Assembly: GCF_001854405.1 (NCBI RefSeq)
Contig: NZ_CP017718.1
Span: 930,001 to 994,000, forward strand
Reading direction: 5' to 3'
DNA from: Hyphomonas sp. Mor2
GTDB lineage: Bacteria > Pseudomonadota > Alphaproteobacteria > Caulobacterales > Hyphomonadaceae
DNA length: 64,000 bases
The notes beneath the pieces were generated by a model. The model saw nothing but the letters and a program-made list of their open reading frames with translations. It was not told the origin of the DNA and searched no databases. Below, piece after piece: positions 1-64,000 of this stretch (its first letter is position 1; every line of letters begins with the position of its first letter). The position numbers and the translations under genes are program-made.

Positions 1-110
1 ATCGTCAGTAACAATCCCTTCAATGCGATCTTCAGGATGAAAATTACGTGCGAAATGGATCAAAGCTCCATTACGTGGATCAATGGGCGCTTTTTTCCTT
101 ATGTTGGCGC

Positions 111-1832
111 TTATTCAGTTGATGACGTCGGGGCGTGATCTCTGGATCGAAGGGCCCGCATCCAGATCAAGGCAAGCGCCCCTGCCAGAGCTGCATTCAA
201 GGCCCAATATGTGCCCCCGAGCCGGGCACCTGCCAGTCCAATTGGGGAAAACAACAGATACAGAGCGACGACCATGGCCAGCAGGGTGGCCGATACCGGC
301 AATGTATACCGCCACGGCGTCAGGCTGACTTTTTCATTGCGCTCAAACGTCCACGGAGTCTCACGAGGGGATAGATATCCGCAGGTCATCATGATCGCGA
401 CTTCGAGCGCGAACAGGATGGCGTAGAGATGCAGGAAATGGATGGTGACATAATCGTTGAAGGCGAACTTTAGCAGTCCATAGGCGAGCACATGAACGAC
501 GATGACGATCTTGGCGCCGATTGCGGGGACTCGGCGCGTGAACAGTCCGACCAAGACGATGGCGATGATCGGGATGTTGTAGAAGCCGGTGAAAATTCGA
601 ATGATCTGCCAAAGGCCTTCTGGCGCGAACCAGAGGAGCGGCGCCACGATGAAAGAGAACAGGGCGATCACGACACTGGCGATCATGGCGATTCTGACCG
701 CGTGCTGATCACTAAGCGGCGATTGGCGGAGCGGCGCGTAGATGTCCAAGGTAAACATGGTCGCGGCGCTGTTCAGCAGCGAGTTGAACGAGGAAAACAC
801 CGCGCCCATCAGGACCGCCAGGAAGAAACCCATCATCCAAATTGGGAAAACATCCCGGATCAGCGCCGGGTAGGCCTGGTCGATACTGGCCAGTCCCGGG
901 CCGTAAAGGTGGAATGCGATGACGCCCGGAATCATCATGAAGAAGGGCACCAGGATCTTGAAGAACCCGGACATCAGGACGCCTTTCTGCCCCTCGGCCA
1001 GGTTGCGCGCAGCGAGCGTGCGCTGGATCACGTACTGGTTGGTGCACCAATAGAACAGATTGGCAAAGATCATGCCCGTAAACAGCGTTCCGAACGGCGT
1101 TGGGGCGGATGCATCGCCGATCGCATTGAGCTTCTCAGGTGCTTCGGACGCGATGGTCTTGAGACCAGAGAACAGGTTTCCGTCACCAAGGGCCATCAGG
1201 CCGAGCACCGGAACGGTCACACCGACGATCAACAGACCAATTCCATTGATCGTATCAGAGACCGCGACGGCTTTGAGACCGCCAAAGACAGCATAAATTG
1301 ATCCGACGATTCCGATCGTGACCACAGTGATGACCAGGGCTTCGAATTGCCCCACTCCCAAAATGGTCGGCACATCAAATAGTTTGATCACCGCGATCGA
1401 CCCGGAATAGAGCACCGAAGGGATCGTCACCAGGCCGTAACCGAGCATGAAGAGCAGCACTGAGAGTCGCTGAACGTCTTTGTCGAAGCGGTCGTTCAGG
1501 AATTGCGGCAGGGTTGTGAAAGCGCCTGCGAGATAGCGCGGCAGGAAAATCACTGCCATCGCTACCGTCGCGACTGCGGCGGTGACCTCCCACGCCATCG
1601 ACGACATGTTGGCGCCATAGGCCGAGCCGTTCAGCCCGATCAGTTGCTCCGCTGACAAGTTCGTCAGAAGCAGCGAGCCTGCAATGAAAATCCCGCCAAG
1701 ATTGCGGCCAGCCAGAAAGTAGCCGTCCTTGGAATTCACCTCGCCTTTGGAGCGCTGATACGCAATCCAGGCCACCAGCGCCATGAACATGACACAGGTC
1801 GAGAGTGTGAGTGTCAGATCAATGTGGCTCAT
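111..1832 (-). CDS. Sodium:solute symporter (SSS/SLC5 family)
   Basis: A 573-residue, almost wholly hydrophobic protein with about 13-14 predicted membrane helices, the usual size of the SSS family. Seen: the family N-terminal motif YFLAGRNLGG (residues 38-47) and the sodium-symporter signature around GGLKAVAVSDTING (near residue 185). SSS proteins couple inward Na+ flow to uptake of sugars, organic acids or amino acids; the substrate cannot be read from sequence. It is the last gene of a minus-strand run (PQQ dehydrogenase, VOC lipoprotein, TetR, symporter) and starts 30 bases after the TetR stop, so it is probably co-transcribed and imports the substrate or product of the periplasmic dehydrogenase (inference). 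The Shine-Dalgarno sequence in front of the ATG is weak. Confidence 0.93.
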   Translation of the reverse strand: MSHIDLTLTLSTCVMFMALVAWIAYQRSKGEVNSKDGYFLAGRNLGGIFIAGSLLLTNLSAEQLIGLNGSAYGANMSSMAWEVTAAVATVAMAVIFLPRYLAGAFTTLPQFLNDRFDKDVQRLSVLLFMLGYGLVTIPSVLYSGSIAVIKLFDVPTILGVGQFEALVITVVTIGIVGSIYAVFGGLKAVAVSDTINGIGLLIVGVTVPVLGLMALGDGNLFSGLKTIASEAPEKLNAIGDASAPTPFGTLFTGMIFANLFYWCTNQYVIQRTLAARNLAEGQKGVLMSGFFKILVPFFMMIPGVIAFHLYGPGLASIDQAYPALIRDVFPIWMMGFFLAVLMGAVFSSFNSLLNSAATMFTLDIYAPLRQSPLSDQHAVRIAMIASVVIALFSFIVAPLLWFAPEGLWQIIRIFTGFYNIPIIAIVLVGLFTRRVPAIGAKIVIVVHVLAYGLLKFAFNDYVTIHFLHLYAILFALEVAIMMTCGYLSPRETPWTFERNEKVSLTPWRYTLPVSATLLAMVVALYLLFSPIGLAGARLGGTYWALNAALAGALALIWMRALRSRDHAPTSSTE

Positions 1833-1862
1833 GAGTCGCCGCGAAGTCTCAGCATTGATCGA

Positions 1863-2513
1863 TCAGTCATTGTCAGCCGTTCGCGGACGTCGCGTGATTT
1901 TGGATCGGGTGAAATGATCATTGCGGACCATGACCAGCGAACCGAGGATCATGCTCACGGTGAGCTTCTCCACTTGTTCGAGATCTGCATTCTTGCGCAG
2001 CAAATACTCGCCGGCGGAGGCCGGAATTCCGAACGAGATGTCCGTCATCATCGTCGCGAGTTCAAACGGCATGTCGAGATGATCGGAGATGATTTCGGCC
2101 AGGTAATTTACCGCTCCCTCACGACTGTATTCGGTTGGGTCGTGCAGGTTGGACACGCTGGGTTCAGCCAGCAGGCGCTCGATGATCAGGCCGCGCTCGG
2201 AAATGTAATTGAGATATTCATGGGTCACATTCTGAACGATTTCTTCCAGCGTCGTCGCTTTTTCTGCCGCCTCAAATTGCTGTCGGCGAAGCGCTTTATG
2301 TTCGCGCTCCAGCAATTCACGGAGAAGCTCTGTGAGGCTTTCAAAATAGTTATAGACGAGAGATTTGCTGACACCGGCTTCCTTGCCGATACGTTCCATC
2401 GATAATTGTGCCACGCCTTCTCGGACAACGATTTCAGCCGTGTAGTCGAGGATGAGCGATCGCCGCTTCTCCGGAGAGAATCTTTGTCTTTTTTTCTCGG
2501 GTTTTGCGCTCAT
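1863..2513 (-). CDS. TetR/AcrR family transcriptional regulator
   Basis: A 216-residue regulator with an N-terminal TetR helix-turn-helix (GKEAGVSKSLVYNYFES, about residues 40-56) and a helical ligand-binding C-terminal domain. The ATG at 2513 was chosen over an upstream in-frame start because the longer form would overlap the end of the preceding gene, and the TetR core begins just after this Met. It lies third in the operon with the PQQ dehydrogenase, VOC protein and symporter, so it probably represses this operon and perhaps the divergent hydrolase in answer to a pathway compound (inference). A candidate operator is marked at 5580-5594. Confidence 0.9.
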   Translation of the reverse strand: MSAKPEKKRQRFSPEKRRSLILDYTAEIVVREGVAQLSMERIGKEAGVSKSLVYNYFESLTELLRELLEREHKALRRQQFEAAEKATTLEEIVQNVTHEYLNYISERGLIIERLLAEPSVSNLHDPTEYSREGAVNYLAEIISDHLDMPFELATMMTDISFGIPASAGEYLLRKNADLEQVEKLTVSMILGSLVMVRNDHFTRSKITRRPRTADND

Positions 2514-2533
2514 TCCAGTCTCACAATTCTCGC

Positions 2534-3595
2534 TCAGAGTGCAGATCGATCCAGCCATAACAGGTCATCGATGGATTCAGCGGGATCCGCGCTGACGTTT
2601 TCCTGCAAAGAAAACAGCGTGCCATCGGGATCGTATCCGAACGCCATTTTCCAGCCTTCCTCTTCGATCGGGTCTCCCGCAAATTTCACACCGATTTGTT
2701 CCAGTCGGGTGATCTCAGCCGCCAGGTCCCCGACTTCAAATGCCAGATAAGCGTAGCCGATGGAATCCAGTGTGGCCGGGGCGGACCGCTCAATCGTCCG
2801 TGGCGCGTCAAATTGCCAAAACTCCAATCCGAGATTGGCCACCATCGACCAGCCCCCCTTCATGACCAGACCATCAATGTCGCCAACCGAGTCGGCCCAC
2901 GCGCTTCCAGAGATTTCGGCGCGATTGTGGGCGGCGTATCCGAGCAGCAGTTCGTAGAATGCCAACATCCGCTCCAAGTCAGGGGTCGCGTTGGCGACGT
3001 GACCAATCCAGGCATCGTCGTCGCGCCGTGTCCGTTCCTGCACTTCCATCTCGATCATGATGCCATCAAGATCGGTTCCATAAGCGTAGGCCGTTCCATA
3101 TCCGCGATCGGCCGGGCCATCGCCGCGTGTGATCATGGAGAGTCCGGCAGAGTCAAACTTCGCGTAAGCGGAGTTGTCCGTTTTCGATTGATAGCAGACG
3201 TGGGTGTATCCCGGGCCGGTGATTGAACCAGGTGTGCCTGGTTCATCGCTTTCCAGATCAAAATCTATCAGCTTCAGGTAGACCGTCGGAGTCTTTATGA
3301 TCGCGACTTCGGCAGGCCCTGAGGTACCCGACAACAAGACTGGATCAAATTGCCCGCTATCGATCTGGTAGCGTTTATAGACCTCAAAATCCACGGCCTG
3401 CTGATAGAACGAAATGGTGCGGTCAATGTCCGAAACAGACGACATGACATACCGAACGCCCTTGATCGTTGGCGAGACAGCGGCGACCTCGTTCGGGGTC
3501 ACGATTGGAGCCGCGGTCTGCGGTGCGCCTTGATCCTCGGTCGTGGCGCAAGCGGCCACGAAGAACAAAGCCAGGGCGGTTGCCGTGCGTATCAT
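2534..3595 (-). CDS. VOC (glyoxalase/dioxygenase-fold) lipoprotein
   Basis: A 353-residue protein with a type II signal peptide (lipobox FVAAC, Cys about residue 16) followed by two vicinal-oxygen-chelate modules (about residues 45-190 and 200-340). Each carries the beta-alpha-beta-beta-beta pattern; ISFYQQAVDF and LAFYELLLGY begin the modules. VOC proteins bind a metal and perform isomerisation, ring cleavage or binding; an exported, lipid-anchored one is uncommon and its substrate is unknown. The ATG at 3595 is preferred because a strong GGAGAGG lies directly before it, whereas the upstream Met codon at 3610 falls inside that ribosome-binding region. It follows the dehydrogenase stop by 11 bases. 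Confidence 0.82.
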   Translation of the reverse strand: MIRTATALALFFVAACATTEDQGAPQTAAPIVTPNEVAAVSPTIKGVRYVMSSVSDIDRTISFYQQAVDFEVYKRYQIDSGQFDPVLLSGTSGPAEVAIIKTPTVYLKLIDFDLESDEPGTPGSITGPGYTHVCYQSKTDNSAYAKFDSAGLSMITRGDGPADRGYGTAYAYGTDLDGIMIEMEVQERTRRDDDAWIGHVANATPDLERMLAFYELLLGYAAHNRAEISGSAWADSVGDIDGLVMKGGWSMVANLGLEFWQFDAPRTIERSAPATLDSIGYAYLAFEVGDLAAEITRLEQIGVKFAGDPIEEEGWKMAFGYDPDGTLFSLQENVSADPAESIDDLLWLDRSAL

Positions 3596-3606
3596 AATCC
3601 TCTCCT

Positions 3607-5502
3607 TCATTCCTCTTCGAGTTCAAAGACCAGTAGGGAATTGCCCGGAAGCAACCTGAACTTGTCATACCCCGAATTGATGATCAGTTTGTCGCCGATC
3701 AGGACTGGACCGGCACTGTCGATCGAGCCGCCTGATGCGGGCACCGCATTGACGGTTTCAAAATCGATCATCGTGTCAAACGACCAGAGTAACTCGCCTG
3801 AATGCGCCGAATAGATGCGCATGATCGCGTCGAGTCCGCCGGCGAAGATGAGGTCGTTCGTCGCCGTGATCGGGGCCGAGGCAGCGGGGAAACAACGCGC
3901 GTTCAGCTCTTCGCAGAGTTTCTCCTCTATCGTCGACCAGAGTGGCGCTCCGGTGGCGACGTCATAGGCGTGTACACCGTGGCGCGGCGGCCCCTCTGTC
4001 ATGTGATGACCTGGCGTGTCTGCGATGCCCACGAACAGCGTCTCGCCATTTGACGACATGCCCCAGTGAATGCCGCCATTATAGCCGCCCATGCCTGCGC
4101 GAGCGGACCAGAGCGTCTCGCCATTATTGTCAGGATCCATCGCATAGACCATGCCGGATTTCTGACCGGCCAGAATGATGTCCTTGCCGTTTGGCAGCGT
4201 AGTCAGGATTGGCGGTGCGCCAAAGTCAAAATCCGGTCCGCGTTCTTCCGGGCAGTTGGCGCTGGTACTGCCGCAGGCGCCGTTCCAGGTGTCGTCAGAA
4301 ATCGTCTGATTGGCCCAGACCAGCTCTCCTGTGTCCAGGCTGAGTGCAACGATCGCGTCGCTCAATTCATTGGCTGGCGCGGTGTAATTTTCCCCTGAGC
4401 CGAAATAGAGAAGACCGCGCCCTTCATCGACCGTGGGAACTGACCAGACGGGCGCCCCGGAAGGACCATGCATCTGTGTGCCTGCCGTATTGATGCGCGT
4501 CGGTTGCGGCTCGGGGACCGTGTGGAATGTCCAGTGCCGCTCGCCAGTGGTTGCATCAAGCGCAACGACACCGCCTCGGAAGGTGCAGCATTCGTATTCG
4601 GGGTTGAAAGCGCTGACGACTTCGGTCGACGACAGAGGAACATAAAGCCGGTTTCCGTGCAGCGTGGGTGATCCGGTCAGGGTCGTGACCGGGTGATCCT
4701 TCAAGGAGATCTTCCAGTTCTTTTCGCCGGTCGCCGCGTCGATGCTGTAAACGTTCGCGTTGAAATCGGTGAACAGAAGCGCGTCCGGCAGGCCCTGCGA
4801 ATCTGATTTTATGGACGGCGCCACACGCACTTCGGCGTCAGCATAGTAGGTCCACCATACGCATCCGGTTTCGGTGTCCAGCGCATAGACGGTTCCGTCC
4901 TGGCTGCCGGTGAATATGGCCTCTGGCGTCACCGTAGGCTGCGAGCGGGCGCGAACGGCATTTGGTAATCCGAATGACCATTTCAGTTTCAGCCGACTTA
5001 CATTGTCCGTGGTGATGGCCGTGGTATCCGAAGTTCGAAATCTGGAATTGCGTACATCGCCGCCCCATCGGCTCCAGGCAGCCGGTTGCGAGAACGCCAA
5101 TGCGCCTTCGCATCGCGGCATGTCCACGGCGCGACGGGCGGCGTCATCGGCGGCCGCGCCCAAATAGGTCGCCAGAATTTCTACGTCGAAGCTGGAAAGC
5201 CGCGCTGATTGTGGGGCCATGACCCCGTCAGTCATCGCCGCAATCAATGTCGTGGATGTCATCCTCTGCAATGTTTCGCGCGTTGGGGCTTCCGGAACGG
5301 TGCCGTCATGACAGATGGCGCAATGATCCTGGTACAGGCCTTCAGCATACAGATCGCTCTGTGGCTCCGAAACAGTATTCGTCTCGCCAAGTTCGACTGA
5401 AATGTCGCTACCCGGTGCAGGAGACTCGGTGCCGTTGCACGCGGCTAATGTGGTCAGGATGAATGCGAGGATCAGCGAGTTGTCGCGGCGCTTTAATCCC
5501 AT
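3607..5502 (-). CDS. PQQ-dependent dehydrogenase with cytochrome c domain, lipoprotein (quinohaemoprotein type)
   Basis: A 631-residue protein: lipoprotein signal (LTTLAAC, Cys22), a cytochrome c domain with haem motif CAICH (residues 61-65), then an eight-bladed PQQ beta-propeller. Blade motifs such as GTVYALDTETG, NVYSIDAATGEKNW and GVVALDATTGERHW are visible. In polyvinyl-alcohol-dehydrogenase-like enzymes the haem domain is likewise N-terminal, so this is closer to them than to methanol dehydrogenase. It should oxidise an alcohol on the periplasmic side and pass electrons to the respiratory chain. The start at 5502 is set by GGAGGAATCG before the ATG; the longer in-frame extension has no signal sequence at its N-terminus. 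First gene of the four-gene operon. Substrate unknown. Confidence 0.88.
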   Translation of the reverse strand: MGLKRRDNSLILAFILTTLAACNGTESPAPGSDISVELGETNTVSEPQSDLYAEGLYQDHCAICHDGTVPEAPTRETLQRMTSTTLIAAMTDGVMAPQSARLSSFDVEILATYLGAAADDAARRAVDMPRCEGALAFSQPAAWSRWGGDVRNSRFRTSDTTAITTDNVSRLKLKWSFGLPNAVRARSQPTVTPEAIFTGSQDGTVYALDTETGCVWWTYYADAEVRVAPSIKSDSQGLPDALLFTDFNANVYSIDAATGEKNWKISLKDHPVTTLTGSPTLHGNRLYVPLSSTEVVSAFNPEYECCTFRGGVVALDATTGERHWTFHTVPEPQPTRINTAGTQMHGPSGAPVWSVPTVDEGRGLLYFGSGENYTAPANELSDAIVALSLDTGELVWANQTISDDTWNGACGSTSANCPEERGPDFDFGAPPILTTLPNGKDIILAGQKSGMVYAMDPDNNGETLWSARAGMGGYNGGIHWGMSSNGETLFVGIADTPGHHMTEGPPRHGVHAYDVATGAPLWSTIEEKLCEELNARCFPAASAPITATNDLIFAGGLDAIMRIYSAHSGELLWSFDTMIDFETVNAVPASGGSIDSAGPVLIGDKLIINSGYDKFRLLPGNSLLVFELEEE

Positions 5503-5579
5503 CGATTCCTCCGTCATCAAAGGCGCTGTCTTCAGTCGAGAAGACGCGCGAGAGCTCTTATTGACGAAAAGGCGAATAA

Positions 5580-5594
5580 TGTACAGACTGTTCA
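5580..5594. promoter_or_regulatory. Candidate TetR operator in divergent promoter region
   Basis: The sequence TGTACAGACTGTTCA is a near-perfect palindrome: 7-bp arms around a central A, with one mismatch. It lies in the 135-bp gap between the PQQ dehydrogenase and the divergent hydrolase, where a TTGACG-like -35 box for the hydrolase sits at 5561-5566. Its size and position suit an operator for the TetR protein of this operon; assignment is inference. Confidence 0.35.
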
Positions 5595-5637
5595 TCAAGC
5601 CCGGATGCGGCCTTCTAGGTTTTAATGCGAGATCTCC

Positions 5638-6693
5638 ATGAAATTTATGCCGCGAGTCTTACCGTCATTTGTCGGAGCGCTTTTAGGGCTCGGTCTCGCG
5701 GCATGTGACGGGCAGCGCGCGGTCGCCAATGACGATACAGCTGGAACGGCAGATCCGGCAGTCGTCGTCGATCCTGCGGTTGCCTACGCCAACGCGCAAG
5801 TCGAAGCGGGCGCGCCCTATCGCGAGGGCTATTTCGAGTATGAAGGTGTGACGCTTCACTATGTCGAGGCCGGGCAGGGCGATTTGATTGTCTTCTATCA
5901 CGGTTTTCCGTCTTTCTGGTTTTCATTCTATGACCAGATGGAAGCCTTCAGAGGCGATTATCATGTGGTGGCTGTGGACGGTCTCGGAGCAGGCCTGTCA
6001 GATAAGCCGGATGATCTTGGGCTGTATCGCGCCGAAGCACTTGCAGCGCACCTTGATGCCTTGGCGCAGCATCTCGCAGCAGACCAGAAATTCACGTTGG
6101 TTGGTCATGATTGGGGCGGCGCATTGGCAATGGCGTACGCAGAATCGCACCCTGAGCGCTTGAACGCGGTGGCGTCATTCAATGCCCCGTCCGTGAACGT
6201 CTTTCTGGATCTGTTGCGACACGATGAACAGCAACAAAAGACGTCTACCTACATGGCCGTGATGGCGGCAACGCCTCAACAGACGGTGGTGGCTAACCCG
6301 CCGGGCGAGCGAATCTGGACGGAGTCCTATGGCGGGCTTCTGTCTCGCGGGGAACTGACGCAGACGGAGTATGACCTGTTCGGGCAGGCCTTGCGCCCCG
6401 CGGCGGCGTCGAATGGAGGTTACAACTGGTATCGCGCGAATGTGCCTCTGCCCGCCGACATTTCAGACGAAGATTTTTGGCCCAATCCGCCGCGCGAGAT
6501 CAGTGTGCCAGCATTGCTGGTCTGGGGCACGGAAGACCGCGCCTTTGTCCCGTCGTTCATCGATCGCATGCACGAGACGATTCCCGACCTGGAAGTTGAG
6601 GTATTTGAGGGGGCAAATCATTGGACGACCATGAGTCATCCAGACCTCAGCAATGAGGCAATCGCGCGGTTGCTGGCGCGAAGAAGCGACTAA
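5638..6693 (+). CDS. Alpha/beta-hydrolase lipoprotein (epoxide hydrolase / haloalkane dehalogenase type)
   Basis: A 351-residue protein with a lipobox (LGLAAC, Cys23) and an alpha/beta-hydrolase fold. Seen: oxyanion-hole motif HGFPSFW (from residue 88), nucleophile elbow VGHDWGG with Asp158 as nucleophile, acid in WGTEDRAF and base His in GANHWTT. An Asp nucleophile with HGFP is the pattern of epoxide hydrolases and haloalkane/fluoroacetate dehalogenases, not of serine esterases. The lipid anchor should place it in the periplasm, alongside the divergent PQQ dehydrogenase, so it could supply an alcohol to that enzyme (inference). Confidence 0.87.
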   Translation: MKFMPRVLPSFVGALLGLGLAACDGQRAVANDDTAGTADPAVVVDPAVAYANAQVEAGAPYREGYFEYEGVTLHYVEAGQGDLIVFYHGFPSFWFSFYDQMEAFRGDYHVVAVDGLGAGLSDKPDDLGLYRAEALAAHLDALAQHLAADQKFTLVGHDWGGALAMAYAESHPERLNAVASFNAPSVNVFLDLLRHDEQQQKTSTYMAVMAATPQQTVVANPPGERIWTESYGGLLSRGELTQTEYDLFGQALRPAAASNGGYNWYRANVPLPADISDEDFWPNPPREISVPALLVWGTEDRAFVPSFIDRMHETIPDLEVEVFEGANHWTTMSHPDLSNEAIARLLARRSD

Positions 6694-6800
6694 GCCAGAA
6701 CCCCTCTAAATCGGCGCTAATTGAACCGTGTGTAAAATAGATGAGGGTTCTGATCTTAACGTCGTGGTCGGGCCGCAGCGTTTTGTTCACGGGAGCCGAT

Positions 6801-7694
6801 CTACGGCACCTCGCTGCCGAGGGCCGCAGTATAGATTTCAAACCAGGTTTCGCGATCGAGCGAGATCTCACTTGCGCGCCCCAGTTTCTTTATCCGATCG
6901 AGCGCATTTGATCCCGCGATCGGCACGATCTTCGCTGGGTGGGCCAAGAGCCAGGCGAGCGCGAGAGTCGCCACGTCTGTTTCAAGGCGCCGGGCGATCC
7001 GTTTCAGCGTCACTCCTACGGACGGCGTCGGATTGCCAAATAGCCTGCCACCGCCAAGCGGCGACCAGGCCATGGGTGGAATACCGATTTTTTGCAGGTG
7101 AGCCAGATCCCCATTGGTGAAGCTGTCAATGGCCATCACACTCAGCTCGATCTGGTTCGTGACCAAGCGCGAAGTCATCGCCGATTGCAGCAGGTTCCAA
7201 TCCTGCGGTTTGAAGTTGGAGACACCGACCGCTTTGACCTTGCCGGAACTGATCATGTCATCCAGCGCCGCGCCTGTGTCATGGTGGTCCATGAACGGGT
7301 CGGGCCTGTGGATCAATAGCAGGTCGATTTGCTCAATTCCCATGAGCTGCAAAGACGATTCGACGGACTGTTGAATGTGGGGGCGGCTGGTATCGTAATA
7401 CTTCACGGATTTGTCGGCATAACGACCGATAGGCGCGATGATCCCGCATTTGGTGACGATCTCAATCTCGTCGCGCAAAGACGGGCGATCTTTCAATGCC
7501 GCGCCGAGCAGCGCCTCGGCGCCATAGTCGCCATATATGTCCGCCTGATCCATGGTCGTGATGCCTTGTTCCAGGCAGGCATCAATCTTACTCCTTATGT
7601 GCGCTGGCGAGGTGTCAGAGTCGTCCCCAATCCGCCACATTCCATAGACGAGGCGGGAAATTGTCAGCTCATTGGACAGGACAATGCGGTTCAT
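6801..7694 (-). CDS. Aldo/keto reductase family oxidoreductase (YdhF type)
   Basis: A 297-residue (beta/alpha)8 NADPH-dependent reductase. Seen: catalytic tetrad residues in DQADIYGDYGAE (Asp, Tyr), VTKCG (Lys) and LLIHRPDPFMD (His), and the C-terminal cofactor region IVPIAGSN. The ATG at 7694 overlaps the TGA of the preceding monooxygenase gene by one base (TGATG), so the two are translationally coupled; the longer reading lies wholly inside that gene. It probably reduces an aldehyde or ketone made by, or feeding, the flavin monooxygenase. Substrate unknown. Confidence 0.9.
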   Translation of the reverse strand: MNRIVLSNELTISRLVYGMWRIGDDSDTSPAHIRSKIDACLEQGITTMDQADIYGDYGAEALLGAALKDRPSLRDEIEIVTKCGIIAPIGRYADKSVKYYDTSRPHIQQSVESSLQLMGIEQIDLLLIHRPDPFMDHHDTGAALDDMISSGKVKAVGVSNFKPQDWNLLQSAMTSRLVTNQIELSVMAIDSFTNGDLAHLQKIGIPPMAWSPLGGGRLFGNPTPSVGVTLKRIARRLETDVATLALAWLLAHPAKIVPIAGSNALDRIKKLGRASEISLDRETWFEIYTAALGSEVP

Positions 7695-8848
7695 CAGCTT
7701 CTCTTCCCGGCAGCAAGGGGCGTCATTGGCGGAGCCGAGGGCACTCGACCATAAATTTCGGGCAGGGAACAGGTCTTCATGTGTGGCAGGACACGTTTTC
7801 CGAAGCTCTTGCACTCATCCAGATGTGGATAGCCAGACAGAATGAAGGCGCGGATGCCCATCTTCTGATAAGATTCCAGCTCGCTCAAGACCTGATCGGA
7901 AGACCCCACCAGCGCCGCGCCGCAGCCGGACCGGGCGCGACCGATACCGGTCCAGAGATGCGGCTCAACATATCCATATTTGTCCGCCAGTTCTCGCGCT
8001 TTTGCCTGATGTGCAACGCCGAGGCTGATGCTGTCATGGGCGCGGTCGCGGACAAGTTTGCCATATTCATCATCGAGCTTGGACACAAGGTGGTCGGCAT
8101 ATTCTCGGGCTTCGGTTTCAGTGTCACGAACGATGACGTGTACTCTCAATCCATAGTCTAGAACGCGTCCATGCTTTTCGGCGGCGGCGTGCACGGTCTG
8201 CATGCGTTCTTTCAGATTGTCCTTGGTCTCTGGCCACATCAGGTAGACGTCGCAATGCTCAGCGCAAAGCTCGATGGCGGGCGGCGAGTATCCACCAAAG
8301 TAGAGCAGGGGGCCTCTGGTCTGATACGGCTTGGCCGGCTCCGTTGCGACATCACTGAATGAGTAGATCTCGCCGGAATGATTGATCGAGTCCTGCGTCC
8401 AGGCCTGTTTCAGGATCTGCACGACTTCGCGAGACCGCTGGTACCGGTAGGCGCTGTCGGCGACTTCGCCTGGGAAATCCGAACTGATAATATTGATCGT
8501 GAGGCGGCCCTCAAGCATGTGGTCCAGCGTCGCGATTGTCCGTGCCAGCATGATCGGTTGCATTTCGCCGCAGCGCACGGCGGCGAGCATATTGATGGAA
8601 GAGGTTAGCGGCGCGCACCCCGCCACGAAGCTGAGTGTATCCTGACCGACTTGATAGGATGACGGGCAGAGAATGTTGCGAAACCCCTGCTGTTCGGCTT
8701 CGAGCAGAATGTCGCGGCAATGCGCCCAGCTCGACTTCAAAGCGTCGTTCGGCACGGCAAGATACTCATAATCATCCGAACACAGAGCCGAGAACCAGGA
8801 CACTTCGACCGCATCCAGGGCCTCGGATTTGATGGGAACGACCGTCAT
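7694..8848 (-). CDS. LLM-class flavin-dependent monooxygenase (SsuD-like)
   Basis: A 384-residue protein of the luciferase-like / alkanesulfonate monooxygenase group, close to the usual SsuD length. Seen: LAAVRCGEMQPIMLARTIAT (the SsuD-type core), LTINIISSDFPGE, and the C-terminal GSSDQVLSELESYQKMG. These enzymes use reduced FMN from a partner reductase to oxygenate sulfonates, ketones or N-containing compounds. The ATG at 8848 is preceded by GGAGGAGTCG; an upstream in-frame TTG falls inside that site. No sulfonate transporter or FMN reductase is adjacent, so a sulfonate substrate is not supported. It is divergent to a GntR regulator. Confidence 0.88.
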   Translation of the reverse strand: MTVVPIKSEALDAVEVSWFSALCSDDYEYLAVPNDALKSSWAHCRDILLEAEQQGFRNILCPSSYQVGQDTLSFVAGCAPLTSSINMLAAVRCGEMQPIMLARTIATLDHMLEGRLTINIISSDFPGEVADSAYRYQRSREVVQILKQAWTQDSINHSGEIYSFSDVATEPAKPYQTRGPLLYFGGYSPPAIELCAEHCDVYLMWPETKDNLKERMQTVHAAAEKHGRVLDYGLRVHVIVRDTETEAREYADHLVSKLDDEYGKLVRDRAHDSISLGVAHQAKARELADKYGYVEPHLWTGIGRARSGCGAALVGSSDQVLSELESYQKMGIRAFILSGYPHLDECKSFGKRVLPHMKTCSLPEIYGRVPSAPPMTPLAAGKRS

Positions 8849-8912
8849 CGACTCCTCCAATTTTACTTCCCGATAGGTTCATTTCACACGTTGCCAGATC
8901 CACCAAGAAGAA

Positions 8913-8932
8913 TGTATCAATTGTGTATCAAT
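8913..8932. promoter_or_regulatory. Paired TGTATCAAT repeats, candidate GntR operator
   Basis: Two exact copies of TGTATCAAT start at 8913 and 8924, one helical turn (11 bp) apart, in the gap between the divergent LLM monooxygenase and GntR genes. The phasing on one face of the helix suggests a binding site for the adjacent GntR dimer, controlling both directions (inference). Confidence 0.45.
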
Positions 8933-8946
8933 CTGTGGAGGTGGAT

Positions 8947-9669
8947 GTGGGTGTTGCCCGGCCCAAGGCGTTACCAAAAGCGATCCAAATCAGCGAAATG
9001 CTGATCCGGGAGATCGCTGCTGGGCGCTATCCAGATGGAACCCGCCTGCCCACGGAAAGGGAAATGGCGCAGGGATTGGGGATCGCAATCGGCACCCTGC
9101 GTCGCGCGCTTTCCATCCTTGAGGATCGTGGTTTGCTGCGGCGCCGACAGGGATCAGGCAATTATGTGCAGGCGCAGGCCGAGGTCGAAAGTGTGTATGA
9201 GTTCTTTCGCCTGGAACTGCTGCAAGGCGGCGGGTTGCCCACGGCGGAGGTGTTCGAAGTCCAGAGGCTGACAAAAGACCCTTCCATTCCGGATATTGGA
9301 CCAGGCACATTGGCCCACCGAATTCGTCGGTTACGCTATCTCGACCAGGTGCCGGTCGAGGTGGAGGAAATCTGGCTCGATGGTCGTTTCGTCGACTGGA
9401 TCATGCGGGATGAATTGAGCGATTCCCTCTACTATTATTACAAGGAGAAACTCGGAATCGTCGTCGGCGCCGTGACCGATACGATCGGCGTATCCGAAGT
9501 CCCGAAATGGGCGCCGTCGGCCTTTGGTGTCGCGCCAGGAGCGCCCTGCGGCCTAGTCGAGCGAATAGGCTATGATCTGGGTGGAGAGACGGTCGAGTAC
9601 TCCCGCAACTGGTTCAATCAACATGTTTGCCGATACACGAACCGGCTCGGGAAACGGCAAGCTTCATGA
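8947..9669 (+). CDS. GntR-family regulator with UTRA domain (HutC subfamily)
   Basis: A 240-residue regulator: winged helix at the N-terminus (LPTEREMAQGLGIAIGTLRRAL, described here as residues about 34-55, with the GntR signature RLPTERE) and a UTRA effector domain from about residue 85 (RIRRLRYLDQVPVEVEEIWL). The GTG at 8947 is preferred: GGAGGTGGAT precedes it, and the alternative GTG at 8923 would put coding sequence over the paired TGTATCAAT repeats. Its stop overlaps the start of the next gene (ATGA), so regulator and oxidoreductase are coupled. It probably senses a small sugar-like or acid effector. Confidence 0.88.
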   Translation: MGVARPKALPKAIQISEMLIREIAAGRYPDGTRLPTEREMAQGLGIAIGTLRRALSILEDRGLLRRRQGSGNYVQAQAEVESVYEFFRLELLQGGGLPTAEVFEVQRLTKDPSIPDIGPGTLAHRIRRLRYLDQVPVEVEEIWLDGRFVDWIMRDELSDSLYYYYKEKLGIVVGAVTDTIGVSEVPKWAPSAFGVAPGAPCGLVERIGYDLGGETVEYSRNWFNQHVCRYTNRLGKRQAS

Positions 9670-10751
9670 CAACCAAGTATGGACTGATTGGCTGCGGGAT
9701 GATGGGCATGGAGCATCTGCGCAATATCGCGCTTCTGCCTGACGCCGAGGTGGTGGCCATCTGTGATCCGATCCCGCAACAACGCGAGCTCGGATTGCGG
9801 CTGGTGCCGACCGCGTTGGCCGTCGACTCAGTCGACGACCTGCTCAGCTTGCAGGCGTTGGACGCCATCGTCATTTCCAGTCCTAATTTTCTGCATGTTC
9901 AGCAATTGACCGAGATTGCTGCTCGTCGAACGCTCCCAATCCTCTGCGAAAAACCATTATTCACCGCCGCGTCCGACGAGGAAGAGATCAATCGCCTGCA
10001 ACGCGAGTATGCGGCGCCCATCTGGGTTGCGATGGAGTATCGGTATATGCCGCCCATCGCGGCGCTGATTGAGCAGGTCGACGATGTGACGGGCGGGGTC
10101 AAGATGCTGACCTTGCAGGAGCATCGCTTTCCGTTCCTGGACAAGGTTGGCAACTGGAACCGCTTCAATCATCAAACCGGTGGAACCTTGGTCGAGAAGT
10201 GTTGCCATTTCTTCGATCTGATGCGGCTGATCATGAAATGCGAGCCCGTCCGGGTGAGTGCGTCGGCGGCGCAATTCGTCAATCATCTCGACGAAACATA
10301 TGACGCCAAGACCCCTGACATCTGGGATGGCGGTTACGTCATATTCGAGTTTGAGACTGGTAGCCGCGCAATGCTGGAACTTTCTATGTTTGCGGATGGA
10401 TCGAAATGGAACGAAGAAATCCACGCAATCGGACCGAACGGAAAAATCGCTTGCCGACTGCCGGGACCGCAGCGCTTCTGGCCGGAAACGCTCGGCCCTT
10501 CGCCGCACCCGGAACTGAGTCTCTATCCGCGATCGCCCAAGCGGCCCCAGACGACCCAGATTGAACTTGATGAAGTGCTGGTGGAGGCCGGCGATCATCA
10601 TGGGGCGACGTTTTACCAGCACCAGAGATTTCTCGATATCGTCCGTGGCGGCGGCGAACCTGAATTGTCACTCAATGATGGAAAGATGGCCGTCAAAATG
10701 GGGCTGATGGCTCAGAAAGCCGCGCAGCTGAACCGGGTTATCGAGTTTTGA
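9666..10751 (+). CDS. Gfo/Idh/MocA family NAD(P)-dependent oxidoreductase
   Basis: A 361-residue protein with an N-terminal Rossmann fold (YGLIGCGMMGMEHLRNIALL, residues 4-23) and the family EKP motif in LCEKPLF (about residue 96), where Lys is the usual catalytic residue. The C-terminal alpha/beta domain includes GGTLVEKCCHFFDLMR, where the family places its catalytic His. The start at 9666 gives a 4-base ATGA overlap with the GntR gene and places the Rossmann glycine motif right at the N-terminus. Such enzymes oxidise or reduce sugars, inositols or their acids; substrate unknown. Confidence 0.9.
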   Translation: MTTKYGLIGCGMMGMEHLRNIALLPDAEVVAICDPIPQQRELGLRLVPTALAVDSVDDLLSLQALDAIVISSPNFLHVQQLTEIAARRTLPILCEKPLFTAASDEEEINRLQREYAAPIWVAMEYRYMPPIAALIEQVDDVTGGVKMLTLQEHRFPFLDKVGNWNRFNHQTGGTLVEKCCHFFDLMRLIMKCEPVRVSASAAQFVNHLDETYDAKTPDIWDGGYVIFEFETGSRAMLELSMFADGSKWNEEIHAIGPNGKIACRLPGPQRFWPETLGPSPHPELSLYPRSPKRPQTTQIELDEVLVEAGDHHGATFYQHQRFLDIVRGGGEPELSLNDGKMAVKMGLMAQKAAQLNRVIEF

Positions 10752-10880
10752 TGCCGTGGCTCGATCGAAAATTGAAGCCCGCATGATTGAAGGCGATGGG
10801 CTTGCCTTGGACGTCGTTTTCCCGGGCCTTTAATCCGCATCAGAGCCCATAGACCTGGTGCCGCACGAATGCTCCGTTTT

Positions 10881-10910
10881 GCTCCTGGCGCCAGCTCGGG
10901 TGCCAGGAGC
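10881..10910. terminator. Hairpin between convergent genes
   Basis: Arms GCTCCTGGC (10881-10889) and GCCAGGAGC (10902-10910) pair perfectly around a 12-nt loop in the 180-bp gap between two convergent genes. There is no clear T-run on either side, so it may be a weak bidirectional terminator or only a hairpin. Confidence 0.45.
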
Positions 10911-10931
10911 AGGTTTATCAACGTGCTTCGG

Positions 10932-11861
10932 TCAACTGACCTCCTCGGCAATGGCGCGAATGTGGTGATGATCCGTCCCGCAACATCCGCCTAGCACGCG
11001 AAGCTTCGGCAACAGATAGCAAAGGTCGGCATAGCGCTTGGCCAGGTCCGGGGGATCGCCGCGGTCGAGCTCCAGGGCTTCATCGAGTTCCGCGTGGCTC
11101 TTGCACGAGGCATTGGCGCGGAGGCCGCCAATCCGCCTTGTCCAGGCCGTGTCTCGATCGAGCACGCCCTTAAAATGGGTCGGGTGCGCGCAATTGATCA
11201 TGTACCAGGCGGGCGGATGATCCGACGCTTGATCCGTCTCCAGGATCGCATCCGCCAGAGGCTGCCCGGTCGGCAAGCGGCCATCGGTTTCGACGGTGAA
11301 GGAAATCACCGCGGGACAGGCCGCCTCCGCCGCGGCGCGCACCAGACCGATCGCTTCAGGCGTATTGGTCATGGTGATCCCGGTGATGAGATCCGCGCCA
11401 GCTCCGGCCAGCGCGCTGACTTGCGCCTGGTGATAGGCCGCGGCGTCGCCCGCGGTCATCCCCTCGCCGGGGTCATAGCCATCGCCGCGCGGGCCGACAC
11501 AGCCTGAAATCAAGACCGGGATCGAAGCTGAACCAAATTCCTGATTGAGCTCAATCATCAAAGCAATCGCGTTGGCATTGGCTTTGGCGAGATCCTGCGC
11601 CGAATAGCCGAGCCGGTCGCCCCAGTCAGAACTCGCCCGCCAGGTCGGGGTTTCGAACACGAACCCCATTTGATTTGCCATGGCGGTCTTCAGGTAACGG
11701 CGATAATAGTTGGACAGCGCAGCGACCCCATCTTGCGATTTGAGCAATGTGAAGGCGGCAAAATCTGGCAGGTCCAGGCCTTCATCAAAGATCAAATACG
11801 TCTCGATCCCGCCATCGGTGAGAAAAAATCTGGGCGCGTTCGGTAAAGTGAACTGAGTCAT
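10932..11861 (-). CDS. Homocysteine S-methyltransferase family protein
   Basis: A 309-residue protein of the Hcy-S-methyltransferase (MmuM/BhmT) fold. Seen: N-terminal FFLTDGGIETYLIF, INCAHPTHF with the first zinc Cys, and the C-terminal GGCCGTD with the other two zinc cysteines, so all three metal ligands are present. The family moves a methyl group from S-methylmethionine, betaine or similar donors to homocysteine; the donor here is unknown. The ATG at 11861 has AGGAG eight bases upstream. It lies downstream of and close to the fatty-acid hydroxylase gene (24-base gap), so the two are likely one transcript although no metabolic link is clear. Confidence 0.9.
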   Translation of the reverse strand: MTQFTLPNAPRFFLTDGGIETYLIFDEGLDLPDFAAFTLLKSQDGVAALSNYYRRYLKTAMANQMGFVFETPTWRASSDWGDRLGYSAQDLAKANANAIALMIELNQEFGSASIPVLISGCVGPRGDGYDPGEGMTAGDAAAYHQAQVSALAGAGADLITGITMTNTPEAIGLVRAAAEAACPAVISFTVETDGRLPTGQPLADAILETDQASDHPPAWYMINCAHPTHFKGVLDRDTAWTRRIGGLRANASCKSHAELDEALELDRGDPPDLAKRYADLCYLLPKLRVLGGCCGTDHHHIRAIAEEVS

Positions 11862-11884
11862 TTTCAAATCTCCTCGTCCATCCT

Positions 11885-12607
11885 TCACGCGATCTTGCGG
11901 CCGAGCAGCATCGACCAGACCTTGTTCGACCCGCCGTCAAAGAAGCCGGCTTCGCCATGCCACTCTTTCGGGTTTTTCCAGGTGCCGAACATCTGATCCC
12001 AGATCACCAGCTCGCCATAATTGTCGGCATGTCGGCCGCGCTCATGATGGACGCCATGGCCTTCCGGACGTTCAATGAACCAGCCAATCCATTGCGGGGT
12101 TTTGAGATTGCTATGGGTGAAGAACACGACCGCCGCGCCAAACACGCCAACTATCGCTGCGGCATCGGCGGTGATCCCGACCAGCATGGTCAAAGCGAAT
12201 GAGGCGACAAAGGTGAACCCGATCACGTCCAGGGGATGGTGATAGAGACTGCCCCAGGCATCCATACGCTCTACAGAGTGGTGCATCTGGTGAAAGATCC
12301 GCCACAATGTGTCGGACTTATGCATGGCGCGGTGCCACCAATAGACCACGAGTTGAATGGCGCCATAGCCGAGGATAAACTCAGCCCAAAGCGGCAAGCC
12401 GCTGGCATCGAACAAGACCGGGCCGGTCATCCAGCTCGCCCACAAATATGGCGAGTAGGTTGCCAGGGCGATATAAGCGAGCGCCGAGACGACGCCTTTC
12501 ACCTTCCACAGGCTGGGTTGCGGGAATTTGCGCGCTGGAAACAGCGCATCGATACAGATGAAGACGACGAACAATCCGCCAATCATCAGGTTTATGGGAT
12601 GTAACAT
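11885..12607 (-). CDS. Sterol desaturase / fatty acid hydroxylase family membrane protein
   Basis: A 240-residue integral membrane di-iron enzyme. Seen: the three histidine boxes HRAMH (HX3H), HQMHHS (HX2HH) and HGVHHE (HX2HH), with about four hydrophobic helices between and before them. Family members hydroxylate or desaturate fatty acids, sterols or carotenoids using O2. The start at 12607 follows AAGGAGCCTTTG. It is divergent to the SARP-hydrolase fusion gene, and the shared 133-bp control region holds four phased repeats, so it may be a target of that regulator (inference). Confidence 0.92.
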   Translation of the reverse strand: MLHPINLMIGGLFVVFICIDALFPARKFPQPSLWKVKGVVSALAYIALATYSPYLWASWMTGPVLFDASGLPLWAEFILGYGAIQLVVYWWHRAMHKSDTLWRIFHQMHHSVERMDAWGSLYHHPLDVIGFTFVASFALTMLVGITADAAAIVGVFGAAVVFFTHSNLKTPQWIGWFIERPEGHGVHHERGRHADNYGELVIWDQMFGTWKNPKEWHGEAGFFDGGSNKVWSMLLGRKIA

Positions 12608-12652
12608 CAAAGGCTCCTTTATGCTGTGATGTCGGAGCGCTATGACGGATCA

Positions 12653-12706
12653 GCGTTGGAGCCAGCGTTGTAAGCGGCGTTGAAATTGTCGATGATAAGC
12701 GTTGAA
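12653..12706. promoter_or_regulatory. Four phased GCGTTG direct repeats, candidate SARP binding array
   Basis: GCGTTG begins at 12653, 12665, 12677 and 12699 (as GCGTTGGA, GCGTTGTA, GCGTTGAA, GCGTTGAA), so the spacings are 12, 12 and 22 bp, near helical repeat. SARP-family activators are known to bind short direct repeats about 11 bp apart, overlapping -35 regions. The array ends 34 bases before the SARP-domain gene and lies between it and the divergent hydroxylase gene. Confidence 0.55.
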
Positions 12707-12740
12707 ATTGCGCGATACGCGGCGCAGGAGTGGGACGAAT

Positions 12741-14030
12741 ATGGCCTTGGCCTTATCTTTGTTTGGCGAATTTGCGCTGTTGCGCGACGGGGCGATGGTC
12801 GACCTTCCAACGTCGAAGAAGACCCGCGCGCTGCTCGCCTATCTTGCGCTCAATCCACGCCCGCATCGCCGCGAGCGTCTTTGCGATCTGTTCTGGGAAC
12901 GCACCGATGACCCGCGCGCCGCTTTGCGCTGGTCGCTGACCAAGCTGCGCCCGCTGATCAATGATCCGGAGTTTGAGCGGCTAACCGCCGACCGGGAGCG
13001 CATCATTGTGCACAAGGAAGCGTTTCTCCCGGCCCACACTGACCTTGATGACGAACCGTTGGCTGGGCTCGACCTGCCGGACTGCCACGCCTATCAAGCC
13101 TGGTTGGTGGCGGAACGTGACCGACTGCTCGCGGGCAAAAGTTCCAATGCGGAGCCGCAATCGAACGCGCTTGAGCAAACATCATCGGATGTCAAACAAG
13201 ACATTCGATTCTGCCGCGCCGCTGATGACACAATGTTGGCTTATGCGATTTCTGGCCAAGGCCCACCCCTGGTCAAAGCCGCCAATTGGCTGACCCATCT
13301 TGAATTTGATCTCACCTCGCCCCTGGATCACAAACAGATTGTCGGGCTGAGTGCGCACCATTCGCTGCTCCGATATGATGGACGCGGCAATGGATTATCC
13401 GACTGGGAAACGCCGGAGATCACGTTCGATCTGATGGTTAGCGACCTGGAGGCCGTCATCGACGCTGCCGGGTTCAAGCGCTTCCCGCTGATCGGTCTGT
13501 CGCAAGGCGCCGCGGTGGCGATCGAATATGCGGCGCGTCATCCAGAGCGGGTCAGTCATTTGGTCCTGCATGGTGGCTTTGCTTCAGGCTGGAAAATCTC
13601 TGGACCAGAGGATGTGCGCACCGAACGCGAGGCCGTGCAAATGTTGCTCTCTACCCAATGGGGCGCAGACAATCCGAGCTTTCGGCATTTGATCTCAACC
13701 AATTTCATCCCGGGCGCAACTGAGGTGGAAATTGACTGGTTCAGCGATTTCCAGCGCAAGACGACATCCGCGGCAAATGTCGCGCGTTTCATGGATGCGT
13801 TTGGCGCTCTCGATGTCCGCGACCGTTTGAGCGAGATTTCTGTGCCCACGCTTATTCTGCATTCGCGTGGGGATCAGCTGGTCAGCGTCGAGTCCGCGCG
13901 CGAGCTTGCCGCCAATATTCCACAGGCGCGTTTTCAGACCCTGGAGAGCGACAATCACAGCTTGATAGACAGGGAACCGGCCAGCGATACGTTTCTGCAA
14001 CGAGTGCGAGCGTTTATTGTCGAGCGATAG
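12741..14030 (+). CDS. SARP/OmpR-type DNA-binding domain fused to alpha/beta-hydrolase
   Basis: A 429-residue fusion. Residues about 1-135: winged-helix and tetratricopeptide-like activator region (LSLFGEFALLRDG, KKTRALLAYLAL, RERLCDLFWE, DPRAALRWSLTKLR) as in SARP/BTAD regulators. Residues about 165-429: alpha/beta-hydrolase with nucleophile elbow GLSQGAA (Ser), acid in LHSRGDQLVS and His in ESDNHSLI, so the triad looks intact. The hydrolase half may be an effector-sensing module or a true enzyme; this cannot be decided from sequence. The ATG at 12741 is preceded by AGGAG; an upstream in-frame TTG would overlap the last direct repeat. No ATPase domain is present, unlike large SARP regulators. 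Confidence 0.85.
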   Translation: MALALSLFGEFALLRDGAMVDLPTSKKTRALLAYLALNPRPHRRERLCDLFWERTDDPRAALRWSLTKLRPLINDPEFERLTADRERIIVHKEAFLPAHTDLDDEPLAGLDLPDCHAYQAWLVAERDRLLAGKSSNAEPQSNALEQTSSDVKQDIRFCRAADDTMLAYAISGQGPPLVKAANWLTHLEFDLTSPLDHKQIVGLSAHHSLLRYDGRGNGLSDWETPEITFDLMVSDLEAVIDAAGFKRFPLIGLSQGAAVAIEYAARHPERVSHLVLHGGFASGWKISGPEDVRTEREAVQMLLSTQWGADNPSFRHLISTNFIPGATEVEIDWFSDFQRKTTSAANVARFMDAFGALDVRDRLSEISVPTLILHSRGDQLVSVESARELAANIPQARFQTLESDNHSLIDREPASDTFLQRVRAFIVER

Positions 14031-14074
14031 GTATCAGTCACAAGGCAGTTTCCCAATGTCCGCATTCGGCGTCT

Positions 14075-14230
14075 GATGAGTATATCGAGACCGGCTTTGT
14101 CGGTACGCCACTGAGCAATCAGATTGTCGCTGACATTGATGGCAATTCGGCATCTGTGCGGACGCACTATGCGTCCCTCGGAGCTCCACGCGCCATCGGC
14201 ATGCAGTTCAACTACAAGTTCGGCGAGTAA
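14075..14230 (+). pseudogene. C-terminal remnant of a TonB-dependent receptor
   Basis: An open frame that reads DEYIETGFVGTPLSNQIVAD and ends APRAIGMQFNYKFGE then TAA at 14228-14230. The last strand, GMQFNYKF plus two residues, with the GAPR turn before it, is the standard C-terminus of a TonB-dependent outer-membrane receptor. Only about 50 residues remain, without start or upstream barrel, directly after the SARP-hydrolase gene. It is followed by a good terminator, as expected if the end of a once complete gene was kept. Confidence 0.6.
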
Positions 14231-14262
14231 GGCGCTCAGCCTTTTCGAAGCACTTCAATACG

Positions 14263-14292
14263 AAACGGGCAGTCGCCAGACTGCCCGTTTTT
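14263..14292 (+). terminator. Rho-independent terminator
   Basis: AAACGGGCAGTC (14263-14274), loop GCCA, GACTGCCCGTTTTT (14279-14292): a GC-rich stem followed by a T-run on the plus strand. It would end transcripts from the SARP-hydrolase gene and the receptor remnant. Confidence 0.85.
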
Positions 14293-14322
14293 AATTGTCT
14301 AGAGTTGTTTAGATCCCGCAGA

Positions 14323-15606
14323 TCAGTCGTCCAGTTCGTTCTTGTAGACCGCGCCGCCTTTCATCACGAAGTCAACATGTTCCAGGACGGAGACGTCACT
14401 CAGCGGATTCTCGGGAACCGCGATCAGGTCGGCGAACTTACCGACCGTGATCGTACCAATCTCGTCTGACATGCCGAATAGATCCGCGTTGCCAATCGTA
14501 GAGGCCTGGATGGCCTGTAGCGGCGTCATTCCCCACTCAACCATCTTTGCGAACTGGCGGGCATTCGTGCCATGCGGGTAGACCCCGGCATCAGTGCCGA
14601 AAGCGATGTTGGCACCAGCCTCGACCGCCGCTTTGAACCGCTCGCGCTGGAAGCGGCCGACCTGGCGCTCCTTGGCGAGCCACTCTTCGAGAATACCGGC
14701 CGCTTCGCCCTCTGACAGGATATAATCTGACACATAGACATCCATCGACAGATACGTTCCCTGGGCCACGGCCTGGGCGAGGCTCGCATCGGTGATCATG
14801 CTGGCGTGCTCGATCGAGTCGACGCCCGCATCGAGCGCTGACTGAATCCCGCGCGGCCCGTGCGCGTGGACCGCCACTTTCAGGTCGAGCGCTTTGGCTT
14901 CATCGGTGATCGCTTTCATTTCTTCCAGCGTGAATTGTTGGGCATTGATCGTCGTATTCGGCGACAGGACGCCGCCGGTGGCGCAGAATTTGATGACGTC
15001 GGCGCCGTATTTCTTGTTTTCGCGTACTTTCTGGCGCGCGGCCCAGGGGCCGTCAGCGGCGCGGCCCTTGACCTGGTCTTCAAAGGGCAGCGAGGTTGCA
15101 TCGCCGCAATGACCGCCAGTAATGGAAATAGCCTGTCCAGCGCCGACAATGCGCGGGCCGATAATTTCACCCTCATCGATAGCCTTGCGCAGATCGATAT
15201 CCGCATATCCAGGAGCGCCAAGATTGCGGACGGTTGTGAAGCCGGCTTCGAGCGTAATCTTGGAATTGGCGACCCCGCTAATCGCGGCACGCGGGGTCGA
15301 AACAATCAAGCGGCGCAGACCATGTCTGTCGGCCCGGCTGGTCAGGTGAACATGACTGTCAGTGAGGCCGGGCAGCAGAAACGCGCCGCCGAGGTCGATA
15401 CGCTCAGCATCTTCATTTGCGCGAACGCGTGAGCCGATGGCGGCGATCTTGCCGTCCTCGACCAGCACATTCTGGCCGCGCGTGACATTGCCTGATTCAA
15501 CGTCGATCACGGAGGCGTTCTCAAGAAGGGTCTGTGAAGCCTGCGCCAACGCAGGCGCGTGCAGGGCGCAGGTCAGGGCCGCAATGGCGCTAAGGGTACG
15601 TTTCAT
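14323..15606 (-). CDS. Exported amidohydrolase (Xaa-Pro dipeptidase / imidazolonepropionase-like)
   Basis: A 427-residue metal-dependent hydrolase with a Sec signal peptide (cleavage likely after HAPALAQA). Seen: first metal motif DSHVHL, further ligands in KVAVHAHGPRG and SIEHASMI, and metal/catalytic Asp in FGTDAGVYPHG. The YxxxK-like Lys region (GADVIKFCATGG) fits the carboxylated-lysine subgroup that includes prolidase-type Sgx9260 enzymes. It probably cleaves a peptide or amide in the periplasm. The ATG at 15606 follows GGAGACAATC. It is flanked by copies of a short dispersed repeat at 14053 and 15943. Confidence 0.9.
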   Translation of the reverse strand: MKRTLSAIAALTCALHAPALAQASQTLLENASVIDVESGNVTRGQNVLVEDGKIAAIGSRVRANEDAERIDLGGAFLLPGLTDSHVHLTSRADRHGLRRLIVSTPRAAISGVANSKITLEAGFTTVRNLGAPGYADIDLRKAIDEGEIIGPRIVGAGQAISITGGHCGDATSLPFEDQVKGRAADGPWAARQKVRENKKYGADVIKFCATGGVLSPNTTINAQQFTLEEMKAITDEAKALDLKVAVHAHGPRGIQSALDAGVDSIEHASMITDASLAQAVAQGTYLSMDVYVSDYILSEGEAAGILEEWLAKERQVGRFQRERFKAAVEAGANIAFGTDAGVYPHGTNARQFAKMVEWGMTPLQAIQASTIGNADLFGMSDEIGTITVGKFADLIAVPENPLSDVSVLEHVDFVMKGGAVYKNELDD

Positions 15607-15760
15607 GATTGTCTCCTTTGCTTGGACGATTGGTACGTCCTTGCTGGAGGCACACTGCTTTCGCCGCTTGATGATGGGTCGAAGTCTACAAAACTCCGCG
15701 CTGCGAAATCAAGCGGTGGGCCGCGGAAAGGCAGGCTTCGATTTGACTGTGAAAAAATTC

Positions 15761-15803
15761 TGGAGCGGGCGATGAGATTCGAACTCACGACCCCAACCTT
15801 GGC
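15761..15803 (-). other. 3' fragment of tRNA-Gly(GCC), probable attachment-site scar
   Basis: Read on the minus strand the 43 nt begin at the GCC anticodon, continue through the 3' anticodon arm (AAGGTT), a T-arm with loop TTCGAAT between GTGAG and CTCAT, the acceptor strand CGCCCGC, discriminator T and CCA. The 5' half of the tRNA is absent. Elements using tyrosine integrases often recombine inside the 3' half of a tRNA and leave such a copy at the far end. The orientation implies that the intact tRNA and the rest of the element lie at higher coordinates; no complete tRNA-Gly was seen in the window. Confidence 0.7.
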
Positions 15804-15998
15804 GAGGTCATTCTAGAATCTAAGCATCTGAGTCTATGGGAAATTTGGAGGGGTTAGTAGCAACTATCTGAGGATAACAGAGCCTATAATCGGTTGCTCT
15901 CGTTGCCAGCTCGCGAAAGATCGTCGTTGCGTGGGTCTTTCTCCAATGTCTGCTTTCGGCGTCGGAGGGGACGTAAAGATCGAGATACCCAATTGAAG

Positions 15999-16090
15999 CC
16001 TCATCCTGAGCGAAGTCGAAGGACGAGGCGGGCTTGACGCCAGTTCCCAAAAGCGCGGCCCTTGATCCTTCGACTTCGCTCAGGATGAGG
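15999..16090. repeat. 25-bp perfect inverted repeat element (SEVEG/FDFAQDE type)
   Basis: The arms at 15999-16023 (begins CCTCATCCTGAGCG) and 16066-16090 are perfect reverse complements around a 42-nt spacer, so any transcript would fold into a 25-bp stem. Translated, the arms give LSEVEG and FDFAQDE, pseudo-peptides often seen in mis-annotated ORFs of Caulobacterales and sphingomonads. It is an extragenic repeat and not a gene. Confidence 0.75.
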
Positions 16091-16121
16091 GCCTGAAGAC
16101 CTGAGGTCCCCTTCAAGCGCT

Positions 16122-16143
16122 CCCCACGGAATTTTCCGTGGGG
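16122..16143. repeat. Short palindromes in the 15.8-16.8 kb intergenic stretch
   Basis: A 22-nt palindrome (10-bp arms beginning CCCCACGGAA around TT) lies here, and a second one, CTGCCCGA-TCAGG-TCGGGCAG, at 16221-16241. Together with the 25-bp inverted repeat upstream, the stretch 15804-16400 holds repeats only; no gene can be supported there. Confidence 0.5.
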
Positions 16144-16402
16144 CCCAGCACGAGATCTGGCGGCAAAGGTCGGGAGAGGTGTTTTCGCTCCCGTTCTTCG
16201 CGGTACGTGCGCGTGTTGGGCTGCCCGATCAGGTCGGGCAGAGCGCCGGAATCAGGATGCGGTCGAAGCCGAGCGGCTTCTCCTGACCCAAAGCGGACAT
16301 TGAGAGCGCTACCTATGGCGAGGTCGATGGCGGGGCGGGTAGAAACATCAGATCATTATTCTGATTTAAATCATTGCCTTGTGAGAAAAGCCTGGCGGTG
16401 CT

Positions 16403-16457
16403 GTCAGTCTAACGCGAACCAGTCTTCCGCAGCGTTTTGGAGAAGAGGCTCTTATCC
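16403..16457 (+). repeat. Module-boundary repeat, copy 1
   Basis: Begins GTCAGTCTAACGCGAACCAG and ends GGCTCTTATCC (55 nt, one base longer than the other copies). It matches copies at 22666, 25624 and 30285, all in the same orientation, and sits upstream of the TIR-STAND/S1 module. Conserved core: GTCAGTCTAATGCGAA followed by CCGTCTC. Confidence 0.75.
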
Positions 16458-16502
16458 AGCATAGATTGGTCAAAATAGGTCGATCGAGAGTCTCACGCTT
16501 TC

Positions 16503-16691
16503 ATGGCAGATATCGATCCCGCGTTTATGAAGTGGATCTTCGACATTGCGCAGCGAGAGCGGAAATTGGACATACATCATCACCGCGAGCTGGAGGATAT
16601 CGAGCGACGTCTTGCAACACAGAAATGGATTTTTGCTCGTCAAAATCGTTTAGATCGCCTCAATCGCGCGGAACAGGGCGGATTGCGCTGA
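16503..16691 (+). CDS. Short ORF of insertion-element-associated type (remnant)
   Basis: A 62-residue frame with DIAQRERKLDIHHHRELEDIERR near residues 14-36. Similar His-rich frames (RERKPDIHHHR) are, to my recollection, often found next to insertion sequences in alphaproteobacteria; this is memory, not a search. There is no convincing ribosome-binding site. Treat as a possible decayed mobile-element sequence downstream of repeat copy 1, not as a functional gene. Confidence 0.3.
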   Translation: MADIDPAFMKWIFDIAQRERKLDIHHHRELEDIERRLATQKWIFARQNRLDRLNRAEQGGLR

Positions 16692-16798
16692 CAGCTCTGA
16701 AGGAAAGGCCCTTTTTTTTAAAAAGCGCTCGAGATGGTTTACAACATTAATAATCGAGAACAGTATCAATTCTAAACACAAACACGGTGGGGATTTTT

Positions 16799-19700
16799 GT
16801 GTTGGATAAATCTGTTGGTATATTTCTTAGTCATTCAACTCGGAACAAGTCTGCAACAAAAAAACTAACTCAAGCGCTTAAGAAGAACTTCACAGTTTAT
16901 TACTCCGAACATGACAATCAGCTCGGTGAGTCTTGGGTAAAGCGCCTAACGGACGAAATGCGCCAATGTGCGGTCGTCGTAATTTATCTTACCAAAGACT
17001 GGCTTAAGAATAAGAAGTGGTGCCGCGCCGAGTTTTACGCTGCTTTAATGGCCGGCAAGAAAATAGTCGTTGTCAACGCAATGCGTGGAAAGGATCACGA
17101 TGATCCAATTTTGCCCCTCTTGCAGGACTTTCGCACCACCAGACGAGGCAAGGTCGATTTCGACGATATTGTAACAGAAATTTCAAAACTCGTCCCGGCT
17201 AGCAGCGTTTCTGTATGGCCAGGCGATCGATCTCCATATCCAGGAATGAACGCGCTCGATATCGAAGATGCGCCTGTTTTTTTTGGTCGCGACGAAGTGA
17301 CTCAAAAGCTGGTCGATAAAGTCAATCGGAGTATCGACCTCTTCGAGACCGAAAACTTAATCTTGATGTATGGACCGTCCGGTGCGGGTAAATCTTCCAT
17401 TTTAAGGGCGGGATTGGTCGCGAGGCTTCGCAAAATGCCCAAGCGCTGTGAGGCCAAAGATCCTGTTTTTCCCGACGCATTTTCGGCGCATGTGCATCAA
17501 CTTGAAAGCGAAGGCTGGTTTCAGGAAAAAAGAGCGCGCAACCAACCGAAGCTCATTCTCTCGATTGATCAATTCGAAGAGGTGTTTAACTTAGAAGGTG
17601 CGCGCTACGCAGAATTTGAGGCGGCATTGTTGCAGTGTCTCTCAACCCGAGACGTCTTGGTCACTGCTACAATGAGATCGGATTTCATGCCGAACTTGCA
17701 ACAAGTCGACCAATTGTCAGGTCGCTGGGATGGCGTCTCTATCGACCGCGTCGCGCAGATGGATTTGTCCAAAATTATCGAACTGCCAGCAAATCGAGCT
17801 CAGTTTAGCGTTGATGAAAATCTGATAGCAGCGTTATCGCGAGATGCGGAACACCTGGATGACGCGCTGCCGCTACTTGCATTTACGCTGCAACGTATTT
17901 GGCGAAGGGCCAATGAGCGCAATAGCAAAGAATTGAGCCTCCAGGATTATGAGGCTCTGTTCAGTTCAGGCCCCGAAAACGTCAATGGTCTGGAGGCGGT
18001 CTTGGTGCAAAATGCCCGCACTGCCATTGATGAATTGGATCTCGACGATGATCAGTATCTCCTTATTCGAAGAGCATTCATTCCGCACTTGGTGGATCTT
18101 TCCGAAACCGGCGCGGCGATACGCCGCCGGGCACCTCGAACGAGTTTTCAACCCGAAACGTTAGATTTGCTCAGTCGATTGGCTGCGCCACAATGGCGCT
18201 TGATTAACTCCTGCAGTTTGCCAGATGGCTCGCCTGGGTTTGAAGTGACGCACGAAGCTCTTCTGCGACGATGGCCGCTCTTGTCAGACATTATTTCCGA
18301 CGAAGCAGAGAATCTACAATCGGTGCGACGAGCGGAGATAGAAGCGACGCAATGGGCAACTGCGGAAGATAACACCGATGATTATTTGAATCTGACCGGT
18401 GAACGCCTTGCCAATATCTTGGAGCTTAGGACAAACGATCTTTATCGAACAAGACTAGAGCCAATTTCTGCATATATCGCGCAATGCCGCAAAGCTCAGA
18501 ATGAAAGAACTCGAGAACAATCAGCCCTTCGCGAATTAGCACTGCGCCGAATTGATGATCAGCACCTAGCCCACGTTACGGCGCTCAATCAGCAAAAGCG
18601 TTTCCACGAGAGCCTGGCCTATGCCGAACGTGAATTAAGAAGCTTGGCGCCTGAAGCTATTCCCCGATCACTCGGTGGTATTTGCATTGCTGCAGCGCAG
18701 ACGCGCAGTCAAGCCGTACAGAAACTTTCCAATTCGACGCTCACGTGCTTTGCAGAAGTTTCGGATGGTTCTCGTCAGTTTTTGGCCGATGCCAAAGGGC
18801 AATTCTATTGTCTCAGTGCAAATTCCCCGGACGTCGACCTGTGGGATCTCAATCTTGGAAATGGCGTTCCATTGTGCATGGCGTATTTGCCTTGCACAGG
18901 CCAAGCACTGGTGGGTTTTGACAACGGTCGCTTGGTCTCGGTCGATACGATTGAGCGGATTGTGTCTGAGCCTATCGAGCCAATGAACTCCGAAATCATG
19001 TGCCTTCAAGCAGATGAGGCGAGCCGCGTATTGATGATCGGCGCGAGAAGTGGCGAATGTTTGTTTTTGGATGTCGACAACATGATCGCTCTAGAGGCAG
19101 GATCGAGGCGGCATCAGGATCGTGTCACGGGGAGCATATTTCTTCCTCAAACTAACCGCTTCGTCTCATTTTCTTGGGACCATTCGATCGGCATATGGGA
19201 CCTGAACGCGGAGACGAAGGCGAAATTCGTTCAACACCACTCTTCTATTGTTTGCGGGGTTGTCGCCGCGCCGGATGAGCGCTCGATATTGAGTTGGAGT
19301 TTAGACGGTCGTTGTGTCATCAGCGATCTGAAAGGGCGTGCCATTAGCCAATTGCCAGCCGACAAAGACGCGGCCGCGGTAGTTGCAGCGACGTTTGGTT
19401 CAAGCGCAAACAAAGTTTTTTTTGCGCGTGCAGATGGTACCGTTTGGCGATGGCATACGTCTCAAAGCGATGGCGGTGCACTTTCCGAAATCGACATTGG
19501 ATTTGATTTTGCCAATGATCAGCGCATCATTAATCTCATCGCGTCGGGTGATGGCCGATTTTTGACAATTGTAACGCTTGATGGCCGGGTGATGATCGTC
19601 GCACTTTCCATGCGATGGCTGATGCACACACAAAGTGTCGGCGCAGAGATTGTTCGATCATACCTGTCCTCAGACCGGACGAGAATCTACATTCTGCAAG

Positions 19701-21481
19701 CCGATGGTCACCTTAGCGTTTTTTCTCCGGAGAACTTGCCACTCACTCACGAGTTCGTGCCTCAGATCGAAGACCTGCCTCCGAGCGGTAATCGCGAAGA
19801 GTTATTGGAGGCTGTCATCAGTCTCCAGAAAAAGCAGGAAAGCTCGAAAGTAGATGGCAACTCCGCGACTTCAAATCATCATGTGGCATGGCCCATCGTT
19901 CGGCCGCTTGGACAATCGAAATTCATCGAAGCCAGCAATAGTTTAATCGGCATTGTAGATTTTAATCAGCAACAAGGCATCAAAACGCGGCTGCCCGCCA
20001 AGTTTGGCCGCGTCAGGGACTTTGGTCCCGCAGCTTCAGCCGACATCGTGCGGGTTCTCACCACGACTGATGACTTGCTAGATTTGCAATCCAAAACCCT
20101 GGAGTTATCGCAGCACGCAGAAGCTGATGCTTTCGGTTCAAGCGTTCACCTGATGCCGGGCTCGAACAGATTATTGTCCGTTCAAATGGATGGAACGTGG
20201 CGCCTTCACGAGGATCTAACCGACAATGAAGGCGATGAAATTCGCTCTACGACGGATCCGGCTAAATTTTTAGCGGTATCTGCCGATGGCGCTATGTTTG
20301 CGGCAGCCACGATCCATAATGACGTTCAGTTTATTCGACCCAGCAATCAAACGGAATTCACTTTAAATCGACGCTACAATGTAACGGGCAAGATCCAATT
20401 CGCTCCAAGTGGCGGTTACTTCGCTTTTCCTGTTTATAAGTCAAATGTGGTTGTCTTCGAAACTGCCCGTTCTAAAGGCGAGTTTCGGACCAGTCATATT
20501 AGGTTGCCCGATGCCGATTTGATCAGAATTCTGTCTTGGGCGCCGAACAATAGAAGTTTGATTGCTGTTCACAGAGATGGCGCTTGCCACATCATTCGAA
20601 GGAGAAAGACCGGCTGGGTCGCAGTTCCTGTTCAGCTTGAGGGTCGCTTTTTCCGACACCTGGCTTGGACGAACGATAATCGAGGCTTCGCGATAACTTC
20701 GGAAATCGGAATCGAGGTTTTCGACGCTGCGAGCTTGAAACGGACAAGCTTTGTGCCCGACGAAGATGCAATCGGGGTAGGGCCTATGGGGACTGACATG
20801 CCGGCCATTTGGCGGCGGGGAACGCGGATCGCGATCGATTCAGATGACGGCCAGGCTCAATTTCCGATCACGCGTGCTCAACCCGTCAGCCTCGATCCTA
20901 AGGACGGGAACAACGAAGCAGATCTGTACCAGTTCAAGATCAAGAAGAGTCGATTAAGAGTATCGCGAAAAAATGGTGATGTTTGGCAGGTGAATGTAAA
21001 AGAGCCGCAGCGCGTTCACGCATGCTCAAAGACAGGCCTGTTCATTATCAGCAAAGCCAACAATCGCACCTCAATTGGAAAATTCAGACCTCATGCTCGC
21101 GGCATTCGCGATATTCAAGCGACTTTTGAGACCTGGTGTTTTGATCCCAAAGGCGACTTCATCGCTCTTCTCGAAGGATCGGCGTTGCGCATTTTCGATG
21201 CCGTATTGGGAATTGAGATCTATGCTCTAGATCTGCCCAAGCGTGAACGTATTGCGCTCGGTTATTCCAAAGTTGAAGACGCCTTTACGATGGCATTCGC
21301 GCCTCAAGATGTGCTCACGATCGATCTGGAACCGTTTCGCTTGAGAGGTGATGCGCTGCTTGAAGAGATTGGACTGAATGCTGACTTTGCAGCCGAAGAT
21401 GAAAGCGCCTGGATCGAACATGCGCGTTTCGAGCTGATTTCAAACACCGAACAAAATGATGAGAAGGTGCACCATGGCTAG
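16799..21481 (+). CDS. TIR - STAND NTPase (nSTAND1) - WD40 propeller protein
   Basis: A 1560-residue protein. Residues about 5-125: TIR domain (VGIFLSHSTRNKSATKKL; WCRAEF with the putative NADase Glu about residue 78). About 146-166: PYPGMNALDIEDAPVFFGRD, the lead-in of the nSTAND1 family. Walker A GPSGAGKSS (192-200) and Walker B LILSIDQFEEVF (252-263) look intact. A helical arm follows to about 620, then WD40-type blades (for example SWDHSIGIWDLN) to near the end. STAND proteins detect a ligand, oligomerise and activate the effector domain; a TIR effector would deplete NAD+ and abort infection. The GTG at 16799 has GGTGGGGA five bases upstream; an upstream GTG at 16787 lacks one. It overlaps the S1-like gene by 8 bases. 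Confidence 0.9.
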   Translation: MLDKSVGIFLSHSTRNKSATKKLTQALKKNFTVYYSEHDNQLGESWVKRLTDEMRQCAVVVIYLTKDWLKNKKWCRAEFYAALMAGKKIVVVNAMRGKDHDDPILPLLQDFRTTRRGKVDFDDIVTEISKLVPASSVSVWPGDRSPYPGMNALDIEDAPVFFGRDEVTQKLVDKVNRSIDLFETENLILMYGPSGAGKSSILRAGLVARLRKMPKRCEAKDPVFPDAFSAHVHQLESEGWFQEKRARNQPKLILSIDQFEEVFNLEGARYAEFEAALLQCLSTRDVLVTATMRSDFMPNLQQVDQLSGRWDGVSIDRVAQMDLSKIIELPANRAQFSVDENLIAALSRDAEHLDDALPLLAFTLQRIWRRANERNSKELSLQDYEALFSSGPENVNGLEAVLVQNARTAIDELDLDDDQYLLIRRAFIPHLVDLSETGAAIRRRAPRTSFQPETLDLLSRLAAPQWRLINSCSLPDGSPGFEVTHEALLRRWPLLSDIISDEAENLQSVRRAEIEATQWATAEDNTDDYLNLTGERLANILELRTNDLYRTRLEPISAYIAQCRKAQNERTREQSALRELALRRIDDQHLAHVTALNQQKRFHESLAYAERELRSLAPEAIPRSLGGICIAAAQTRSQAVQKLSNSTLTCFAEVSDGSRQFLADAKGQFYCLSANSPDVDLWDLNLGNGVPLCMAYLPCTGQALVGFDNGRLVSVDTIERIVSEPIEPMNSEIMCLQADEASRVLMIGARSGECLFLDVDNMIALEAGSRRHQDRVTGSIFLPQTNRFVSFSWDHSIGIWDLNAETKAKFVQHHSSIVCGVVAAPDERSILSWSLDGRCVISDLKGRAISQLPADKDAAAVVAATFGSSANKVFFARADGTVWRWHTSQSDGGALSEIDIGFDFANDQRIINLIASGDGRFLTIVTLDGRVMIVALSMRWLMHTQSVGAEIVRSYLSSDRTRIYILQADGHLSVFSPENLPLTHEFVPQIEDLPPSGNREELLEAVISLQKKQESSKVDGNSATSNHHVAWPIVRPLGQSKFIEASNSLIGIVDFNQQQGIKTRLPAKFGRVRDFGPAASADIVRVLTTTDDLLDLQSKTLELSQHAEADAFGSSVHLMPGSNRLLSVQMDGTWRLHEDLTDNEGDEIRSTTDPAKFLAVSADGAMFAAATIHNDVQFIRPSNQTEFTLNRRYNVTGKIQFAPSGGYFAFPVYKSNVVVFETARSKGEFRTSHIRLPDADLIRILSWAPNNRSLIAVHRDGACHIIRRRKTGWVAVPVQLEGRFFRHLAWTNDNRGFAITSEIGIEVFDAASLKRTSFVPDEDAIGVGPMGTDMPAIWRRGTRIAIDSDDGQAQFPITRAQPVSLDPKDGNNEADLYQFKIKKSRLRVSRKNGDVWQVNVKEPQRVHACSKTGLFIISKANNRTSIGKFRPHARGIRDIQATFETWCFDPKGDFIALLEGSALRIFDAVLGIEIYALDLPKRERIALGYSKVEDAFTMAFAPQDVLTIDLEPFRLRGDALLEEIGLNADFAAEDESAWIEHARFELISNTEQNDEKVHHG

Positions 21482-22586
21482 CTTGGAAGTCGCATCAGTC
21501 AGGCCAAAAGGGAGCATACGCTCCTATTTGGAGGAACTCTATTTTGGCGAAGCGAATGAGACGCTCGCGCGATTGGTTTTGGGGACCGTGGAGGAGATCC
21601 AAGAAGATGGCATAGTCATTGGGTTTGGGGCTGATCAAAGCGCGTTCGTCTCGACAATCGATGGCGGACCTGATGTCCAATCACTGGAACGTGGCGCACT
21701 GGTTGAAACACTCGTGCGTGACGCCCATTCTTCGAGTGTCTCGATCACAGTTTCCGTCGAAGAAATTGCAAACTACAAAAAATGGAACACTCTGAGACAA
21801 CTTATGAAGTGGCGAGATGAGGTCAGCGCACGTGTCGTTCGGATAACAACGGGTGGTTACACCGTGCTGATGACAATCAAGCATGGCCAGCATTCAATTG
21901 ATCAAAAAGCCTTCCTGCCTGGTAGCCAGGCGTTTGCGACCCCGCAGGAAGACGTTAAAAATCGGGCAGACTTGCTCGACCAAACGCTGCCCGTGTTTAT
22001 TCTTTCGGCCGAGGAGTTGCGTGATAACATTGTGGTCTCCCATCGCGCGCTTATTGAGGCTCGAAGAAAGACTGAACGCCGCGTCTTCATATCGAACTTG
22101 TCCGAGGGAGATATCGTATCTGGCGTGGTCAAAAACATCGTGGACTACGGCGCCTTTGTTTCGGTGGATGGTTATGATGGACTGCTTCACATTAACGAGA
22201 TGAGTTACGAGCGTTTCTCTCATCCATCAGAAAAGCTTCAAATCGGGGACACTATCCAGGCGAAAGTCATTTCCACAGATCCCGATAATGATCGGTTCAG
22301 CTTGAGCATTAAAGCACTGCTACCAGACCCTTGGTTGGAAGTTGAAGGCAAGTTGTTCGTCGGTCAAAAGATCAAATGCCAGGTCAGCAATATTGTCGAC
22401 TATGGTGTGTTTTTGGTCATCCGAACGGGATTTGAAGGATTAATGCATGTCTCAAACATCGCTGACATTGATGATGGTGCGTCGCTGATGGACTTGTTCA
22501 CTGTCGGAGATGAGGTTTTGGTGGAAATTGCCGAAATCGATATTGACCAACGGCGAGTATCACTTCGGCAAGCTGTCCGCGAGTAG
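21474..22586 (+). CDS. Truncated ribosomal protein S1-like protein (four S1 domains)
   Basis: A 370-residue protein made of four S1/OB-fold domains. Domains 1-2 (about residues 28-95 and 110-180) are divergent. Domain 3 (about 202-270; GVVKNIVDYGAFVSVDGYDG, LLHINEM, HPSEKLQIGD) and domain 4 (about 288-360; VSNIVDYGVFLVI, GLMHVSNI) match the corresponding domains of bacterial RpsA, including the DPW linker between them. The last one or two domains of a full RpsA are absent. The ATG at 21474 overlaps the end of the TIR-STAND gene by 8 bases, so the two are translationally coupled. It is too divergent and short to be the housekeeping S1; a decoy, ligand or RNA sensor for the STAND protein is inferred. 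Confidence 0.85.
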   Translation: MASLEVASVRPKGSIRSYLEELYFGEANETLARLVLGTVEEIQEDGIVIGFGADQSAFVSTIDGGPDVQSLERGALVETLVRDAHSSSVSITVSVEEIANYKKWNTLRQLMKWRDEVSARVVRITTGGYTVLMTIKHGQHSIDQKAFLPGSQAFATPQEDVKNRADLLDQTLPVFILSAEELRDNIVVSHRALIEARRKTERRVFISNLSEGDIVSGVVKNIVDYGAFVSVDGYDGLLHINEMSYERFSHPSEKLQIGDTIQAKVISTDPDNDRFSLSIKALLPDPWLEVEGKLFVGQKIKCQVSNIVDYGVFLVIRTGFEGLMHVSNIADIDDGASLMDLFTVGDEVLVEIAEIDIDQRRVSLRQAVRE

Positions 22587-22665
22587 GAATTGGAGAGTCT
22601 GACGCCGCCCGTGCGTAGCCGCCAGGCGCGCCATTTTCAGTGATTGGAAGAGGCGGAAGGGAACC

Positions 22666-22719
22666 GTCAGTCTAATACGAACCCGTCTCCTGGAACGTTT
22701 TGGGAAGGGCACGTTTTGC
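22666..22719 (+). repeat. Module-boundary repeat, copy 2
   Basis: Begins GTCAGTCTAATACGAACCCG; the first 40 nt match the other copies well and the tail (GGCACGTTTTGC) is the most diverged. It separates the S1-like gene from the oppositely oriented 926-aa gene. The intervening 22587-22665 and 22720-22778 hold nothing recognisable. Confidence 0.7.
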
Positions 22720-22778
22720 AATTCTACCTATATTCGCTCTGCAAAACATCGTTTGAACCTGATCTCCCATTACAGCTT

Positions 22779-25559
22779 CTAGTTTCGAATCGTATGACGG
22801 AAGAACTTCTCCGTCTCGGGATGAAGATCGTTTGATAGTCTCAACAATGAAACTAACCGTTGGCCGTCGCGCGCAATCTCAGCTGGGTCTTTATCATAGT
22901 TGTACAAGAGGCCCGGGATTTCCAAAAACTTCGCATTTTGCCGCCCGACACCGTGTCGAATGACGACACCATCAACATCAAACTTTCGCTTTTTAGACAT
23001 CATTCTACGCTCAATTCTCAAGGTGCCTTTTTTGTATCCGGATATGCTGCCTCGGATGAATTTTACTTTTCCCTTTTTGTATAGACACCAGATCAGCAGC
23101 CGGTGTGCCAAAGCGGAGTCAGCCCAGAACGGCTGCGGATCGACGGATACATTCTGAACATTCACATCGTTTAGTTCGATGGCCATCGAGTCCAAAAACA
23201 AGTCGACGTCGAAGCCCGCCATTGTTTGTTCAATCTGAGCGAGCCTATCTTCTTCGCCCTCAACCAGCTTGAACCGATCAGAATTGAAGAGGTCACGCAG
23301 GGCATGCGCAAATACAAGTAGATCGCGTCGATTAGACCAGACAGCAGCGCCTAGATCTGCTCGAATAAGGTTGTTCATCTTTTGGATAAATTTAGCATGC
23401 CATTTCGGGTTCTCAAATTCTTTGATGCAAATCCGCAATATGTCTACAAGCGCGCCGTCACCTGAGCCAGACACAACAAATACTGCGCTCCCGTCCGGCT
23501 CATGGCGAAACTTTTGGACATCGTTTATCCAATACGTCTCGTTGATAAGTTTGCGCAGGGGAAGTTTGATTTGATTCTCATCAAGCCACTTTTCTGGCTT
23601 TTCTTCGCCGTATCCGGTCGCAAAAATCACGATGTCGCAATCGACGGTATCCCACCGATATAGCTGCTTCGTATCCTCTGGTTTGCCGTCAACTCCAGCG
23701 GCTGCTGCTTCGCGCACGAAATCCTCGTTATGAGCGGCCAACGCAGCTTGCCACTGTTCTTGAGTCTTATTGAAGGCTGCTTCGCTGATTGAGCCATCGC
23801 GTTTGGGCTTTTTCGTTAAGTCAATCGGCTTGTCTGGGAACGCGAGACGCGACAAGTAGTGTTTGCCATTGTTGATATCGAAATAATATCCGCGCACCTT
23901 GAAATCACGATAGAGCGTTAGCGCATGTCGGTCCCCCTGCGCATTGATTTGCTTTTGATACGCATAGAAGCTTTTCTCCAACTTTTTAAAAACCCGTCGG
24001 GCTGAGCTTTCGACGTTCCAATTCAGAGCGCGAATTGGAAAATCCGTTCGATTACGGTCGGAGCCAGCGCTTGGCCAATCATAGAAAAAAGGATGCAGTG
24101 TGCGGTGATCACAATTGCGCTGCAAAGGCATTAGGTGATCTGATTTTTCGAGTAAAACAACGCGAGCTCCAACTTCGCGCGCTGCGATTGCAGCCGACAC
24201 ACCGCTCACGCCTCCGCCCACTATGCCGATCTTCGTGTTCGACTTGATCTTTCCTGCTTTCCACAAGGCGTGGATGAGTGTCAGCGCTCTAGATTGTTGT
24301 GTATAAACGGTTTTCTTGCGCTCGAAGCATCCGAGAATATACACGTCGTGCCTGCGAAAATGCTTGTCGCGTTGGAGCGACATCGCGTCGAGGATTTGTT
24401 CGTGGTCAATCTCATCGATTTTTACCGAATGCCGAGTTTGCTGCTGTTTCCCGTCAATTCCACGGACTTTGATATCGTTTCGGAAAAACTCAATGTCTTC
24501 TCTTGGGATCTTATCGATTTTGAAGTTCAAGTCGTTTCGGTCTGAGTTATGACGACAGAAAGCTAGAATTTCACCGTCATATCCCGAGTAACGTGTCTCA
24601 AAGTCTCCATTGGCCTCCAATGTATCTAGCAGGGTATCTGCGTCAGCAACGCCTACGCGCGGGCCCAGCGGGCGGACGACTTGCCAACCGGTTTGTAGCG
24701 CTGTTGGAAATAAACCCTTCTTGCCAGATCGCTTTCTCAGGTACTGTAATCGTGCCCTGAATTTCTTGTGAAACGTTTTATCTTTTAGCGCGAGCAAAGC
24801 GGCGTATGAGCCGAGTGTCCTTATGCCGTGATATACAATCAGAGGACGCTTCTCCCAATTATCCGAAAACACATTGGGCATGATCGTTTCGATGAAATGA
24901 TCGTATATTGGGTAGTCTTCTGCGGGAGCGACACTTTTACCTCGAACTTTCAAATCTCGCTCAATGCGTGCCGACAATGTTGGAAACCGCCGATCATTCC
25001 GCCAGCGAACATACCGGTTCACGCTGAACAAATTGATCTTCGGACGTTCTAGCGCACCAGGGTCAAAGAAGGGGGGCGATTGGAGGCAATTATAGTAATG
25101 ATGGATGATACGCCGAGCGTGCTTATCAAGCACATCCATATCGGCGAACAACCTGCCGTCATAGTCTTCTCTATGGATGTGGTTGTAGTCCATTTTGAAG
25201 GTGTGATTGACGTGCCTTTGGTAGAACTGTGATTTGCCCGATAAAGTGGCTTCGTACTCCATCCCAATACGCGAAACGACATTCGACCTTGGCCCGCCGA
25301 TTGCGATTATATGGCCATCCAAGTTTGGGACCGAAAGTCGATCAGATATGTAATGAACGTGTATCTGGTCGTTTCCGGATCTACCCTTTTCATGGAATTG
25401 TTCGAACTGAATTATCTTCATTATTAGAGCCGAGGGGCGTCCAAGTGTGGTTGGATGCCCGGACTCAAGGCAAAGATGTAACGGTGCTTTTCCAAATTCT
25501 TGATCAAGAATGTTTTTTATTGGCCGAAGGTAGTGCTGTTCGGTATTTTTCTTCGTCAC
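22779..25559 (-). CDS. Uncharacterised 926-aa protein with FAD/NAD-binding Rossmann domain
   Basis: Not recognised as a named family. Residues about 1-420 have no assignable domain; the stretch with HIIAIGGPRSNVVSRIG (about residues 82-98) looks like a nucleotide- or sugar-binding loop. From about 445 a dinucleotide-binding fold starts (IGIVGGGVSGVSAAIAAREV, then VVLLEKS) followed by HPFFYDWP. A second dinucleotide motif, DIVIFATGYGEE, is typical of FAD/NAD oxidoreductases. The C-terminal region contains VVIRHGVG. The gene is alone between two boundary repeats and opposite in strand to its neighbours. The start is a GTG with a G-rich site before it; Met47 is an alternative. A defence role is inferred from position only. 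Confidence 0.75.
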   Translation of the reverse strand: MTKKNTEQHYLRPIKNILDQEFGKAPLHLCLESGHPTTLGRPSALIMKIIQFEQFHEKGRSGNDQIHVHYISDRLSVPNLDGHIIAIGGPRSNVVSRIGMEYEATLSGKSQFYQRHVNHTFKMDYNHIHREDYDGRLFADMDVLDKHARRIIHHYYNCLQSPPFFDPGALERPKINLFSVNRYVRWRNDRRFPTLSARIERDLKVRGKSVAPAEDYPIYDHFIETIMPNVFSDNWEKRPLIVYHGIRTLGSYAALLALKDKTFHKKFRARLQYLRKRSGKKGLFPTALQTGWQVVRPLGPRVGVADADTLLDTLEANGDFETRYSGYDGEILAFCRHNSDRNDLNFKIDKIPREDIEFFRNDIKVRGIDGKQQQTRHSVKIDEIDHEQILDAMSLQRDKHFRRHDVYILGCFERKKTVYTQQSRALTLIHALWKAGKIKSNTKIGIVGGGVSGVSAAIAAREVGARVVLLEKSDHLMPLQRNCDHRTLHPFFYDWPSAGSDRNRTDFPIRALNWNVESSARRVFKKLEKSFYAYQKQINAQGDRHALTLYRDFKVRGYYFDINNGKHYLSRLAFPDKPIDLTKKPKRDGSISEAAFNKTQEQWQAALAAHNEDFVREAAAAGVDGKPEDTKQLYRWDTVDCDIVIFATGYGEEKPEKWLDENQIKLPLRKLINETYWINDVQKFRHEPDGSAVFVVSGSGDGALVDILRICIKEFENPKWHAKFIQKMNNLIRADLGAAVWSNRRDLLVFAHALRDLFNSDRFKLVEGEEDRLAQIEQTMAGFDVDLFLDSMAIELNDVNVQNVSVDPQPFWADSALAHRLLIWCLYKKGKVKFIRGSISGYKKGTLRIERRMMSKKRKFDVDGVVIRHGVGRQNAKFLEIPGLLYNYDKDPAEIARDGQRLVSLLRLSNDLHPETEKFFRHTIRN

Positions 25560-25623
25560 TTATTGCCCCCACGCAAGTAGTGCAAAAAAAGCATCAGGAA
25601 AACAAAGCTCTGTCAAGGGTGCG

Positions 25624-25677
25624 GTCGGTCTAATGCGAACTCGTCTCCAGCAGCGTTTGGGGTAGGGGTTCTTATCC
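25624..25677 (+). repeat. Module-boundary repeat, copy 3
   Basis: Begins GTCGGTCTAATGCGAACTCG and ends GGTTCTTATCC, closest to copies 1 and 4. It lies between the 926-aa gene and the transglycosylase/TIR-muramidase module. Confidence 0.75.
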
Positions 25678-25815
25678 AGCCAAAAACGGGAGCTTGAATG
25701 AGGCGCTTTTCGATTGGATCTTGCTGGCGAAGATCGAGAGAAGTCGCCTGGGCTAGGGCGGATTCCTTTGACCGTTCTATTTCATAGTTGCCCTTTCGAT
25801 GTGCAGTCGAAAAAA

Positions 25816-25834
25816 CGGGAGGAATTTTCTCCCG
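25816..25834 (-). terminator. Possible minus-strand terminator
   Basis: CGGGAG-GAATTTT-CTCCCG with six A residues (25810-25815) on its left, so on the minus strand a 6-bp stem is followed by a T-run. It would stop transcription entering the 926-aa gene from the right. The rest of the gap 25678-25951 shows no gene. Confidence 0.4.
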
Positions 25835-25951
25835 CTTCAAACAAAACGGAAGATGCGCTCGTCGTCGAGCAATTCGACGTCAAGGGCCCCTTTTCATCTA
25901 ATGAGCGTCGGAATAAGCTCCCGAAATTCGAAAATCCGAGGGGGCGGCAAC

Positions 25952-27184
25952 GTGATTGGGTGGGCGTTTCGTTTTTTTGGGGCCGTTTCAATTTGCGCGC
26001 TCCCTTACTCAAGCCTTTTATGTTTCGCAGAACCAAGAGAACAGTTTGCTCAATGGTTGGGAGATACATCGGCTGACTTGCGAGATCGAGGCGTCTCCAA
26101 CCAAACAGTTGAGGCGCTGGTCAAGAAAACGGAATTCGACCCATATGTCCTCGATCAACAATTTCGGTATTACAACAGCCCTTCGGTACCTCCTTGGAGA
26201 GTGCTTGAAATTCGAGCCTCGGAGCGAACGCTCAAAAATTCGCAAACTGTCCTCCAAGAACACAAAAACTTATTCAAAGATCTCGAAGAAGGGTATTCTG
26301 TTGATGATAGCATTCTCGCGATCATCTGGGGGTTAGAATCCGATCACGGAAATGCCGTGTTGACACACTCGCTACCATCGTCCCTAGGGACGCTTGCGTG
26401 CTGCGGTCGAAGGAGAGCTTTCTTTAAAGATCAGTATGTAGCGCTCGCGCAACTTTTAGACTCGGGGCGGTTGCGCCACGACGAGCTCCGATCGTCCTGG
26501 GATGGCGGCGTGGGGCAAACACAGTTTATGCCGACGACGCTCATCAGGTACGGTGCGGACTTAGATTCAGATGGCGCGCTAGAGGTTTTGAATTCGCCCA
26601 ACGAAGCGCTCGCTTCATCGGCAAACTACCTGCGTGAACTGGGATATTCAAAAGGTCCGCCCCTTCTATTGCCGATTTCCGATCCAAGTAAGATCACGCA
26701 AGGATTCAATGTCGATACCCATCGAAATCTTGAAGACTGGGTCGCCGATGGAGTCATGATAGAAGGCTTGGATCATAGTAAGTGGATGGACATCCCGTTT
26801 CGAGTGTATCGCCCATCGGGACTAAACGGAGCTTTGTTTCTGGCGAGTCCAAATTTCAGTGCGATCAAGAGTTACAATGGAAGCCATACCTATGCGCTGT
26901 CTGTTTGGTATCTCGACCAATGGCTTGAGACGGGTGCCAAGCCCGAAATCGACTGGAATCAGGATAGCCCTGCTGTCGGTCCAGTAGGCGTTGCGCTCAT
27001 ACAATCAGCTTTAGCGCTCACGGGTTTTCATAAAGACGATATCGACGGCCGCTTTGGACCTGCGACATTGACCTCGCTGCGTCAGTTTTGCGAAGAGACG
27101 AATATTCGACCTTGCGATGACGCGACAGAACACGTTCTCGACGCTGTGTTATTCGGATCGAAGAACGTCACTAATTCAGAATAG
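25952..27184 (+). CDS. Exported lytic murein transglycosylase (MltB-type) with peptidoglycan-binding domain
   Basis: A 410-residue protein: an N-terminal hydrophobic signal (VIGWAFRFFGAVSICALPYS), an MltB/SLT fold with catalytic Glu129 in IIWGLESDHG and the substrate-cleft motif GGVGQTQFMPTT, then a PG_binding_1 domain near the C-terminus (FHKDDIDGRFGPATLTSLRQ). It cleaves glycan strands to anhydromuropeptides in the periplasm. The start is set at the GTG with GAGGGGGC upstream because this puts the signal sequence at the N-terminus; Met at 25901 is an alternative. It lies 147 bases before the TIR-muramidase gene in the same direction, within the same repeat-bounded module, so both products act on peptidoglycan. 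Confidence 0.85.
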   Translation: MIGWAFRFFGAVSICALPYSSLLCFAEPREQFAQWLGDTSADLRDRGVSNQTVEALVKKTEFDPYVLDQQFRYYNSPSVPPWRVLEIRASERTLKNSQTVLQEHKNLFKDLEEGYSVDDSILAIIWGLESDHGNAVLTHSLPSSLGTLACCGRRRAFFKDQYVALAQLLDSGRLRHDELRSSWDGGVGQTQFMPTTLIRYGADLDSDGALEVLNSPNEALASSANYLRELGYSKGPPLLLPISDPSKITQGFNVDTHRNLEDWVADGVMIEGLDHSKWMDIPFRVYRPSGLNGALFLASPNFSAIKSYNGSHTYALSVWYLDQWLETGAKPEIDWNQDSPAVGPVGVALIQSALALTGFHKDDIDGRFGPATLTSLRQFCEETNIRPCDDATEHVLDAVLFGSKNVTNSE

Positions 27185-27331
27185 GCCCAAGGCTAATATT
27201 GAGCTTTTGTGCCACCGGGCTGACAATCGCTAACCCTCCGAAGCCACGCGAGATCTCTGCAATACATGAGGCTTGTCGGAGCTTGGATGTCATGCCAAGT
27301 CTGAAAGAGATCGAGTGTGGGGAGAGCGGTC

Positions 27332-30250
27332 GTGTCGGATCATGATAAATCAGGACGTAAACTAAAAGTCTTTGTGTCCTATTCTCGTATCGATGTGGAT
27401 ATCGCCGACCAAATTGTGCTCGCTTTGTCGGATCGTGGTTATCAACCGATCGTTGACCGACACGACATACACGCGGCAGAAAACTGGCGGGACCGAATTT
27501 CCAAGCTTATTTTCTCGAGTGGCGCTGCCGTCTTTATTTTGACCAAGTCATCACTTGATTCGGACATATGTCTTGATGAACTCAACGAACTCACAAGCCA
27601 AGGTAAACGGATTGTTCCTGTCGTTCCGAAAGCATTGGAAAACGTCACGATCCCGAAAGCGCTTCAGGCACTCAATTGGATCCACTTGTATAAATCCGAA
27701 TCGATACCTGGTTCGGGTTTCTACAATGGCATTGTATCCATGGATGAAGCCCTCAGCACGAACTTGGAGTGGATCAGGTTTCAAGCACGCTTAATGGAGG
27801 ATGCTCAAGACTGGGTAGATCGAGACAAGCCTGTTGAACTGTTGCTGCGCGGCTCATTGTTAGACGAGGCGAACACTTGGTCAGCGTCTGCACCAGAGGG
27901 GATTCAAATTGATCAACAGGTTCTTCAATTCTTAAACGCCAGTTTGGACGAACAGGAAACTCGCAACAACAAGGCGCGTGAATCGATTGAAAAGGAGCGA
28001 AAGCAACTCGCCCGGCAAAGACGATTGCAAAGGATTACCGCTATTTTGGCAGCGGCCATCCTCGCAGGATCTGCTATCGGTGGATTGTACGTCTGGCGAC
28101 TATCACTCGCAGTGCAAGTAGAGAAAGATAACGCCGACGCTGCATCCGCTCAGGTGGCGATTTCCAGGTCGACAGTGATAGCTGACGCAGCGCTCTCTAA
28201 GCTCGAGAAAAACGATATTGAGTCTGCAACACGATTGGCGATTTTGGCATATACTGAAGGATTGCCAGCCGGGGGTGTGACGGAATCAAATGTGGCACTC
28301 TCTTTGGTCGCTGAAGAAACGCGACCCGAAGGTTTTTTTCCGGGACATGAGAGTGACATCGTGAAGTACGTGGCTTCGACAGAAGACGAGTTTGCACTGT
28401 CGCTGACTCGAGATGGCATCGTCAGGGTCTGGGACTCGTTTAGCGAGATCAAAAAATTGGAGAATTTCGAGAGCCCGGTTGCCGACACAACTTTTTTGCT
28501 TGGGGCGGAGAAAATCATCACTGCGCATTTGGATGGCAGCATCTTGGAATGGGATTATTCTTCAGGGTTTGAAAATATCAGTCAGGTGTCGATTCCCACG
28601 CCTGGATTGCGCCAAGAACGCCTGGATCAGTCCATAATTGCCGAAAGTTTGAGCAGGATATATGTGCTTCCCGATAGATCGTTTGCTGTTCGAACGACCT
28701 TTGGACGCGTTCTTTTGTTTGGCGCATTGAACTCAAGTTCCTATCAACAAGAAGAATGGGATCCTGGTGGCGTACGGCGGATGTTCGTTATGACGGACGA
28801 CCCTACGCTATTTGTGGAAAACGCTGAGCGAGAGGTAAAATCCGCGTCGTTTCGAAATCTCGAGTGGAAGTTCGAGGAGGCTGCGGAGTACCCTGATCTT
28901 GCCAATCCTGAAACGAGTATACCAGCCTCTATCCGGTCATTACAATCCGATGCGTTCGCGTTCACTCTGAGTCCGGATGGCGTGAAATGGCTATGGCTCA
29001 CGGATCGAAGTGTGCATGTTTATGACATCAGGAATGAAGCGCATTTTCGCGTTGATCTGGGCTTGCCGATGGTGATGGACGGAGTTGCACAGAGCCCAAC
29101 AGAGAATTCGGTTGTCGTCTGGAACAGCAATGAGCGGATGATTGCACAATTCGATTATCTATCATCGCAGACACATGCGCTGGCATCGATCGATATGCTC
29201 ATCGATTTCAGTGAGCCGGTTCATTCTATGGAGCATATTGAGCTTGTATATGGTGAAGACGATGCGGTCAGGGTTCTCGCCCTCGAAACAGGATTTGTCG
29301 TGTCGGGGCCGATGAACGTGGAGAATGAGGATATATCAAACTATACATTCGCTGACGATGCAGAGTTCGTTGTCATAAAGACCCATCAGGACAATCTATT
29401 TGCCTTCGAGACCAAGACAGGGATTCCGATCTCTATCTATCGGAGTACAGCACCGGAAGATCACATTGAGAGTATTCAAGTAACGAATATCGATCCCAGC
29501 TTTTTGATGGAAAAATCGAATCTCCTGTGTGCGTCTGCAATCCGTAACCAAAGCCGATCGATTCTGACGGCCGAAGATGTCCGCGAGATTGCGTTCTTGA
29601 GGCGCCACGCGGGCGCGAACATTTGTGATGGTCCCTTGCGCGAGCCGATCCTGGTGAACGGACGATTGTTCGGTTCCAAGCAACCTAGTCTGTTCGCAAG
29701 CAACTTTGAGACTGCGCTGTCTTTCACGCTGAAGTGGGAAGGAGGGTACTCCGACGACCCCTTGAACAGAGGCGGACGGGTAAATCTGGGCGTAACGGAA
29801 GGCGTCTACCACGCATGGCTGACCAGCCAAGATTTGCCATTGAAGCCTGTACAGGAACTCACGCGAGCGGAAGCGGCGGCGATTTATCTGGAGAACTATT
29901 GGTATGGAGCTAACTGTGACAGGATGCCGACATCTTCGCTGGCAGTCGTTTGTTTTGATATGGCCGTAAATCACGGCCCTGGGGGCGCAAACCGGATATT
30001 CCAGAGGGCGCTGAAAGATTTAGGTCAAGACGTTTCAATTGATGGAGTAATGGGCCCCTCCTCGATGCGAGCCATTCAGGAATCAGATCACAATGAACTT
30101 TGGGCGGCGACGATTAGGCAGAGGCGGGCTTTATACCGGAATATTGTCGCTAGATTCCCAGATCAAGAAGTGTTTCTGCGCGCTTGGATGAATCGCACAG
30201 ATGACCTCGAGAGGTTCACGAAACCATCGGGCGTGACATTGGACCAGTAG
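27332..30250 (+). CDS. TIR - transmembrane helix - propeller-like region - GH108 muramidase fusion
   Basis: A 972-residue protein. Residues 10-135: TIR domain (KVFVSYSRIDVDIADQI; CLDELNEL with putative catalytic Glu83). About 145-185: helical linker (FQARLMEDAQDWV). 220-234: basic stretch; 235-255: one transmembrane helix. About 320-760: degenerate WD40-like repeats (GIVRVWDSF, GSILEWDYS). 792-972: GH108/N-acetylmuramidase-type domain with catalytic Glu803 in KWEGGYSDDP, LGVTEGVY and the PG-binding-like IDGVMGPSS. By the positive-inside rule the TIR is cytosolic and the propeller and muramidase periplasmic. The GTG at 27332 follows GGGGAG; GTG 27317 overlaps that site. I know of no described protein with this order of domains. 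A role as an infection-triggered lysis device is inferred. Confidence 0.87.
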   Translation: MSDHDKSGRKLKVFVSYSRIDVDIADQIVLALSDRGYQPIVDRHDIHAAENWRDRISKLIFSSGAAVFILTKSSLDSDICLDELNELTSQGKRIVPVVPKALENVTIPKALQALNWIHLYKSESIPGSGFYNGIVSMDEALSTNLEWIRFQARLMEDAQDWVDRDKPVELLLRGSLLDEANTWSASAPEGIQIDQQVLQFLNASLDEQETRNNKARESIEKERKQLARQRRLQRITAILAAAILAGSAIGGLYVWRLSLAVQVEKDNADAASAQVAISRSTVIADAALSKLEKNDIESATRLAILAYTEGLPAGGVTESNVALSLVAEETRPEGFFPGHESDIVKYVASTEDEFALSLTRDGIVRVWDSFSEIKKLENFESPVADTTFLLGAEKIITAHLDGSILEWDYSSGFENISQVSIPTPGLRQERLDQSIIAESLSRIYVLPDRSFAVRTTFGRVLLFGALNSSSYQQEEWDPGGVRRMFVMTDDPTLFVENAEREVKSASFRNLEWKFEEAAEYPDLANPETSIPASIRSLQSDAFAFTLSPDGVKWLWLTDRSVHVYDIRNEAHFRVDLGLPMVMDGVAQSPTENSVVVWNSNERMIAQFDYLSSQTHALASIDMLIDFSEPVHSMEHIELVYGEDDAVRVLALETGFVVSGPMNVENEDISNYTFADDAEFVVIKTHQDNLFAFETKTGIPISIYRSTAPEDHIESIQVTNIDPSFLMEKSNLLCASAIRNQSRSILTAEDVREIAFLRRHAGANICDGPLREPILVNGRLFGSKQPSLFASNFETALSFTLKWEGGYSDDPLNRGGRVNLGVTEGVYHAWLTSQDLPLKPVQELTRAEAAAIYLENYWYGANCDRMPTSSLAVVCFDMAVNHGPGGANRIFQRALKDLGQDVSIDGVMGPSSMRAIQESDHNELWAATIRQRRALYRNIVARFPDQEVFLRAWMNRTDDLERFTKPSGVTLDQ

Positions 30251-30284
30251 CGAATCTCCCAATGAGAACCCGTTATCGGATGCA

Positions 30285-30338
30285 GTCAGTCTAATGCGAA
30301 TCCGTCTCTAGCATCGTACTGAGTAGGGGCTCTGACCC
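30285..30338 (+). repeat. Module-boundary repeat, copy 4, abutting the recombinase fragment
   Basis: Begins GTCAGTCTAATGCGAATCCG and runs into GGCTCTGACCC. Similarity to the other copies fades where recombinase coding sequence (LTRSLADF) starts at 30332. It follows the TIR-muramidase stop by 34 bases. Confidence 0.75.
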
Positions 30339-31555
30339 GCTCGCTGGCTGATTTTGCCAAACTGGTCGAGCGCCTAGATGCAGCGGGTGCCAGCTTCGTC
30401 TCGGTTACCCAGCAATTCAACACTTCGACCAGCATGGGGCGTTTGACCCTGAACGTGCTGCTCTCATTTGCACAGTTCGAGAGGGAGGTCACAGCCGAAC
30501 GCATCCGGGACAAGATTGCCGCCTCCAAGAAGAAAGGACTCTGGATGGGCGGTCTGGTTCCGATCGGATATGACAAGGCAGAAACTGGTCTGGTGATCAA
30601 TCAGAATGAAGCGAATATCGTGCGATCGCTCTTTGAGCAGTATCTTGTTCTCAAGGACGTCACCCGCCTGAAAACCTGGACGGATAGTCACGGGCTTCTG
30701 ACTAAGAGCCGGACCTGGAAAGACGGCACGCACGTCCCCGGCAAAAGATTTGCGCGCGGGCATCTCTATCAGCTGCTCTCCAATCCGATCTATCTTGGCA
30801 AGACCCATCATAAGGGAGTGCTTTATGAAGGCGTGCATGAGGCGATCATCGATCAGGACCTGTGGGATGAAGTGCAGGCGCTACGAGATCTAAAACGGTT
30901 TAAAAGAAAATCGCGGCGCAACCGTGCAGACAAATCCCCGCTAGCCGGCAGATTATTCGATGCGGAAGGAAATCGGTTCTACGTTTCTCATTCGAATAAG
31001 AAAGGCGCGCGATACCGATATTACGTTCAAAGCGAGACCAACCAGCGCCTGCCAGCTGCAGAACTGGAGAAGACAATTGCAGATGCGATCGATGCCTCCC
31101 GAACGCTGAGCGCCGACCAGGTCGAGCGCCCATTAGAATGGATAGAGCGGCTTGTGATCCATCCGACGACGATCGAAATTGAACTCGACCCAAATCTGAA
31201 GACAGCGGCGTTGAGCGTTCCGTATCGCATACGTCGCCGCGGGTTCGAATCGAAACTGGTCTTGCCGGGAGCGGTGCGCTCTGAGCCAGATCTGACGCTG
31301 GTCCGGAGAACGCTTCAGGCCATGGATTGGTTGAAGGAAATCAAATCTGGAAAGTCACTGTCCGAGGTGGCATCGACCCACAATGTTCCAACTGAATATG
31401 TCTCCGCTAATCTGGATCTCGCTTTGCTTTCCCCAAAAGTCTTGAGCGCGATCGCCGATGGAAAACACGATCCATATTTCACGGCGACGCGTCTGAAATC
31501 GATGATGATCCCGCACGACTGGAGCGCTCAGCAAGCTCTCCTGTTAGTGCAATAA
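30332..31555 (+). pseudogene. Serine recombinase lacking its catalytic N-terminus
   Basis: About 407 codons remain. The reading frame enters at LTRSLADFAKLVERLDAAG, which in intact serine recombinases lies some 70-80 residues into the resolvase domain, then SVTQQFNTSTSMGRLTLNVL and the long helix FAQFEREVTAERIRDKIAAS, followed by the recombinase domain (GHLYQLLSNPIYLGKTHHKG) and a C-terminal region. The catalytic Ser segment is missing, and an in-frame TGA at 30320-30322 lies just upstream. The first usable ATG is at 30434. The protein could not catalyse recombination; it marks the right side of the repeat array. The breakpoint coincides with repeat copy 4. Confidence 0.85.
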
Positions 31556-31557
31556 TC

Positions 31558-31607
31558 TTTCCCTGTTCACCGAAAATCTTTCCCTGATAATGAAATCAAT
31601 TTCCCTG
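31558..31607. repeat. Three TTTCCCTG repeats at exact 21-bp spacing
   Basis: TTTCCCTG starts at 31558, 31579 and 31600, directly after the recombinase stop; the first two copies extend to AATCTTTCCCTG. A related palindrome CAGGGA-AATA-TCCCTG lies at 31722-31737. Two helical turns between copies suggest a protein-binding array. No gene is supported in 31556-32211. Confidence 0.55.
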
Positions 31608-31967
31608 TTATGTGGTTTAGGGAATTTGGTGAAAAAACCACGTGATAACAGTGGGTTTCGGCGCTGCGCTTCCGTCAAGAACAGCGAAAAACCACAAATT
31701 ACCCTGTAAATCGCGCAACATCAGGGAAATATCCCTGCATCAGACTGCGAAAAAAGCGATAGGAGATTTCTCAAAAAAAGGCGAAGATTCATTGGAAAGA
31801 GACACCGAAAAAGACCCTGTTTGGAGACATGAGGGCGATAAGTCCCGGAAGTTCCGGCACTAATCTGACCACACAGTTTATCCCTGAAAATGCCCTGACT
31901 GGGTGGCGGAGGAGGAGTCTGCCAAATCTCTCTTAGTACATTGAAAAATAACGATTAAAAAATGGTG

Positions 31968-31999
31968 TGTGCAGCGAATTGTGCAGCAAAATGTGCAGC
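31968..31999. repeat. Three TGTGCAGC repeats at 12-bp spacing
   Basis: TGTGCAGC starts at 31968, 31980 and 31992 in the same gene-free stretch between the recombinase fragment and the SDR gene. The role is unknown; an iteron-like or binding array is possible. Confidence 0.45.
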
Positions 32000-32211
32000 G
32001 AAGTTTGGGGTGCTGGAGCTGATCGAACGCCAGGTCCCCTTTTCTCAATGATATACAGAATTTTAGGACTACCGCCACGTGGGGTACTTTCAGCACCTGT
32101 TGCTCGTTCGCGCAACGGGATCTAAATGTCTTCCCGAACCTATCGCCACGCTTGGGTTCAATTCGAGTTTTCGAGATCGAGCGGGCGTTGGACAGAGTCC
32201 TTAGTCTAAGA

Positions 32212-33060
32212 CTAGTACCGTTTTGCCCGATCAAGCTTGGTCATGTTTCGAATAACGCCATCCGTGATCGAAGTTGGAAGCCATTCCGCCAAAACCAAGT
32301 TGATACGATTTTTGAGCCAGGGTGTTACGTACCTCGTGCGAGGACGTCTCGCGAGCGCAGCCTTAACGACCGTTCTTGCAACAGTGTCTACATTAGCACC
32401 AGCCGCATGAAGATCATCATGGAACGCGCGCATTAGACGAATATCTTCATGGTATGGGCTATTTTCGTCGCCATGCCGGTCAAATCCAATCTGTTCTACA
32501 GCCGCGAAACCCGTTTTCACGGCGCCAGGTTCAACGATGGTCACCTTGATTCCGAAATTTCTTAATTCTTGACGCAGCGCATCAGAGATCGCTTCAACGG
32601 CATGTTTCGTGGAATTGTAGGGTCCAAAATAGGGGAGGGCGACCCGCCCGACGACTGAGGAGACATTTACGATGCGACCAACCTTGCGCTCTCGCATTTT
32701 GGGCAGCACCGCACGGCTCATTCGCACCAAACCAAATACGTTTGTTTGATATTGCCCCAGCCACTCCTCTTCCGTAACAAGCTCAATTGGACCAACTTGG
32801 GCGAATCCGGCATTGTTAATTAGGATGTCGACGCCGTGGCCATCCGTTTGCTCCAAGATTGAAGACATCGCATCACGAACAGAGTGTTCATCGGAAATAT
32901 CAATCCTGATTGCGGACAAGTCCTGATGTTCTTCTTCGAGCGTTTGCAGTTTCGCCAGATCGCGCCCAGCGCCAAACACACGGTAACCCATTTCGGCGAG
33001 CATAATAGCCGCCTGCCTACCAATACCGCCCGTCGCACCAGTGACCAAAATATTTGTCAT
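32212..33060 (-). CDS. Short-chain dehydrogenase/reductase
   Basis: A 282-residue classical SDR. Seen: cofactor motif VTGATGGIGRQA (TGxxxGxG, residues 6-17), NNAG, catalytic Ser in IVNVSSVVG, and YNSTK (YxxxK). The length and the C-terminal helical tail fit the group of ketosteroid/retinol-type SDRs. The ATG at 33060 has GAGGGG upstream. It is divergent to a TetR regulator with an 88-bp shared control region, the usual layout for a repressor and its target. Substrate unknown. Confidence 0.92.
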   Translation of the reverse strand: MTNILVTGATGGIGRQAAIMLAEMGYRVFGAGRDLAKLQTLEEEHQDLSAIRIDISDEHSVRDAMSSILEQTDGHGVDILINNAGFAQVGPIELVTEEEWLGQYQTNVFGLVRMSRAVLPKMRERKVGRIVNVSSVVGRVALPYFGPYNSTKHAVEAISDALRQELRNFGIKVTIVEPGAVKTGFAAVEQIGFDRHGDENSPYHEDIRLMRAFHDDLHAAGANVDTVARTVVKAALARRPRTRYVTPWLKNRINLVLAEWLPTSITDGVIRNMTKLDRAKRY

Positions 33061-33148
33061 TTATCAGCCCCTCGCTGAAAAGTTGTTTTCCAGTTGCGCC
33101 ATAAATGACTTAGGGTCAGTTATCAACATTCATGGAGAAAGATTAGTC

Positions 33149-33820
33149 TTGAGTTCGAATTGGAAAGAAACGCGGCAGCGTGCGCGATCGCCGCAAGAGA
33201 AACGTTTTCGCAGAGACTCGCTGATCGACGCGGCAACGGCACTGCTCGAGGATGTCGATCCCAATTCGCTGACAATGGCGAGAATTGCAGAGCGAGCGGG
33301 CATATCGAAAGGTACGGCATACCTTTACTTCTCATCGAAGGAAGCAATTGAACTTTTTGTGCTTTTACGCCTCCTGGCTGAATGGGGAGATGAAATACGG
33401 CGATGTCTGAAGGCATCCAAAGTGTCAGAACCTGCACAGAGATACTCGGCCATTTTTGCATCCACACTTAGCCAGCATGCTTTGTTGCGCAGTCTGCTTT
33501 CTCAATTGCATGTGCAACTGGAACCCAATGCCTCCTATGAAGAAATCGAGCGGTTTAAAATAGAGCTTGCAGAGTGGCTTAAAGCACTCGCTAGGCTAAT
33601 GTCTGAAGATCTGAAAATTGAAGAAAGTCAGGCACTTCGGATTGTGCTGCAAGCACACGCGCTGGCGATCGGAGTTGGCCAGATGTCGAATCCTTCAATT
33701 GAAGCTCAAAAGGTGATGAGCGACATAGCGGATCTCGCATTCATGGACGTGGATTTTGAGCCCTTTTATGAAGCCGCTCTGTCCGATTTGTTTGACGGTC
33801 AATTGTCCAAGATTTCGTAA
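33149..33820 (+). CDS. TetR/AcrR family transcriptional regulator
   Basis: A 223-residue regulator with helix-turn-helix AERAGISKGTAYLYFSSKEA about residues 46-65 and a helical effector domain. The start is taken as TTG at 33149, which has GGAGAAAG seven bases upstream; the longer frame starting at 33041 would overlap the divergent SDR gene. It probably represses the SDR and itself. A weak palindrome, TGACTTAGGGTCA, in the shared gap is a possible operator. Confidence 0.85.
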   Translation: MSSNWKETRQRARSPQEKRFRRDSLIDAATALLEDVDPNSLTMARIAERAGISKGTAYLYFSSKEAIELFVLLRLLAEWGDEIRRCLKASKVSEPAQRYSAIFASTLSQHALLRSLLSQLHVQLEPNASYEEIERFKIELAEWLKALARLMSEDLKIEESQALRIVLQAHALAIGVGQMSNPSIEAQKVMSDIADLAFMDVDFEPFYEAALSDLFDGQLSKIS

Positions 33821-34005
33821 TAGGGTTATCGGAGTAATCTGCGATTTGTTCTAGCCCAGAGCCGTTTGCTTTAAGTTCGATGTGAGGGCTGCGACCATGG
33901 AAGCATTCTAACCTATGTCTCTGTGAATTTTCTCGACCTGTTATGCACGCGTGGTCCGGCATGAGCGCCGGCTGCGTGTTCTGTAATTGCTCGTGGAGTT
34001 GCCTT

Positions 34006-34812
34006 CTACTGGATAATCGATTGCATGATTTTACTGATCGACTTTCTGGTTGCCTGGTTTTGCGGGAAGAAGAGTTCAAGTTGAATGTTTTGAGCAGTCA
34101 CGTCTTCGGGGCTACCAAATGCCGCCACCATTGAAACAAAGCTCAGATCGATGTCGTGAATACGATAGTTCTCAACGAGAACGCTGCTAAGACTGGTCGC
34201 TGGTGCTTCTTGCGCCTCTCTGAACTTCGCCAGTCCACCATATTTGGTGCACCGCTCTAACACCATACGCGCGTTTGCATCAAAGCGCGCCGCGATGCGC
34301 AAGCGCCGTAATGTGTGAGGGATGATGTCTTCTGGATTGAGCATAAATTTGCGCAGTCCGTCTGGGTGAAGCGATAGATCGTAAAGATTGCCAAGGATCG
34401 CTGGATCAATTGTTGATGCCGCGCCCTGCGGAAATGCCCAACTCTTGGTTTGAGCGAAAGCATCATTTTCAAGAAGTATTTCCCCCGAGCGAGACACAGC
34501 AATCGCGGGATTGGGTAAGTGGCTTTCCAGGAGTACCTTAATCGCGATGCGAGCTGGCGCGAATGCAGCGTCTTCGATCGAGAACTCCGCCCTCGGGGGA
34601 ACCAAACCTGCGCTCTCGTAAAGCTCATTCGTCTCCAAGAATGTGAGATTCAATCCACACGTCAGTTTATGAATAGCGTCGGCACCTGGTTTGGCTCGCC
34701 CGCTCTCCAAGAAACTAATGTGCCGTTGGGACACACCGGATTCTTTAGAAAGAGCAAGCTGAGACAGGCGCCTCGTTCGACGAAGTGATGAGAGTGTTGT
34801 TGAAAACGTCAT
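34006..34812 (-). CDS. XRE-type regulator with MmyB-like ligand-binding domain
   Basis: A 268-residue protein: N-terminal helix-turn-helix (SQLALSKESGVSQRHISFLE, about residues 17-36, then SGRAKP) and the MmyB-like PAS-type domain (AVSRSGEILLENDAF; NLYDLSLHPDGLRKFMLN) that in related proteins binds a fatty acid-like ligand. It is divergent to a SnoaL-like gene, and regulators of this kind usually control the neighbouring divergent gene. A palindrome between them is marked separately. Confidence 0.88.
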   Translation of the reverse strand: MTFSTTLSSLRRTRRLSQLALSKESGVSQRHISFLESGRAKPGADAIHKLTCGLNLTFLETNELYESAGLVPPRAEFSIEDAAFAPARIAIKVLLESHLPNPAIAVSRSGEILLENDAFAQTKSWAFPQGAASTIDPAILGNLYDLSLHPDGLRKFMLNPEDIIPHTLRRLRIAARFDANARMVLERCTKYGGLAKFREAQEAPATSLSSVLVENYRIHDIDLSFVSMVAAFGSPEDVTAQNIQLELFFPQNQATRKSISKIMQSIIQ

Positions 34813-34828
34813 CGATTATGACCTGCAC

Positions 34829-34845
34829 GTAATTGAATTAATTAC
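34829..34845. promoter_or_regulatory. Candidate operator for the MmyB-type regulator
   Basis: GTAATT-GAATT-AATTAC: a perfect 6-bp inverted repeat around a 5-nt centre, in the 71-bp gap between the divergent regulator and SnoaL-like genes. Confidence 0.5.
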
Positions 34846-34883
34846 CTAGAGTTCAGTATCGTGCGAAGAAAATCAAGGAGCAT

Positions 34884-35336
34884 ATGATGATTTTGGAAAC
34901 TTGGAGAGCGTGGATCAACGCGTTCGATCGGGCGTTTGAGACTGGGGATTGGAGCCACGCAGAATCATTCCTGACCGATGATGTAGTGTACATTGTCGCC
35001 GGCGTGCCGTTTGCGTGTGAGCTGCGAGGGCGGAGCGCGGTCATAGAGGGCTTTAAAAAGTCTTTGTCTAATTTTGACAGCAAGTTTGACGAGCGTCGCT
35101 GGGAGGCCGTCGATCTACATATTTGGGAAGACCACGCAATCACTGCATATGCAAAAGGCGATTATGTGCTCGCTGGCAAACCACCGCTGACTTTCGCAGC
35201 GAAGGGGCAATGGTTCTTCAGAGATAACAAAATCAGCGTCATGACGGATATTTATGATCTGACGCAGGTGAACGTCCAAGAGAGCCTCCAGTGGCTGGCG
35301 ACGCACGGCGCTGATATGGATGCCAGCTACGTTTGA
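34884..35336 (+). CDS. SnoaL-like / nuclear transport factor 2 fold protein
   Basis: A 150-residue protein with the cone-shaped NTF2/SnoaL fold pattern: helix WRAWINAFDRAFETGDW, then FLTDDVVYIVAG and FRDNKISVMTDIYDL. Members are isomerases, cyclases, dehydratases or binding proteins; no catalytic residue can be named with confidence. GGAG lies directly upstream of the ATG at 34884; a second ATG follows immediately. It is the probable target of the divergent MmyB-type regulator. Confidence 0.85.
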   Translation: MMILETWRAWINAFDRAFETGDWSHAESFLTDDVVYIVAGVPFACELRGRSAVIEGFKKSLSNFDSKFDERRWEAVDLHIWEDHAITAYAKGDYVLAGKPPLTFAAKGQWFFRDNKISVMTDIYDLTQVNVQESLQWLATHGADMDASYV

Positions 35337-35455
35337 TGCGAAGGTTCACTCGGGGGTGGGGGATGCGTCTGCCTTTCTTCGCAATCGTCAGTTTTACCTG
35401 CATGGGTTTAAGAAAAACTCTGCGCATATTCACTGAAGTTAAGGCTGATAGGTGC

Positions 35456-36034
35456 CTAGTTCGACGCTTCACTTCTGGTGGAACCTGATCGATTTATTCG
35501 GGTTGTCACATCTTCCAACTCTATTTCAGTTTCAATGAAAGTTTCACTCGCGACTGGAAGTGGCTGGTCGTCTGGGATCAATATTAGGACAAGCGGATTT
35601 GGCCGCACGTCGAGCATTGCTCCTGAGGCGAGGTCGACGCCCAAAAAAAGAATTCCGATGCCTGCTGCGCCGGTCACTGCACCTGCAGCGGAAGCGCCCG
35701 AACCGCTTTTCCCAAAGCCGCTGGTGACTTGAATAGAATCTGGGTGGTAGTCTTCGAGTGCGACGGAAACGGTAAAGTTCGACCGTCTTGAGACCTCAAA
35801 TGAGCAGGGCGTTGCCTGACAGGAATAGACGTCCTCATTCGATCTCTTAGATTTCGGGATCTCGAGGTCAGTCTGGACAAAAGCTCCTGGTGGTTCAGTC
35901 ACAATATTAAAGTCAGTGTTCGGGCCGCGTAAGACGGTTGCGCAGCCCGATACTGTTGAGGCCATCATTGACAATGCAACCATAGCCGGCGCTACATTTC
36001 TTAACCGAAGGATGAAGTTCATCTTGATTGGCAT
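35456..36034 (-). CDS. Hypothetical lipoprotein
   Basis: A 192-residue protein with a signal sequence and lipobox TVSGC (Cys31), then a PEGA-like beta region (FNIVTEPPGAFVQTDL; TPCSFEVSRRSNFTVSV) and a Gly/Ala-rich hydrophobic stretch (about residues 115-135). PEGA-like segments occur in surface lipoproteins; no enzymatic function is visible. GGAGTCT precedes the ATG at 36034. It lies alone, with 120-150 bp of unassigned DNA on either side. Confidence 0.7.
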   Translation of the reverse strand: MPIKMNFILRLRNVAPAMVALSMMASTVSGCATVLRGPNTDFNIVTEPPGAFVQTDLEIPKSKRSNEDVYSCQATPCSFEVSRRSNFTVSVALEDYHPDSIQVTSGFGKSGSGASAAGAVTGAAGIGILFLGVDLASGAMLDVRPNPLVLILIPDDQPLPVASETFIETEIELEDVTTRINRSGSTRSEASN

Positions 36035-36186
36035 ATTGAGACTCCATTGTTTACTGCACAGGAGCCTTCGAACGATCCGTTGCTTGTCTCAATCGCAAAT
36101 TCAGTATGAGGGGTATGCGCCTTTTTGAGTTTGCGTCCGCCATCGGCTGTGGTGAATGCGAAAAACCCTCTTCGACCTATCGGAGA

Positions 36187-36735
36187 CTAAGACCTAATTG
36201 ATGCCGGATTACCGGCTACAGTTGCTCCAGATGGCACATCTCGCGTGACAACGCTTCCAGCCCCAACAATGGCGTCATCACCGATTGTGATGCCCGGCAA
36301 GATGACTGCGTGCCCTCCAATCCAAACATTGCGACCAATTTTGATGGGCCTCCCGAACTCGACCCCGCTGGCCCGCTCTTCAGGGGCACGTGGATGATCT
36401 GCGGCATAGAATTGAACACCTGGACCAATTTGACATTCGTCCCCGATTTCGATGGTGCAAACGTCGAGGAACACGCAATCAAAATTCATGAATACGTCTT
36501 TGCCGATGTGAACATTGTATCCGTAATCAAAATAGACGGGTGCCCGAATGGCGACATTATCCCCGATCGATCCGAGTAATTCTTTCAAGATCGGCTTTCG
36601 AATGTCAGCATCATCGACAATCGTCGCATTATATTCTCGCATTAGCCGCTGCGCTTTCGATCGTTCTGCGCATAGCTCTGGATCACCTGCGCGATAAGGC
36701 TCTCCAGCGAGCATTTTCTCTTTTTCTGTTTTCAT
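36187..36735 (-). CDS. Sugar O-acetyltransferase (maltose acetyltransferase / NodL / LacA type)
   Basis: A 182-residue left-handed beta-helix acetyltransferase. Seen: N-terminal Mac domain (KMLAGEPYRAGDPEL), hexapeptide repeats (VHIGKDVFMNFDC, IEIGDECQIGPGV), catalytic His in YAADHPRAPEER and GAGSVVTRDVPSGATVAGNP at the end. It transfers acetyl from acetyl-CoA to a sugar hydroxyl. It lies on the minus strand downstream of a small membrane protein gene and two methyltransferase genes, with no clear pathway link. Confidence 0.93.
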   Translation of the reverse strand: MKTEKEKMLAGEPYRAGDPELCAERSKAQRLMREYNATIVDDADIRKPILKELLGSIGDNVAIRAPVYFDYGYNVHIGKDVFMNFDCVFLDVCTIEIGDECQIGPGVQFYAADHPRAPEERASGVEFGRPIKIGRNVWIGGHAVILPGITIGDDAIVGAGSVVTRDVPSGATVAGNPASIRS

Positions 36736-36772
36736 CTTTGCGATCGCCTTCTTGTGGTACGTTCTGATATCG

Positions 36773-37180
36773 TCATTGGCATGGTTCGGGCGTTCTTTTC
36801 CATCTAAATGCTGTCAGGAAGATTGCGACAAGCGCGATGGTTTGAATGGCGAAAAAGAACATATTGTCGAGATCAGGATTGGCGTTCAGGAGCGCGAGCA
36901 GAATAAATGCGATCACGGCTCCGGACATGGTGACCCATCGATTGATCGGGCGCTTCAACATCAAAGAGAGAAGCACCATCAGGATTGGGACTTCCGACAT
37001 GATCCCTCCGACCAGCATAAGCGCTTCAGTTATCTCTACGCCATTGATGATCCCGCTCATCATTTGCTCGAGCATGCCGTCGCGACCAAGTTCGTGAAAG
37101 TCTCGGGCAAATGTATTTAGAGTTACAAAGACCCACATCATCGAAAGTCGAATACGAGTTTCCAGGCTAGAAAGTGTCAT
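36773..37180 (-). CDS. Small four-helix membrane protein (DUF6326-like)
   Basis: A 135-residue protein with about four hydrophobic helices and the N-terminal SLETRIRLSMMWVFVTLN, which I associate with the DUF6326 family from memory. The function is unknown. The start at 37180 removes a long upstream frame that overlaps the methyltransferase gene; it then overlaps that gene by 14 bases, which suggests one transcript. Confidence 0.7.
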   Translation of the reverse strand: MTLSSLETRIRLSMMWVFVTLNTFARDFHELGRDGMLEQMMSGIINGVEITEALMLVGGIMSEVPILMVLLSLMLKRPINRWVTMSGAVIAFILLALLNANPDLDNMFFFAIQTIALVAIFLTAFRWKRTPEPCQ

Positions 37181-37838
37181 CGGATCGGTGTCCTTTGTTT
37201 GGTTTTTTTGCGATGATGAAAAGAGACTTTTCACCGCCAAAGAAACGCGCCGACACGCATTCGAAATGGGCTTGTCCAAGCGCAGATTTCAAACCTCTGG
37301 CGGTGATGGATTGTACGCGTGGTAGAATTCCCAAGCGCGACCCCAGATAGGCAATTGCGCGCTTTATTGGGGGCATATCGCCGACACACTCTGTGCTTGA
37401 AACAAAAATCCCACCGGGCTTCAGAAGCGTGTAAATTTGATTGAGTGTGTTGGGTGTGTCTCGAGTTAGATGCAGAAAGTTAAGCCCGAGAATGGCGTCG
37501 AAACTCGCTGCTGGGCTAATGAAATAGTCGAAGTCGGCACACTCAAACGATACATTCTTTATGTTCGCGTCTTCCAGTTTCTTGCTAGCGATTTGGATCA
37601 TTCGTTCGGAATAGTCGATGGCGTGAATATGGCGGACGAAAGGGGCATGTAGCAGCGCGGTCATGCCTGTTCCGCATCCGATCTCAAGCACCTGCATGTT
37701 TCGGTTAAATAACGCCCGCGTGTCCGCGAGTTTCACCTTATAGGCTTCCGGATCTGATATCGCCTTTCGGGCGTAGAAGTTTGAAATTCGATCCCAAAAC
37801 TTCTGTGAGGGTGAACGTTGGCCAATGGGCTGTGCCAT
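37167..37838 (-). CDS. Class I SAM-dependent methyltransferase
   Basis: A 223-residue Rossmann-type methyltransferase. Motif I VLEIGCGTGMTALL (about residues 50-63), the acidic end of strand 2 (HAIDYSERM), motif II region FDAILGLNFLHLT and motif III LLKPGGIFVSST are present. GGAGACCATCT precedes the ATG at 37838. Substrate unknown; small-molecule type by its short insertions. Confidence 0.88.
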   Translation of the reverse strand: MAQPIGQRSPSQKFWDRISNFYARKAISDPEAYKVKLADTRALFNRNMQVLEIGCGTGMTALLHAPFVRHIHAIDYSERMIQIASKKLEDANIKNVSFECADFDYFISPAASFDAILGLNFLHLTRDTPNTLNQIYTLLKPGGIFVSSTECVGDMPPIKRAIAYLGSRLGILPRVQSITARGLKSALGQAHFECVSARFFGGEKSLFIIAKKPNKGHRSDDTF

Positions 37839-37912
37839 AGATGGTCTCCTAAGACAGGGCGCACGAGCCCTCAAAAATGAAAGTCAAATTATTCTGAGCG
37901 ATGCGCAGATGA

Positions 37913-38752
37913 TCAGATGGTTGAAGCGCTCACCAACCAGCAGGCTGAACGCATAGAGATGCTGCCGTCATTTGCTCTATGACGCGCCAGTGTCTCGGAC
38001 ACCGCCTCAATGATGGGATCCAGAGCCAGGTTTTGGGAATTGATAAAACGAGCAATCGGACCAAGCTCAATCATCAAACGCGCGCTTTCTTCGAGTGTTT
38101 TGCCTGGCAAGGTTAAACGTGTCTCGAGCGGTTCAATCGAAGCATTCTGCCATCCAGATCGCGAAAGCAGAGTGGCGATATGATCGATTTGCGAAAGCGA
38201 AAACGGGCCGGGCGCGGTCGGATCTGACGCGCCGGGTTTCTCTTTAAGCAAATGCAGTACGGCTTGAAGAGGCTCCATTAGCCATTGGTTTGCTCGCACC
38301 GGTTGCCATGAAACAAATGAGAATCCACCACCAGCTTTGACTTGTCTTCGAATGTTGGCAAATGCCCGGATGGGTTCGTCGAAAAACATGACGCCTAACC
38401 GAGAAATAGCCAGATCGAACTTATGCGGCGCTGCGTAGGCTGCGGCATCGACAAGTTCAAACTGAACGGGTGAATTAAGCGCCCGAGCTCTTAGCTTCGC
38501 CGCTTCAATCAAGGGCATGGAAATATCAATCCCTGTCGAGCCGATTTGATTTCCGCTTAGCTGTGTCGCAGCTAAAGTTAACTCACCCGCACCGCACCCC
38601 ACGTCTAGAATTTTCTCTCCTTCTTGAACGACGGCGTTATCCAGTAGCTTCTGTGACAGAGGCGCCAGCAGAGCGTCGAGTAGATCGCTGTAGTCGACCC
38701 ACTTTTGCCCGGCTGCGCCATTCCAGTGTTCGCGTTGTGATACTTGTCTCAT
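37913..38752 (-). CDS. Class I SAM-dependent methyltransferase (UbiE-like)
   Basis: A 279-residue methyltransferase with an N-terminal WNGAAGQKWVDY element typical of methyltransferases acting on small molecules, motif I ILDVGCGAGELTLAA (about residues 48-62), TGIDISMPLI, and FDLAISRLGVMFFDEP. It is not orthologous to the neighbouring methyltransferase; the two share only the core fold. GAGGCAGATC precedes the ATG. Substrate unknown. Confidence 0.88.
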   Translation of the reverse strand: MRQVSQREHWNGAAGQKWVDYSDLLDALLAPLSQKLLDNAVVQEGEKILDVGCGAGELTLAATQLSGNQIGSTGIDISMPLIEAAKLRARALNSPVQFELVDAAAYAAPHKFDLAISRLGVMFFDEPIRAFANIRRQVKAGGGFSFVSWQPVRANQWLMEPLQAVLHLLKEKPGASDPTAPGPFSLSQIDHIATLLSRSGWQNASIEPLETRLTLPGKTLEESARLMIELGPIARFINSQNLALDPIIEAVSETLARHRANDGSISMRSACWLVSASTI

Positions 38753-38880
38753 GATCTGCCTCAGTGTCGAATTTCAGCTTCGAGACTTGAGCGCAAAATC
38801 ATCTGTTCTCAATCTGGAGATCTTGAATGACAGCCATACGTTAATGTCAGAATCTAAATTAGAAAAATAAATCAGGAGCA

Positions 38881-38911
38881 TCGATTGGACGCAGTTCAGG
38901 CGTCCAATCGA
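38881..38911. terminator. 12-bp perfect hairpin downstream of LysR gene
   Basis: Arms TCGATTGGACGC (38881-38892) and GCGTCCAATCGA (38900-38911) around a 7-nt loop. On the minus strand a T-rich stretch follows about 12 bases later, so it may end the LysR transcript; without an immediate T-run this is uncertain. Confidence 0.45.
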
Positions 38912-38965
38912 CTTACAAATTTGGATTAGCGCTGTTGATCAACATGTTCGCGAGTACATGCAGGT

Positions 38966-39853
38966 TTAGCCCGACAGCCGCTTGGCCAGAAGGTCGTAGA
39001 CCGTTCGGATTCTAGGATTGTTACGGAGCTCTCGGTGAGAGACCAACCAATAGGTCATTTCTTGAAACACTGTTTCGGAGAACACGCGTTCCACACCGGG
39101 GGTGGCATCCCCGACCTCCTTCATCATGAGGCAGTAACCGCAGCTTTGTTTTGCCAATTCCCAACATGTCGCCCAGCTATTGGAAGCCAGTCGAACATTT
39201 TCATCGAAGATTTCCACTCCGTTCTCGGACAGAATTTCGGGTAGACTGCGCCCGTTGTCGGGACCAATAAAGTCTTGGTCTCTAAGGTCCGACAATTGGT
39301 TCGGGCGGCCTTTGCGATCGAGATATTCCGTCGATGCATATAAGTAAGCACGGCTCTCTAAAATGACCCTTGCTATAAGATCGGCTTGCTGTGGGCGAAC
39401 GTGGCGGATGGCTATGTCAGCTTCGCGTCGCATCAAGTCTGACACGCCGTTTTCGCTCAAGATTTGAAGCTCGATACCCGGTGCAATCTGTCGAAGTTCG
39501 TTGGCAATTGGGGGCAATCTATAAAGGCAAATTGCTTCACTTGCCGATACGCTCACGCTGCCTTCTGCGGTCGTGGAGTGATCGGAGGCTGAAAGAGAAA
39601 TTCTTGTTGCCGCATCCTGCATCAAGCGGGCATCTCGCAGTAAGGACTCTCCAGGTGCTGTAAGCATCATGCCACGGGGACCACGCTCTATGAGCGTAAC
39701 GCCGAGTTGATCTTCTAGTGACTTGATCTGCCGACTTATGGTCGGCTGGGTCGTTTTGAGCGCTTTCGCTGCGCCCGTGATAGATCCTTCATCAATCGTT
39801 GCGATAAAAGCGCGTAACTGGTTCCAGTCAAAGGCGCGAGGGTCTGTGGTCAT
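38966..39853 (-). CDS. LysR-family transcriptional regulator
   Basis: A 295-residue regulator. Winged helix at the N-terminus (FDWNQLRAFIATIDEGSITG; ALKTTQPTISRQIKSLEDQL, residues about 30-49) and a periplasmic-binding-protein-like effector domain from about residue 95. GAGGACTAA precedes the ATG. No divergent target gene is directly adjacent; the neighbouring genes point the same way, so its target is unclear. Confidence 0.92.
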   Translation of the reverse strand: MTTDPRAFDWNQLRAFIATIDEGSITGAAKALKTTQPTISRQIKSLEDQLGVTLIERGPRGMMLTAPGESLLRDARLMQDAATRISLSASDHSTTAEGSVSVSASEAICLYRLPPIANELRQIAPGIELQILSENGVSDLMRREADIAIRHVRPQQADLIARVILESRAYLYASTEYLDRKGRPNQLSDLRDQDFIGPDNGRSLPEILSENGVEIFDENVRLASNSWATCWELAKQSCGYCLMMKEVGDATPGVERVFSETVFQEMTYWLVSHRELRNNPRIRTVYDLLAKRLSG

Positions 39854-39882
39854 TTAGTCCTCACTCAGTTGCGAGCTACCAT

Positions 39883-40212
39883 CTAATCTTCGGGAAGATA
39901 CTCGACGTCGAATGTTCCATCGCTTTCTACTTGAACACAGATCAAATACGAAAGCTTGCCTTCATTTCGACCTAAAGCGAGGTCAACACCGTAGCTATAG
40001 ATTTCGGCGTCGTCTGCGAGGTGTCCGTACAGTGGAACGCATTTGCCACGAGCATCTGTCAACTCGAAGCGCGTGATCTCTCCCTTTTTTAAAAGGTAAT
40101 GTCGAATTTCGGTTTCTATTTCTGCAGTTTTTGAAGGGCCAGCATGCGCTCCCAGGGAACACCAAGCGAGCGTTCCGATCGCTATAGCGGTATGGCTTGT
40201 TTTGCGTTTCAT
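39883..40212 (-). CDS. Hypothetical exported protein
   Basis: A 109-residue protein with a Sec signal peptide (AIAIGTLAWCSLGAHA) and a small alpha/beta domain with two cysteines (RGKCVPLYG, YLICVQV) that could form a disulfide. GAGGACAGATC precedes the ATG. It is not recognised. It lies 29 bases upstream of the LysR start in the same direction, so the two may be co-transcribed. Confidence 0.65.
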   Translation of the reverse strand: MKRKTSHTAIAIGTLAWCSLGAHAGPSKTAEIETEIRHYLLKKGEITRFELTDARGKCVPLYGHLADDAEIYSYGVDLALGRNEGKLSYLICVQVESDGTFDVEYLPED

Positions 40213-40457
40213 GATCTGTCCTCGCGAGAAAAGAACGGTTCATTTAGTGGAAACTTCGAGGAGACGTAATGCCGGTAAGGGTATGGCGCCTATACGAAAA
40301 TATTAGATCCCATGGCAGTCTCTTCTGAAGCGGATCAAAGAGTCCATCACCGCTCGTTCCGTGGCGGTCTCAAAAATGCGTATAACGCTCATACATGCTT
40401 CTTCGGTTCCGACATGCGCCAAATTTAATATGGCTGTGGGCGAAGGAGTTCAAATCT

Positions 40458-40550
40458 ATGCCTATTGAAGCAATCTCATTTTTTGGCGGCATCATAATTT
40501 TTGCGATGTTGTTTTCTGCGAGTGTCGACAATCAGAGCGGAAAGCCTTGA
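40458..40550 (+). CDS. Possible 30-aa membrane peptide
   Basis: ATG at 40458 with AAGGAG nine bases upstream opens a 30-residue frame ending TGA: one hydrophobic helix (ISFFGGIIIFAMLFSAS) flanked by an acidic N-terminus and a polar tail. Small membrane proteins of this form are common regulators or toxins; nothing shows which. It lies in a stretch of about 1 kb without larger genes. Confidence 0.4.
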   Translation: MPIEAISFFGGIIIFAMLFSASVDNQSGKP

Positions 40551-40694
40551 TGGCAAACTATGCTCCGGGTTTGACATGCCGCGGTGATAGGAAATTTAAA
40601 GCGACCTCGAAAAAAGTGTTTTGTATTGATATTCGTCTGAAGACCCGAGTTCATCTGTGTCTCCACCCCCACGCTGAAGACCGGACGTATTCTC

Positions 40695-40790
40695 GAAAAG
40701 ATCAATCTCCCCTACCAAAGTGATCTTTTCTTCAGGCGATGGGCTCAGGCGGTGTTTCGCATTAACGCTATTACGCTACTGCCTGAGCCC
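40695..40790. other. Double hairpin region, possible small RNA
   Basis: Two perfect 10-bp inverted repeats follow each other: GAAAAGATCA (40695-40704) with TGATCTTTTC (40721-40730), and GGGCTCAGGC (40741-40750) with GCCTGAGCCC (40781-40790). The second is followed by T-rich sequence (GTTTTCTGATTTT), so a plus-strand transcript could end here as a structured RNA. No coding frame is convincing across it. Confidence 0.35.
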
Positions 40791-40934
40791 GACCGTTTTC
40801 TGATTTTGATGGATTACAGATCTTTCTGCGACTTCGTCGCGACGGCGGAACAAAGAGGTCGCCAATACTGTACAATAGTGCGAACTGAAATATCTCCGTC
40901 AGCGCTCCAAACTTAGCCCCTTAAGGCATTTACA

Positions 40935-41111
40935 TCAGCTCCGGCCTTCCTCGATCTCTCTCAATTGTTCTATCAGCTTGCGTATCGACTCTGGCACCGG
41001 TTGTTTAAGTATTTCAACTTCCGGCCCAGAATCGATTTCCCCTTTGTGGCTACTCGGGCTCGGCGACCTTTGGGAACTTTTCGAAGATGAGTTTTCGCCC
41101 AAAACGACCGT
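40935..41111 (-). other. Ser-rich open frame with conserved-looking helix, possible small protein or remnant
   Basis: A 58-codon minus-strand frame without an ATG (a TTG at 41100-41102 is possible). It reads a Ser-rich stretch (SSSKSSQRSPSPSS) and then an amphipathic helix, ILKQPVPESIRKLIEQLREI. The composition looks like coding sequence, but the start and function are unknown. It follows the LuxR gene in the same direction. Confidence 0.25.
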
Positions 41112-41226
41112 CTACCTGAGTTGCAACGCTTCAAAAGCTCGAAGCTCAACCAGTCTAGAAGCTAAGGATGGATTTTGGAGGTTCGAAATCCGAACCTTAC
41201 CCTCCGTGAAGTGTGAGCGTGACCGA

Positions 41227-42027
41227 TTAAAATCGAACGAGACCAAGCTTTTGCGCTTTCAATGTCGCTGCCGCCGTATTTGAAACTCGCAATTTCTTTT
41301 GCGCTTTACGCAGGTGCCTGGACGTCATCGTCGCGGTGATGCCGAGTTGATGCGCGATATTCTTCGTGTCGAGGCCTTTGGCCAAGAGTCGCAAACAATC
41401 GATTTCTCTTTCAGACAGATCAACCCGCTGAATCTCCCGCTCGAGTAAGTGTGGAAACAGCTGTTCTTCAAATGCCGAGATGATCGGCATGATAGAGGGC
41501 GCTACGTTTTCAAGAAATTCTGACAACCATTCTGCGGAATGGTGACTTTCCATCGCGACACAAGCCAAGGGTGAAAAACCAGTTTGTGCCGAACGGACGG
41601 GGAAAACAATGACCCCTAGCGGTCCTCTAATCTTGTCCATCATGTCGTAGAACGCCTGATCTTCAGCGCTCATGGCTTTATTATTCGCCCGATGCCAGTT
41701 CGATCCGGTGGCAAATGGATGAAATGGAGGGTCTATAAACTTGCGACCACCGGGGATCAGCGCAGGATCAATCGTATCGAATACATCGTTCTGTTTCTTT
41801 TGCGCGCTGTTCGTTCGATCATTAAAAACAACGGCGATCGAATCGCCTTTGAGGCCATTGCTCGTTGGGTTACCATTTACAGAAAGTATGGCTTCAAATA
41901 CCACGCAGGATTCAAATCCGAGCTTTTTGGCAATCTCAGAAACAGTGTTGAATGCTTGCGATGCTGAATGCGCAGTTTCGATATTTTGAAGCGCTGATTG
42001 AATTGCGCCTTGGCTTAGGGCTGCCAT
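41227..42027 (-). CDS. LuxR-type regulator with autoinducer-binding-like domain
   Basis: A 266-residue regulator. Residues about 10-170 resemble an autoinducer-binding domain (degenerate; MMDKIRGPLGVIVFPV), residues about 200-260 are a LuxR helix-turn-helix (LSEREIDCLRLLAKGLDTKN, then IAHQLGITATMTSRHL). No luxI-type synthase is present, so it would be an orphan receptor. ATG 42027 was preferred to the GTG two codons upstream because AGAGGTGAAT precedes it. The 480-bp gap to the next gene (42028-42513) shows no supported feature. Confidence 0.85.
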   Translation of the reverse strand: MAALSQGAIQSALQNIETAHSASQAFNTVSEIAKKLGFESCVVFEAILSVNGNPTSNGLKGDSIAVVFNDRTNSAQKKQNDVFDTIDPALIPGGRKFIDPPFHPFATGSNWHRANNKAMSAEDQAFYDMMDKIRGPLGVIVFPVRSAQTGFSPLACVAMESHHSAEWLSEFLENVAPSIMPIISAFEEQLFPHLLEREIQRVDLSEREIDCLRLLAKGLDTKNIAHQLGITATMTSRHLRKAQKKLRVSNTAAATLKAQKLGLVRF

Positions 42028-42513
42028 ATTCACCTCTCACATCGCCAAATAAGTCGACTCTAACAACAGAATGCAAGGATTTTGAGCACCCAAAACAATC
42101 CCTATGGTCTCGTGGCCTGATATCCAAGTTTGAGCGTGAGTGATTGCAGGCGAACCATTGCTATAGGCTCACGCTATACCTGTCTTCTCGGTCTAATTGA
42201 ATATGCCATATACGCCGATGTGGATGTTGAACCATTCCCTCATTTATGAACCCGAAAAGGAGGTTCTTGGTGCTTGGGCGATACCTGTTCAATGCCCGGA
42301 AAAGTGGTTGGATGTGTCGAACGCTGGATTCACCTTCGTGAATGATCGAGCTTGCACGACGAATGCTCCATGCACACGCGTATTTTACTTGCGTTGCAGT
42401 TGAGTATTTCGGCGAACTCCGCGAATGACTTTTCCAGCGCAGAAATTAGTTTGCGATCAGAATGGGGATCGATTTTGTCCGAAAAGGTCGTGTTAGTGCC
42501 TAGCAGGAAAGCA

Positions 42514-43149
42514 ATGTCTCAACTGCCGCGTGAGCCCAGCGGCGCTGAAAACCAAACTTCCTACGACAAATTGCTAGACGCCCTGGATGAGTTCTTAAGC
42601 GAACATGATCAGGACGAAATTAGCCTAGAACACTTAGCTCAGGTGACGAACACGCCGATTGCCGTCGTGCTCTACCATTTTCCCAATCGCGAAGCCGCCG
42701 CTGCGGCGCTGACAAGGCGCTACGCTGCACTCGCCTCGATGGAAATTATGTCTAATCACTCCGATCTCAATTTGGAAAACTGGCAGGGAATTGTCTCTGA
42801 GATCTTAGAGCGCGGCAAGGCATTCAACGCAAAGTACCCAGCGGCTCAAAAGCTTCGATTCGGAAGCGGACAGAGTGCAGGCGTGAGACACGTCATCCTT
42901 CAAAGTAATTGGAGCCTGGCTGAAATCATAAAGCGTGAACTTGAGCGCCTTTACATCGTTCCAACACATGCCGCTCTTCTAAATGATCTTGTCTATGCAA
43001 TCGTGATGGTTGATGCGCTTTGGGCGCTATCCGTTGAACTGTACGGTCGAATTACCACCGAAATGGCTGAAGAAGCTGAGCGCGCAGTCACCGCGATTTT
43101 GCAATTATCTTTTGGCAACTCATTGCCGCGGCGTTCATCGGAAAAGTAG
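42514..43149 (+). CDS. TetR-like transcriptional regulator (divergent HTH)
   Basis: A 211-residue helical protein. Residues about 20-65 are a TetR-type helix-turn-helix in which the recognition part, ISLEHLAQVTNTPIAVVLYH, keeps the spacing but lacks the usual glycine turn. The C-terminal part is an effector-type helical bundle. ATG 42514 with AGGAAA upstream was chosen, because the longer frame has no such site and unlike composition at its N-terminus. Confidence 0.7.
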   Translation: MSQLPREPSGAENQTSYDKLLDALDEFLSEHDQDEISLEHLAQVTNTPIAVVLYHFPNREAAAAALTRRYAALASMEIMSNHSDLNLENWQGIVSEILERGKAFNAKYPAAQKLRFGSGQSAGVRHVILQSNWSLAEIIKRELERLYIVPTHAALLNDLVYAIVMVDALWALSVELYGRITTEMAEEAERAVTAILQLSFGNSLPRRSSEK

Positions 43150-43239
43150 AAGCGAAGCCTTAGGAAGCTCTCATCCAATTTTAGCGCCATAGACCGCAAA
43201 CCCTCGATGAATTAGACTGTCTGAGAATAGACGAGGATT

Positions 43240-43635
43240 ATGACGATGTCTGATTTCAAGCCTAAAGGCTTTTCTACTGTATCGCCTTACCTTGTCTCGC
43301 ATAATCCCGCGGCCTCTATCGAATTCATGGAAAAGGTGCTCGGGGCTGAATTAATCGATAAACAAGTTGATCAAACGACGAGCCGCATCATCCATGCGTC
43401 CCTCTCTATACAGGACTCTGTCATCATGATTGGCGGCGCTATGGAGGGTTGGCCGGAACGCCCTGCGCACGTGCACGTCTATGTGCGAGAAGTCGATCAA
43501 TCTTTTGCCGATGCGATTGCAGCGGGCGCAACACCTGTCCAAGACCCCGTCAAACAACCGGGGGATGACGACAAAAGAGGGGGCGTATTAGATGCGGGCG
43601 GCACAACTTGGTGGCTATCAACACATTCAGGGTGA
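43240..43635 (+). CDS. VOC family protein (PhnB/YdcR-like glyoxalase fold)
   Basis: A 131-residue single VOC unit pair: VSPYLVSHNPAASIEFMEKV, then LSIQDSVIMIGG and HVHVYVREVDQSFADAIAAG, ending GGTTWWLSTH. This is the PhnB-like subgroup, whose members bind small molecules; no enzymatic assignment is possible. A GACGAGG site precedes the ATG. Confidence 0.88.
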   Translation: MTMSDFKPKGFSTVSPYLVSHNPAASIEFMEKVLGAELIDKQVDQTTSRIIHASLSIQDSVIMIGGAMEGWPERPAHVHVYVREVDQSFADAIAAGATPVQDPVKQPGDDDKRGGVLDAGGTTWWLSTHSG

Positions 43636-43691
43636 CCCGCTCTCTATAGTGCAACCAGTGTTTGTGTAGTGTGTTGTGGCTGGGATTAGAT

Positions 43692-43702
43692 GGGGGGGGG
43701 GG
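43692..43702 (+). repeat. Run of 11 G
   Basis: An uninterrupted G11 tract in the 248-bp gap between the convergent VOC and Lrp genes. Such tracts slip during replication, but here it is not within a supported gene or obvious promoter. It could also be a sequencing-length uncertainty. Confidence 0.6.
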
Positions 43703-43883
43703 CACACGGCGTGCGCTCCGCCGATCATGACTAGATCAGAACCTAAATCTCTTGACGATTTGTGGGATCTGTCCAGTCACCAGCCTTCAGATCTAAATGC
43801 AGGTAGATGCATTAGCTGCTCTAGTTGTGGAGCCGAAAATGATCGTGTGGTGTTCAGCGCGAGAAAGCTCTTCACCTCACACA

Positions 43884-44354
43884 CTAAATCGGAAACTCTG
43901 TCGAGTATTTGTGCTGCCGCAACGCGACTTGAGAAACAGCCGATGCGACGGACTTATGACCAAGAACGCGTTCCATTAAAAATGTCTCGAATTCTGAAAC
44001 ACTCCTTGCGCGAACGATCAGCATATAATCGAAGGCTCCGGTTATGGAAAAACACTCCATTATCTGAGGCGTCTGCATCACAAACTCTTCGAATTGCTCT
44101 CTCACGACCTTCTCATGCCCCGCAAGGTTCACCGATAGGAATACGCAAGTTGGAAATCCGATTACATTTGGGTCCAAAAGCGCTACGCGTTTTCGAATCG
44201 CACCGATTTCTTCCATTTCATGGACGCGGCGCCAAAGGGTGGATGGCGACATCCCCGCCATTTCCGCAAGTTCTTGCTTCGTAGAATCCAAATCGCGCTG
44301 AAGAAGTCTTAGAACGCGGATATCTGCCGGGGTGAGTTTGTCGGATTGGGCCAT
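43884..44354 (-). CDS. Lrp/AsnC family transcriptional regulator
   Basis: A 156-residue regulator: HTH (LTPADIRVLRLLQRD; ELAEMAGMSPSTLWRRVHEM about residues 28-47) and the RAM effector domain (GAFDYMLIVRARSVSEFETF). It is divergent to the phhA operon with a 128-bp shared region that carries AT-rich repeats (GAATCAATTC and TATAAA). Lrp-type proteins often sense an amino acid, so phenylalanine or tyrosine control of phhA is likely (inference). Confidence 0.92.
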   Translation of the reverse strand: MAQSDKLTPADIRVLRLLQRDLDSTKQELAEMAGMSPSTLWRRVHEMEEIGAIRKRVALLDPNVIGFPTCVFLSVNLAGHEKVVREQFEEFVMQTPQIMECFSITGAFDYMLIVRARSVSEFETFLMERVLGHKSVASAVSQVALRQHKYSTEFPI

Positions 44355-44482
44355 TTATTTCACTTATTGCCTGCGCGTGAACGAATCAATTCAAAAAAAT
44401 TCACTGGTGTATAAAAGCTGAGCTGATCTCTTTTTGATAATTGCGTAGTCTTTCCCGCGACAAGCGTTGAGAGGAATGTGGA

Positions 44483-45376
44483 ATGGATCTCTCTAAAAAC
44501 AGATACTCAAATGCTCCGAAGAATTCTGACTACACAATAGATCAGGATTGGGAGACTTATTCGTCCGCAGAGCACGATCGTTGGGACAGGCTGTTTTCGC
44601 GGCAGTCTGAAGTCCTAAAACTGCGTGCTTGCGATGAATTCTTAGCGGCCATGGAATCGCTCCAGCTCTCTGCTCAAGGGATCCCAAACATGGAGCGATT
44701 GTCGGACAGATTGGAGAAGGTAACTGGTTGGCGCGTCGTGCCAGTCGCGGATCTCGTGCCAGACGACATTTTCTTCGAGCATCTTGCGAATAAGCGGTTT
44801 CCTGCAGGTGCTTTCATCAGACCCGAGGAAGAATTCGATTATTTGGAAGAACCGGATATCTTTCACGATGTTTTCGGACATGTTCCATTGTTGGCAAACC
44901 CCGTATTTTCAGAATTCATGCAAGCATATGGTCAAGGCGGACGCAGAGCTCTGAAGCTCGGCCAGCTCTCTAATCTGGCCCGCCTTTATTGGTACACGGT
45001 CGAGTTTGGGTTGATCAATACCGATGCCGGCCTGCGCATATATGGCGCTGGTATCGCATCGTCTCCGCACGAAAGCGTATTCAGCCTAGAAGATGGTTCA
45101 CCCAATCGTATCATGCTCGATCTTGAGCGCGTTATGCGCACCAAGTACATCATTGATGACTTTCAGCAGACATATTTCGTGATCGAGTCGTTCGAAGACC
45201 TTCTCGCGACCTGTTATCAAGACTTTGGTGATGCTTATGAGCGTGTTCGAGACACTCAAGACATCGAAGCTCATCACCTCGTTGAAAGCGATGAAGTAAT
45301 CACACTTGGGTCGCACGCTTACTTCGACAAAAAGAGGCGTATGCCGCGCCAGCTGGACTCTCAAACTACAGGATAA
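44483..45376 (+). CDS. phhA: Phenylalanine 4-monooxygenase
   Basis: A 297-residue iron- and tetrahydropterin-dependent hydroxylase, the bacterial length. Seen: iron ligands in PDIFHDVFGHVPLL (two His) and Glu in YWYTVEFGLI; pterin-site residues in GWRVVPVADLVPD. It converts phenylalanine to tyrosine with O2 and a pterin cofactor. It leads an operon with an aminotransferase (4-base gap), a pterin carbinolamine dehydratase and an SDR, and is divergent to an Lrp-type regulator. Confidence 0.97.
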   Translation: MDLSKNRYSNAPKNSDYTIDQDWETYSSAEHDRWDRLFSRQSEVLKLRACDEFLAAMESLQLSAQGIPNMERLSDRLEKVTGWRVVPVADLVPDDIFFEHLANKRFPAGAFIRPEEEFDYLEEPDIFHDVFGHVPLLANPVFSEFMQAYGQGGRRALKLGQLSNLARLYWYTVEFGLINTDAGLRIYGAGIASSPHESVFSLEDGSPNRIMLDLERVMRTKYIIDDFQQTYFVIESFEDLLATCYQDFGDAYERVRDTQDIEAHHLVESDEVITLGSHAYFDKKRRMPRQLDSQTTG

Positions 45377-45380
45377 CTAG

Positions 45381-46586
45381 ATGCCAAGCTCACTAACGCT
45401 GGATGTATTGCCGTCTGACCCATTGCTCAGTTTGATGGCAGCATTTCGCATGGACGAAAGACCCGACAAAGTCGATTTAGGCGTTGGGGTCTATCGAGAT
45501 GAGCATGGTCAAACCCCAATCATGCGTGCCGTAAAACGAGCTGAGCAAGAACTTTTGATCAGCGAGCGCACCAAAGTGTACGAAGGCCCCGCCGGAAACC
45601 AAGAATTTTGCGAGGCGATTGAGCGCTTGGTTTTCGGAAGCAAGCGGCAAAGTTTTGAGAACCGGACGACAACAATGACGACTCCAGGAGGGTGCGGTGC
45701 CTTATTTCTTGCGCTTCAATTGATGAAGCGCAGTCCTCAGAATGCCCGATGTTGGGTAAGCGAGCCAACCTGGCCAAACCATATCGGGATGGCCCAATCA
45801 CTTGGACTGGAGATTAAGACCTACCGATATGCCGCCGGAATGACGCCGGTCGTCCACTTCGAACAAATGCTGGACGATCTAGACGCGGCTCGAGCCGGCG
45901 ACATTATTATTGTGCAAGGGCCTTGCCATAATCCAACGGGTATTGATCTTTCGCCTGAGCAATGGGTCATTCTGGCTGACCGACTGGAAACAAAAGGCGT
46001 GATCCCACTTATCGACATCGCATATCACGGTCTGGGCGCCGGTTTGGACACCGATATGGACGGTGTGCTCGCGGCGCTGGATCGCTTGGCGCTGGCCTGC
46101 GTGTCATATTCATGTTCGAAGAATTTTGGCCTCTACCGAGAACGTACAGGTTGCCTCATTACAATTTGCCCCAACCGATCTTCACATGCTGCGATCTCTT
46201 CCCATCTGAACGATATTGCTAGGTCTTGTTATTCCATGCCACCGGCTCACGGTGCAGCCATCGTGCAAACTATCCTCTCGATGAACGAGTTTCGAAAAGA
46301 ATGGGAGATCGAACTTTCTGAAATGCGCGGTCGTATCTCTGCGCTTAGGTCAAACTTGGCATTGGCGCTGACCGAAGTAACTGGCGATCGCCGGTTTGGC
46401 GCAATTGAAGCGCAAAAGGGTATGTTTTCACAGGTGCCTCTCAATGCAGATCACGCTGCTAAGTTAACGGCCGACCACGCGATCTATCTACCGGCGTCGG
46501 GTCGCATCAACATTGCCGGGATGAACGCAGATCAAGTCAGCCAGGTCGCAGTACAACTGGGGCAAGCGCTGATGGATAAGTCTTAA
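45381..46586 (+). CDS. tyrB: Aromatic amino acid aminotransferase (class I, AspC/TyrB type)
   Basis: A 401-residue PLP enzyme. Seen: VDLGVGVYRDEHGQTPIM (N-terminal class I signature), PCHNPTGIDL, PLP Lys in SYSCSKNFGLYRERTG and the C-terminal Arg region. It probably takes tyrosine from PhhA to 4-hydroxyphenylpyruvate. AGGATAACTAG precedes the ATG. The operon position supports aromatic specificity, though aspartate cannot be excluded. Confidence 0.9.
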   Translation: MPSSLTLDVLPSDPLLSLMAAFRMDERPDKVDLGVGVYRDEHGQTPIMRAVKRAEQELLISERTKVYEGPAGNQEFCEAIERLVFGSKRQSFENRTTTMTTPGGCGALFLALQLMKRSPQNARCWVSEPTWPNHIGMAQSLGLEIKTYRYAAGMTPVVHFEQMLDDLDAARAGDIIIVQGPCHNPTGIDLSPEQWVILADRLETKGVIPLIDIAYHGLGAGLDTDMDGVLAALDRLALACVSYSCSKNFGLYRERTGCLITICPNRSSHAAISSHLNDIARSCYSMPPAHGAAIVQTILSMNEFRKEWEIELSEMRGRISALRSNLALALTEVTGDRRFGAIEAQKGMFSQVPLNADHAAKLTADHAIYLPASGRINIAGMNADQVSQVAVQLGQALMDKS

Positions 46587-46598
46587 ACGGGTAAAATA

Positions 46599-46913
46599 AT
46601 GCGCATACTTACCGAAAACGAGGTCGCAGAAATTCTGGGTTCGCCAGCAAAATGGCGCTTGTCGGCAGATAAGAAGTCTGTCCAATCAAAGCTGAATTTC
46701 GAAGACTTTAAGAGCGCCTGGGGGTTTATGACCGAAGTTGCGCTGATGGCGGAACAAATGGATCATCACCCGGAGTGGTTCAATGTCTATTCAAAGGTCG
46801 AAATTAAGCTGACAACTCACGACGCGGACGATCTCACGGATCGAGATCTCGCCCTCGTGAGGTTTATCGATACCGCACTCCAAAAACGTTCATACATCCA
46901 CCAAAAGAGCTAA
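46599..46913 (+). CDS. phhB: 4a-hydroxytetrahydrobiopterin dehydratase (pterin carbinolamine dehydratase)
   Basis: A 104-residue DCoH-fold protein with the active-site motif [16 protein letters not shown]. It dehydrates the 4a-carbinolamine pterin left by PhhA to quinonoid dihydropterin. It follows the aminotransferase by 12 bases in the same operon. Confidence 0.95.
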
Positions 46914-46917
46914 TACG

Positions 46918-47589
46918 ATGACTGTTATTGTTACCGGCGCGTCGGGTGTTTTGGGAAGGCAAGCCTGTCACTCACTCAAGAATGCAGGATATGACGTTAT
47001 TGGCGTCGATCTATCGAAAGAGCGCCCAATTGAATTGGATGCACGAGTTCATTTTATCGGCGGATACGACCTCAGCTTAGAATCCGATGCTGCATCCTGC
47101 GTGAAAGAGATTCGATCGATTGTTAGCAATGTAAAAGCTTTGATCAATATCGCCGGTGGTTTTGTTTGGGAAACCTCTCTCGCAAGCACCAACGAGACTT
47201 GGGAACGAATGCTACGAATAAACTTGTTCACAAACTTGAATATCACCCGGGGGATCGTGCCATTGCTGTCTGAAGGGAGTTCTATCGTCAACATTGGCGC
47301 AGCTGCCGCGGCAAAAAGTGACCTTGGAATGGGTCCATACACAGCCGCGAAGTCGGCGGTTTTGCGGCTTAGTGAAGCATTAAAAGAAGATCTTAAACCG
47401 CATGGAGTGCGTGTAAATGCGATCTCTCCAACAATTATCGACACTGAGAAGAATCGCGCGGATATGCCGGATGCGAATTTTGATGAATGGGTGCAGCCCG
47501 GCGAGATTGCTGATCTCATTTGTTTTTTGATCTCAGAACGATCGAGCGGAATAAATGGAGAAAACATTCGAATCTCCGGCCGACAATAG
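46918..47589 (+). CDS. SDR oxidoreductase, probable dihydropteridine reductase
   Basis: A 223-residue short SDR: VTGASGVLGRQACHSL (cofactor), INIAGGFVWE, and YTAAKSAVLRLSEALKEDL (YxxxK). It starts 4 bases after phhB. The size and position make it the likely reductase regenerating tetrahydropterin from quinonoid dihydropterin for PhhA, as the animal QDPR SDR does; this is inference from context. Confidence 0.88.
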   Translation: MTVIVTGASGVLGRQACHSLKNAGYDVIGVDLSKERPIELDARVHFIGGYDLSLESDAASCVKEIRSIVSNVKALINIAGGFVWETSLASTNETWERMLRINLFTNLNITRGIVPLLSEGSSIVNIGAAAAAKSDLGMGPYTAAKSAVLRLSEALKEDLKPHGVRVNAISPTIIDTEKNRADMPDANFDEWVQPGEIADLICFLISERSSGINGENIRISGRQ

Positions 47590-47872
47590 AGAAGCGCGTT
47601 GTCGGCGATTTCGACGCTAAGCGGTGTTTAGGTTCTTGTTGGGCGTAAAAAAGGGCCGCATTTCGAAAAGCTCTACGATGCAACTCAGTTTTCGGAACCG
47701 CAAAACAATATTCGTGGTTTGGAGGAGGTCTGAGCCAATCTTTTGGCCACTGCTGGTTGGGCTGAGGTCATTGATAACACTGCCGGGCTGGTGACGGCGG
47801 CGTGATTAATGAGCGATATTGGAAATTTGCAACCATAGGTGGACGTGTCCAGCGTCAGGGGTCGGCAGGCTC

Positions 47873-48127
47873 CCTGGAGTATCTTCCGATCGAGCGTCAG
47901 ATCAGGTTCAATCTTCTTCAACCGCTCCAACTTCGAGGGCGTCAGACCGGCGTAGTTATTTGCGGGAAATTGATCCGCGGTCGATTTTCAATCTACCGCA
48001 AGCCAATCGAAGTATGTCGGCTGACTGATCCTGGCCGTTCGGCAAATTTCCTCAACCGGAATTGATTGCTTGGCTTGCTCTAAAACGAACGCTTTCTGAG
48101 CGTCCGTGAACTCAATGCATTCATTGT
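47873..48127 (-). pseudogene. IS3-family transposase OrfA remnant
   Basis: On the minus strand the frame reads EFTDAQKAFVLEQAKQSIPV, EEICRTARISQPTYFDW, an in-frame TGA, then YAGLTPSKLERLKKIEPDLT and LDRKILQ. This is the OrfA helix-turn-helix and leucine-zipper layout of IS3 elements, with a stop codon and a deletion in the coiled coil. No OrfB follows; 47590-47872 and 48128-48222 hold nothing else recognisable. Confidence 0.75.
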
Positions 48128-48222
48128 GCGATCTCTTGCTAGCCAGTCTTCAGACTGCCGAAAAATCTACCTCAGTGCGATCCAGTTTGCTGGGAGCAGA
48201 TCAGTCAGATCCACCGATGAAC

Positions 48223-49083
48223 TTATAGTCGCATACTTTCTAAGCGCGATACGCGTGCTTCCGGTGCCAAAGCGCCTTCATGCCCAACAACAATACCAGA
48301 AAGTGTATTCGCCAATCGCGCTGAATAATCCAAGGTTTTCCCGCGTGCTAACCCCGCTATCAATGCAGCGTTGAAACTATCACCTGCGCCCGCCAAATCT
48401 ATGGGGCTAACTGGATGCGGCATAGATATGCGTCGAACAGGTACACCCGGTTCATGTAGCTCCGCTCCTTTGGCACCGCATTTCAAAACAACCAGCCGCA
48501 CTCCAGCTTCAAACCAGCGTTTTGCGTGATGGCCTGTGGCAATCGTTCCACGATGTGATGCGGGACGCCCCCAGAATTGATCTTCTTTGGATAGCGATGC
48601 CACGACGATTGTCGAAACTTCCGCAAAGGTGGTCATCAGTTGTTGTATCTGCATCCGATCGATCGTCTCGTAAGATTCAAACTTCGGGTCCAGCACCACT
48701 TGGCCACCCTTGGACTTTAGCTCTTTGGCGAGCTGAAAAACGCGGTTGGCCTGATCATTATCCATTTTGCGAAGCGTTCGACCAGAAAGATACAACCAAG
48801 ATCTCCCCGATAGTGCCGCATCACGAAGTGGATCCGAGGTGAATTCTTCGCCCTCCGCGTTGTCGAGAATGATAGATGTTCCCCAATTCCTTTGCATCGC
48901 GTTTCGGACGGCACCGTTCGTGGCGGGGACGACAATCCGATCAGAAGCGATGCCGAGTCGTGAAAGATAAGCGCTGGTGTAGCAATCCTCGTTGCCGAGC
49001 TTCTCGTCGCGCACTTCCGGAACACGCACCGGGGTGTCTACGCCAATTGCTTTGATTGTGTATATATATGGAGCCGAAGCCAT
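48223..49083 (-). CDS. PfkB-family carbohydrate kinase
   Basis: A 286-residue ribokinase-fold kinase. Seen: the C-terminal signature DLAGAGDSFNAALIAGLARG with catalytic Asp, LVVLKCGAKGAEL (substrate/ATP site) and N-terminal GNEDCYTSAYLSRLG. The usual N-terminal GGAxxN motif is shortened, so the substrate class is unclear. GGGGAGATTCAT precedes the ATG at 49083. It is divergent to the molybdoenzyme gene. Confidence 0.85.
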   Translation of the reverse strand: MASAPYIYTIKAIGVDTPVRVPEVRDEKLGNEDCYTSAYLSRLGIASDRIVVPATNGAVRNAMQRNWGTSIILDNAEGEEFTSDPLRDAALSGRSWLYLSGRTLRKMDNDQANRVFQLAKELKSKGGQVVLDPKFESYETIDRMQIQQLMTTFAEVSTIVVASLSKEDQFWGRPASHRGTIATGHHAKRWFEAGVRLVVLKCGAKGAELHEPGVPVRRISMPHPVSPIDLAGAGDSFNAALIAGLARGKTLDYSARLANTLSGIVVGHEGALAPEARVSRLESMRL

Positions 49084-49240
49084 ATGAATCTCCCCTGGAC
49101 GCTCAAGCGCCCCTTCAGCCTGACGGGGTATGCTCTCTCTGGAGTTTTTCCCACAACTGAAATAAAGCATGCATATATGAATGTATCAAGGTTGCGCTCC
49201 GCCACACACTTGTTTGGCCCAAAGCGACGTTAGGTTTGAG

Positions 49241-49255
49241 TGTATGAGTGATACA
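49241..49255. promoter_or_regulatory. Candidate operator TGTAT-GAGTG-ATACA
   Basis: A 5-bp inverted repeat around a 5-nt centre in the divergent PfkB/molybdoenzyme control region; ATGTATCA at 49181-49188 also pairs with TGATACAT at 49249-49256. The half-site resembles GntR-type sites. No regulator gene is adjacent. Confidence 0.35.
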
Positions 49256-49296
49256 TACTAATCTGTTTTGTTCATTGCGTGAGGATCGAGGGTCAT

Positions 49297-51489
49297 ATGG
49301 CGACACAACCTATTGGTGGCGGGTCAAAGAAAATTCTCTACACGCTAAATACCGTGAGGCGCATTGGACTATTGAACTCCGCAAAAGCGCTCACAGCGAA
49401 AAACGCTTGTAAAGCGTGCGCGCTCGGAATGGGCGGGCAGATGGGCGGGATGACAAACGAACTCGGGGAGTTTCCATCAGTCTGCAATAAAAGCGTTCAG
49501 GCTCAATCGACCGATATTCAACCGCCCATCCCGACCGAAGTTTTCGAGCATTCCTTGAGTGAATTTCGCGAATTGTCACCGCGCGAACTGGAGAATTTGG
49601 GGCGTCTCAACACGCCCATATATAAGCCGTCCGAAGCTTCCAAATTTTTTCCAATCGGGTGGGATGAGGCCATCAAGATGGCCGCGACCCGACTGGCTGA
49701 TACAAAACCCGACCGAAGCTTCTTTTATTCGTCAGGCCGCTCTTCAAATGAAGCGGGATTTTTGTTCCAACTGATTGCCCGACTATACGGTACAAACAAT
49801 GTCACCAATTGCTCTTACTACTGTCATCAAGCCACGAGTGTGGCTCTGGGATCAACAATAGGAACAGGAACAGCGACTGTCGAGCTCGCGGACATTGGGC
49901 AGTGCGACACGATACTCGTCATTGGCGCCAACCCTTCATCAAATCATCCAAGGTTCATTCATCAACTCAAAAAATGCCGCGATCGAGGTGGCCAGGTTAT
50001 CGTGATCAACCCTGCGAAAGAACCCGGATTGGTGAAGTTCGCGATTCCTAAGAGCCCAAAATCACTTCTCGCCGGCGGTAGTGATATTGCGTCCGTCTAC
50101 GTTCAGCCAAATATCGGTGGCGACATTGCGCTCTTCAAAGGCATCGCGAAGTCGATCATTGCACGGGATCGCGTGAATCAGAAATTTGTGAATGGCTACA
50201 CCCAAGGGTGGGGGAGTTTTGCAGAAGATATCGTTTCGACAGGTTGGAATGAAATCTGCGGGCACAGCGGGCTCCAGCGCCAGGAGATTGAGGAAGTTGC
50301 GGAGCGAATTGCACGCTCAGAGTTGGCAATATTCGCCTGGGGAATGGGGATGACCCATCATACTCATGGCGTCGAGAATATAGAAATGATCGCAAACATC
50401 GCTTTAATGTGCGGCATGATAGGTAAACCCGGTGCAGGATTGCTGCCGCTTCGGGGGCATTCGAATGTGCAGGGCGTGGGCACGATTGGCGTGAAGCCGG
50501 TGCTCGCAGAGGACGTTATCAAAAAAATTGAATCCTGGCTGGAAGTCGAGCTTCCTGACGGCGAAGGCATGGACACGATGGCATCAATGCAAGCCGCGTC
50601 CCGCAATGAAATTGATACAGCCGTCATAATGGGCGGCAATCTGTATGCGGCAAACCCAAACTCTCAATGGGCCGCTCGCGCCTTGGATCAAATTGACTTT
50701 AAACTGTTTTTGACAACGACGCTCAACCAAGGCCACATTATGGGGGGTGACCGAGGAGAAACGCTTATTCTTCCCGTGTGTGCGCGCGATGAAGAATGGG
50801 AGCCGACAACCCAAGAGTCGATGTTTAACTTTGTCAGACTGAGTGATGGTGGAATATCACGACTGACGAATGTTCGCCCAGAAACCAAGGTGCTCGCTGA
50901 TATTGCAAGCCAATTGCTCACTGACACTTCGATTGAGTTTGAGGCGTTTGCCAGGCATCAAAACCTGCGCAATGCGATCGCAGAAGTGGTCCCCGGTATG
51001 GAAGAGCTTGCCGACATCGAAATCGCAAAAAAAGAGTTTCATATCGCGAACCGGATTCTTCACGAGCCACAGTTTTACACACCCTCGGGCAAGGCCCAGT
51101 TTCGAGTTTGCGCGATCCCAAAACAGTCAGGCAAAAAACGGTCCTTTGCATTGTCCACACTCAGAAGTGAAGGCCAATTCAATTCGATCATTTATGAGAT
51201 TGCAGATAGTTATCGGCGAGTACCTGAGCGCTGGGCCATACTCATGAATAAGGAGGATATGCGCCGTCTCAAACTTAAAGCGGGAGAAAAAGCAAATGTG
51301 ACCTCTGATCAGGGTGAGATGCGCGGCGTGACGGTTTATGAGTTCGATGTTCCAGCGGGAAATATTTTGGCCTATTACCCAGAAGGTAATATCCTCACCG
51401 GAACGGAAGTAGATCCTCGCAGCCGTACACCAGCCTTTAAGAACACGCGCGTGGACATTGAGCCAGCACGCCAGGCTGTTTGGGCGTGA
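49297..51489 (+). CDS. Molybdopterin-dependent oxidoreductase (FdhF/YdeP family)
   Basis: A 730-residue bis-MGD type enzyme. Seen: N-terminal Cys cluster (KNACKACALGMGGQMGG, later VC), GWDEAIKMAATRL, the metal-site loop NNVTNCSYYCHQATSVALG, RGHSNVQG, and a C-terminal molydopterin dinucleotide domain (YEIADSYRRVPERW). A Cys and not selenocysteine is present at the metal site. Formate is the obvious candidate substrate given the downstream purU and folD, but YdeP-type proteins have no settled substrate. GAGGG precedes the ATG. Its stop overlaps the mobA start. Confidence 0.88.
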   Translation: MATQPIGGGSKKILYTLNTVRRIGLLNSAKALTAKNACKACALGMGGQMGGMTNELGEFPSVCNKSVQAQSTDIQPPIPTEVFEHSLSEFRELSPRELENLGRLNTPIYKPSEASKFFPIGWDEAIKMAATRLADTKPDRSFFYSSGRSSNEAGFLFQLIARLYGTNNVTNCSYYCHQATSVALGSTIGTGTATVELADIGQCDTILVIGANPSSNHPRFIHQLKKCRDRGGQVIVINPAKEPGLVKFAIPKSPKSLLAGGSDIASVYVQPNIGGDIALFKGIAKSIIARDRVNQKFVNGYTQGWGSFAEDIVSTGWNEICGHSGLQRQEIEEVAERIARSELAIFAWGMGMTHHTHGVENIEMIANIALMCGMIGKPGAGLLPLRGHSNVQGVGTIGVKPVLAEDVIKKIESWLEVELPDGEGMDTMASMQAASRNEIDTAVIMGGNLYAANPNSQWAARALDQIDFKLFLTTTLNQGHIMGGDRGETLILPVCARDEEWEPTTQESMFNFVRLSDGGISRLTNVRPETKVLADIASQLLTDTSIEFEAFARHQNLRNAIAEVVPGMEELADIEIAKKEFHIANRILHEPQFYTPSGKAQFRVCAIPKQSGKKRSFALSTLRSEGQFNSIIYEIADSYRRVPERWAILMNKEDMRRLKLKAGEKANVTSDQGEMRGVTVYEFDVPAGNILAYYPEGNILTGTEVDPRSRTPAFKNTRVDIEPARQAVWA

Positions 51490-52112
51490 ATCAAAGCGAT
51501 CAAATAAATTTCTCTTGCATTGTCCTGGCCGGAGGCGCTGCGCGCAGATTTGGAGCTCCAAAGGGACTCAGTCGCTTGGGTGATGAAACGATGCTTCTAC
51601 GCATTGTTAGACGCGTGAGGGAGCAAACGACTGGAGAAATTTTGATCAATGCTGATCAATATGGCCCCTATGCCGATCAAGGGTTACCTATCCTGAGCGA
51701 TCGTTTGTTTGCAGGGGCAGGACCATTGGCTGGCATTGGATCGGCGATGCGCTATGCAATGACTATAGGGCATCGGTATGTCTTTACTGTACCTATCGAC
51801 ACTCCATTTTTGCCCAGCGACTTGTTTACAGAATTGGTCAAAGTCAAGCCGCCTGTCGTTGCTTCAAGTCGCGGGCGCTTACACCCAACCTGTGGGCTTT
51901 GGTGTGTTGATTGGATGGAGCGACTGCATGAGTACTTGGGGCAGGGGCAAAGGTCAGTTCGAGGATGGGTCGATGTTTGCCGCGCCGAATTTTGCGAATT
52001 TGACGCGCAAGGGTCGATAGACCCGTTCTTTAACGTAAACACCAAAGCGCAACTGGATTTGGCGAGAAAGGCCATCGAGGCAAACCCCAGTGGCGCTGAT
52101 GGGCGGTACTAA
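51486..52112 (+). CDS. mobA: Molybdenum cofactor guanylyltransferase
   Basis: A 208-residue nucleotidyltransferase: VLAGGAARRFGAPKGL (GTP/Mg site, LAGGxxxRxGxxK), DRLFAGAGPLAGIGSAM and VPIDTPFLP. It attaches GMP to molybdopterin, the form bis-MGD enzymes need. It starts at GTG 51486, overlapping the upstream stop (GTGA), so it is coupled to the molybdoenzyme it would serve. Confidence 0.93.
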   Translation: MNQSDQINFSCIVLAGGAARRFGAPKGLSRLGDETMLLRIVRRVREQTTGEILINADQYGPYADQGLPILSDRLFAGAGPLAGIGSAMRYAMTIGHRYVFTVPIDTPFLPSDLFTELVKVKPPVVASSRGRLHPTCGLWCVDWMERLHEYLGQGQRSVRGWVDVCRAEFCEFDAQGSIDPFFNVNTKAQLDLARKAIEANPSGADGRY

Positions 52113-52368
52113 ACCCGCGCTTTGCAACTGTCCAAAGCCAGATTGAATTCTCAAGCACAAGAAAAAAGCTATCAATGTCCTCTCAAGACGCAAAACGGGG
52201 CTTGAATTCGAAGCGCTTTGCGGTAAGCAGACATATCTGAATGTTTGTGCGATGGCGGGTTTCTCCTCCTATTTCTCCTTCTGTTATTGCGCAAACGTCC
52301 GGATATGAGAGAATTTTTTGCCACGGGGGCCGAGGCCTCTCACACTCCTTCGTCTCGGCGCCAATATT

Positions 52369-52402
52369 AAGACCGTCCGCGCAAAATAGCGCGGACGGTC
52401 TT
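52369..52402 (+). terminator. Strong hairpin terminator
   Basis: AAGACCGTCCGCGC, loop AAAATA, GCGCGGACGGTCTT: a perfect 14-bp stem followed by CTTGATTTAT. It separates the mobA operon from the sox operon. The rest of 52113-52537 has no supported gene. Confidence 0.85.
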
Positions 52403-52537
52403 CTTGATTTATCTTGATGAAGGATAGTTGCAAACATAATTGAAGCGTGCATTGGTGTATGCTATCTGGTGTTTGATAAAAAAGCTGGAGCTGCCAGCCA
52501 AGACCGCGATGAAGACGAAATTATAGAGGCTACGAGT

Positions 52538-53785
52538 TTGAGTGGGCGATATTCTGCAGGAAGACTGCTGAGAGAGGGGCTTCGCAATCACAGAGGCTGG
52601 AAGCCAACCTGGAAGGATGCTGATCCGAAATCAACTTACGATGTTGTGATTGTCGGCGGCGGTGGCCACGGTCTTGCGACGGCATACTATCTCGCCAAAG
52701 AGCACGGTATCACGAATGTCGCGGTGCTCGAAAAGGCATGGATCGGTGGGGGCAACACAGGACGAAACACAACGGTCATCCGATCAAATTACTTTTTCGA
52801 AGAATCAACCGCTTTCTACGATTTCTCACTCAAGTTGTATGAAAACCTCTCCAACGAACTGAATTACAATATCATGTTTTCACAGCGCGGCATGTGGGTG
52901 CTCGCTCATGACCGACACGGTGTGGAAATGTTGCGTCGCTCTGTCAACGCGATGCTACTTAACGGAGCAGACGCGGAATTTCACGAGGGGGCCGAAGTCA
53001 GGCGCAGGGTTCCAATTTTAAATGACAACCCAAGATTTCCGGTTTTGGCTGGATTAACTCAGCCCCGGGCGGGTACTGCACGACACGATGCTGTGGCATG
53101 GGCCTACGCTCGAGCCGCAGACAAATTAGGCGTGGATATCGTGCAGAACTGTGAGGTGACTGGGTTTGATATCCAAGGTGGACGCGTCAATAGCGTGAAG
53201 ACTTCTCGCGGCGAGATCAAAACCAAAAAGGTTGCGTTGGCCGTCGCCGGACACACCTCAGTGCTCGCACAAATGGCCGGATTTCGACTGCCTATTTCAT
53301 CTTATGCTTTGCAAGCGTTCGTTTCAGAGCCAGTCAAACCGGTTCTGGATACGGTCGTGCTATCCCCAGCGACAGGCGTTTATTTGAGCCAGTCTGACAA
53401 GGGAGAACTCGTCATTGGCAGCGGACTGGATCATTATCTTTCCTACGCCCAGCGAGGCAACTTGCCAGTCATGGAGCACACAGCGGCGGGCATTGTAGAG
53501 ATGTTTCCACAATTTTCTCGCATGCGATTCTTAAGGCAATGGGCCGGCATCGTCGACATTATGCATGATTCCACGCCGGTTGTCGGGCATTCCCCGGTTG
53601 ATGGACTTTACTTGAACTGCGGATGGGGAACAGGCGGTTTCAAAGCGGTGCCAGCTGGTGGTTACTGCTATGCTCACACAATTGCCAAAGATGAACCTCA
53701 CCCCCTCGTTGCACCATTTAATCTGGAACGCTTTGAAACAGGCGCGCTGATTGATGAAGCCTCAGCCTCTGGCATAGCGCATTAG
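52538..53785 (+). CDS. soxB: Sarcosine oxidase subunit beta
   Basis: A 415-residue flavoprotein, matching the usual subunit length. Seen: VVIVGGGGHGLATAYYLAKE (FAD), EKAWIGGGNTGRNTTVIRSN, and GTARHDAVAWAY with the His that carries covalent FMN in characterised enzymes. The start is set at TTG 52538, with AGAGG upstream, because family members begin with the SGRYSAGRLLREGL segment; a GTG at 52469 would add 23 residues without counterpart. It oxidises sarcosine to glycine and a methylene unit. First gene of soxBDAG. Confidence 0.93.
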   Translation: MSGRYSAGRLLREGLRNHRGWKPTWKDADPKSTYDVVIVGGGGHGLATAYYLAKEHGITNVAVLEKAWIGGGNTGRNTTVIRSNYFFEESTAFYDFSLKLYENLSNELNYNIMFSQRGMWVLAHDRHGVEMLRRSVNAMLLNGADAEFHEGAEVRRRVPILNDNPRFPVLAGLTQPRAGTARHDAVAWAYARAADKLGVDIVQNCEVTGFDIQGGRVNSVKTSRGEIKTKKVALAVAGHTSVLAQMAGFRLPISSYALQAFVSEPVKPVLDTVVLSPATGVYLSQSDKGELVIGSGLDHYLSYAQRGNLPVMEHTAAGIVEMFPQFSRMRFLRQWAGIVDIMHDSTPVVGHSPVDGLYLNCGWGTGGFKAVPAGGYCYAHTIAKDEPHPLVAPFNLERFETGALIDEASASGIAH

Positions 53786-53797
53786 GAGCTTTCATAA

Positions 53798-54088
53798 GTG
53801 CTGAAGATAAATTGCCCATATTGCGGTGAACGCGCCGAAGTGGAGTTTAGATGTGGCGGTGAGAGCCACATTCAACGGCCGGGGCCTCATAACGAAGTCG
53901 ATGAGCGCGCCTGGGCGGAGTATTTGTTTTATCGGGACAATCCAAAAGGCATTCACTTTGAGCGCTGGGTCCATCAATTTGGATGTGGTCGTTGGTTTAA
54001 CGTCGCGCGTGACACGGTAACTCATGAAATCAAGGCGACGTATCCGATGACTGATCCGCGTCCAGACTTGGATGGAGAAAAGTCATGA
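53798..54088 (+). CDS. soxD: Sarcosine oxidase subunit delta
   Basis: A 96-residue zinc subunit: CPYCGERAEVEF and FGCGRWFNVARD supply the Cys ligands. GTG start at 53798 with AGGAG upstream. Its stop overlaps the soxA ATG (ATGA). Confidence 0.95.
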   Translation: MLKINCPYCGERAEVEFRCGGESHIQRPGPHNEVDERAWAEYLFYRDNPKGIHFERWVHQFGCGRWFNVARDTVTHEIKATYPMTDPRPDLDGEKS

Positions 54089-57057
54089 CTGGTTTTCGAT
54101 TAGAAACCGGCGGATTGATTGATCGCTCCTCGCCAGTCAGATTTACATTTGAAGGGCAAAAATACACTGGATTTGCTGGCGACAGCCTCGCTTCGGCGCT
54201 GATGGCCAACGGCGTAAGTACGATTGGGCGCAGCTTTAAGTATCATCGACCACGTGGAATACTCGCCGCAGGATTGGAAGAACCCAATGCAATCATGCAA
54301 GTCGGCGAAGGTGCTCACGTTTTACCCAACCTAAAAGCCACCGGTGTAGAGCTATATGATGGGTTGATGGCGGAACCGGTAAATGCTTGGCCAAGCCTAA
54401 AATTTGATTTGCTGGGCGTTAACGCACTGTTCAAACGGTTTCTACCAGCCGGGTTTTACTACAAGACTTTTATGTGGCCGGATTGGCATCTTTTTGAGCC
54501 CGCCATCCGCCGTGCCGCAGGGCTCGGTGTGAGCCCGAAAGACACCGATCCTGATCAATACGATAAGCGCTATGCCGAATGCGATCTGCTGATTGTTGGT
54601 GGCGGTCCAGCGGGCCTAATGGCCGCACTTACCGCTGGCGATGCAGGCCAAAAAGTCATTCTAGTTGAGCAAGATGCCCTATGGGGCGGTTCACTGATTT
54701 GGTCCGATGCCACGATTGATGGTTTGCCAGGCAAGAAGTGGGTGGAACAAGCCACCCAGAAGCTTGCCGAGCTGCCGAATGTCCAAACCATGACCCGAAC
54801 AATGGCGTTCGGTTACTATGATCATAATCTGATCGGAATGCTCGAGCGCCGCACGGATCACTTGCCGGTTCGCGAACGTGAAGGACCGAGGCAGCGTTTT
54901 TGGAAGGTGCGCGCACATAAGGTCATCGTTGCCACCGGGGCAATAGAGCGTCCACTTGTCTTTCCCAACAATGATAGACCGGGGGTGATGCTTGCAAGCG
55001 CCGCCCTGACATTTGTTGCGCGATTTGGAGTGTCGCCAGGGCGACGTATGGTGGTTGGGACCAACAATGATACCGCATATCAAACCGCGCTGAGATTGAT
55101 CGAGGCAGGGCTGAAAATTGTGGCGATTGTGGACGCACGCTCCGATCCAAATCCCAAGCTCGCTGACGCTGTTCGCAAGTTAGGTGTGGAACTCATCACT
55201 TCGGCTTGTATCAGCAACGTTCGCGGGCGTTCACGCGTGAAGGCGGCTGAAGTGCATGTACTGGATCCAGAAGGAAAGGCCCTTCAGGGGACTGGATTAG
55301 ACTTCGACTGTGATACGATACTCATGTCTGGTGGATGGTCGCCAGTTGTGCACTTGTTTTCGCAGTCTGGCGGTAAGCTAACGTTTGACGAGGAACAGCA
55401 AGCTTTCGTCCCGCGAGAGAGTCATCAGGACGTCGTCTGTATAGGAAGTGCTGCAGGTGAGTTTTCTTTAGCGAAGACGTTATCGAGTGCGGCTCTGGTG
55501 ACTAAGGAGCAAGGAAGTGGGCCGGTCGCAGTCCCGGCGACACTAGAGGATGAGGCCGGCACAATCCGACCGCTTTGGCAAGCCGATTTGAGCAAGATAG
55601 GGAAATCCAACAAAAAAGCTTGGTTGGACTTTCAAAACGATGTGACGTCCAGCGACGTGAAGCTCGCCATCCAAGAGAGCTTTAAGTCCGTCGAGCATGT
55701 GAAGCGCTACACCACTTTGGGTATGGCTTCAGATCAAGGCAAAACTTCGAATGTCAACGGTATCGGTGTCATGGAGCAGGCGCTAGGCAAACCGATGAGT
55801 GAAGTCGGGACGACCAAGTTTCGCCCGCCTTATGACCCCATCACGATCGGCGCTTTCGCAGGGCGGCGTGTCGGCGATAATCTCATGCCAATGCGTCTGC
55901 TTCCAGCACAAGTCAGCCACAGAGAGTTGGGGGCGCAGTTTGAGGACTATGGATGGAAGCGCGCGGCTTTTTATGCCCGAAATGGCGAAACTGAAAAGCA
56001 AGCGGTCACGCGCGAGGTTCTGGCGGTTCGTAATGGCTTGGGACTGTTCGATGCGTCCCCGCTCGGAAAAATTGAAGTTTTTGGCCCCGATGCCGGCGAG
56101 TTTCTTTCCCGAATTTATATCAATAATATGAAAACGCTGAAACCGGGACGCTGTCGGTATGGACTGATGCTCGATGAAAACGGAATTGTGTTTGATGACG
56201 GTGTTCTCGCTTGCTTAGCCGAGAACCATTATTTGGTCGGAACAACAAGTGGTCACGCGAGCGTAATCGCAGGTCAACTTGAAGAATGGTTGCAGTGCGA
56301 ATGGCTTGACCTCGATGTCGTAACACAAGACGTTACAACCTCTTGGGCTGTAATGAACATAAACGGTGCCGCGTCTCGGACTGTGCTGGAGTCCTTTGAA
56401 ACGGATATTGATTTTTCAAAAGATAGCTTCCCGCACATGCGCTTTAGATCAGGTACGCTGCAAGGTGTGCCGTGCCGAGTTCAACGCGTCAGTTTCTCAG
56501 GCGAACTATCATATGAAGTTTCGGTGCCCTCGCGTTATGGAAAGGCGCTTTGGGATGCCTTTATGGAGGCAGGAAAGCCTTATGGAATCGCTCCATTCGG
56601 GGTTGAGGCCTTAATGGTGCTGCGAACCGAAAAAGGTTATCTGCATGTTGGCTCCGATACCGATGGAATGACCATGCCGCAAGATCTAGGCTTTGGTCGT
56701 TTGATCGAGAAGAAGGCTATGGACTTTGTTGGAAGACGTTCGATCATGCGTCCAGAGGGACTGCGAGATGATCGTCGAACCCTCGTTGGCTTGGAGGTGC
56801 TCGACAATGGTGATGCCCTAACGGTTGGCGCCCACATTGTTGCCGAAGGCGCAAAGCCTCCGACACCAAGTCAAGGTTGGGTCACGACGAGCGTATACTC
56901 GCCCAGCTTGAATCGACCAATTGCATTAGCTTTGGTGGAAAAAGGGCAGGCAAGAATGGGAGAAACAGTGAAAGTTTGGGATCTCGGCCAAACTCGCCCG
57001 GCGCGAATAGTTCAGATGGGGGGGTATGACCCAGAAAGCGAGCGTCTAAATGGATAG
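54085..57057 (+). CDS. soxA: Sarcosine oxidase subunit alpha
   Basis: A 990-residue subunit of the usual size. Residues about 1-100: ferredoxin-like domain (GFAGDSLASALMANGV). From 166: NAD-binding Rossmann domain with VGGGPAGLMAALTAGDAG (GGGPAG at 172-177). Middle: oxidoreductase core. About 600-980: aminomethyltransferase (GcvT) domain binding folate (GLFDASPLGKIEVFGPDAGE). The folate domain captures the methylene group as 5,10-methylene-THF. Confidence 0.97.
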   Translation: MTGFRLETGGLIDRSSPVRFTFEGQKYTGFAGDSLASALMANGVSTIGRSFKYHRPRGILAAGLEEPNAIMQVGEGAHVLPNLKATGVELYDGLMAEPVNAWPSLKFDLLGVNALFKRFLPAGFYYKTFMWPDWHLFEPAIRRAAGLGVSPKDTDPDQYDKRYAECDLLIVGGGPAGLMAALTAGDAGQKVILVEQDALWGGSLIWSDATIDGLPGKKWVEQATQKLAELPNVQTMTRTMAFGYYDHNLIGMLERRTDHLPVREREGPRQRFWKVRAHKVIVATGAIERPLVFPNNDRPGVMLASAALTFVARFGVSPGRRMVVGTNNDTAYQTALRLIEAGLKIVAIVDARSDPNPKLADAVRKLGVELITSACISNVRGRSRVKAAEVHVLDPEGKALQGTGLDFDCDTILMSGGWSPVVHLFSQSGGKLTFDEEQQAFVPRESHQDVVCIGSAAGEFSLAKTLSSAALVTKEQGSGPVAVPATLEDEAGTIRPLWQADLSKIGKSNKKAWLDFQNDVTSSDVKLAIQESFKSVEHVKRYTTLGMASDQGKTSNVNGIGVMEQALGKPMSEVGTTKFRPPYDPITIGAFAGRRVGDNLMPMRLLPAQVSHRELGAQFEDYGWKRAAFYARNGETEKQAVTREVLAVRNGLGLFDASPLGKIEVFGPDAGEFLSRIYINNMKTLKPGRCRYGLMLDENGIVFDDGVLACLAENHYLVGTTSGHASVIAGQLEEWLQCEWLDLDVVTQDVTTSWAVMNINGAASRTVLESFETDIDFSKDSFPHMRFRSGTLQGVPCRVQRVSFSGELSYEVSVPSRYGKALWDAFMEAGKPYGIAPFGVEALMVLRTEKGYLHVGSDTDGMTMPQDLGFGRLIEKKAMDFVGRRSIMRPEGLRDDRRTLVGLEVLDNGDALTVGAHIVAEGAKPPTPSQGWVTTSVYSPSLNRPIALALVEKGQARMGETVKVWDLGQTRPARIVQMGGYDPESERLNG

Positions 57058-57634
57058 TCTAACTAGACAGTCACCGCTCGGCGGGGTGGAGCAAGCAAGA
57101 CACTCTAAATGCGCTTCTTTTGAGCTGCTAGAGGAAATTAATCTTGGGATTATTAAAGTGGTCGCGAGAGGCTTGTCTGGAGGTGATATCAAAGCATTTG
57201 GCGAGGTTCTTGGCGTAGAAATTCCCACTGTTCCAAACGAATATGTTTCAGGAGAATATCTCGATATTGCCTGCCAAGCACCGAATGAGTGGATCCTGCA
57301 ATGCGATGACCGAGAAATACGCGATTTGGAAGACAACCTCAAAAAGCAATTTGTCGACAAAACAGCTTTAATTTGCGACCTAACAGACGGGCGTTGCGCC
57401 ATCCGAATTAGCGGAGATGGAGCCATCCAAGTTCTCACGTCCCTTTTGCCGATTGACCTTAACGCGATTTCTGAAAAAGGCGCTTGGTGCGCGACCACGA
57501 TACTATCTGAAATCGCCGTTTTTGTCGCGCGGCCGAACAAAAGCTCAGGATTTCGAATTATCGTCGATCAATCATATGCAAGCTATGCCTGGCGCATGCT
57601 CGAAGGTGCAGACGGCGGAGATAACAAGTTATAG
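57050..57634 (+). CDS. soxG: Sarcosine oxidase subunit gamma
   Basis: A 194-residue GcvT-fold subunit, low in conservation as usual: TALICDLTDGRCAIRISGDG and IDLNAISEKGAWC. It overlaps soxA by 8 bases. Assignment rests partly on gene order. Confidence 0.9.
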   Translation: MDSLTRQSPLGGVEQARHSKCASFELLEEINLGIIKVVARGLSGGDIKAFGEVLGVEIPTVPNEYVSGEYLDIACQAPNEWILQCDDREIRDLEDNLKKQFVDKTALICDLTDGRCAIRISGDGAIQVLTSLLPIDLNAISEKGAWCATTILSEIAVFVARPNKSSGFRIIVDQSYASYAWRMLEGADGGDNKL

Positions 57635-57652
57635 TGATTAACAGGAGAGAAC

Positions 57653-59035
57653 ATGGTCGGAGTAAGTCAAAGCGGTGAGTCGACGATGTGGTCATCAAAA
57701 GCCACCTTCATTCTCGCAACGATCGGTTTCTCGGTTGGTCTCGGAAATATTTGGCGTTTTCCATATCTCGCTGGCGAGAGTGGCGGCGGTGCCTTCGTCA
57801 TTATTTACCTCGCATGCGTGGCTTTGATTGGGATTCCGATAATCGTCGCGGAGTTGATGATCGGAAGACGTGGCGGAATGACGCCTGGGATGACCATGTC
57901 CAAACTTGCGAAAGAAGCGGGTCGCTCGAGATTTTGGGGCATTGCCGGCCTAGTTGCGATCATAACCGCTTTTCTAATAGTGAGCTATTATTGCGTGATT
58001 GGAGGCTGGACCCTTCACTATGTCTTTTTGAGCGCATCAGAAGGGTGGAGCGGGGTTGATAGTGCACAGTCACAAACAACTTTTGAGCACCTTCTATCCG
58101 ATCCTGTTCTGCTGATTTTTTGGCAATTGGTTTTTTTGTCTATTGTTGCATTGATCACTGTGCGAGGACTGAACGGCGGCATTGAAAAAGCGGTCAGCCT
58201 TTTGATGCCGGCTTTGTTTGTCTTGCTGATCAGTCTTGCGATTTATGGCCTGATCGTCGGCGATGCCGCACGCGGGCTTGCTTTCCTGTTCGAACCGGAT
58301 TGGACGCAAGTGACGGGAGAAACGTTTCTGAACGCGATTGGACAAGCGTTCTTTTCAGTTGGGGTGGGTATGGCCGCAATGATGACTTATGGCGCATATC
58401 TTCCAAAGAAAGTGAACATCGCTGAAACATCTTTTATCGTAGCGTTTGCAGATTCAGCGGTTGCTATCATCGCTGGATTGGCGGTGTTTCCATTTGTGTT
58501 CGCAAATGGGCTTTCTCCCACGGAAGGACCTGGTTTGGTCTTCGTGACATTGCCGACTGCTTTTGGCGATTTAACAGGAGGCGGAGTTGCAAGCATTGCT
58601 TTCTTCGCACTGCTTGCAGTGGCAGCGATCACCTCGGCGATTGCTTTGTTCGAGGTCCTGGCCGCGTGTGGGGAAGAGCACGGCATCAGTCGATTAAAGA
58701 CTGCTGTGGGGGCTGCCGGAGTGCTTTGGGCGGTCGGATTGCTCACCGTATTCTCTCTCAATCACTGGGCCGCATTCCACCCTTTATCTTTCCTTCCCGG
58801 TTTTGAAGAAGCGACAGTCTTTGACTCGATCGACCGAATAACGGCGACCATCGGACTGCCTCTCGGTGGGTTCCTGATTTCAATATTCGCGGGACACGTG
58901 TTATCGGCGCGAATCGTAGCCGATGAATTGGGCGTATCCAGCGAAGGCGTCATATTTCGGATTTGGCGGTTTCTTCTACGCTGGCCTCTGCCCGCCGCAA
59001 TAGCTCTTTTGCTCATAATGGGTGTCCAGGGCTAG
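57653..59035 (+). CDS. Sodium-dependent neurotransmitter-symporter family transporter (NSS/SNF)
   Basis: A 460-residue LeuT-fold transporter with about 11-12 helices. Seen: the signature FSVGLGNIWRFPYLAGESGG (helix 1, sodium and substrate site) and FFSVGVGMAAMMTYGAYLPK (helix 6). AGGAGAGAAC precedes the ATG, 18 bases after soxG. It probably imports glycine-like or N-methylated amino acids such as sarcosine for the oxidase upstream (inference). Confidence 0.93.
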   Translation: MVGVSQSGESTMWSSKATFILATIGFSVGLGNIWRFPYLAGESGGGAFVIIYLACVALIGIPIIVAELMIGRRGGMTPGMTMSKLAKEAGRSRFWGIAGLVAIITAFLIVSYYCVIGGWTLHYVFLSASEGWSGVDSAQSQTTFEHLLSDPVLLIFWQLVFLSIVALITVRGLNGGIEKAVSLLMPALFVLLISLAIYGLIVGDAARGLAFLFEPDWTQVTGETFLNAIGQAFFSVGVGMAAMMTYGAYLPKKVNIAETSFIVAFADSAVAIIAGLAVFPFVFANGLSPTEGPGLVFVTLPTAFGDLTGGGVASIAFFALLAVAAITSAIALFEVLAACGEEHGISRLKTAVGAAGVLWAVGLLTVFSLNHWAAFHPLSFLPGFEEATVFDSIDRITATIGLPLGGFLISIFAGHVLSARIVADELGVSSEGVIFRIWRFLLRWPLPAAIALLLIMGVQG

Positions 59036-59076
59036 TTGCTGAATTCGAAGCGTTAGTCGCTGCAAACGCTGTGATT

Positions 59077-59594
59077 TCAAGTGTGGTAAAGCCGAGGATC
59101 CACGTTACCCTGTCCTGATGATGTAACTGCGAAACACTGAAGTTCTAGTAGAACTTGACCTGTATGTTCTAAAGATTGTGCTGGAACGATAGTGAGCTCC
59201 ACATCGCGCGCGCCATCTTTGAAACGAGTATGCCACCAGTGATCGACATTAGATCGAAAGACTGACTTTGGAAGGCGCTGACTACGGATCTCCAAGTATA
59301 CGATTATGCACAATATCATTTACCGTTTTGCTGATGCCGACGCCGAGAATTTCGGTCGCTCATGCAAGCCAAATTTATGGTGCGAGTTCCGATCACTCGT
59401 GGGTGTTTGATCGCACCCAAGATTTTTTTTGCAAAAGAACAATTGCGGTTAGCGATTTCCGAGGGTCTGAAGATGATCCTTCTGGCGATACGAGGTTGCC
59501 GCTCCAGCAGCATACTTCAGAAGCTTCGGGGCCCCCACTATTTTTAAATATCGCTCTGCGCAGTGGAAACAGCGTGTTTAAGATTGAGGATTGA
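59077..59594. other. Gap between transporter and purU with two weak overlapping frames
   Basis: The stretch 59036-59787 has no secure gene. A minus-strand 80-codon frame (59077-59319, with VDHWWHTRFKDGARDVEL) and a plus-strand frame (59268-59594, hydrophobic start then SVAHASQIYGAS, like a signal peptide) are open and overlap. Either could be a small or decayed gene; no family is recognised and start signals are poor. Confidence 0.25.
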
Positions 59595-59787
59595 AGCATC
59601 AGTCCCTCAAAGCCAGTTGATTGATCACCGTGAACTCAATTCAAATGTGATTGGTCAATAAACCGCGGCATTCAGTTTTAGCATTGAGGTGATTATTCCA
59701 ATCCTCTGTGATGAGATGAATGCTATAAAAAACAGTATTGTATAAAATGGATCTGATTGGTATTAGGGGCCGGATTGGAGGGTTCAT

Positions 59788-60645
59788 ATGGCCGATGATG
59801 AAAAGTCCGATTTTGTTTTAAGGCTGCGCTGTCCCGACCGCCCAGGAATTTTGGCGGCGCTTGCTCCGACATTGCACCAGGCTGGTTGCGATATCAGAGA
59901 GTCTGGCATTTATGGTGATCCTGAAACCAAAAAATTCTTCGTTCGCATGGTGTTGCGCAATACCGCCAAGTCATTCAACGAATTACGGCAAGCACTCGGC
60001 CCAACGGCTGACGCAGTATCAGAGGCTTGGGGGTTGCGACCCGCAACAGAAAAGCCGGCCATACTGATCGCCGTATCAAAGTTTGATCACTGTCTGAGAG
60101 ATATCGTTCACAAATGGAAAATTGGCGCACTGCCAATCGAGATTGTTGGCGTTGTCTCTAACCACCCTGACCTTAGAGAGTTCGTCGAATGGTCGGGACT
60201 TGAATATCATTATCTTCCGATTACCCGTGAGACCAAGCCTGAACAAGAAGCGCGGTTTGCGGAAATCATTGATCGAAGCGGTGCAGATTTGACGGTTCTC
60301 GCGCGATATATGCAAATTTTATCGGACGAGTTTGCAGCCAAGCTCAGTGGCAAGTGTATTAATATTCATCATTCATTTTTGCCAAGTTTCAAAGGGGCCA
60401 AACCCTACCACCAAGCACATATCAGGGGTGTGAAACTTATCGGTGCGACCGCGCACTATGTGACGGCTGATTTGGATGAAGGGCCTATTATCGAACAAGA
60501 TGTACGCCGGGTCTCGCACGCGACGACTGCACGCCAAATGATCGAGATCGGTAGGGAAGTGGAAGCGTCAGTACTATCTCGCGCAATCAAGTGGAACTCA
60601 GAAGGCCGTGTGTTTCTGAACGGAGCCAGAACGGTGGTCATTTAG
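59788..60645 (+). CDS. purU: Formyltetrahydrofolate deformylase
   Basis: A 285-residue enzyme: N-terminal ACT domain (LRLRCPDRPGILAALAPTLH) and a formyltransferase-type hydrolase domain with catalytic residues in INIHHSFLPSFKGAKPY and HYVTADLDEGPIIEQD. It releases formate and THF from 10-formyl-THF. GGAGGGTTCAT precedes the ATG. Confidence 0.95.
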   Translation: MADDEKSDFVLRLRCPDRPGILAALAPTLHQAGCDIRESGIYGDPETKKFFVRMVLRNTAKSFNELRQALGPTADAVSEAWGLRPATEKPAILIAVSKFDHCLRDIVHKWKIGALPIEIVGVVSNHPDLREFVEWSGLEYHYLPITRETKPEQEARFAEIIDRSGADLTVLARYMQILSDEFAAKLSGKCINIHHSFLPSFKGAKPYHQAHIRGVKLIGATAHYVTADLDEGPIIEQDVRRVSHATTARQMIEIGREVEASVLSRAIKWNSEGRVFLNGARTVVI

Positions 60646-60720
60646 TCAGAATGTCTCAACGCTTCGTCCGAATGGCGGAGTTAGAAATGCCTGATCGAGT
60701 TGGTATTCAGGAGTAAGCCC

Positions 60721-61614
60721 ATGTCAGCCACTCGAATCTCGGGAGCCGAGACCTCAAGACAAATTCGCGAACGATTGAGTAAGGCGGTGCGGAAATTACC
60801 GGCGCAACCGACCTTAGCGGTCATCTTGGTCGGCGACGATCCCGCATCAGCTGTGTATGTCAAAAGCAAGGTGCGAAAAACTGAGGAAATAGGAATGCGC
60901 TCAGTGCAGCGAGTGCTACCAGCCAATTGCGCACAAACCGAGCTTGAAGCTACGATTTCTGCGCAAAATGAGGATCCGAACATTGACGGTATCCTGCTTC
61001 AACTTCCATTGCCTGCTGGGTTAGACTCAAGCTCTGCAATCGAGTGTATAGATCCCAACAAAGATGTAGATGGGCTGACTGAGGTGAGCGCCGGTCGATT
61101 GAGTTTGGGGAAAGCCGGGTTGCGGCCTTGTACGCCGAGTGGTTGCGTCATACTCGCCAAACAAGCGCTCGGAGAAGATCTATCTGGATTGAACGTAACT
61201 GTGGTCGGGCGATCTATATTGGTCGGCAAGCCTGCCGCACAATTGTTCACGGCAGAGAATTGTACCGTGACGCTCGCGCACTCTCGCACGCGAGATTTAG
61301 GTCAGGTGTGTCACACAGCTGATATTTTGGTCGCCGCGATAGGTAAACCCGAGTTCGTTAAATCGAATTGGATAAAACCTGGAGCTTGCGTCATCGATGT
61401 GGGGATTAATCGTGTTCCGGCACCCGAGCGTGGTTCCGGGAAAACGAAGCTTGTTGGTGATGTCGACTTTGACCCGGCGTGTGCTGTCGCCGGGTCAATA
61501 ACGCCTGTTCCAGGAGGGGTGGGCCCCATGACGATTGCCTGTTTGCTTCAAAATACCGTCATTGCCGCATGTCGGCGGCGAGGTTGGCCGATGCCAGACG
61601 GGGGTATGGAGTGA
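60721..61614 (+). CDS. folD: Methylenetetrahydrofolate dehydrogenase / methenyltetrahydrofolate cyclohydrolase
   Basis: A 297-residue bifunctional enzyme. Seen: [16 protein letters not shown] (catalytic Tyr/Lys), [15 protein letters not shown], and [16 protein letters not shown] with [18 protein letters not shown]. It converts methylene-THF from sarcosine oxidase to 10-formyl-THF, the PurU substrate. AGGAGTAAGCCC precedes the ATG at 60721. It may be a second, catabolic copy (inference). Confidence 0.95.
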
Positions 61615-61891
61615 TAACGCTTGAACGAAGGAAGCTGTTACTTAGGCCTAAATGCACTCGTTTTTACGCCGAAATGACGGGCTTTCCGCGACAACCCGCT
61701 TTTCGCCATTATACCGCTGCTACCTGAATTACGATAATCCGATTTCATTTTATTCTGTATGCGATCCGGGTTGCGCGTTCCCAAAACCGACGGTACGAAA
61801 CAAAACAACTTCATGCAGAGGTGTATGATTAAAGTGCGTTATGAGGCCTGAGCAAAGACTTTGGCGGGCGAGATAGGGTGAAGGAAAGACG

Positions 61892-63145
61892 ATGTCACAC
61901 GCATATCTGATCGGCGGCTACTCTACCAAATTTGGTAAGCACGTGGAGCGATCGTTTAAAGATCTTGTCCGCGAGACCTATGAGGGCGTGTTGGCGGATG
62001 CTGGATTACCGGATGGAGACGCCATAGAAATTGCTTACTTTGGTACTTCGATGATGCACGCGTCCGGACAAGCAAATGTCCAAGGACAAATGTGTTTATC
62101 GGCGTTGGTTAAAGACGGAAGATTCCCAGAACGGGTTCCGGTGATCAACGTGGAAAACGCATGCGCGACATCCACAACTGCGATCGCGGGAGCTTCCAAA
62201 GACATAAGGTGCGGCGATGCACACCTCGCTTTGGCTATGGGGATAGACAAGTTAATTGATCCCGAAACGGGTAAAGGACGTTTTGACCTTTTTGGTGGCG
62301 CGCTTGATCAGATGGATCCGCACGAATGGAAGGAATATTATCAAGCCGCCGGCGAAGAAGCCGGAAAGCCTTTTATCATGAGCGATGATAGAACGCCGTT
62401 CATGGATACCTATGGCATGCAAGCAGCCTGGCACATGAAAGCCTTCGGAACGACACAGCGCCAACTAGCGATTGCAGCTGCAAAAACACACAATTTCGGA
62501 GCAGACAATGTGCGCGCCCAATATCGCTTTAAAATGACACCTGACGAAGTTCTGACCGACCGCGAGGTTTCTTATCCTCTAACGCGTTCAATGTGCGCTC
62601 CTATGGGCGATGGCGCAGCAGCTGTTCTCGTTTGCTCTGAGGAGTTTCTAACTAATCTATCGTCGGAAGTGCGAGACCGTGCCGTCAAAATCAGGGCGAT
62701 GGAGTTCTCCGGGGGAAAATACCGCAAGTTGGACGAGCCAGGATTAACTTACGTCGCTGCCAAAAAAGCGTTCGCCAGATCGGGACTTCAGCCCCAAGAT
62801 ATAGATCTGGCAGAAGTACACGATGCAACATCTTTTTCGGAAATCTATCAGGCCGAAATGATGGGGTTTTGCGATATTGGTGCGGGCGGGCGCTTCGTCG
62901 AAGAAGGACACACGCAATTAGGCGGGCGCACGCCTATGAATACTTCTGGGGGGCTCATCTCAAAAGGTCATCCAATTGGCGCAACAGGTGCCTCGATGAT
63001 CGTTGAGCTTATGGAGCAATTGCGGGGTGAGGCCAGTGCTCGTCAGGTCAAAGATGCGCGTTTAGCTCTAGCGGAAAATGGCGGTGGTTCCATCGGATTT
63101 GACGAAGCGGTGGCTGCAGTCACAATCCTAGAACGCTCAATGTAA
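61892..63145 (+). CDS. Thiolase-family protein (SCP-x / acetyl-CoA acetyltransferase-like)
   Basis: A 417-residue thiolase-fold protein. Seen: nucleophilic Cys in VENACATSTTAIAG, HDATSFSEIYQAEMMGF and the His of SKGHPIGATG. The second catalytic Cys of biosynthetic thiolases (CGGG) is replaced: the region reads ALAENGGGSIGFDEA. This is the pattern of SCP2/thiolase-like proteins, so degradative or unusual acyl chemistry is likely. AAGGAAAGACG precedes the ATG. It is separated from folD by 277 bp without a feature. Confidence 0.9.
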   Translation: MSHAYLIGGYSTKFGKHVERSFKDLVRETYEGVLADAGLPDGDAIEIAYFGTSMMHASGQANVQGQMCLSALVKDGRFPERVPVINVENACATSTTAIAGASKDIRCGDAHLALAMGIDKLIDPETGKGRFDLFGGALDQMDPHEWKEYYQAAGEEAGKPFIMSDDRTPFMDTYGMQAAWHMKAFGTTQRQLAIAAAKTHNFGADNVRAQYRFKMTPDEVLTDREVSYPLTRSMCAPMGDGAAAVLVCSEEFLTNLSSEVRDRAVKIRAMEFSGGKYRKLDEPGLTYVAAKKAFARSGLQPQDIDLAEVHDATSFSEIYQAEMMGFCDIGAGGRFVEEGHTQLGGRTPMNTSGGLISKGHPIGATGASMIVELMEQLRGEASARQVKDARLALAENGGGSIGFDEAVAAVTILERSM

Positions 63146-63217
63146 AAAAAGCTCTTTAGAGTGCTGCATACTGCACCCCAGATGCTTACAATTTCATGGT
63201 TGGAATTTTGAGCAACA

Positions 63218-63691
63218 CTAGGGTGAGACGGCTTCGACTGGAAGCTCAGTACTATTCTTGATCTTTGACAAGGCCACAGCGCTGCGAACCTCGGCCACGC
63301 CTTTTAGGCGAGAGATTTTTTCAAAGAACATACGCTCATAATCATAAATGTCTTTGACCGCGATCTTCAAAAAGAAGTCTTGATCACCGAGTAAAACGAA
63401 GCATTCCAATACGTTTGGCAAGGCTTGAATTTTCTTCGAAAACTCTTCCAGATTTGATCGTCCGTGAGCCGTCAGTTTTACGTGAGCCAGTATTAAACTT
63501 CCGCAGCCGATCAGATCAGGATTCAACAATGCAACCCGCTTTCGAATGATTCCGCATTCTTCAAGCCTTTGCACGCGTCGCCAACACGCAGTTTGAGATA
63601 ACCCAACTTGTTCCCCAAGTTCACCAATAGAGACGCTCGCGTCATGTTGCAGTGCTTCGAGAATTTTTTTGTCTAGCAAATCGATTTTCAT
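63218..63691 (-). CDS. Lrp/AsnC family transcriptional regulator
   Basis: A 157-residue regulator: MKIDLLDKKILEALQHDASV, GLSQTACWRRVQRLEECGII (HTH) and a RAM effector domain (GDQDFFLKIAVKDIYDYE). Start at 63691; the longer frame lacks a site and adds sequence that runs over the operator palindrome. It is divergent to the gene beginning at 63814. Confidence 0.92.
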   Translation of the reverse strand: MKIDLLDKKILEALQHDASVSIGELGEQVGLSQTACWRRVQRLEECGIIRKRVALLNPDLIGCGSLILAHVKLTAHGRSNLEEFSKKIQALPNVLECFVLLGDQDFFLKIAVKDIYDYERMFFEKISRLKGVAEVRSAVALSKIKNSTELPVEAVSP

Positions 63692-63720
63692 GTTAAAAAA
63701 TATCCTATGAATTGCCATAT

Positions 63721-63741
63721 TTGTGCATATAATATGCAAAA
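63721..63741. promoter_or_regulatory. Candidate Lrp/AsnC operator
   Basis: TGCATAT-A-ATATGCA (63724-63738) is a perfect 15-bp palindrome, extended by TT...AA on its edges, in the 122-bp divergent region. AT-rich palindromes of this size fit Lrp-type sites. Confidence 0.55.
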
Positions 63742-63813
63742 TATATGAAAATGTCGACAAAATAGAAAACCAATTCACCTGGGATTTATCTATCGTCTTA
63801 TCAGGAGGCTCAT

Positions 63814-64000
63814 ATGGCTTTTGATATGTCTATCGTAAACACACCCAGAAACGGATCCCCAGACGCAAACGTTGCAGTCGTTCTATTAGGCTTTGACAAT
63901 GACGTTTTCGGTCCGGTCAAAGCGCTTCAGCTCTTCGCCGGAATTGGACAGTTGCCAGATAGTTACGTTGTCTCATCCAATGAGGATAGCATGAAGTGGT
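63814..64000 (+). CDS. Start of an unidentified gene (cut by the window edge)
   Basis: ATG at 63814 with AGGAGG seven bases upstream; 62 codons are visible, beginning AFDMSIVNTPRNGSPDANVA and continuing VVLLGFDNDVFGPVKALQLF. The fold is not recognised. It is divergent to the Lrp-type regulator and is its probable target. Confidence 0.7.
   Translation, partial: MAFDMSIVNTPRNGSPDANVAVVLLGFDNDVFGPVKALQLFAGIGQLPDSYVVSSNEDSMKW

Follow-up and report, generated by a model that had tools for sequence, protein, structure and literature searches.

A predicted TIR-membrane-GH108 protein of Hyphomonas sp. Mor2 and its possible role at the cell wall

Introduction

To our knowledge, most of the bacterial TIR defence proteins described so far have no outer domain. 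Animal Toll-like receptors have a recognition domain outside, one transmembrane (TM) segment and a TIR domain inside. Among bacterial systems, Thoeris and other TIR NADase systems have a TIR domain with a conserved Glu, and GH108 muramidases with a PG_binding_3 domain (TtsA/Sen1395, NMB1012, Brucella SagA (7dnp) and phage endolysins) have in common a domain pair, a fold and a catalytic-type Glu. According to the available part of PMC11890865, the peptidoglycan-binding domain of ZorB is required for Zorya anti-phage defence, which gives a precedent for a wall binder. EAD1 and iSTAND conflict systems likewise include predicted conflict proteins that reach or attack the wall, and the available part of the source (PMC7159879) names lysozyme-like, papain-like, PEGA, OmpA and PASTA domains, not a TIR-TM-GH108 arrangement.

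How does the protein described here compare? It is encoded in a 64,000-nucleotide stretch of Hyphomonas sp. Mor2 DNA, all of which is called the window below. Like the Thoeris proteins, it has a TIR domain with the conserved Glu, and it matches the ThsB and ThcB4 models weakly; unlike them, it is predicted to span the membrane and to carry a wall domain, and no ThsA-type partner (SIR2, or TM with SLOG) was found with Pfam among the 16 window proteins scanned. PADLOC returned partial TIR matches only. The GH108 muramidases share its domain pair, fold and catalytic-type Glu, but the window protein is without their invariant Asp and Thr, and its GH108 domain is fused behind a TIR-TM-propeller portion. 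With Zorya, a MotAB-like motor complex and not a TIR system, the likeness would be one of function and is an analogy only. The predicted layout is also that of Toll-like receptors, although the chain order is reversed and the ectodomain has another fold; common descent is not claimed. Literature searches aimed at the TIR-TM-GH108 architecture found no description of it, and the available parts of PMC8195603 and PMC10907252 contain nothing on it.

Architecture of the protein

The gene (27332..30250, forward strand, as are all features below) is a single open frame of 972 codons with no internal stops, and two genes joined by a frameshift are thereby ruled out. The ORF listing allows an alternative start at GTG 27317, giving 977 residues; because a ribosome-binding-like GGGGAG, read from the sequence, lies at 27319..27324, 7 bases 5' of GTG 27332, the latter is the likelier start. 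The Pfam search was run on the 977-residue form, and residue numbers elsewhere are those of the 972-residue form. The initial annotation had given the order as TIR, basic stretch, one TM helix, propeller-like repeats and GH108, with Glu83 in the first domain and Glu803 in the last; Pfam, hydropathy and AlphaFold2 bear out the order, and both residues lie where it had placed them.

The TIR domain (residues 13-122, 27368..27697) matches TIR_2 (PF13676, E 1.1e-18; residues 18-127 of the 977-residue form, 68.3 bits versus a curated cut-off of 28), and E83 of its SxxCxxE motif (27578..27580) is also Glu in 35/35 other aligned TIR domains. A single predicted TM helix follows (residues 235-253, 28034..28090, hydropathy 1.91) with a basic stretch ahead of it, there being seven Lys/Arg in the 15 residues before the helix versus two after. 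By hydropathy, a TM helix follows the TIR in 13 of the 15 TIR proteins tested, with more Lys/Arg before than after in each. Hydropathy and the positive-inside rule thus predict a cytosolic TIR, with the propeller and GH108-PG_binding_3 in the periplasm. The propeller itself (about residues 329-704, 28316..29443) is the most diverged part of the protein: WD40-type Pfam matches, between 324 and 417 of the 977-residue form, are every one below cut-off, and Foldseek matches to WD40 proteins superpose poorly. In the AlphaFold2 model of the whole protein (mean pLDDT 65.9), the TIR (76-95 in ten-residue blocks) and GH108-PG_binding_3 (83-96) are confident; the TM and propeller are not, with pLDDT below 50 across residues 244-262 of the TM part and for most of 419-787.

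The GH108 domain and its two substitutions

The GH108 domain (residues 797-882, 29720..29977; PF05838, E 2e-24) scores 86.3 bits versus a cut-off of 21.2 (Glyco_hydro_108, residues 802-887 of the 977-residue form), and the fold is present on modelling (Foldseek, 7dnp, TMt 0.82, rmsd 2.5). A PG_binding_3 domain follows (residues 886-956, 29987..30199; PF09374, E 2.3e-13, over cut-off, 891-961 in the 977-residue form). This second domain and the substitutions described next are additions to the initial annotation.

The domain was compared with 56 others: 27 distinct sequences (29 rows less the unreadable L062 and L029, a duplicate of L050) and the 29 best Pfam scorers from 299 phylum genomes, a set biased to canonical copies. 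Eight columns are invariant in these 56, and six are kept here, among them the catalytic-type Glu, E803 (29738..29740). The two lost are exactly an Asp at E+9, replaced by N812 (29765..29767), and a Thr at E+14, replaced by V817 (29780..29782); Thr28 of the TtsA triad lies at this same distance from its Glu (PMC6996933). The same two are the only losses among the 17 columns conserved at 90%. The Thr-to-Val change cannot be one sequencing error, since ACN to GTN needs two base changes. Are these losses enough to silence the enzyme? The Asp named in the TtsA triad is Asp19, at E+5 (PMC6996933), and the window domain keeps it as D808, so the lost D812 need not be the catalytic Asp. Additionally, a lysozyme-like endolysin without a catalytic Asp is reported in the available part of PMC5674055; with E803 kept, residual activity is therefore possible. 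In seven free GH108 proteins, Glu, Asp and Thr are all kept (7/7); five lack any hydrophobic stretch above threshold, and the other two have a single borderline one (1.62-1.63 versus 1.6). In other words, the cytosolic-looking copies are intact, whereas the exposed copy is not.

Pairing of TIR and GH108 in other genomes

The window protein is the only single-ORF TIR-GH108 fusion found: there was no other in 105 family, 398 order and 299 phylum genomes, nor in a genome-contig scan with two peptide patterns. The association of TIR with GH108, for which the initial annotation proposed a homologue search, does recur, but as neighbouring genes and not as another fusion. At three loci, L033 (the intact paralogue in the Mor2 genome itself), L039 and L040, GH108 shares a same-strand cluster with a TIR-TM gene, and other TIR genes lie near GH108 at two more (L051 and L059). 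The GH108 domains of the window and of the three TIR-TM-linked loci form one clade (support 100/99, 57 rows), at 45-50% identity between the window domain and the others. The TIR domains of the TIR-TM-linked loci do not: the AU test gives p 5.5e-4 for window+G072+G050 in a tree that left out the long branches L033, L036, L037 and L038, the duplicate L065 and the nSTAND1 TIR, and p 1.2e-35 with L033 in a tree including long branches. In the tree without them, the window TIR belongs to no well-supported small group. One GH108 lineage has thus paired repeatedly with different TIRs. Direct derivation of this GH108 from a phage endolysin is disfavoured, as the top phage identity is 35.7% (among the 12 matches listed of 590 records, all <60%) versus the 45-50% of the TIR-TM-linked domains; the TIR-TM part had no match in the phage set, and a viral-contig scan with six peptide patterns from the whole protein gave none.

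A TPR-S-trypsin partner occurs at 15 of the 28 GH108 loci examined, in 12 of them with a small RyR-domain gene as well. These modules, with RyR or TIR-TM genes (L033, L039, L040, L047-L051, L053-L056, L059, L062 and L097), include members of the clade to which the window GH108 belongs, but their GH108 is separate or fused to TPR-S-trypsin and has intact catalytic residues; local models found no TPR-S, trypsin or RyR match in the window. A literature search on TPR-S with TIR found no paper. Phage RyR-domain proteins are reported, in the available part of a preprint (PMC13232231), to cleave the cADPR signals that TIRs make or to sequester them, and RyR genes beside a muramidase may accordingly suggest signal-gated lysis. 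The combination of GH108, TPR-S-trypsin, a small RyR gene and a TIR-TM or RyR membrane protein points to a broader class of conflict systems directed at the wall.

Possible functions

What might a TIR domain do behind such an ectodomain? The reading we favour, tentatively and at somewhat short of even odds, takes the exposed GH108 for a peptidoglycan binder whose catalysis is disabled and which serves as wall sensor or anchor, with the TIR as cytosolic output in the layout of a Toll-like receptor. The protein would be a receptor-like conflict protein with its TIR in the cytosol, one helix through the inner membrane, and a propeller and GH108-PG_binding_3 always exposed to the wall. With the fold and the remaining conserved positions retained but two catalytic-site residues lost, the GH108 could bind peptidoglycan and report a wall change, e.g. 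the damage done when a phage enters or the products of its endolysin. The signal would run inward to the TIR, whose output would be to cleave NAD+ or to make a cyclic ADP-ribose signal, and the role would be anti-phage. Several observations argue for this reading: the loss in GH108 is selective (D812, T817) while E83 of the TIR is kept; a TM helix follows the TIR in most TIR proteins tested, and the exposed GH108 alone has lost catalytic-site residues; and one GH108 clade has paired repeatedly with different TIRs. Counting against it, E803 is kept, a single fusion was found, and selection on the fusion is not measurable.

A more specific version, to which we give about one chance in three, makes the protein a Toll-like receptor counterpart by layout, its pseudo-muramidase ectodomain recognising the peptidoglycan state of the cell's own wall and triggering the TIR across one helix; it would have arisen from a GH108/TPR-S-trypsin/TIR module whose GH108 effector was moved from inside to outside and disabled. 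If true, a TIR protein physically linking wall to immune output would serve bacteria as an envelope-damage receptor, and the question of what TIR proteins in the membrane sense would become testable.

Less probable, at something under one chance in five, is that the pseudo-GH108 and PG_binding_3 merely hold the receptor at the wall while the propeller does the sensing. Propellers commonly bind proteins, and in a Pfam scan WD40 propellers occur in 10/13 TIR relatives and a wall domain is absent from 12/13; but the propeller is so diverged here, and anchoring alone leaves the pairing of GH108 with TIR in separate genes unexplained.

Marginally less likely still is the abortive lysis proposed in the initial annotation, in which the TIR, by sensing or signalling infection, would activate a muramidase in the periplasm and so rupture the wall. 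The retention of E803, the fold and PG_binding_3, the pairing of this GH108 clade with TIR-TM genes, and the conflict effectors predicted to attack peptidoglycan in the available part of PMC7159879 are all in its favour. Nevertheless, D812N and T817V occur in none of the 56 other GH108 domains, and an active muramidase residing in the periplasm at all times would have to be restrained in some other way. What stands of that proposal is that a TIR and a cell-wall domain are linked via one predicted TM helix, in a conflict-type family, and that TIR and GH108 are associated repeatedly; muramidase-driven lysis is weakened.

It is improbable, at around one in ten, that the protein belongs to wall-stress regulation and not immunity, controlling wall turnover together with the adjacent lytic transglycosylase. 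NlpD-type LytM factors are amidase activators, and an MltB-type gene (SLT_2, PF13406, E 2.2e-64; 25799..27184) lies 147 bp ahead of it in the same orientation, a possible partner with an export-signal-like N-terminus by eye, a TIGR02283 match below that model's cut-off and, in 28 other genus genomes, matches of 28-32% only. Against this, no relative of it was found at the other loci fetched by then, whose flanks were short, and the surroundings are a low-GC stretch with a recombinase remnant (by Pfam the gene's other neighbour) and a second TIR gene (TIR-nSTAND1-WD40). Promoter and terminator scans gave signal no better than in shuffles. Similarly doubtful is a functionless decaying chimera, consistent with one copy, a diverged propeller and two lost residues, but made less likely by 972 open codons, a kept TIR Glu and a GH108 keeping every 90%-conserved column except positions 812 and 817.

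Other TIR and wall-domain proteins

One other TIR-TM-wall-domain fusion was found, Agrobacterium pAtCG920, whose M23/LytM domain is without the HxxxD His. An independent catalytic loss there is ruled out, as this His is already absent in 29/29 aligned relatives (best tblastn matches), making the LytM comparison weak. The first His of HxH is also absent in 29/29, and the His of YAHL, kept in 24/29, is missing in the Agrobacterium protein; a class search with that protein was dominated by ordinary M23 proteins. For proteins of 1413-1427 residues (L110-L113), a YkuD-like C-terminus is doubtful: Pfam gave no such match in the two proteins scanned, NCBIfam gave none in the two C-termini scanned, and the model had a pLDDT of 31.8; the sole supported part is a PG_binding tail (4lpq_A, E 8e-4).

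The fusion protein

Window positions 27332–30250 (+) hold one continuous open frame, and the initial annotation's description of a TIR, transmembrane, propeller-like and GH108 protein is borne out by Pfam domains and one predicted transmembrane helix (TM). Translation probably begins at GTG 27332 (972 aa) rather than GTG 27317 (977 aa), a preference based on GGGGAG at 27319–27324, which would be the ribosome site. Numbered on the 977-aa form, TIR_2 (18–127), GH108 (802–887) and PG_binding_3 (891–961) are above the Pfam cut-off, and WD40-type matches within 324–417 are all sub-threshold. On the 972-aa form, hydropathy gives a single transmembrane stretch at 235–253, with seven Lys/Arg before it and two after; a TM follows the TIR domain in 13 of 15 TIR proteins, and in 13/13 Lys/Arg are more frequent before it than after. 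Confidence in an AlphaFold2 model built on an 18-row alignment (mean pLDDT 65.9) is high over TIR and GH108-PG_binding_3, and low across the TM part and most of 419–787. By Foldseek, the GH108 part resembles 7dnp (TMt 0.82) and the middle resembles WD40 proteins, with poor superposition.

How common is this arrangement? Relatives of the TIR-TM type (TIR with one predicted TM) occur, own genome included, in 24/105 family genomes at 1e-20 and 3/385 class genomes at 1e-15. GH108 of the window's kind occurs in 48/398 order genomes (50 places, at 1e-12) and in 51 of the 299 genomes of a phylum sample (57 places). GH108 ORFs longer than 700 aa are, in the order, the window's, a GH108-TPR-S-trypsin ORF (genome G089) and a 761-aa ORF (G098) whose start is probably overextended; in the phylum sample, the window's is the only one. 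A contig scan with two peptide patterns returned 12 loci, two of them from genomes G050 and G072 again, and a single TIR-GH108 ORF at none. Homologues keeping both domains in one protein, to which the initial annotation had looked as a check, thus failed to appear in the family, order, phylum and contig scans, and the single-ORF fusion is unique within the genomes searched.

Is the GH108 domain active?

The initial annotation also proposed that TIR sensing is coupled to a periplasmic muramidase in a lysis-type abortive response, a reading that is partly supported at best: the architecture stands, and D812N and T817V in GH108 count against lysis. Eight columns are invariant in 56 other distinct GH108 domains; the window's domain keeps six and differs only at D812 (Asn) and T817 (Val), the same two that differ at 90% conservation (15/17 kept), and Asp or Thr is missing at these columns in 0/56 of the other domains. 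E803 is retained. Both replacements preserve size and remove chemistry, and T817V requires two base changes. The invariant Asp lies at E+9, the spacing of Glu11/Asp20 in T4 lysozyme, and the invariant Thr at E+14. In the TtsA triad given as Glu14/Asp19/Thr28 (PMC6996933), Thr28 has the latter spacing, but Asp19 would equal E+5, which is D808 in the window; the catalytic Asp may therefore be either of the two, and the Thr is lost in either case. Some activity may persist with Glu alone, and there is a report of a lysozyme-like endolysin that lacks the catalytic Asp (PMC5674055).

Why would a fused copy be disabled; does exposure matter? Five of seven free GH108 proteins have no hydrophobic stretch above threshold and two (G098, G086) have one borderline stretch (hydropathy), and their N-termini look signal-less by eye, so these proteins are probably cytosolic and storable as active enzymes. 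The window copy is predicted, by the positive-inside rule, to face the wall permanently. One further TIR-TM-propeller protein carrying a wall domain is encoded on an Agrobacterium plasmid (L031). Its terminal M23/LytM domain lacks three histidines: that of HxxxD, that of YAHL and the first one of HxH. Because the HxxxD position and the first HxH position each lack histidine in 29/29 relatives, this domain came from a group that was already degenerate. The two fused wall domains found (n = two) both look non-enzymatic, for different reasons.

Proposed outside-in signalling

We favour outside-in signalling by the window protein. The pseudo-GH108/PG_binding_3 region would bind peptidoglycan, wall damage or muropeptides would change its state, the helix would relay that state to the TIR domain, and TIR would act on NAD+; the TIR Glu is kept, as in 35/35 relatives. 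Zorya is a case in which defence needs a domain that binds the wall (PMC11890865), and conflict systems are predicted to have wall-binding domains beyond TM segments and to attack peptidoglycan (PMC7159879), so the general idea of wall-reaching conflict proteins is already in print in those predictions. The TIR-TM-GH108 architecture was not found in literature searches aimed at the architecture or at TPR-S/RyR with TIR. The window protein is a previously undescribed variation on TIR conflict proteins, with an unexpected sensor reading.

One GH108 lineage, several TIR partners

The window's own genome has 16 TIR_2 matches and two GH108 matches; separately, five TIR genes lie within about 15 kb at its locus L034 (C1:174000–193500). 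The second GH108 (630 aa, locus L033) belongs to a same-strand cluster of GH108, TPR-S-trypsin and TIR-TM; the mechanically called ORF ends leave an overlap of 13 bp and a gap of 29 bp. Two genomes of the same family, G072 (L039/L096) and G050 (L040/L095), carry TIR-TM-WD40, GH108 and TPR-S-trypsin on one strand and, being nearly identical there, count as one event. When 57 GH108 domains are placed in a tree, the window's and these three group as one clade (100/99), as they also do in a smaller tree of 29 rows (100/99). Their TIR partners do not: monophyly of the window, G072 and G050 TIRs is rejected with long branches left out (AU p 5.5e-4), as is that of all four with the long branch L033 included (p 1.2e-35). 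The window TIR is closest to TIR-TM proteins without GH108 in the fetched stretches (46% to L042), and the tree without long branches holds it in no well-supported small group. Different TIR proteins have therefore been paired with a single GH108 lineage, in one case by fusion. Two GH108 loci outside the clade also have TIR genes in their fetched stretches: at L051 the adjacent same-strand ORF (307 aa) encodes a TIR protein, and at L059 four such ORFs lie inside 10 kb, one of them for a TIR-pYEATS protein.

In G060, G057, G067 and G061, the orthologous TIR-TM-WD40 loci encode, in place of GH108, a 1413–1427-aa protein with TPR-S, trypsin and a peptidoglycan-binding tail. Its N-terminal region is related (blastp E between 9e-6 and 7e-8, from a comparison of five sequences with no composition correction). 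Besides that tail, the C-terminus (L110–L113) holds a domain with an HAG...SAGC motif.

A wider RyR-associated module

A TPR-S-trypsin partner is present at 15 of 28 distinct GH108 loci, a count that excludes the window and includes some stretches with short flanks, as a neighbouring gene in 13 and in the same ORF in 2 (G089 C111, G066). Most of the 13 loci without it are short endolysin-sized genes; ORFs of 397–538 aa at L057, L058, L060 and L099 still lack it. TIR genes occur at 5/15 loci with the partner versus 0/13 without. A large RyR-domain protein (617–680 aa) adjoins the pair in 8/15; among three scanned with Pfam, RyR is above cut-off in two and just below in L055, and TrkA_N is above in one, and the one run for hydropathy has two TMs. 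Small RyR-domain ORFs accompany 12/15 modules, including the TIR-TM-linked L033 (8484–8831), L039 (1639–2112) and L040 (2159–2632), as well as L051 (3840–4244) and eight more loci, and RyR is above the Pfam cut-off in 7/7 scanned (six of the twelve, plus one from L111). The full set of large RyR, GH108, TPR-S-trypsin and small RyR genes is seen at L047, L048, L049, L053–L056 and L062. Its gene content resembles that of a conflict module, possibly one that pairs a channel with an endolysin; one GH108 protein and one RyR protein run through PADLOC had no match. TIR-made cADPR signals are reported targets of phage RyR-domain proteins, which cleave or sequester them (PMC13232231), and RyR and TIR-TM genes beside GH108/TPR-S-trypsin fit RyR handling of TIR-made cADPR.

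Surroundings in the window

Near 16 kb GC falls from ~0.575 to ~0.50, and it remains low as far as the window end (64 kb), so the left island boundary is visible and the right one is not. A TIR-nSTAND1-WD40 gene (1564 aa) overlaps an S1-domain gene at 16787–22586 (+); on a Tolypothrix plasmid (L032 4412–5293) an S1-domain gene likewise lies near a TIR gene. The 926-aa protein at 22779–25559 (−) has an FAD/NAD-binding core near 440–480 and, beyond it, no convincing family match. At 25799–27184 (+), 147 bp upstream of the fusion gene, lies the gene for a second MltB-type lytic transglycosylase, a divergent one in which SLT_2 is joined by a weak PG_binding_1 match and the N-terminus resembles an export signal; 28 other genus genomes hold matches of only 28–32%. 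A truncated serine recombinase at 30434–31555 (+), missing most of its N-terminal resolvase domain, is a mobile-element remnant.
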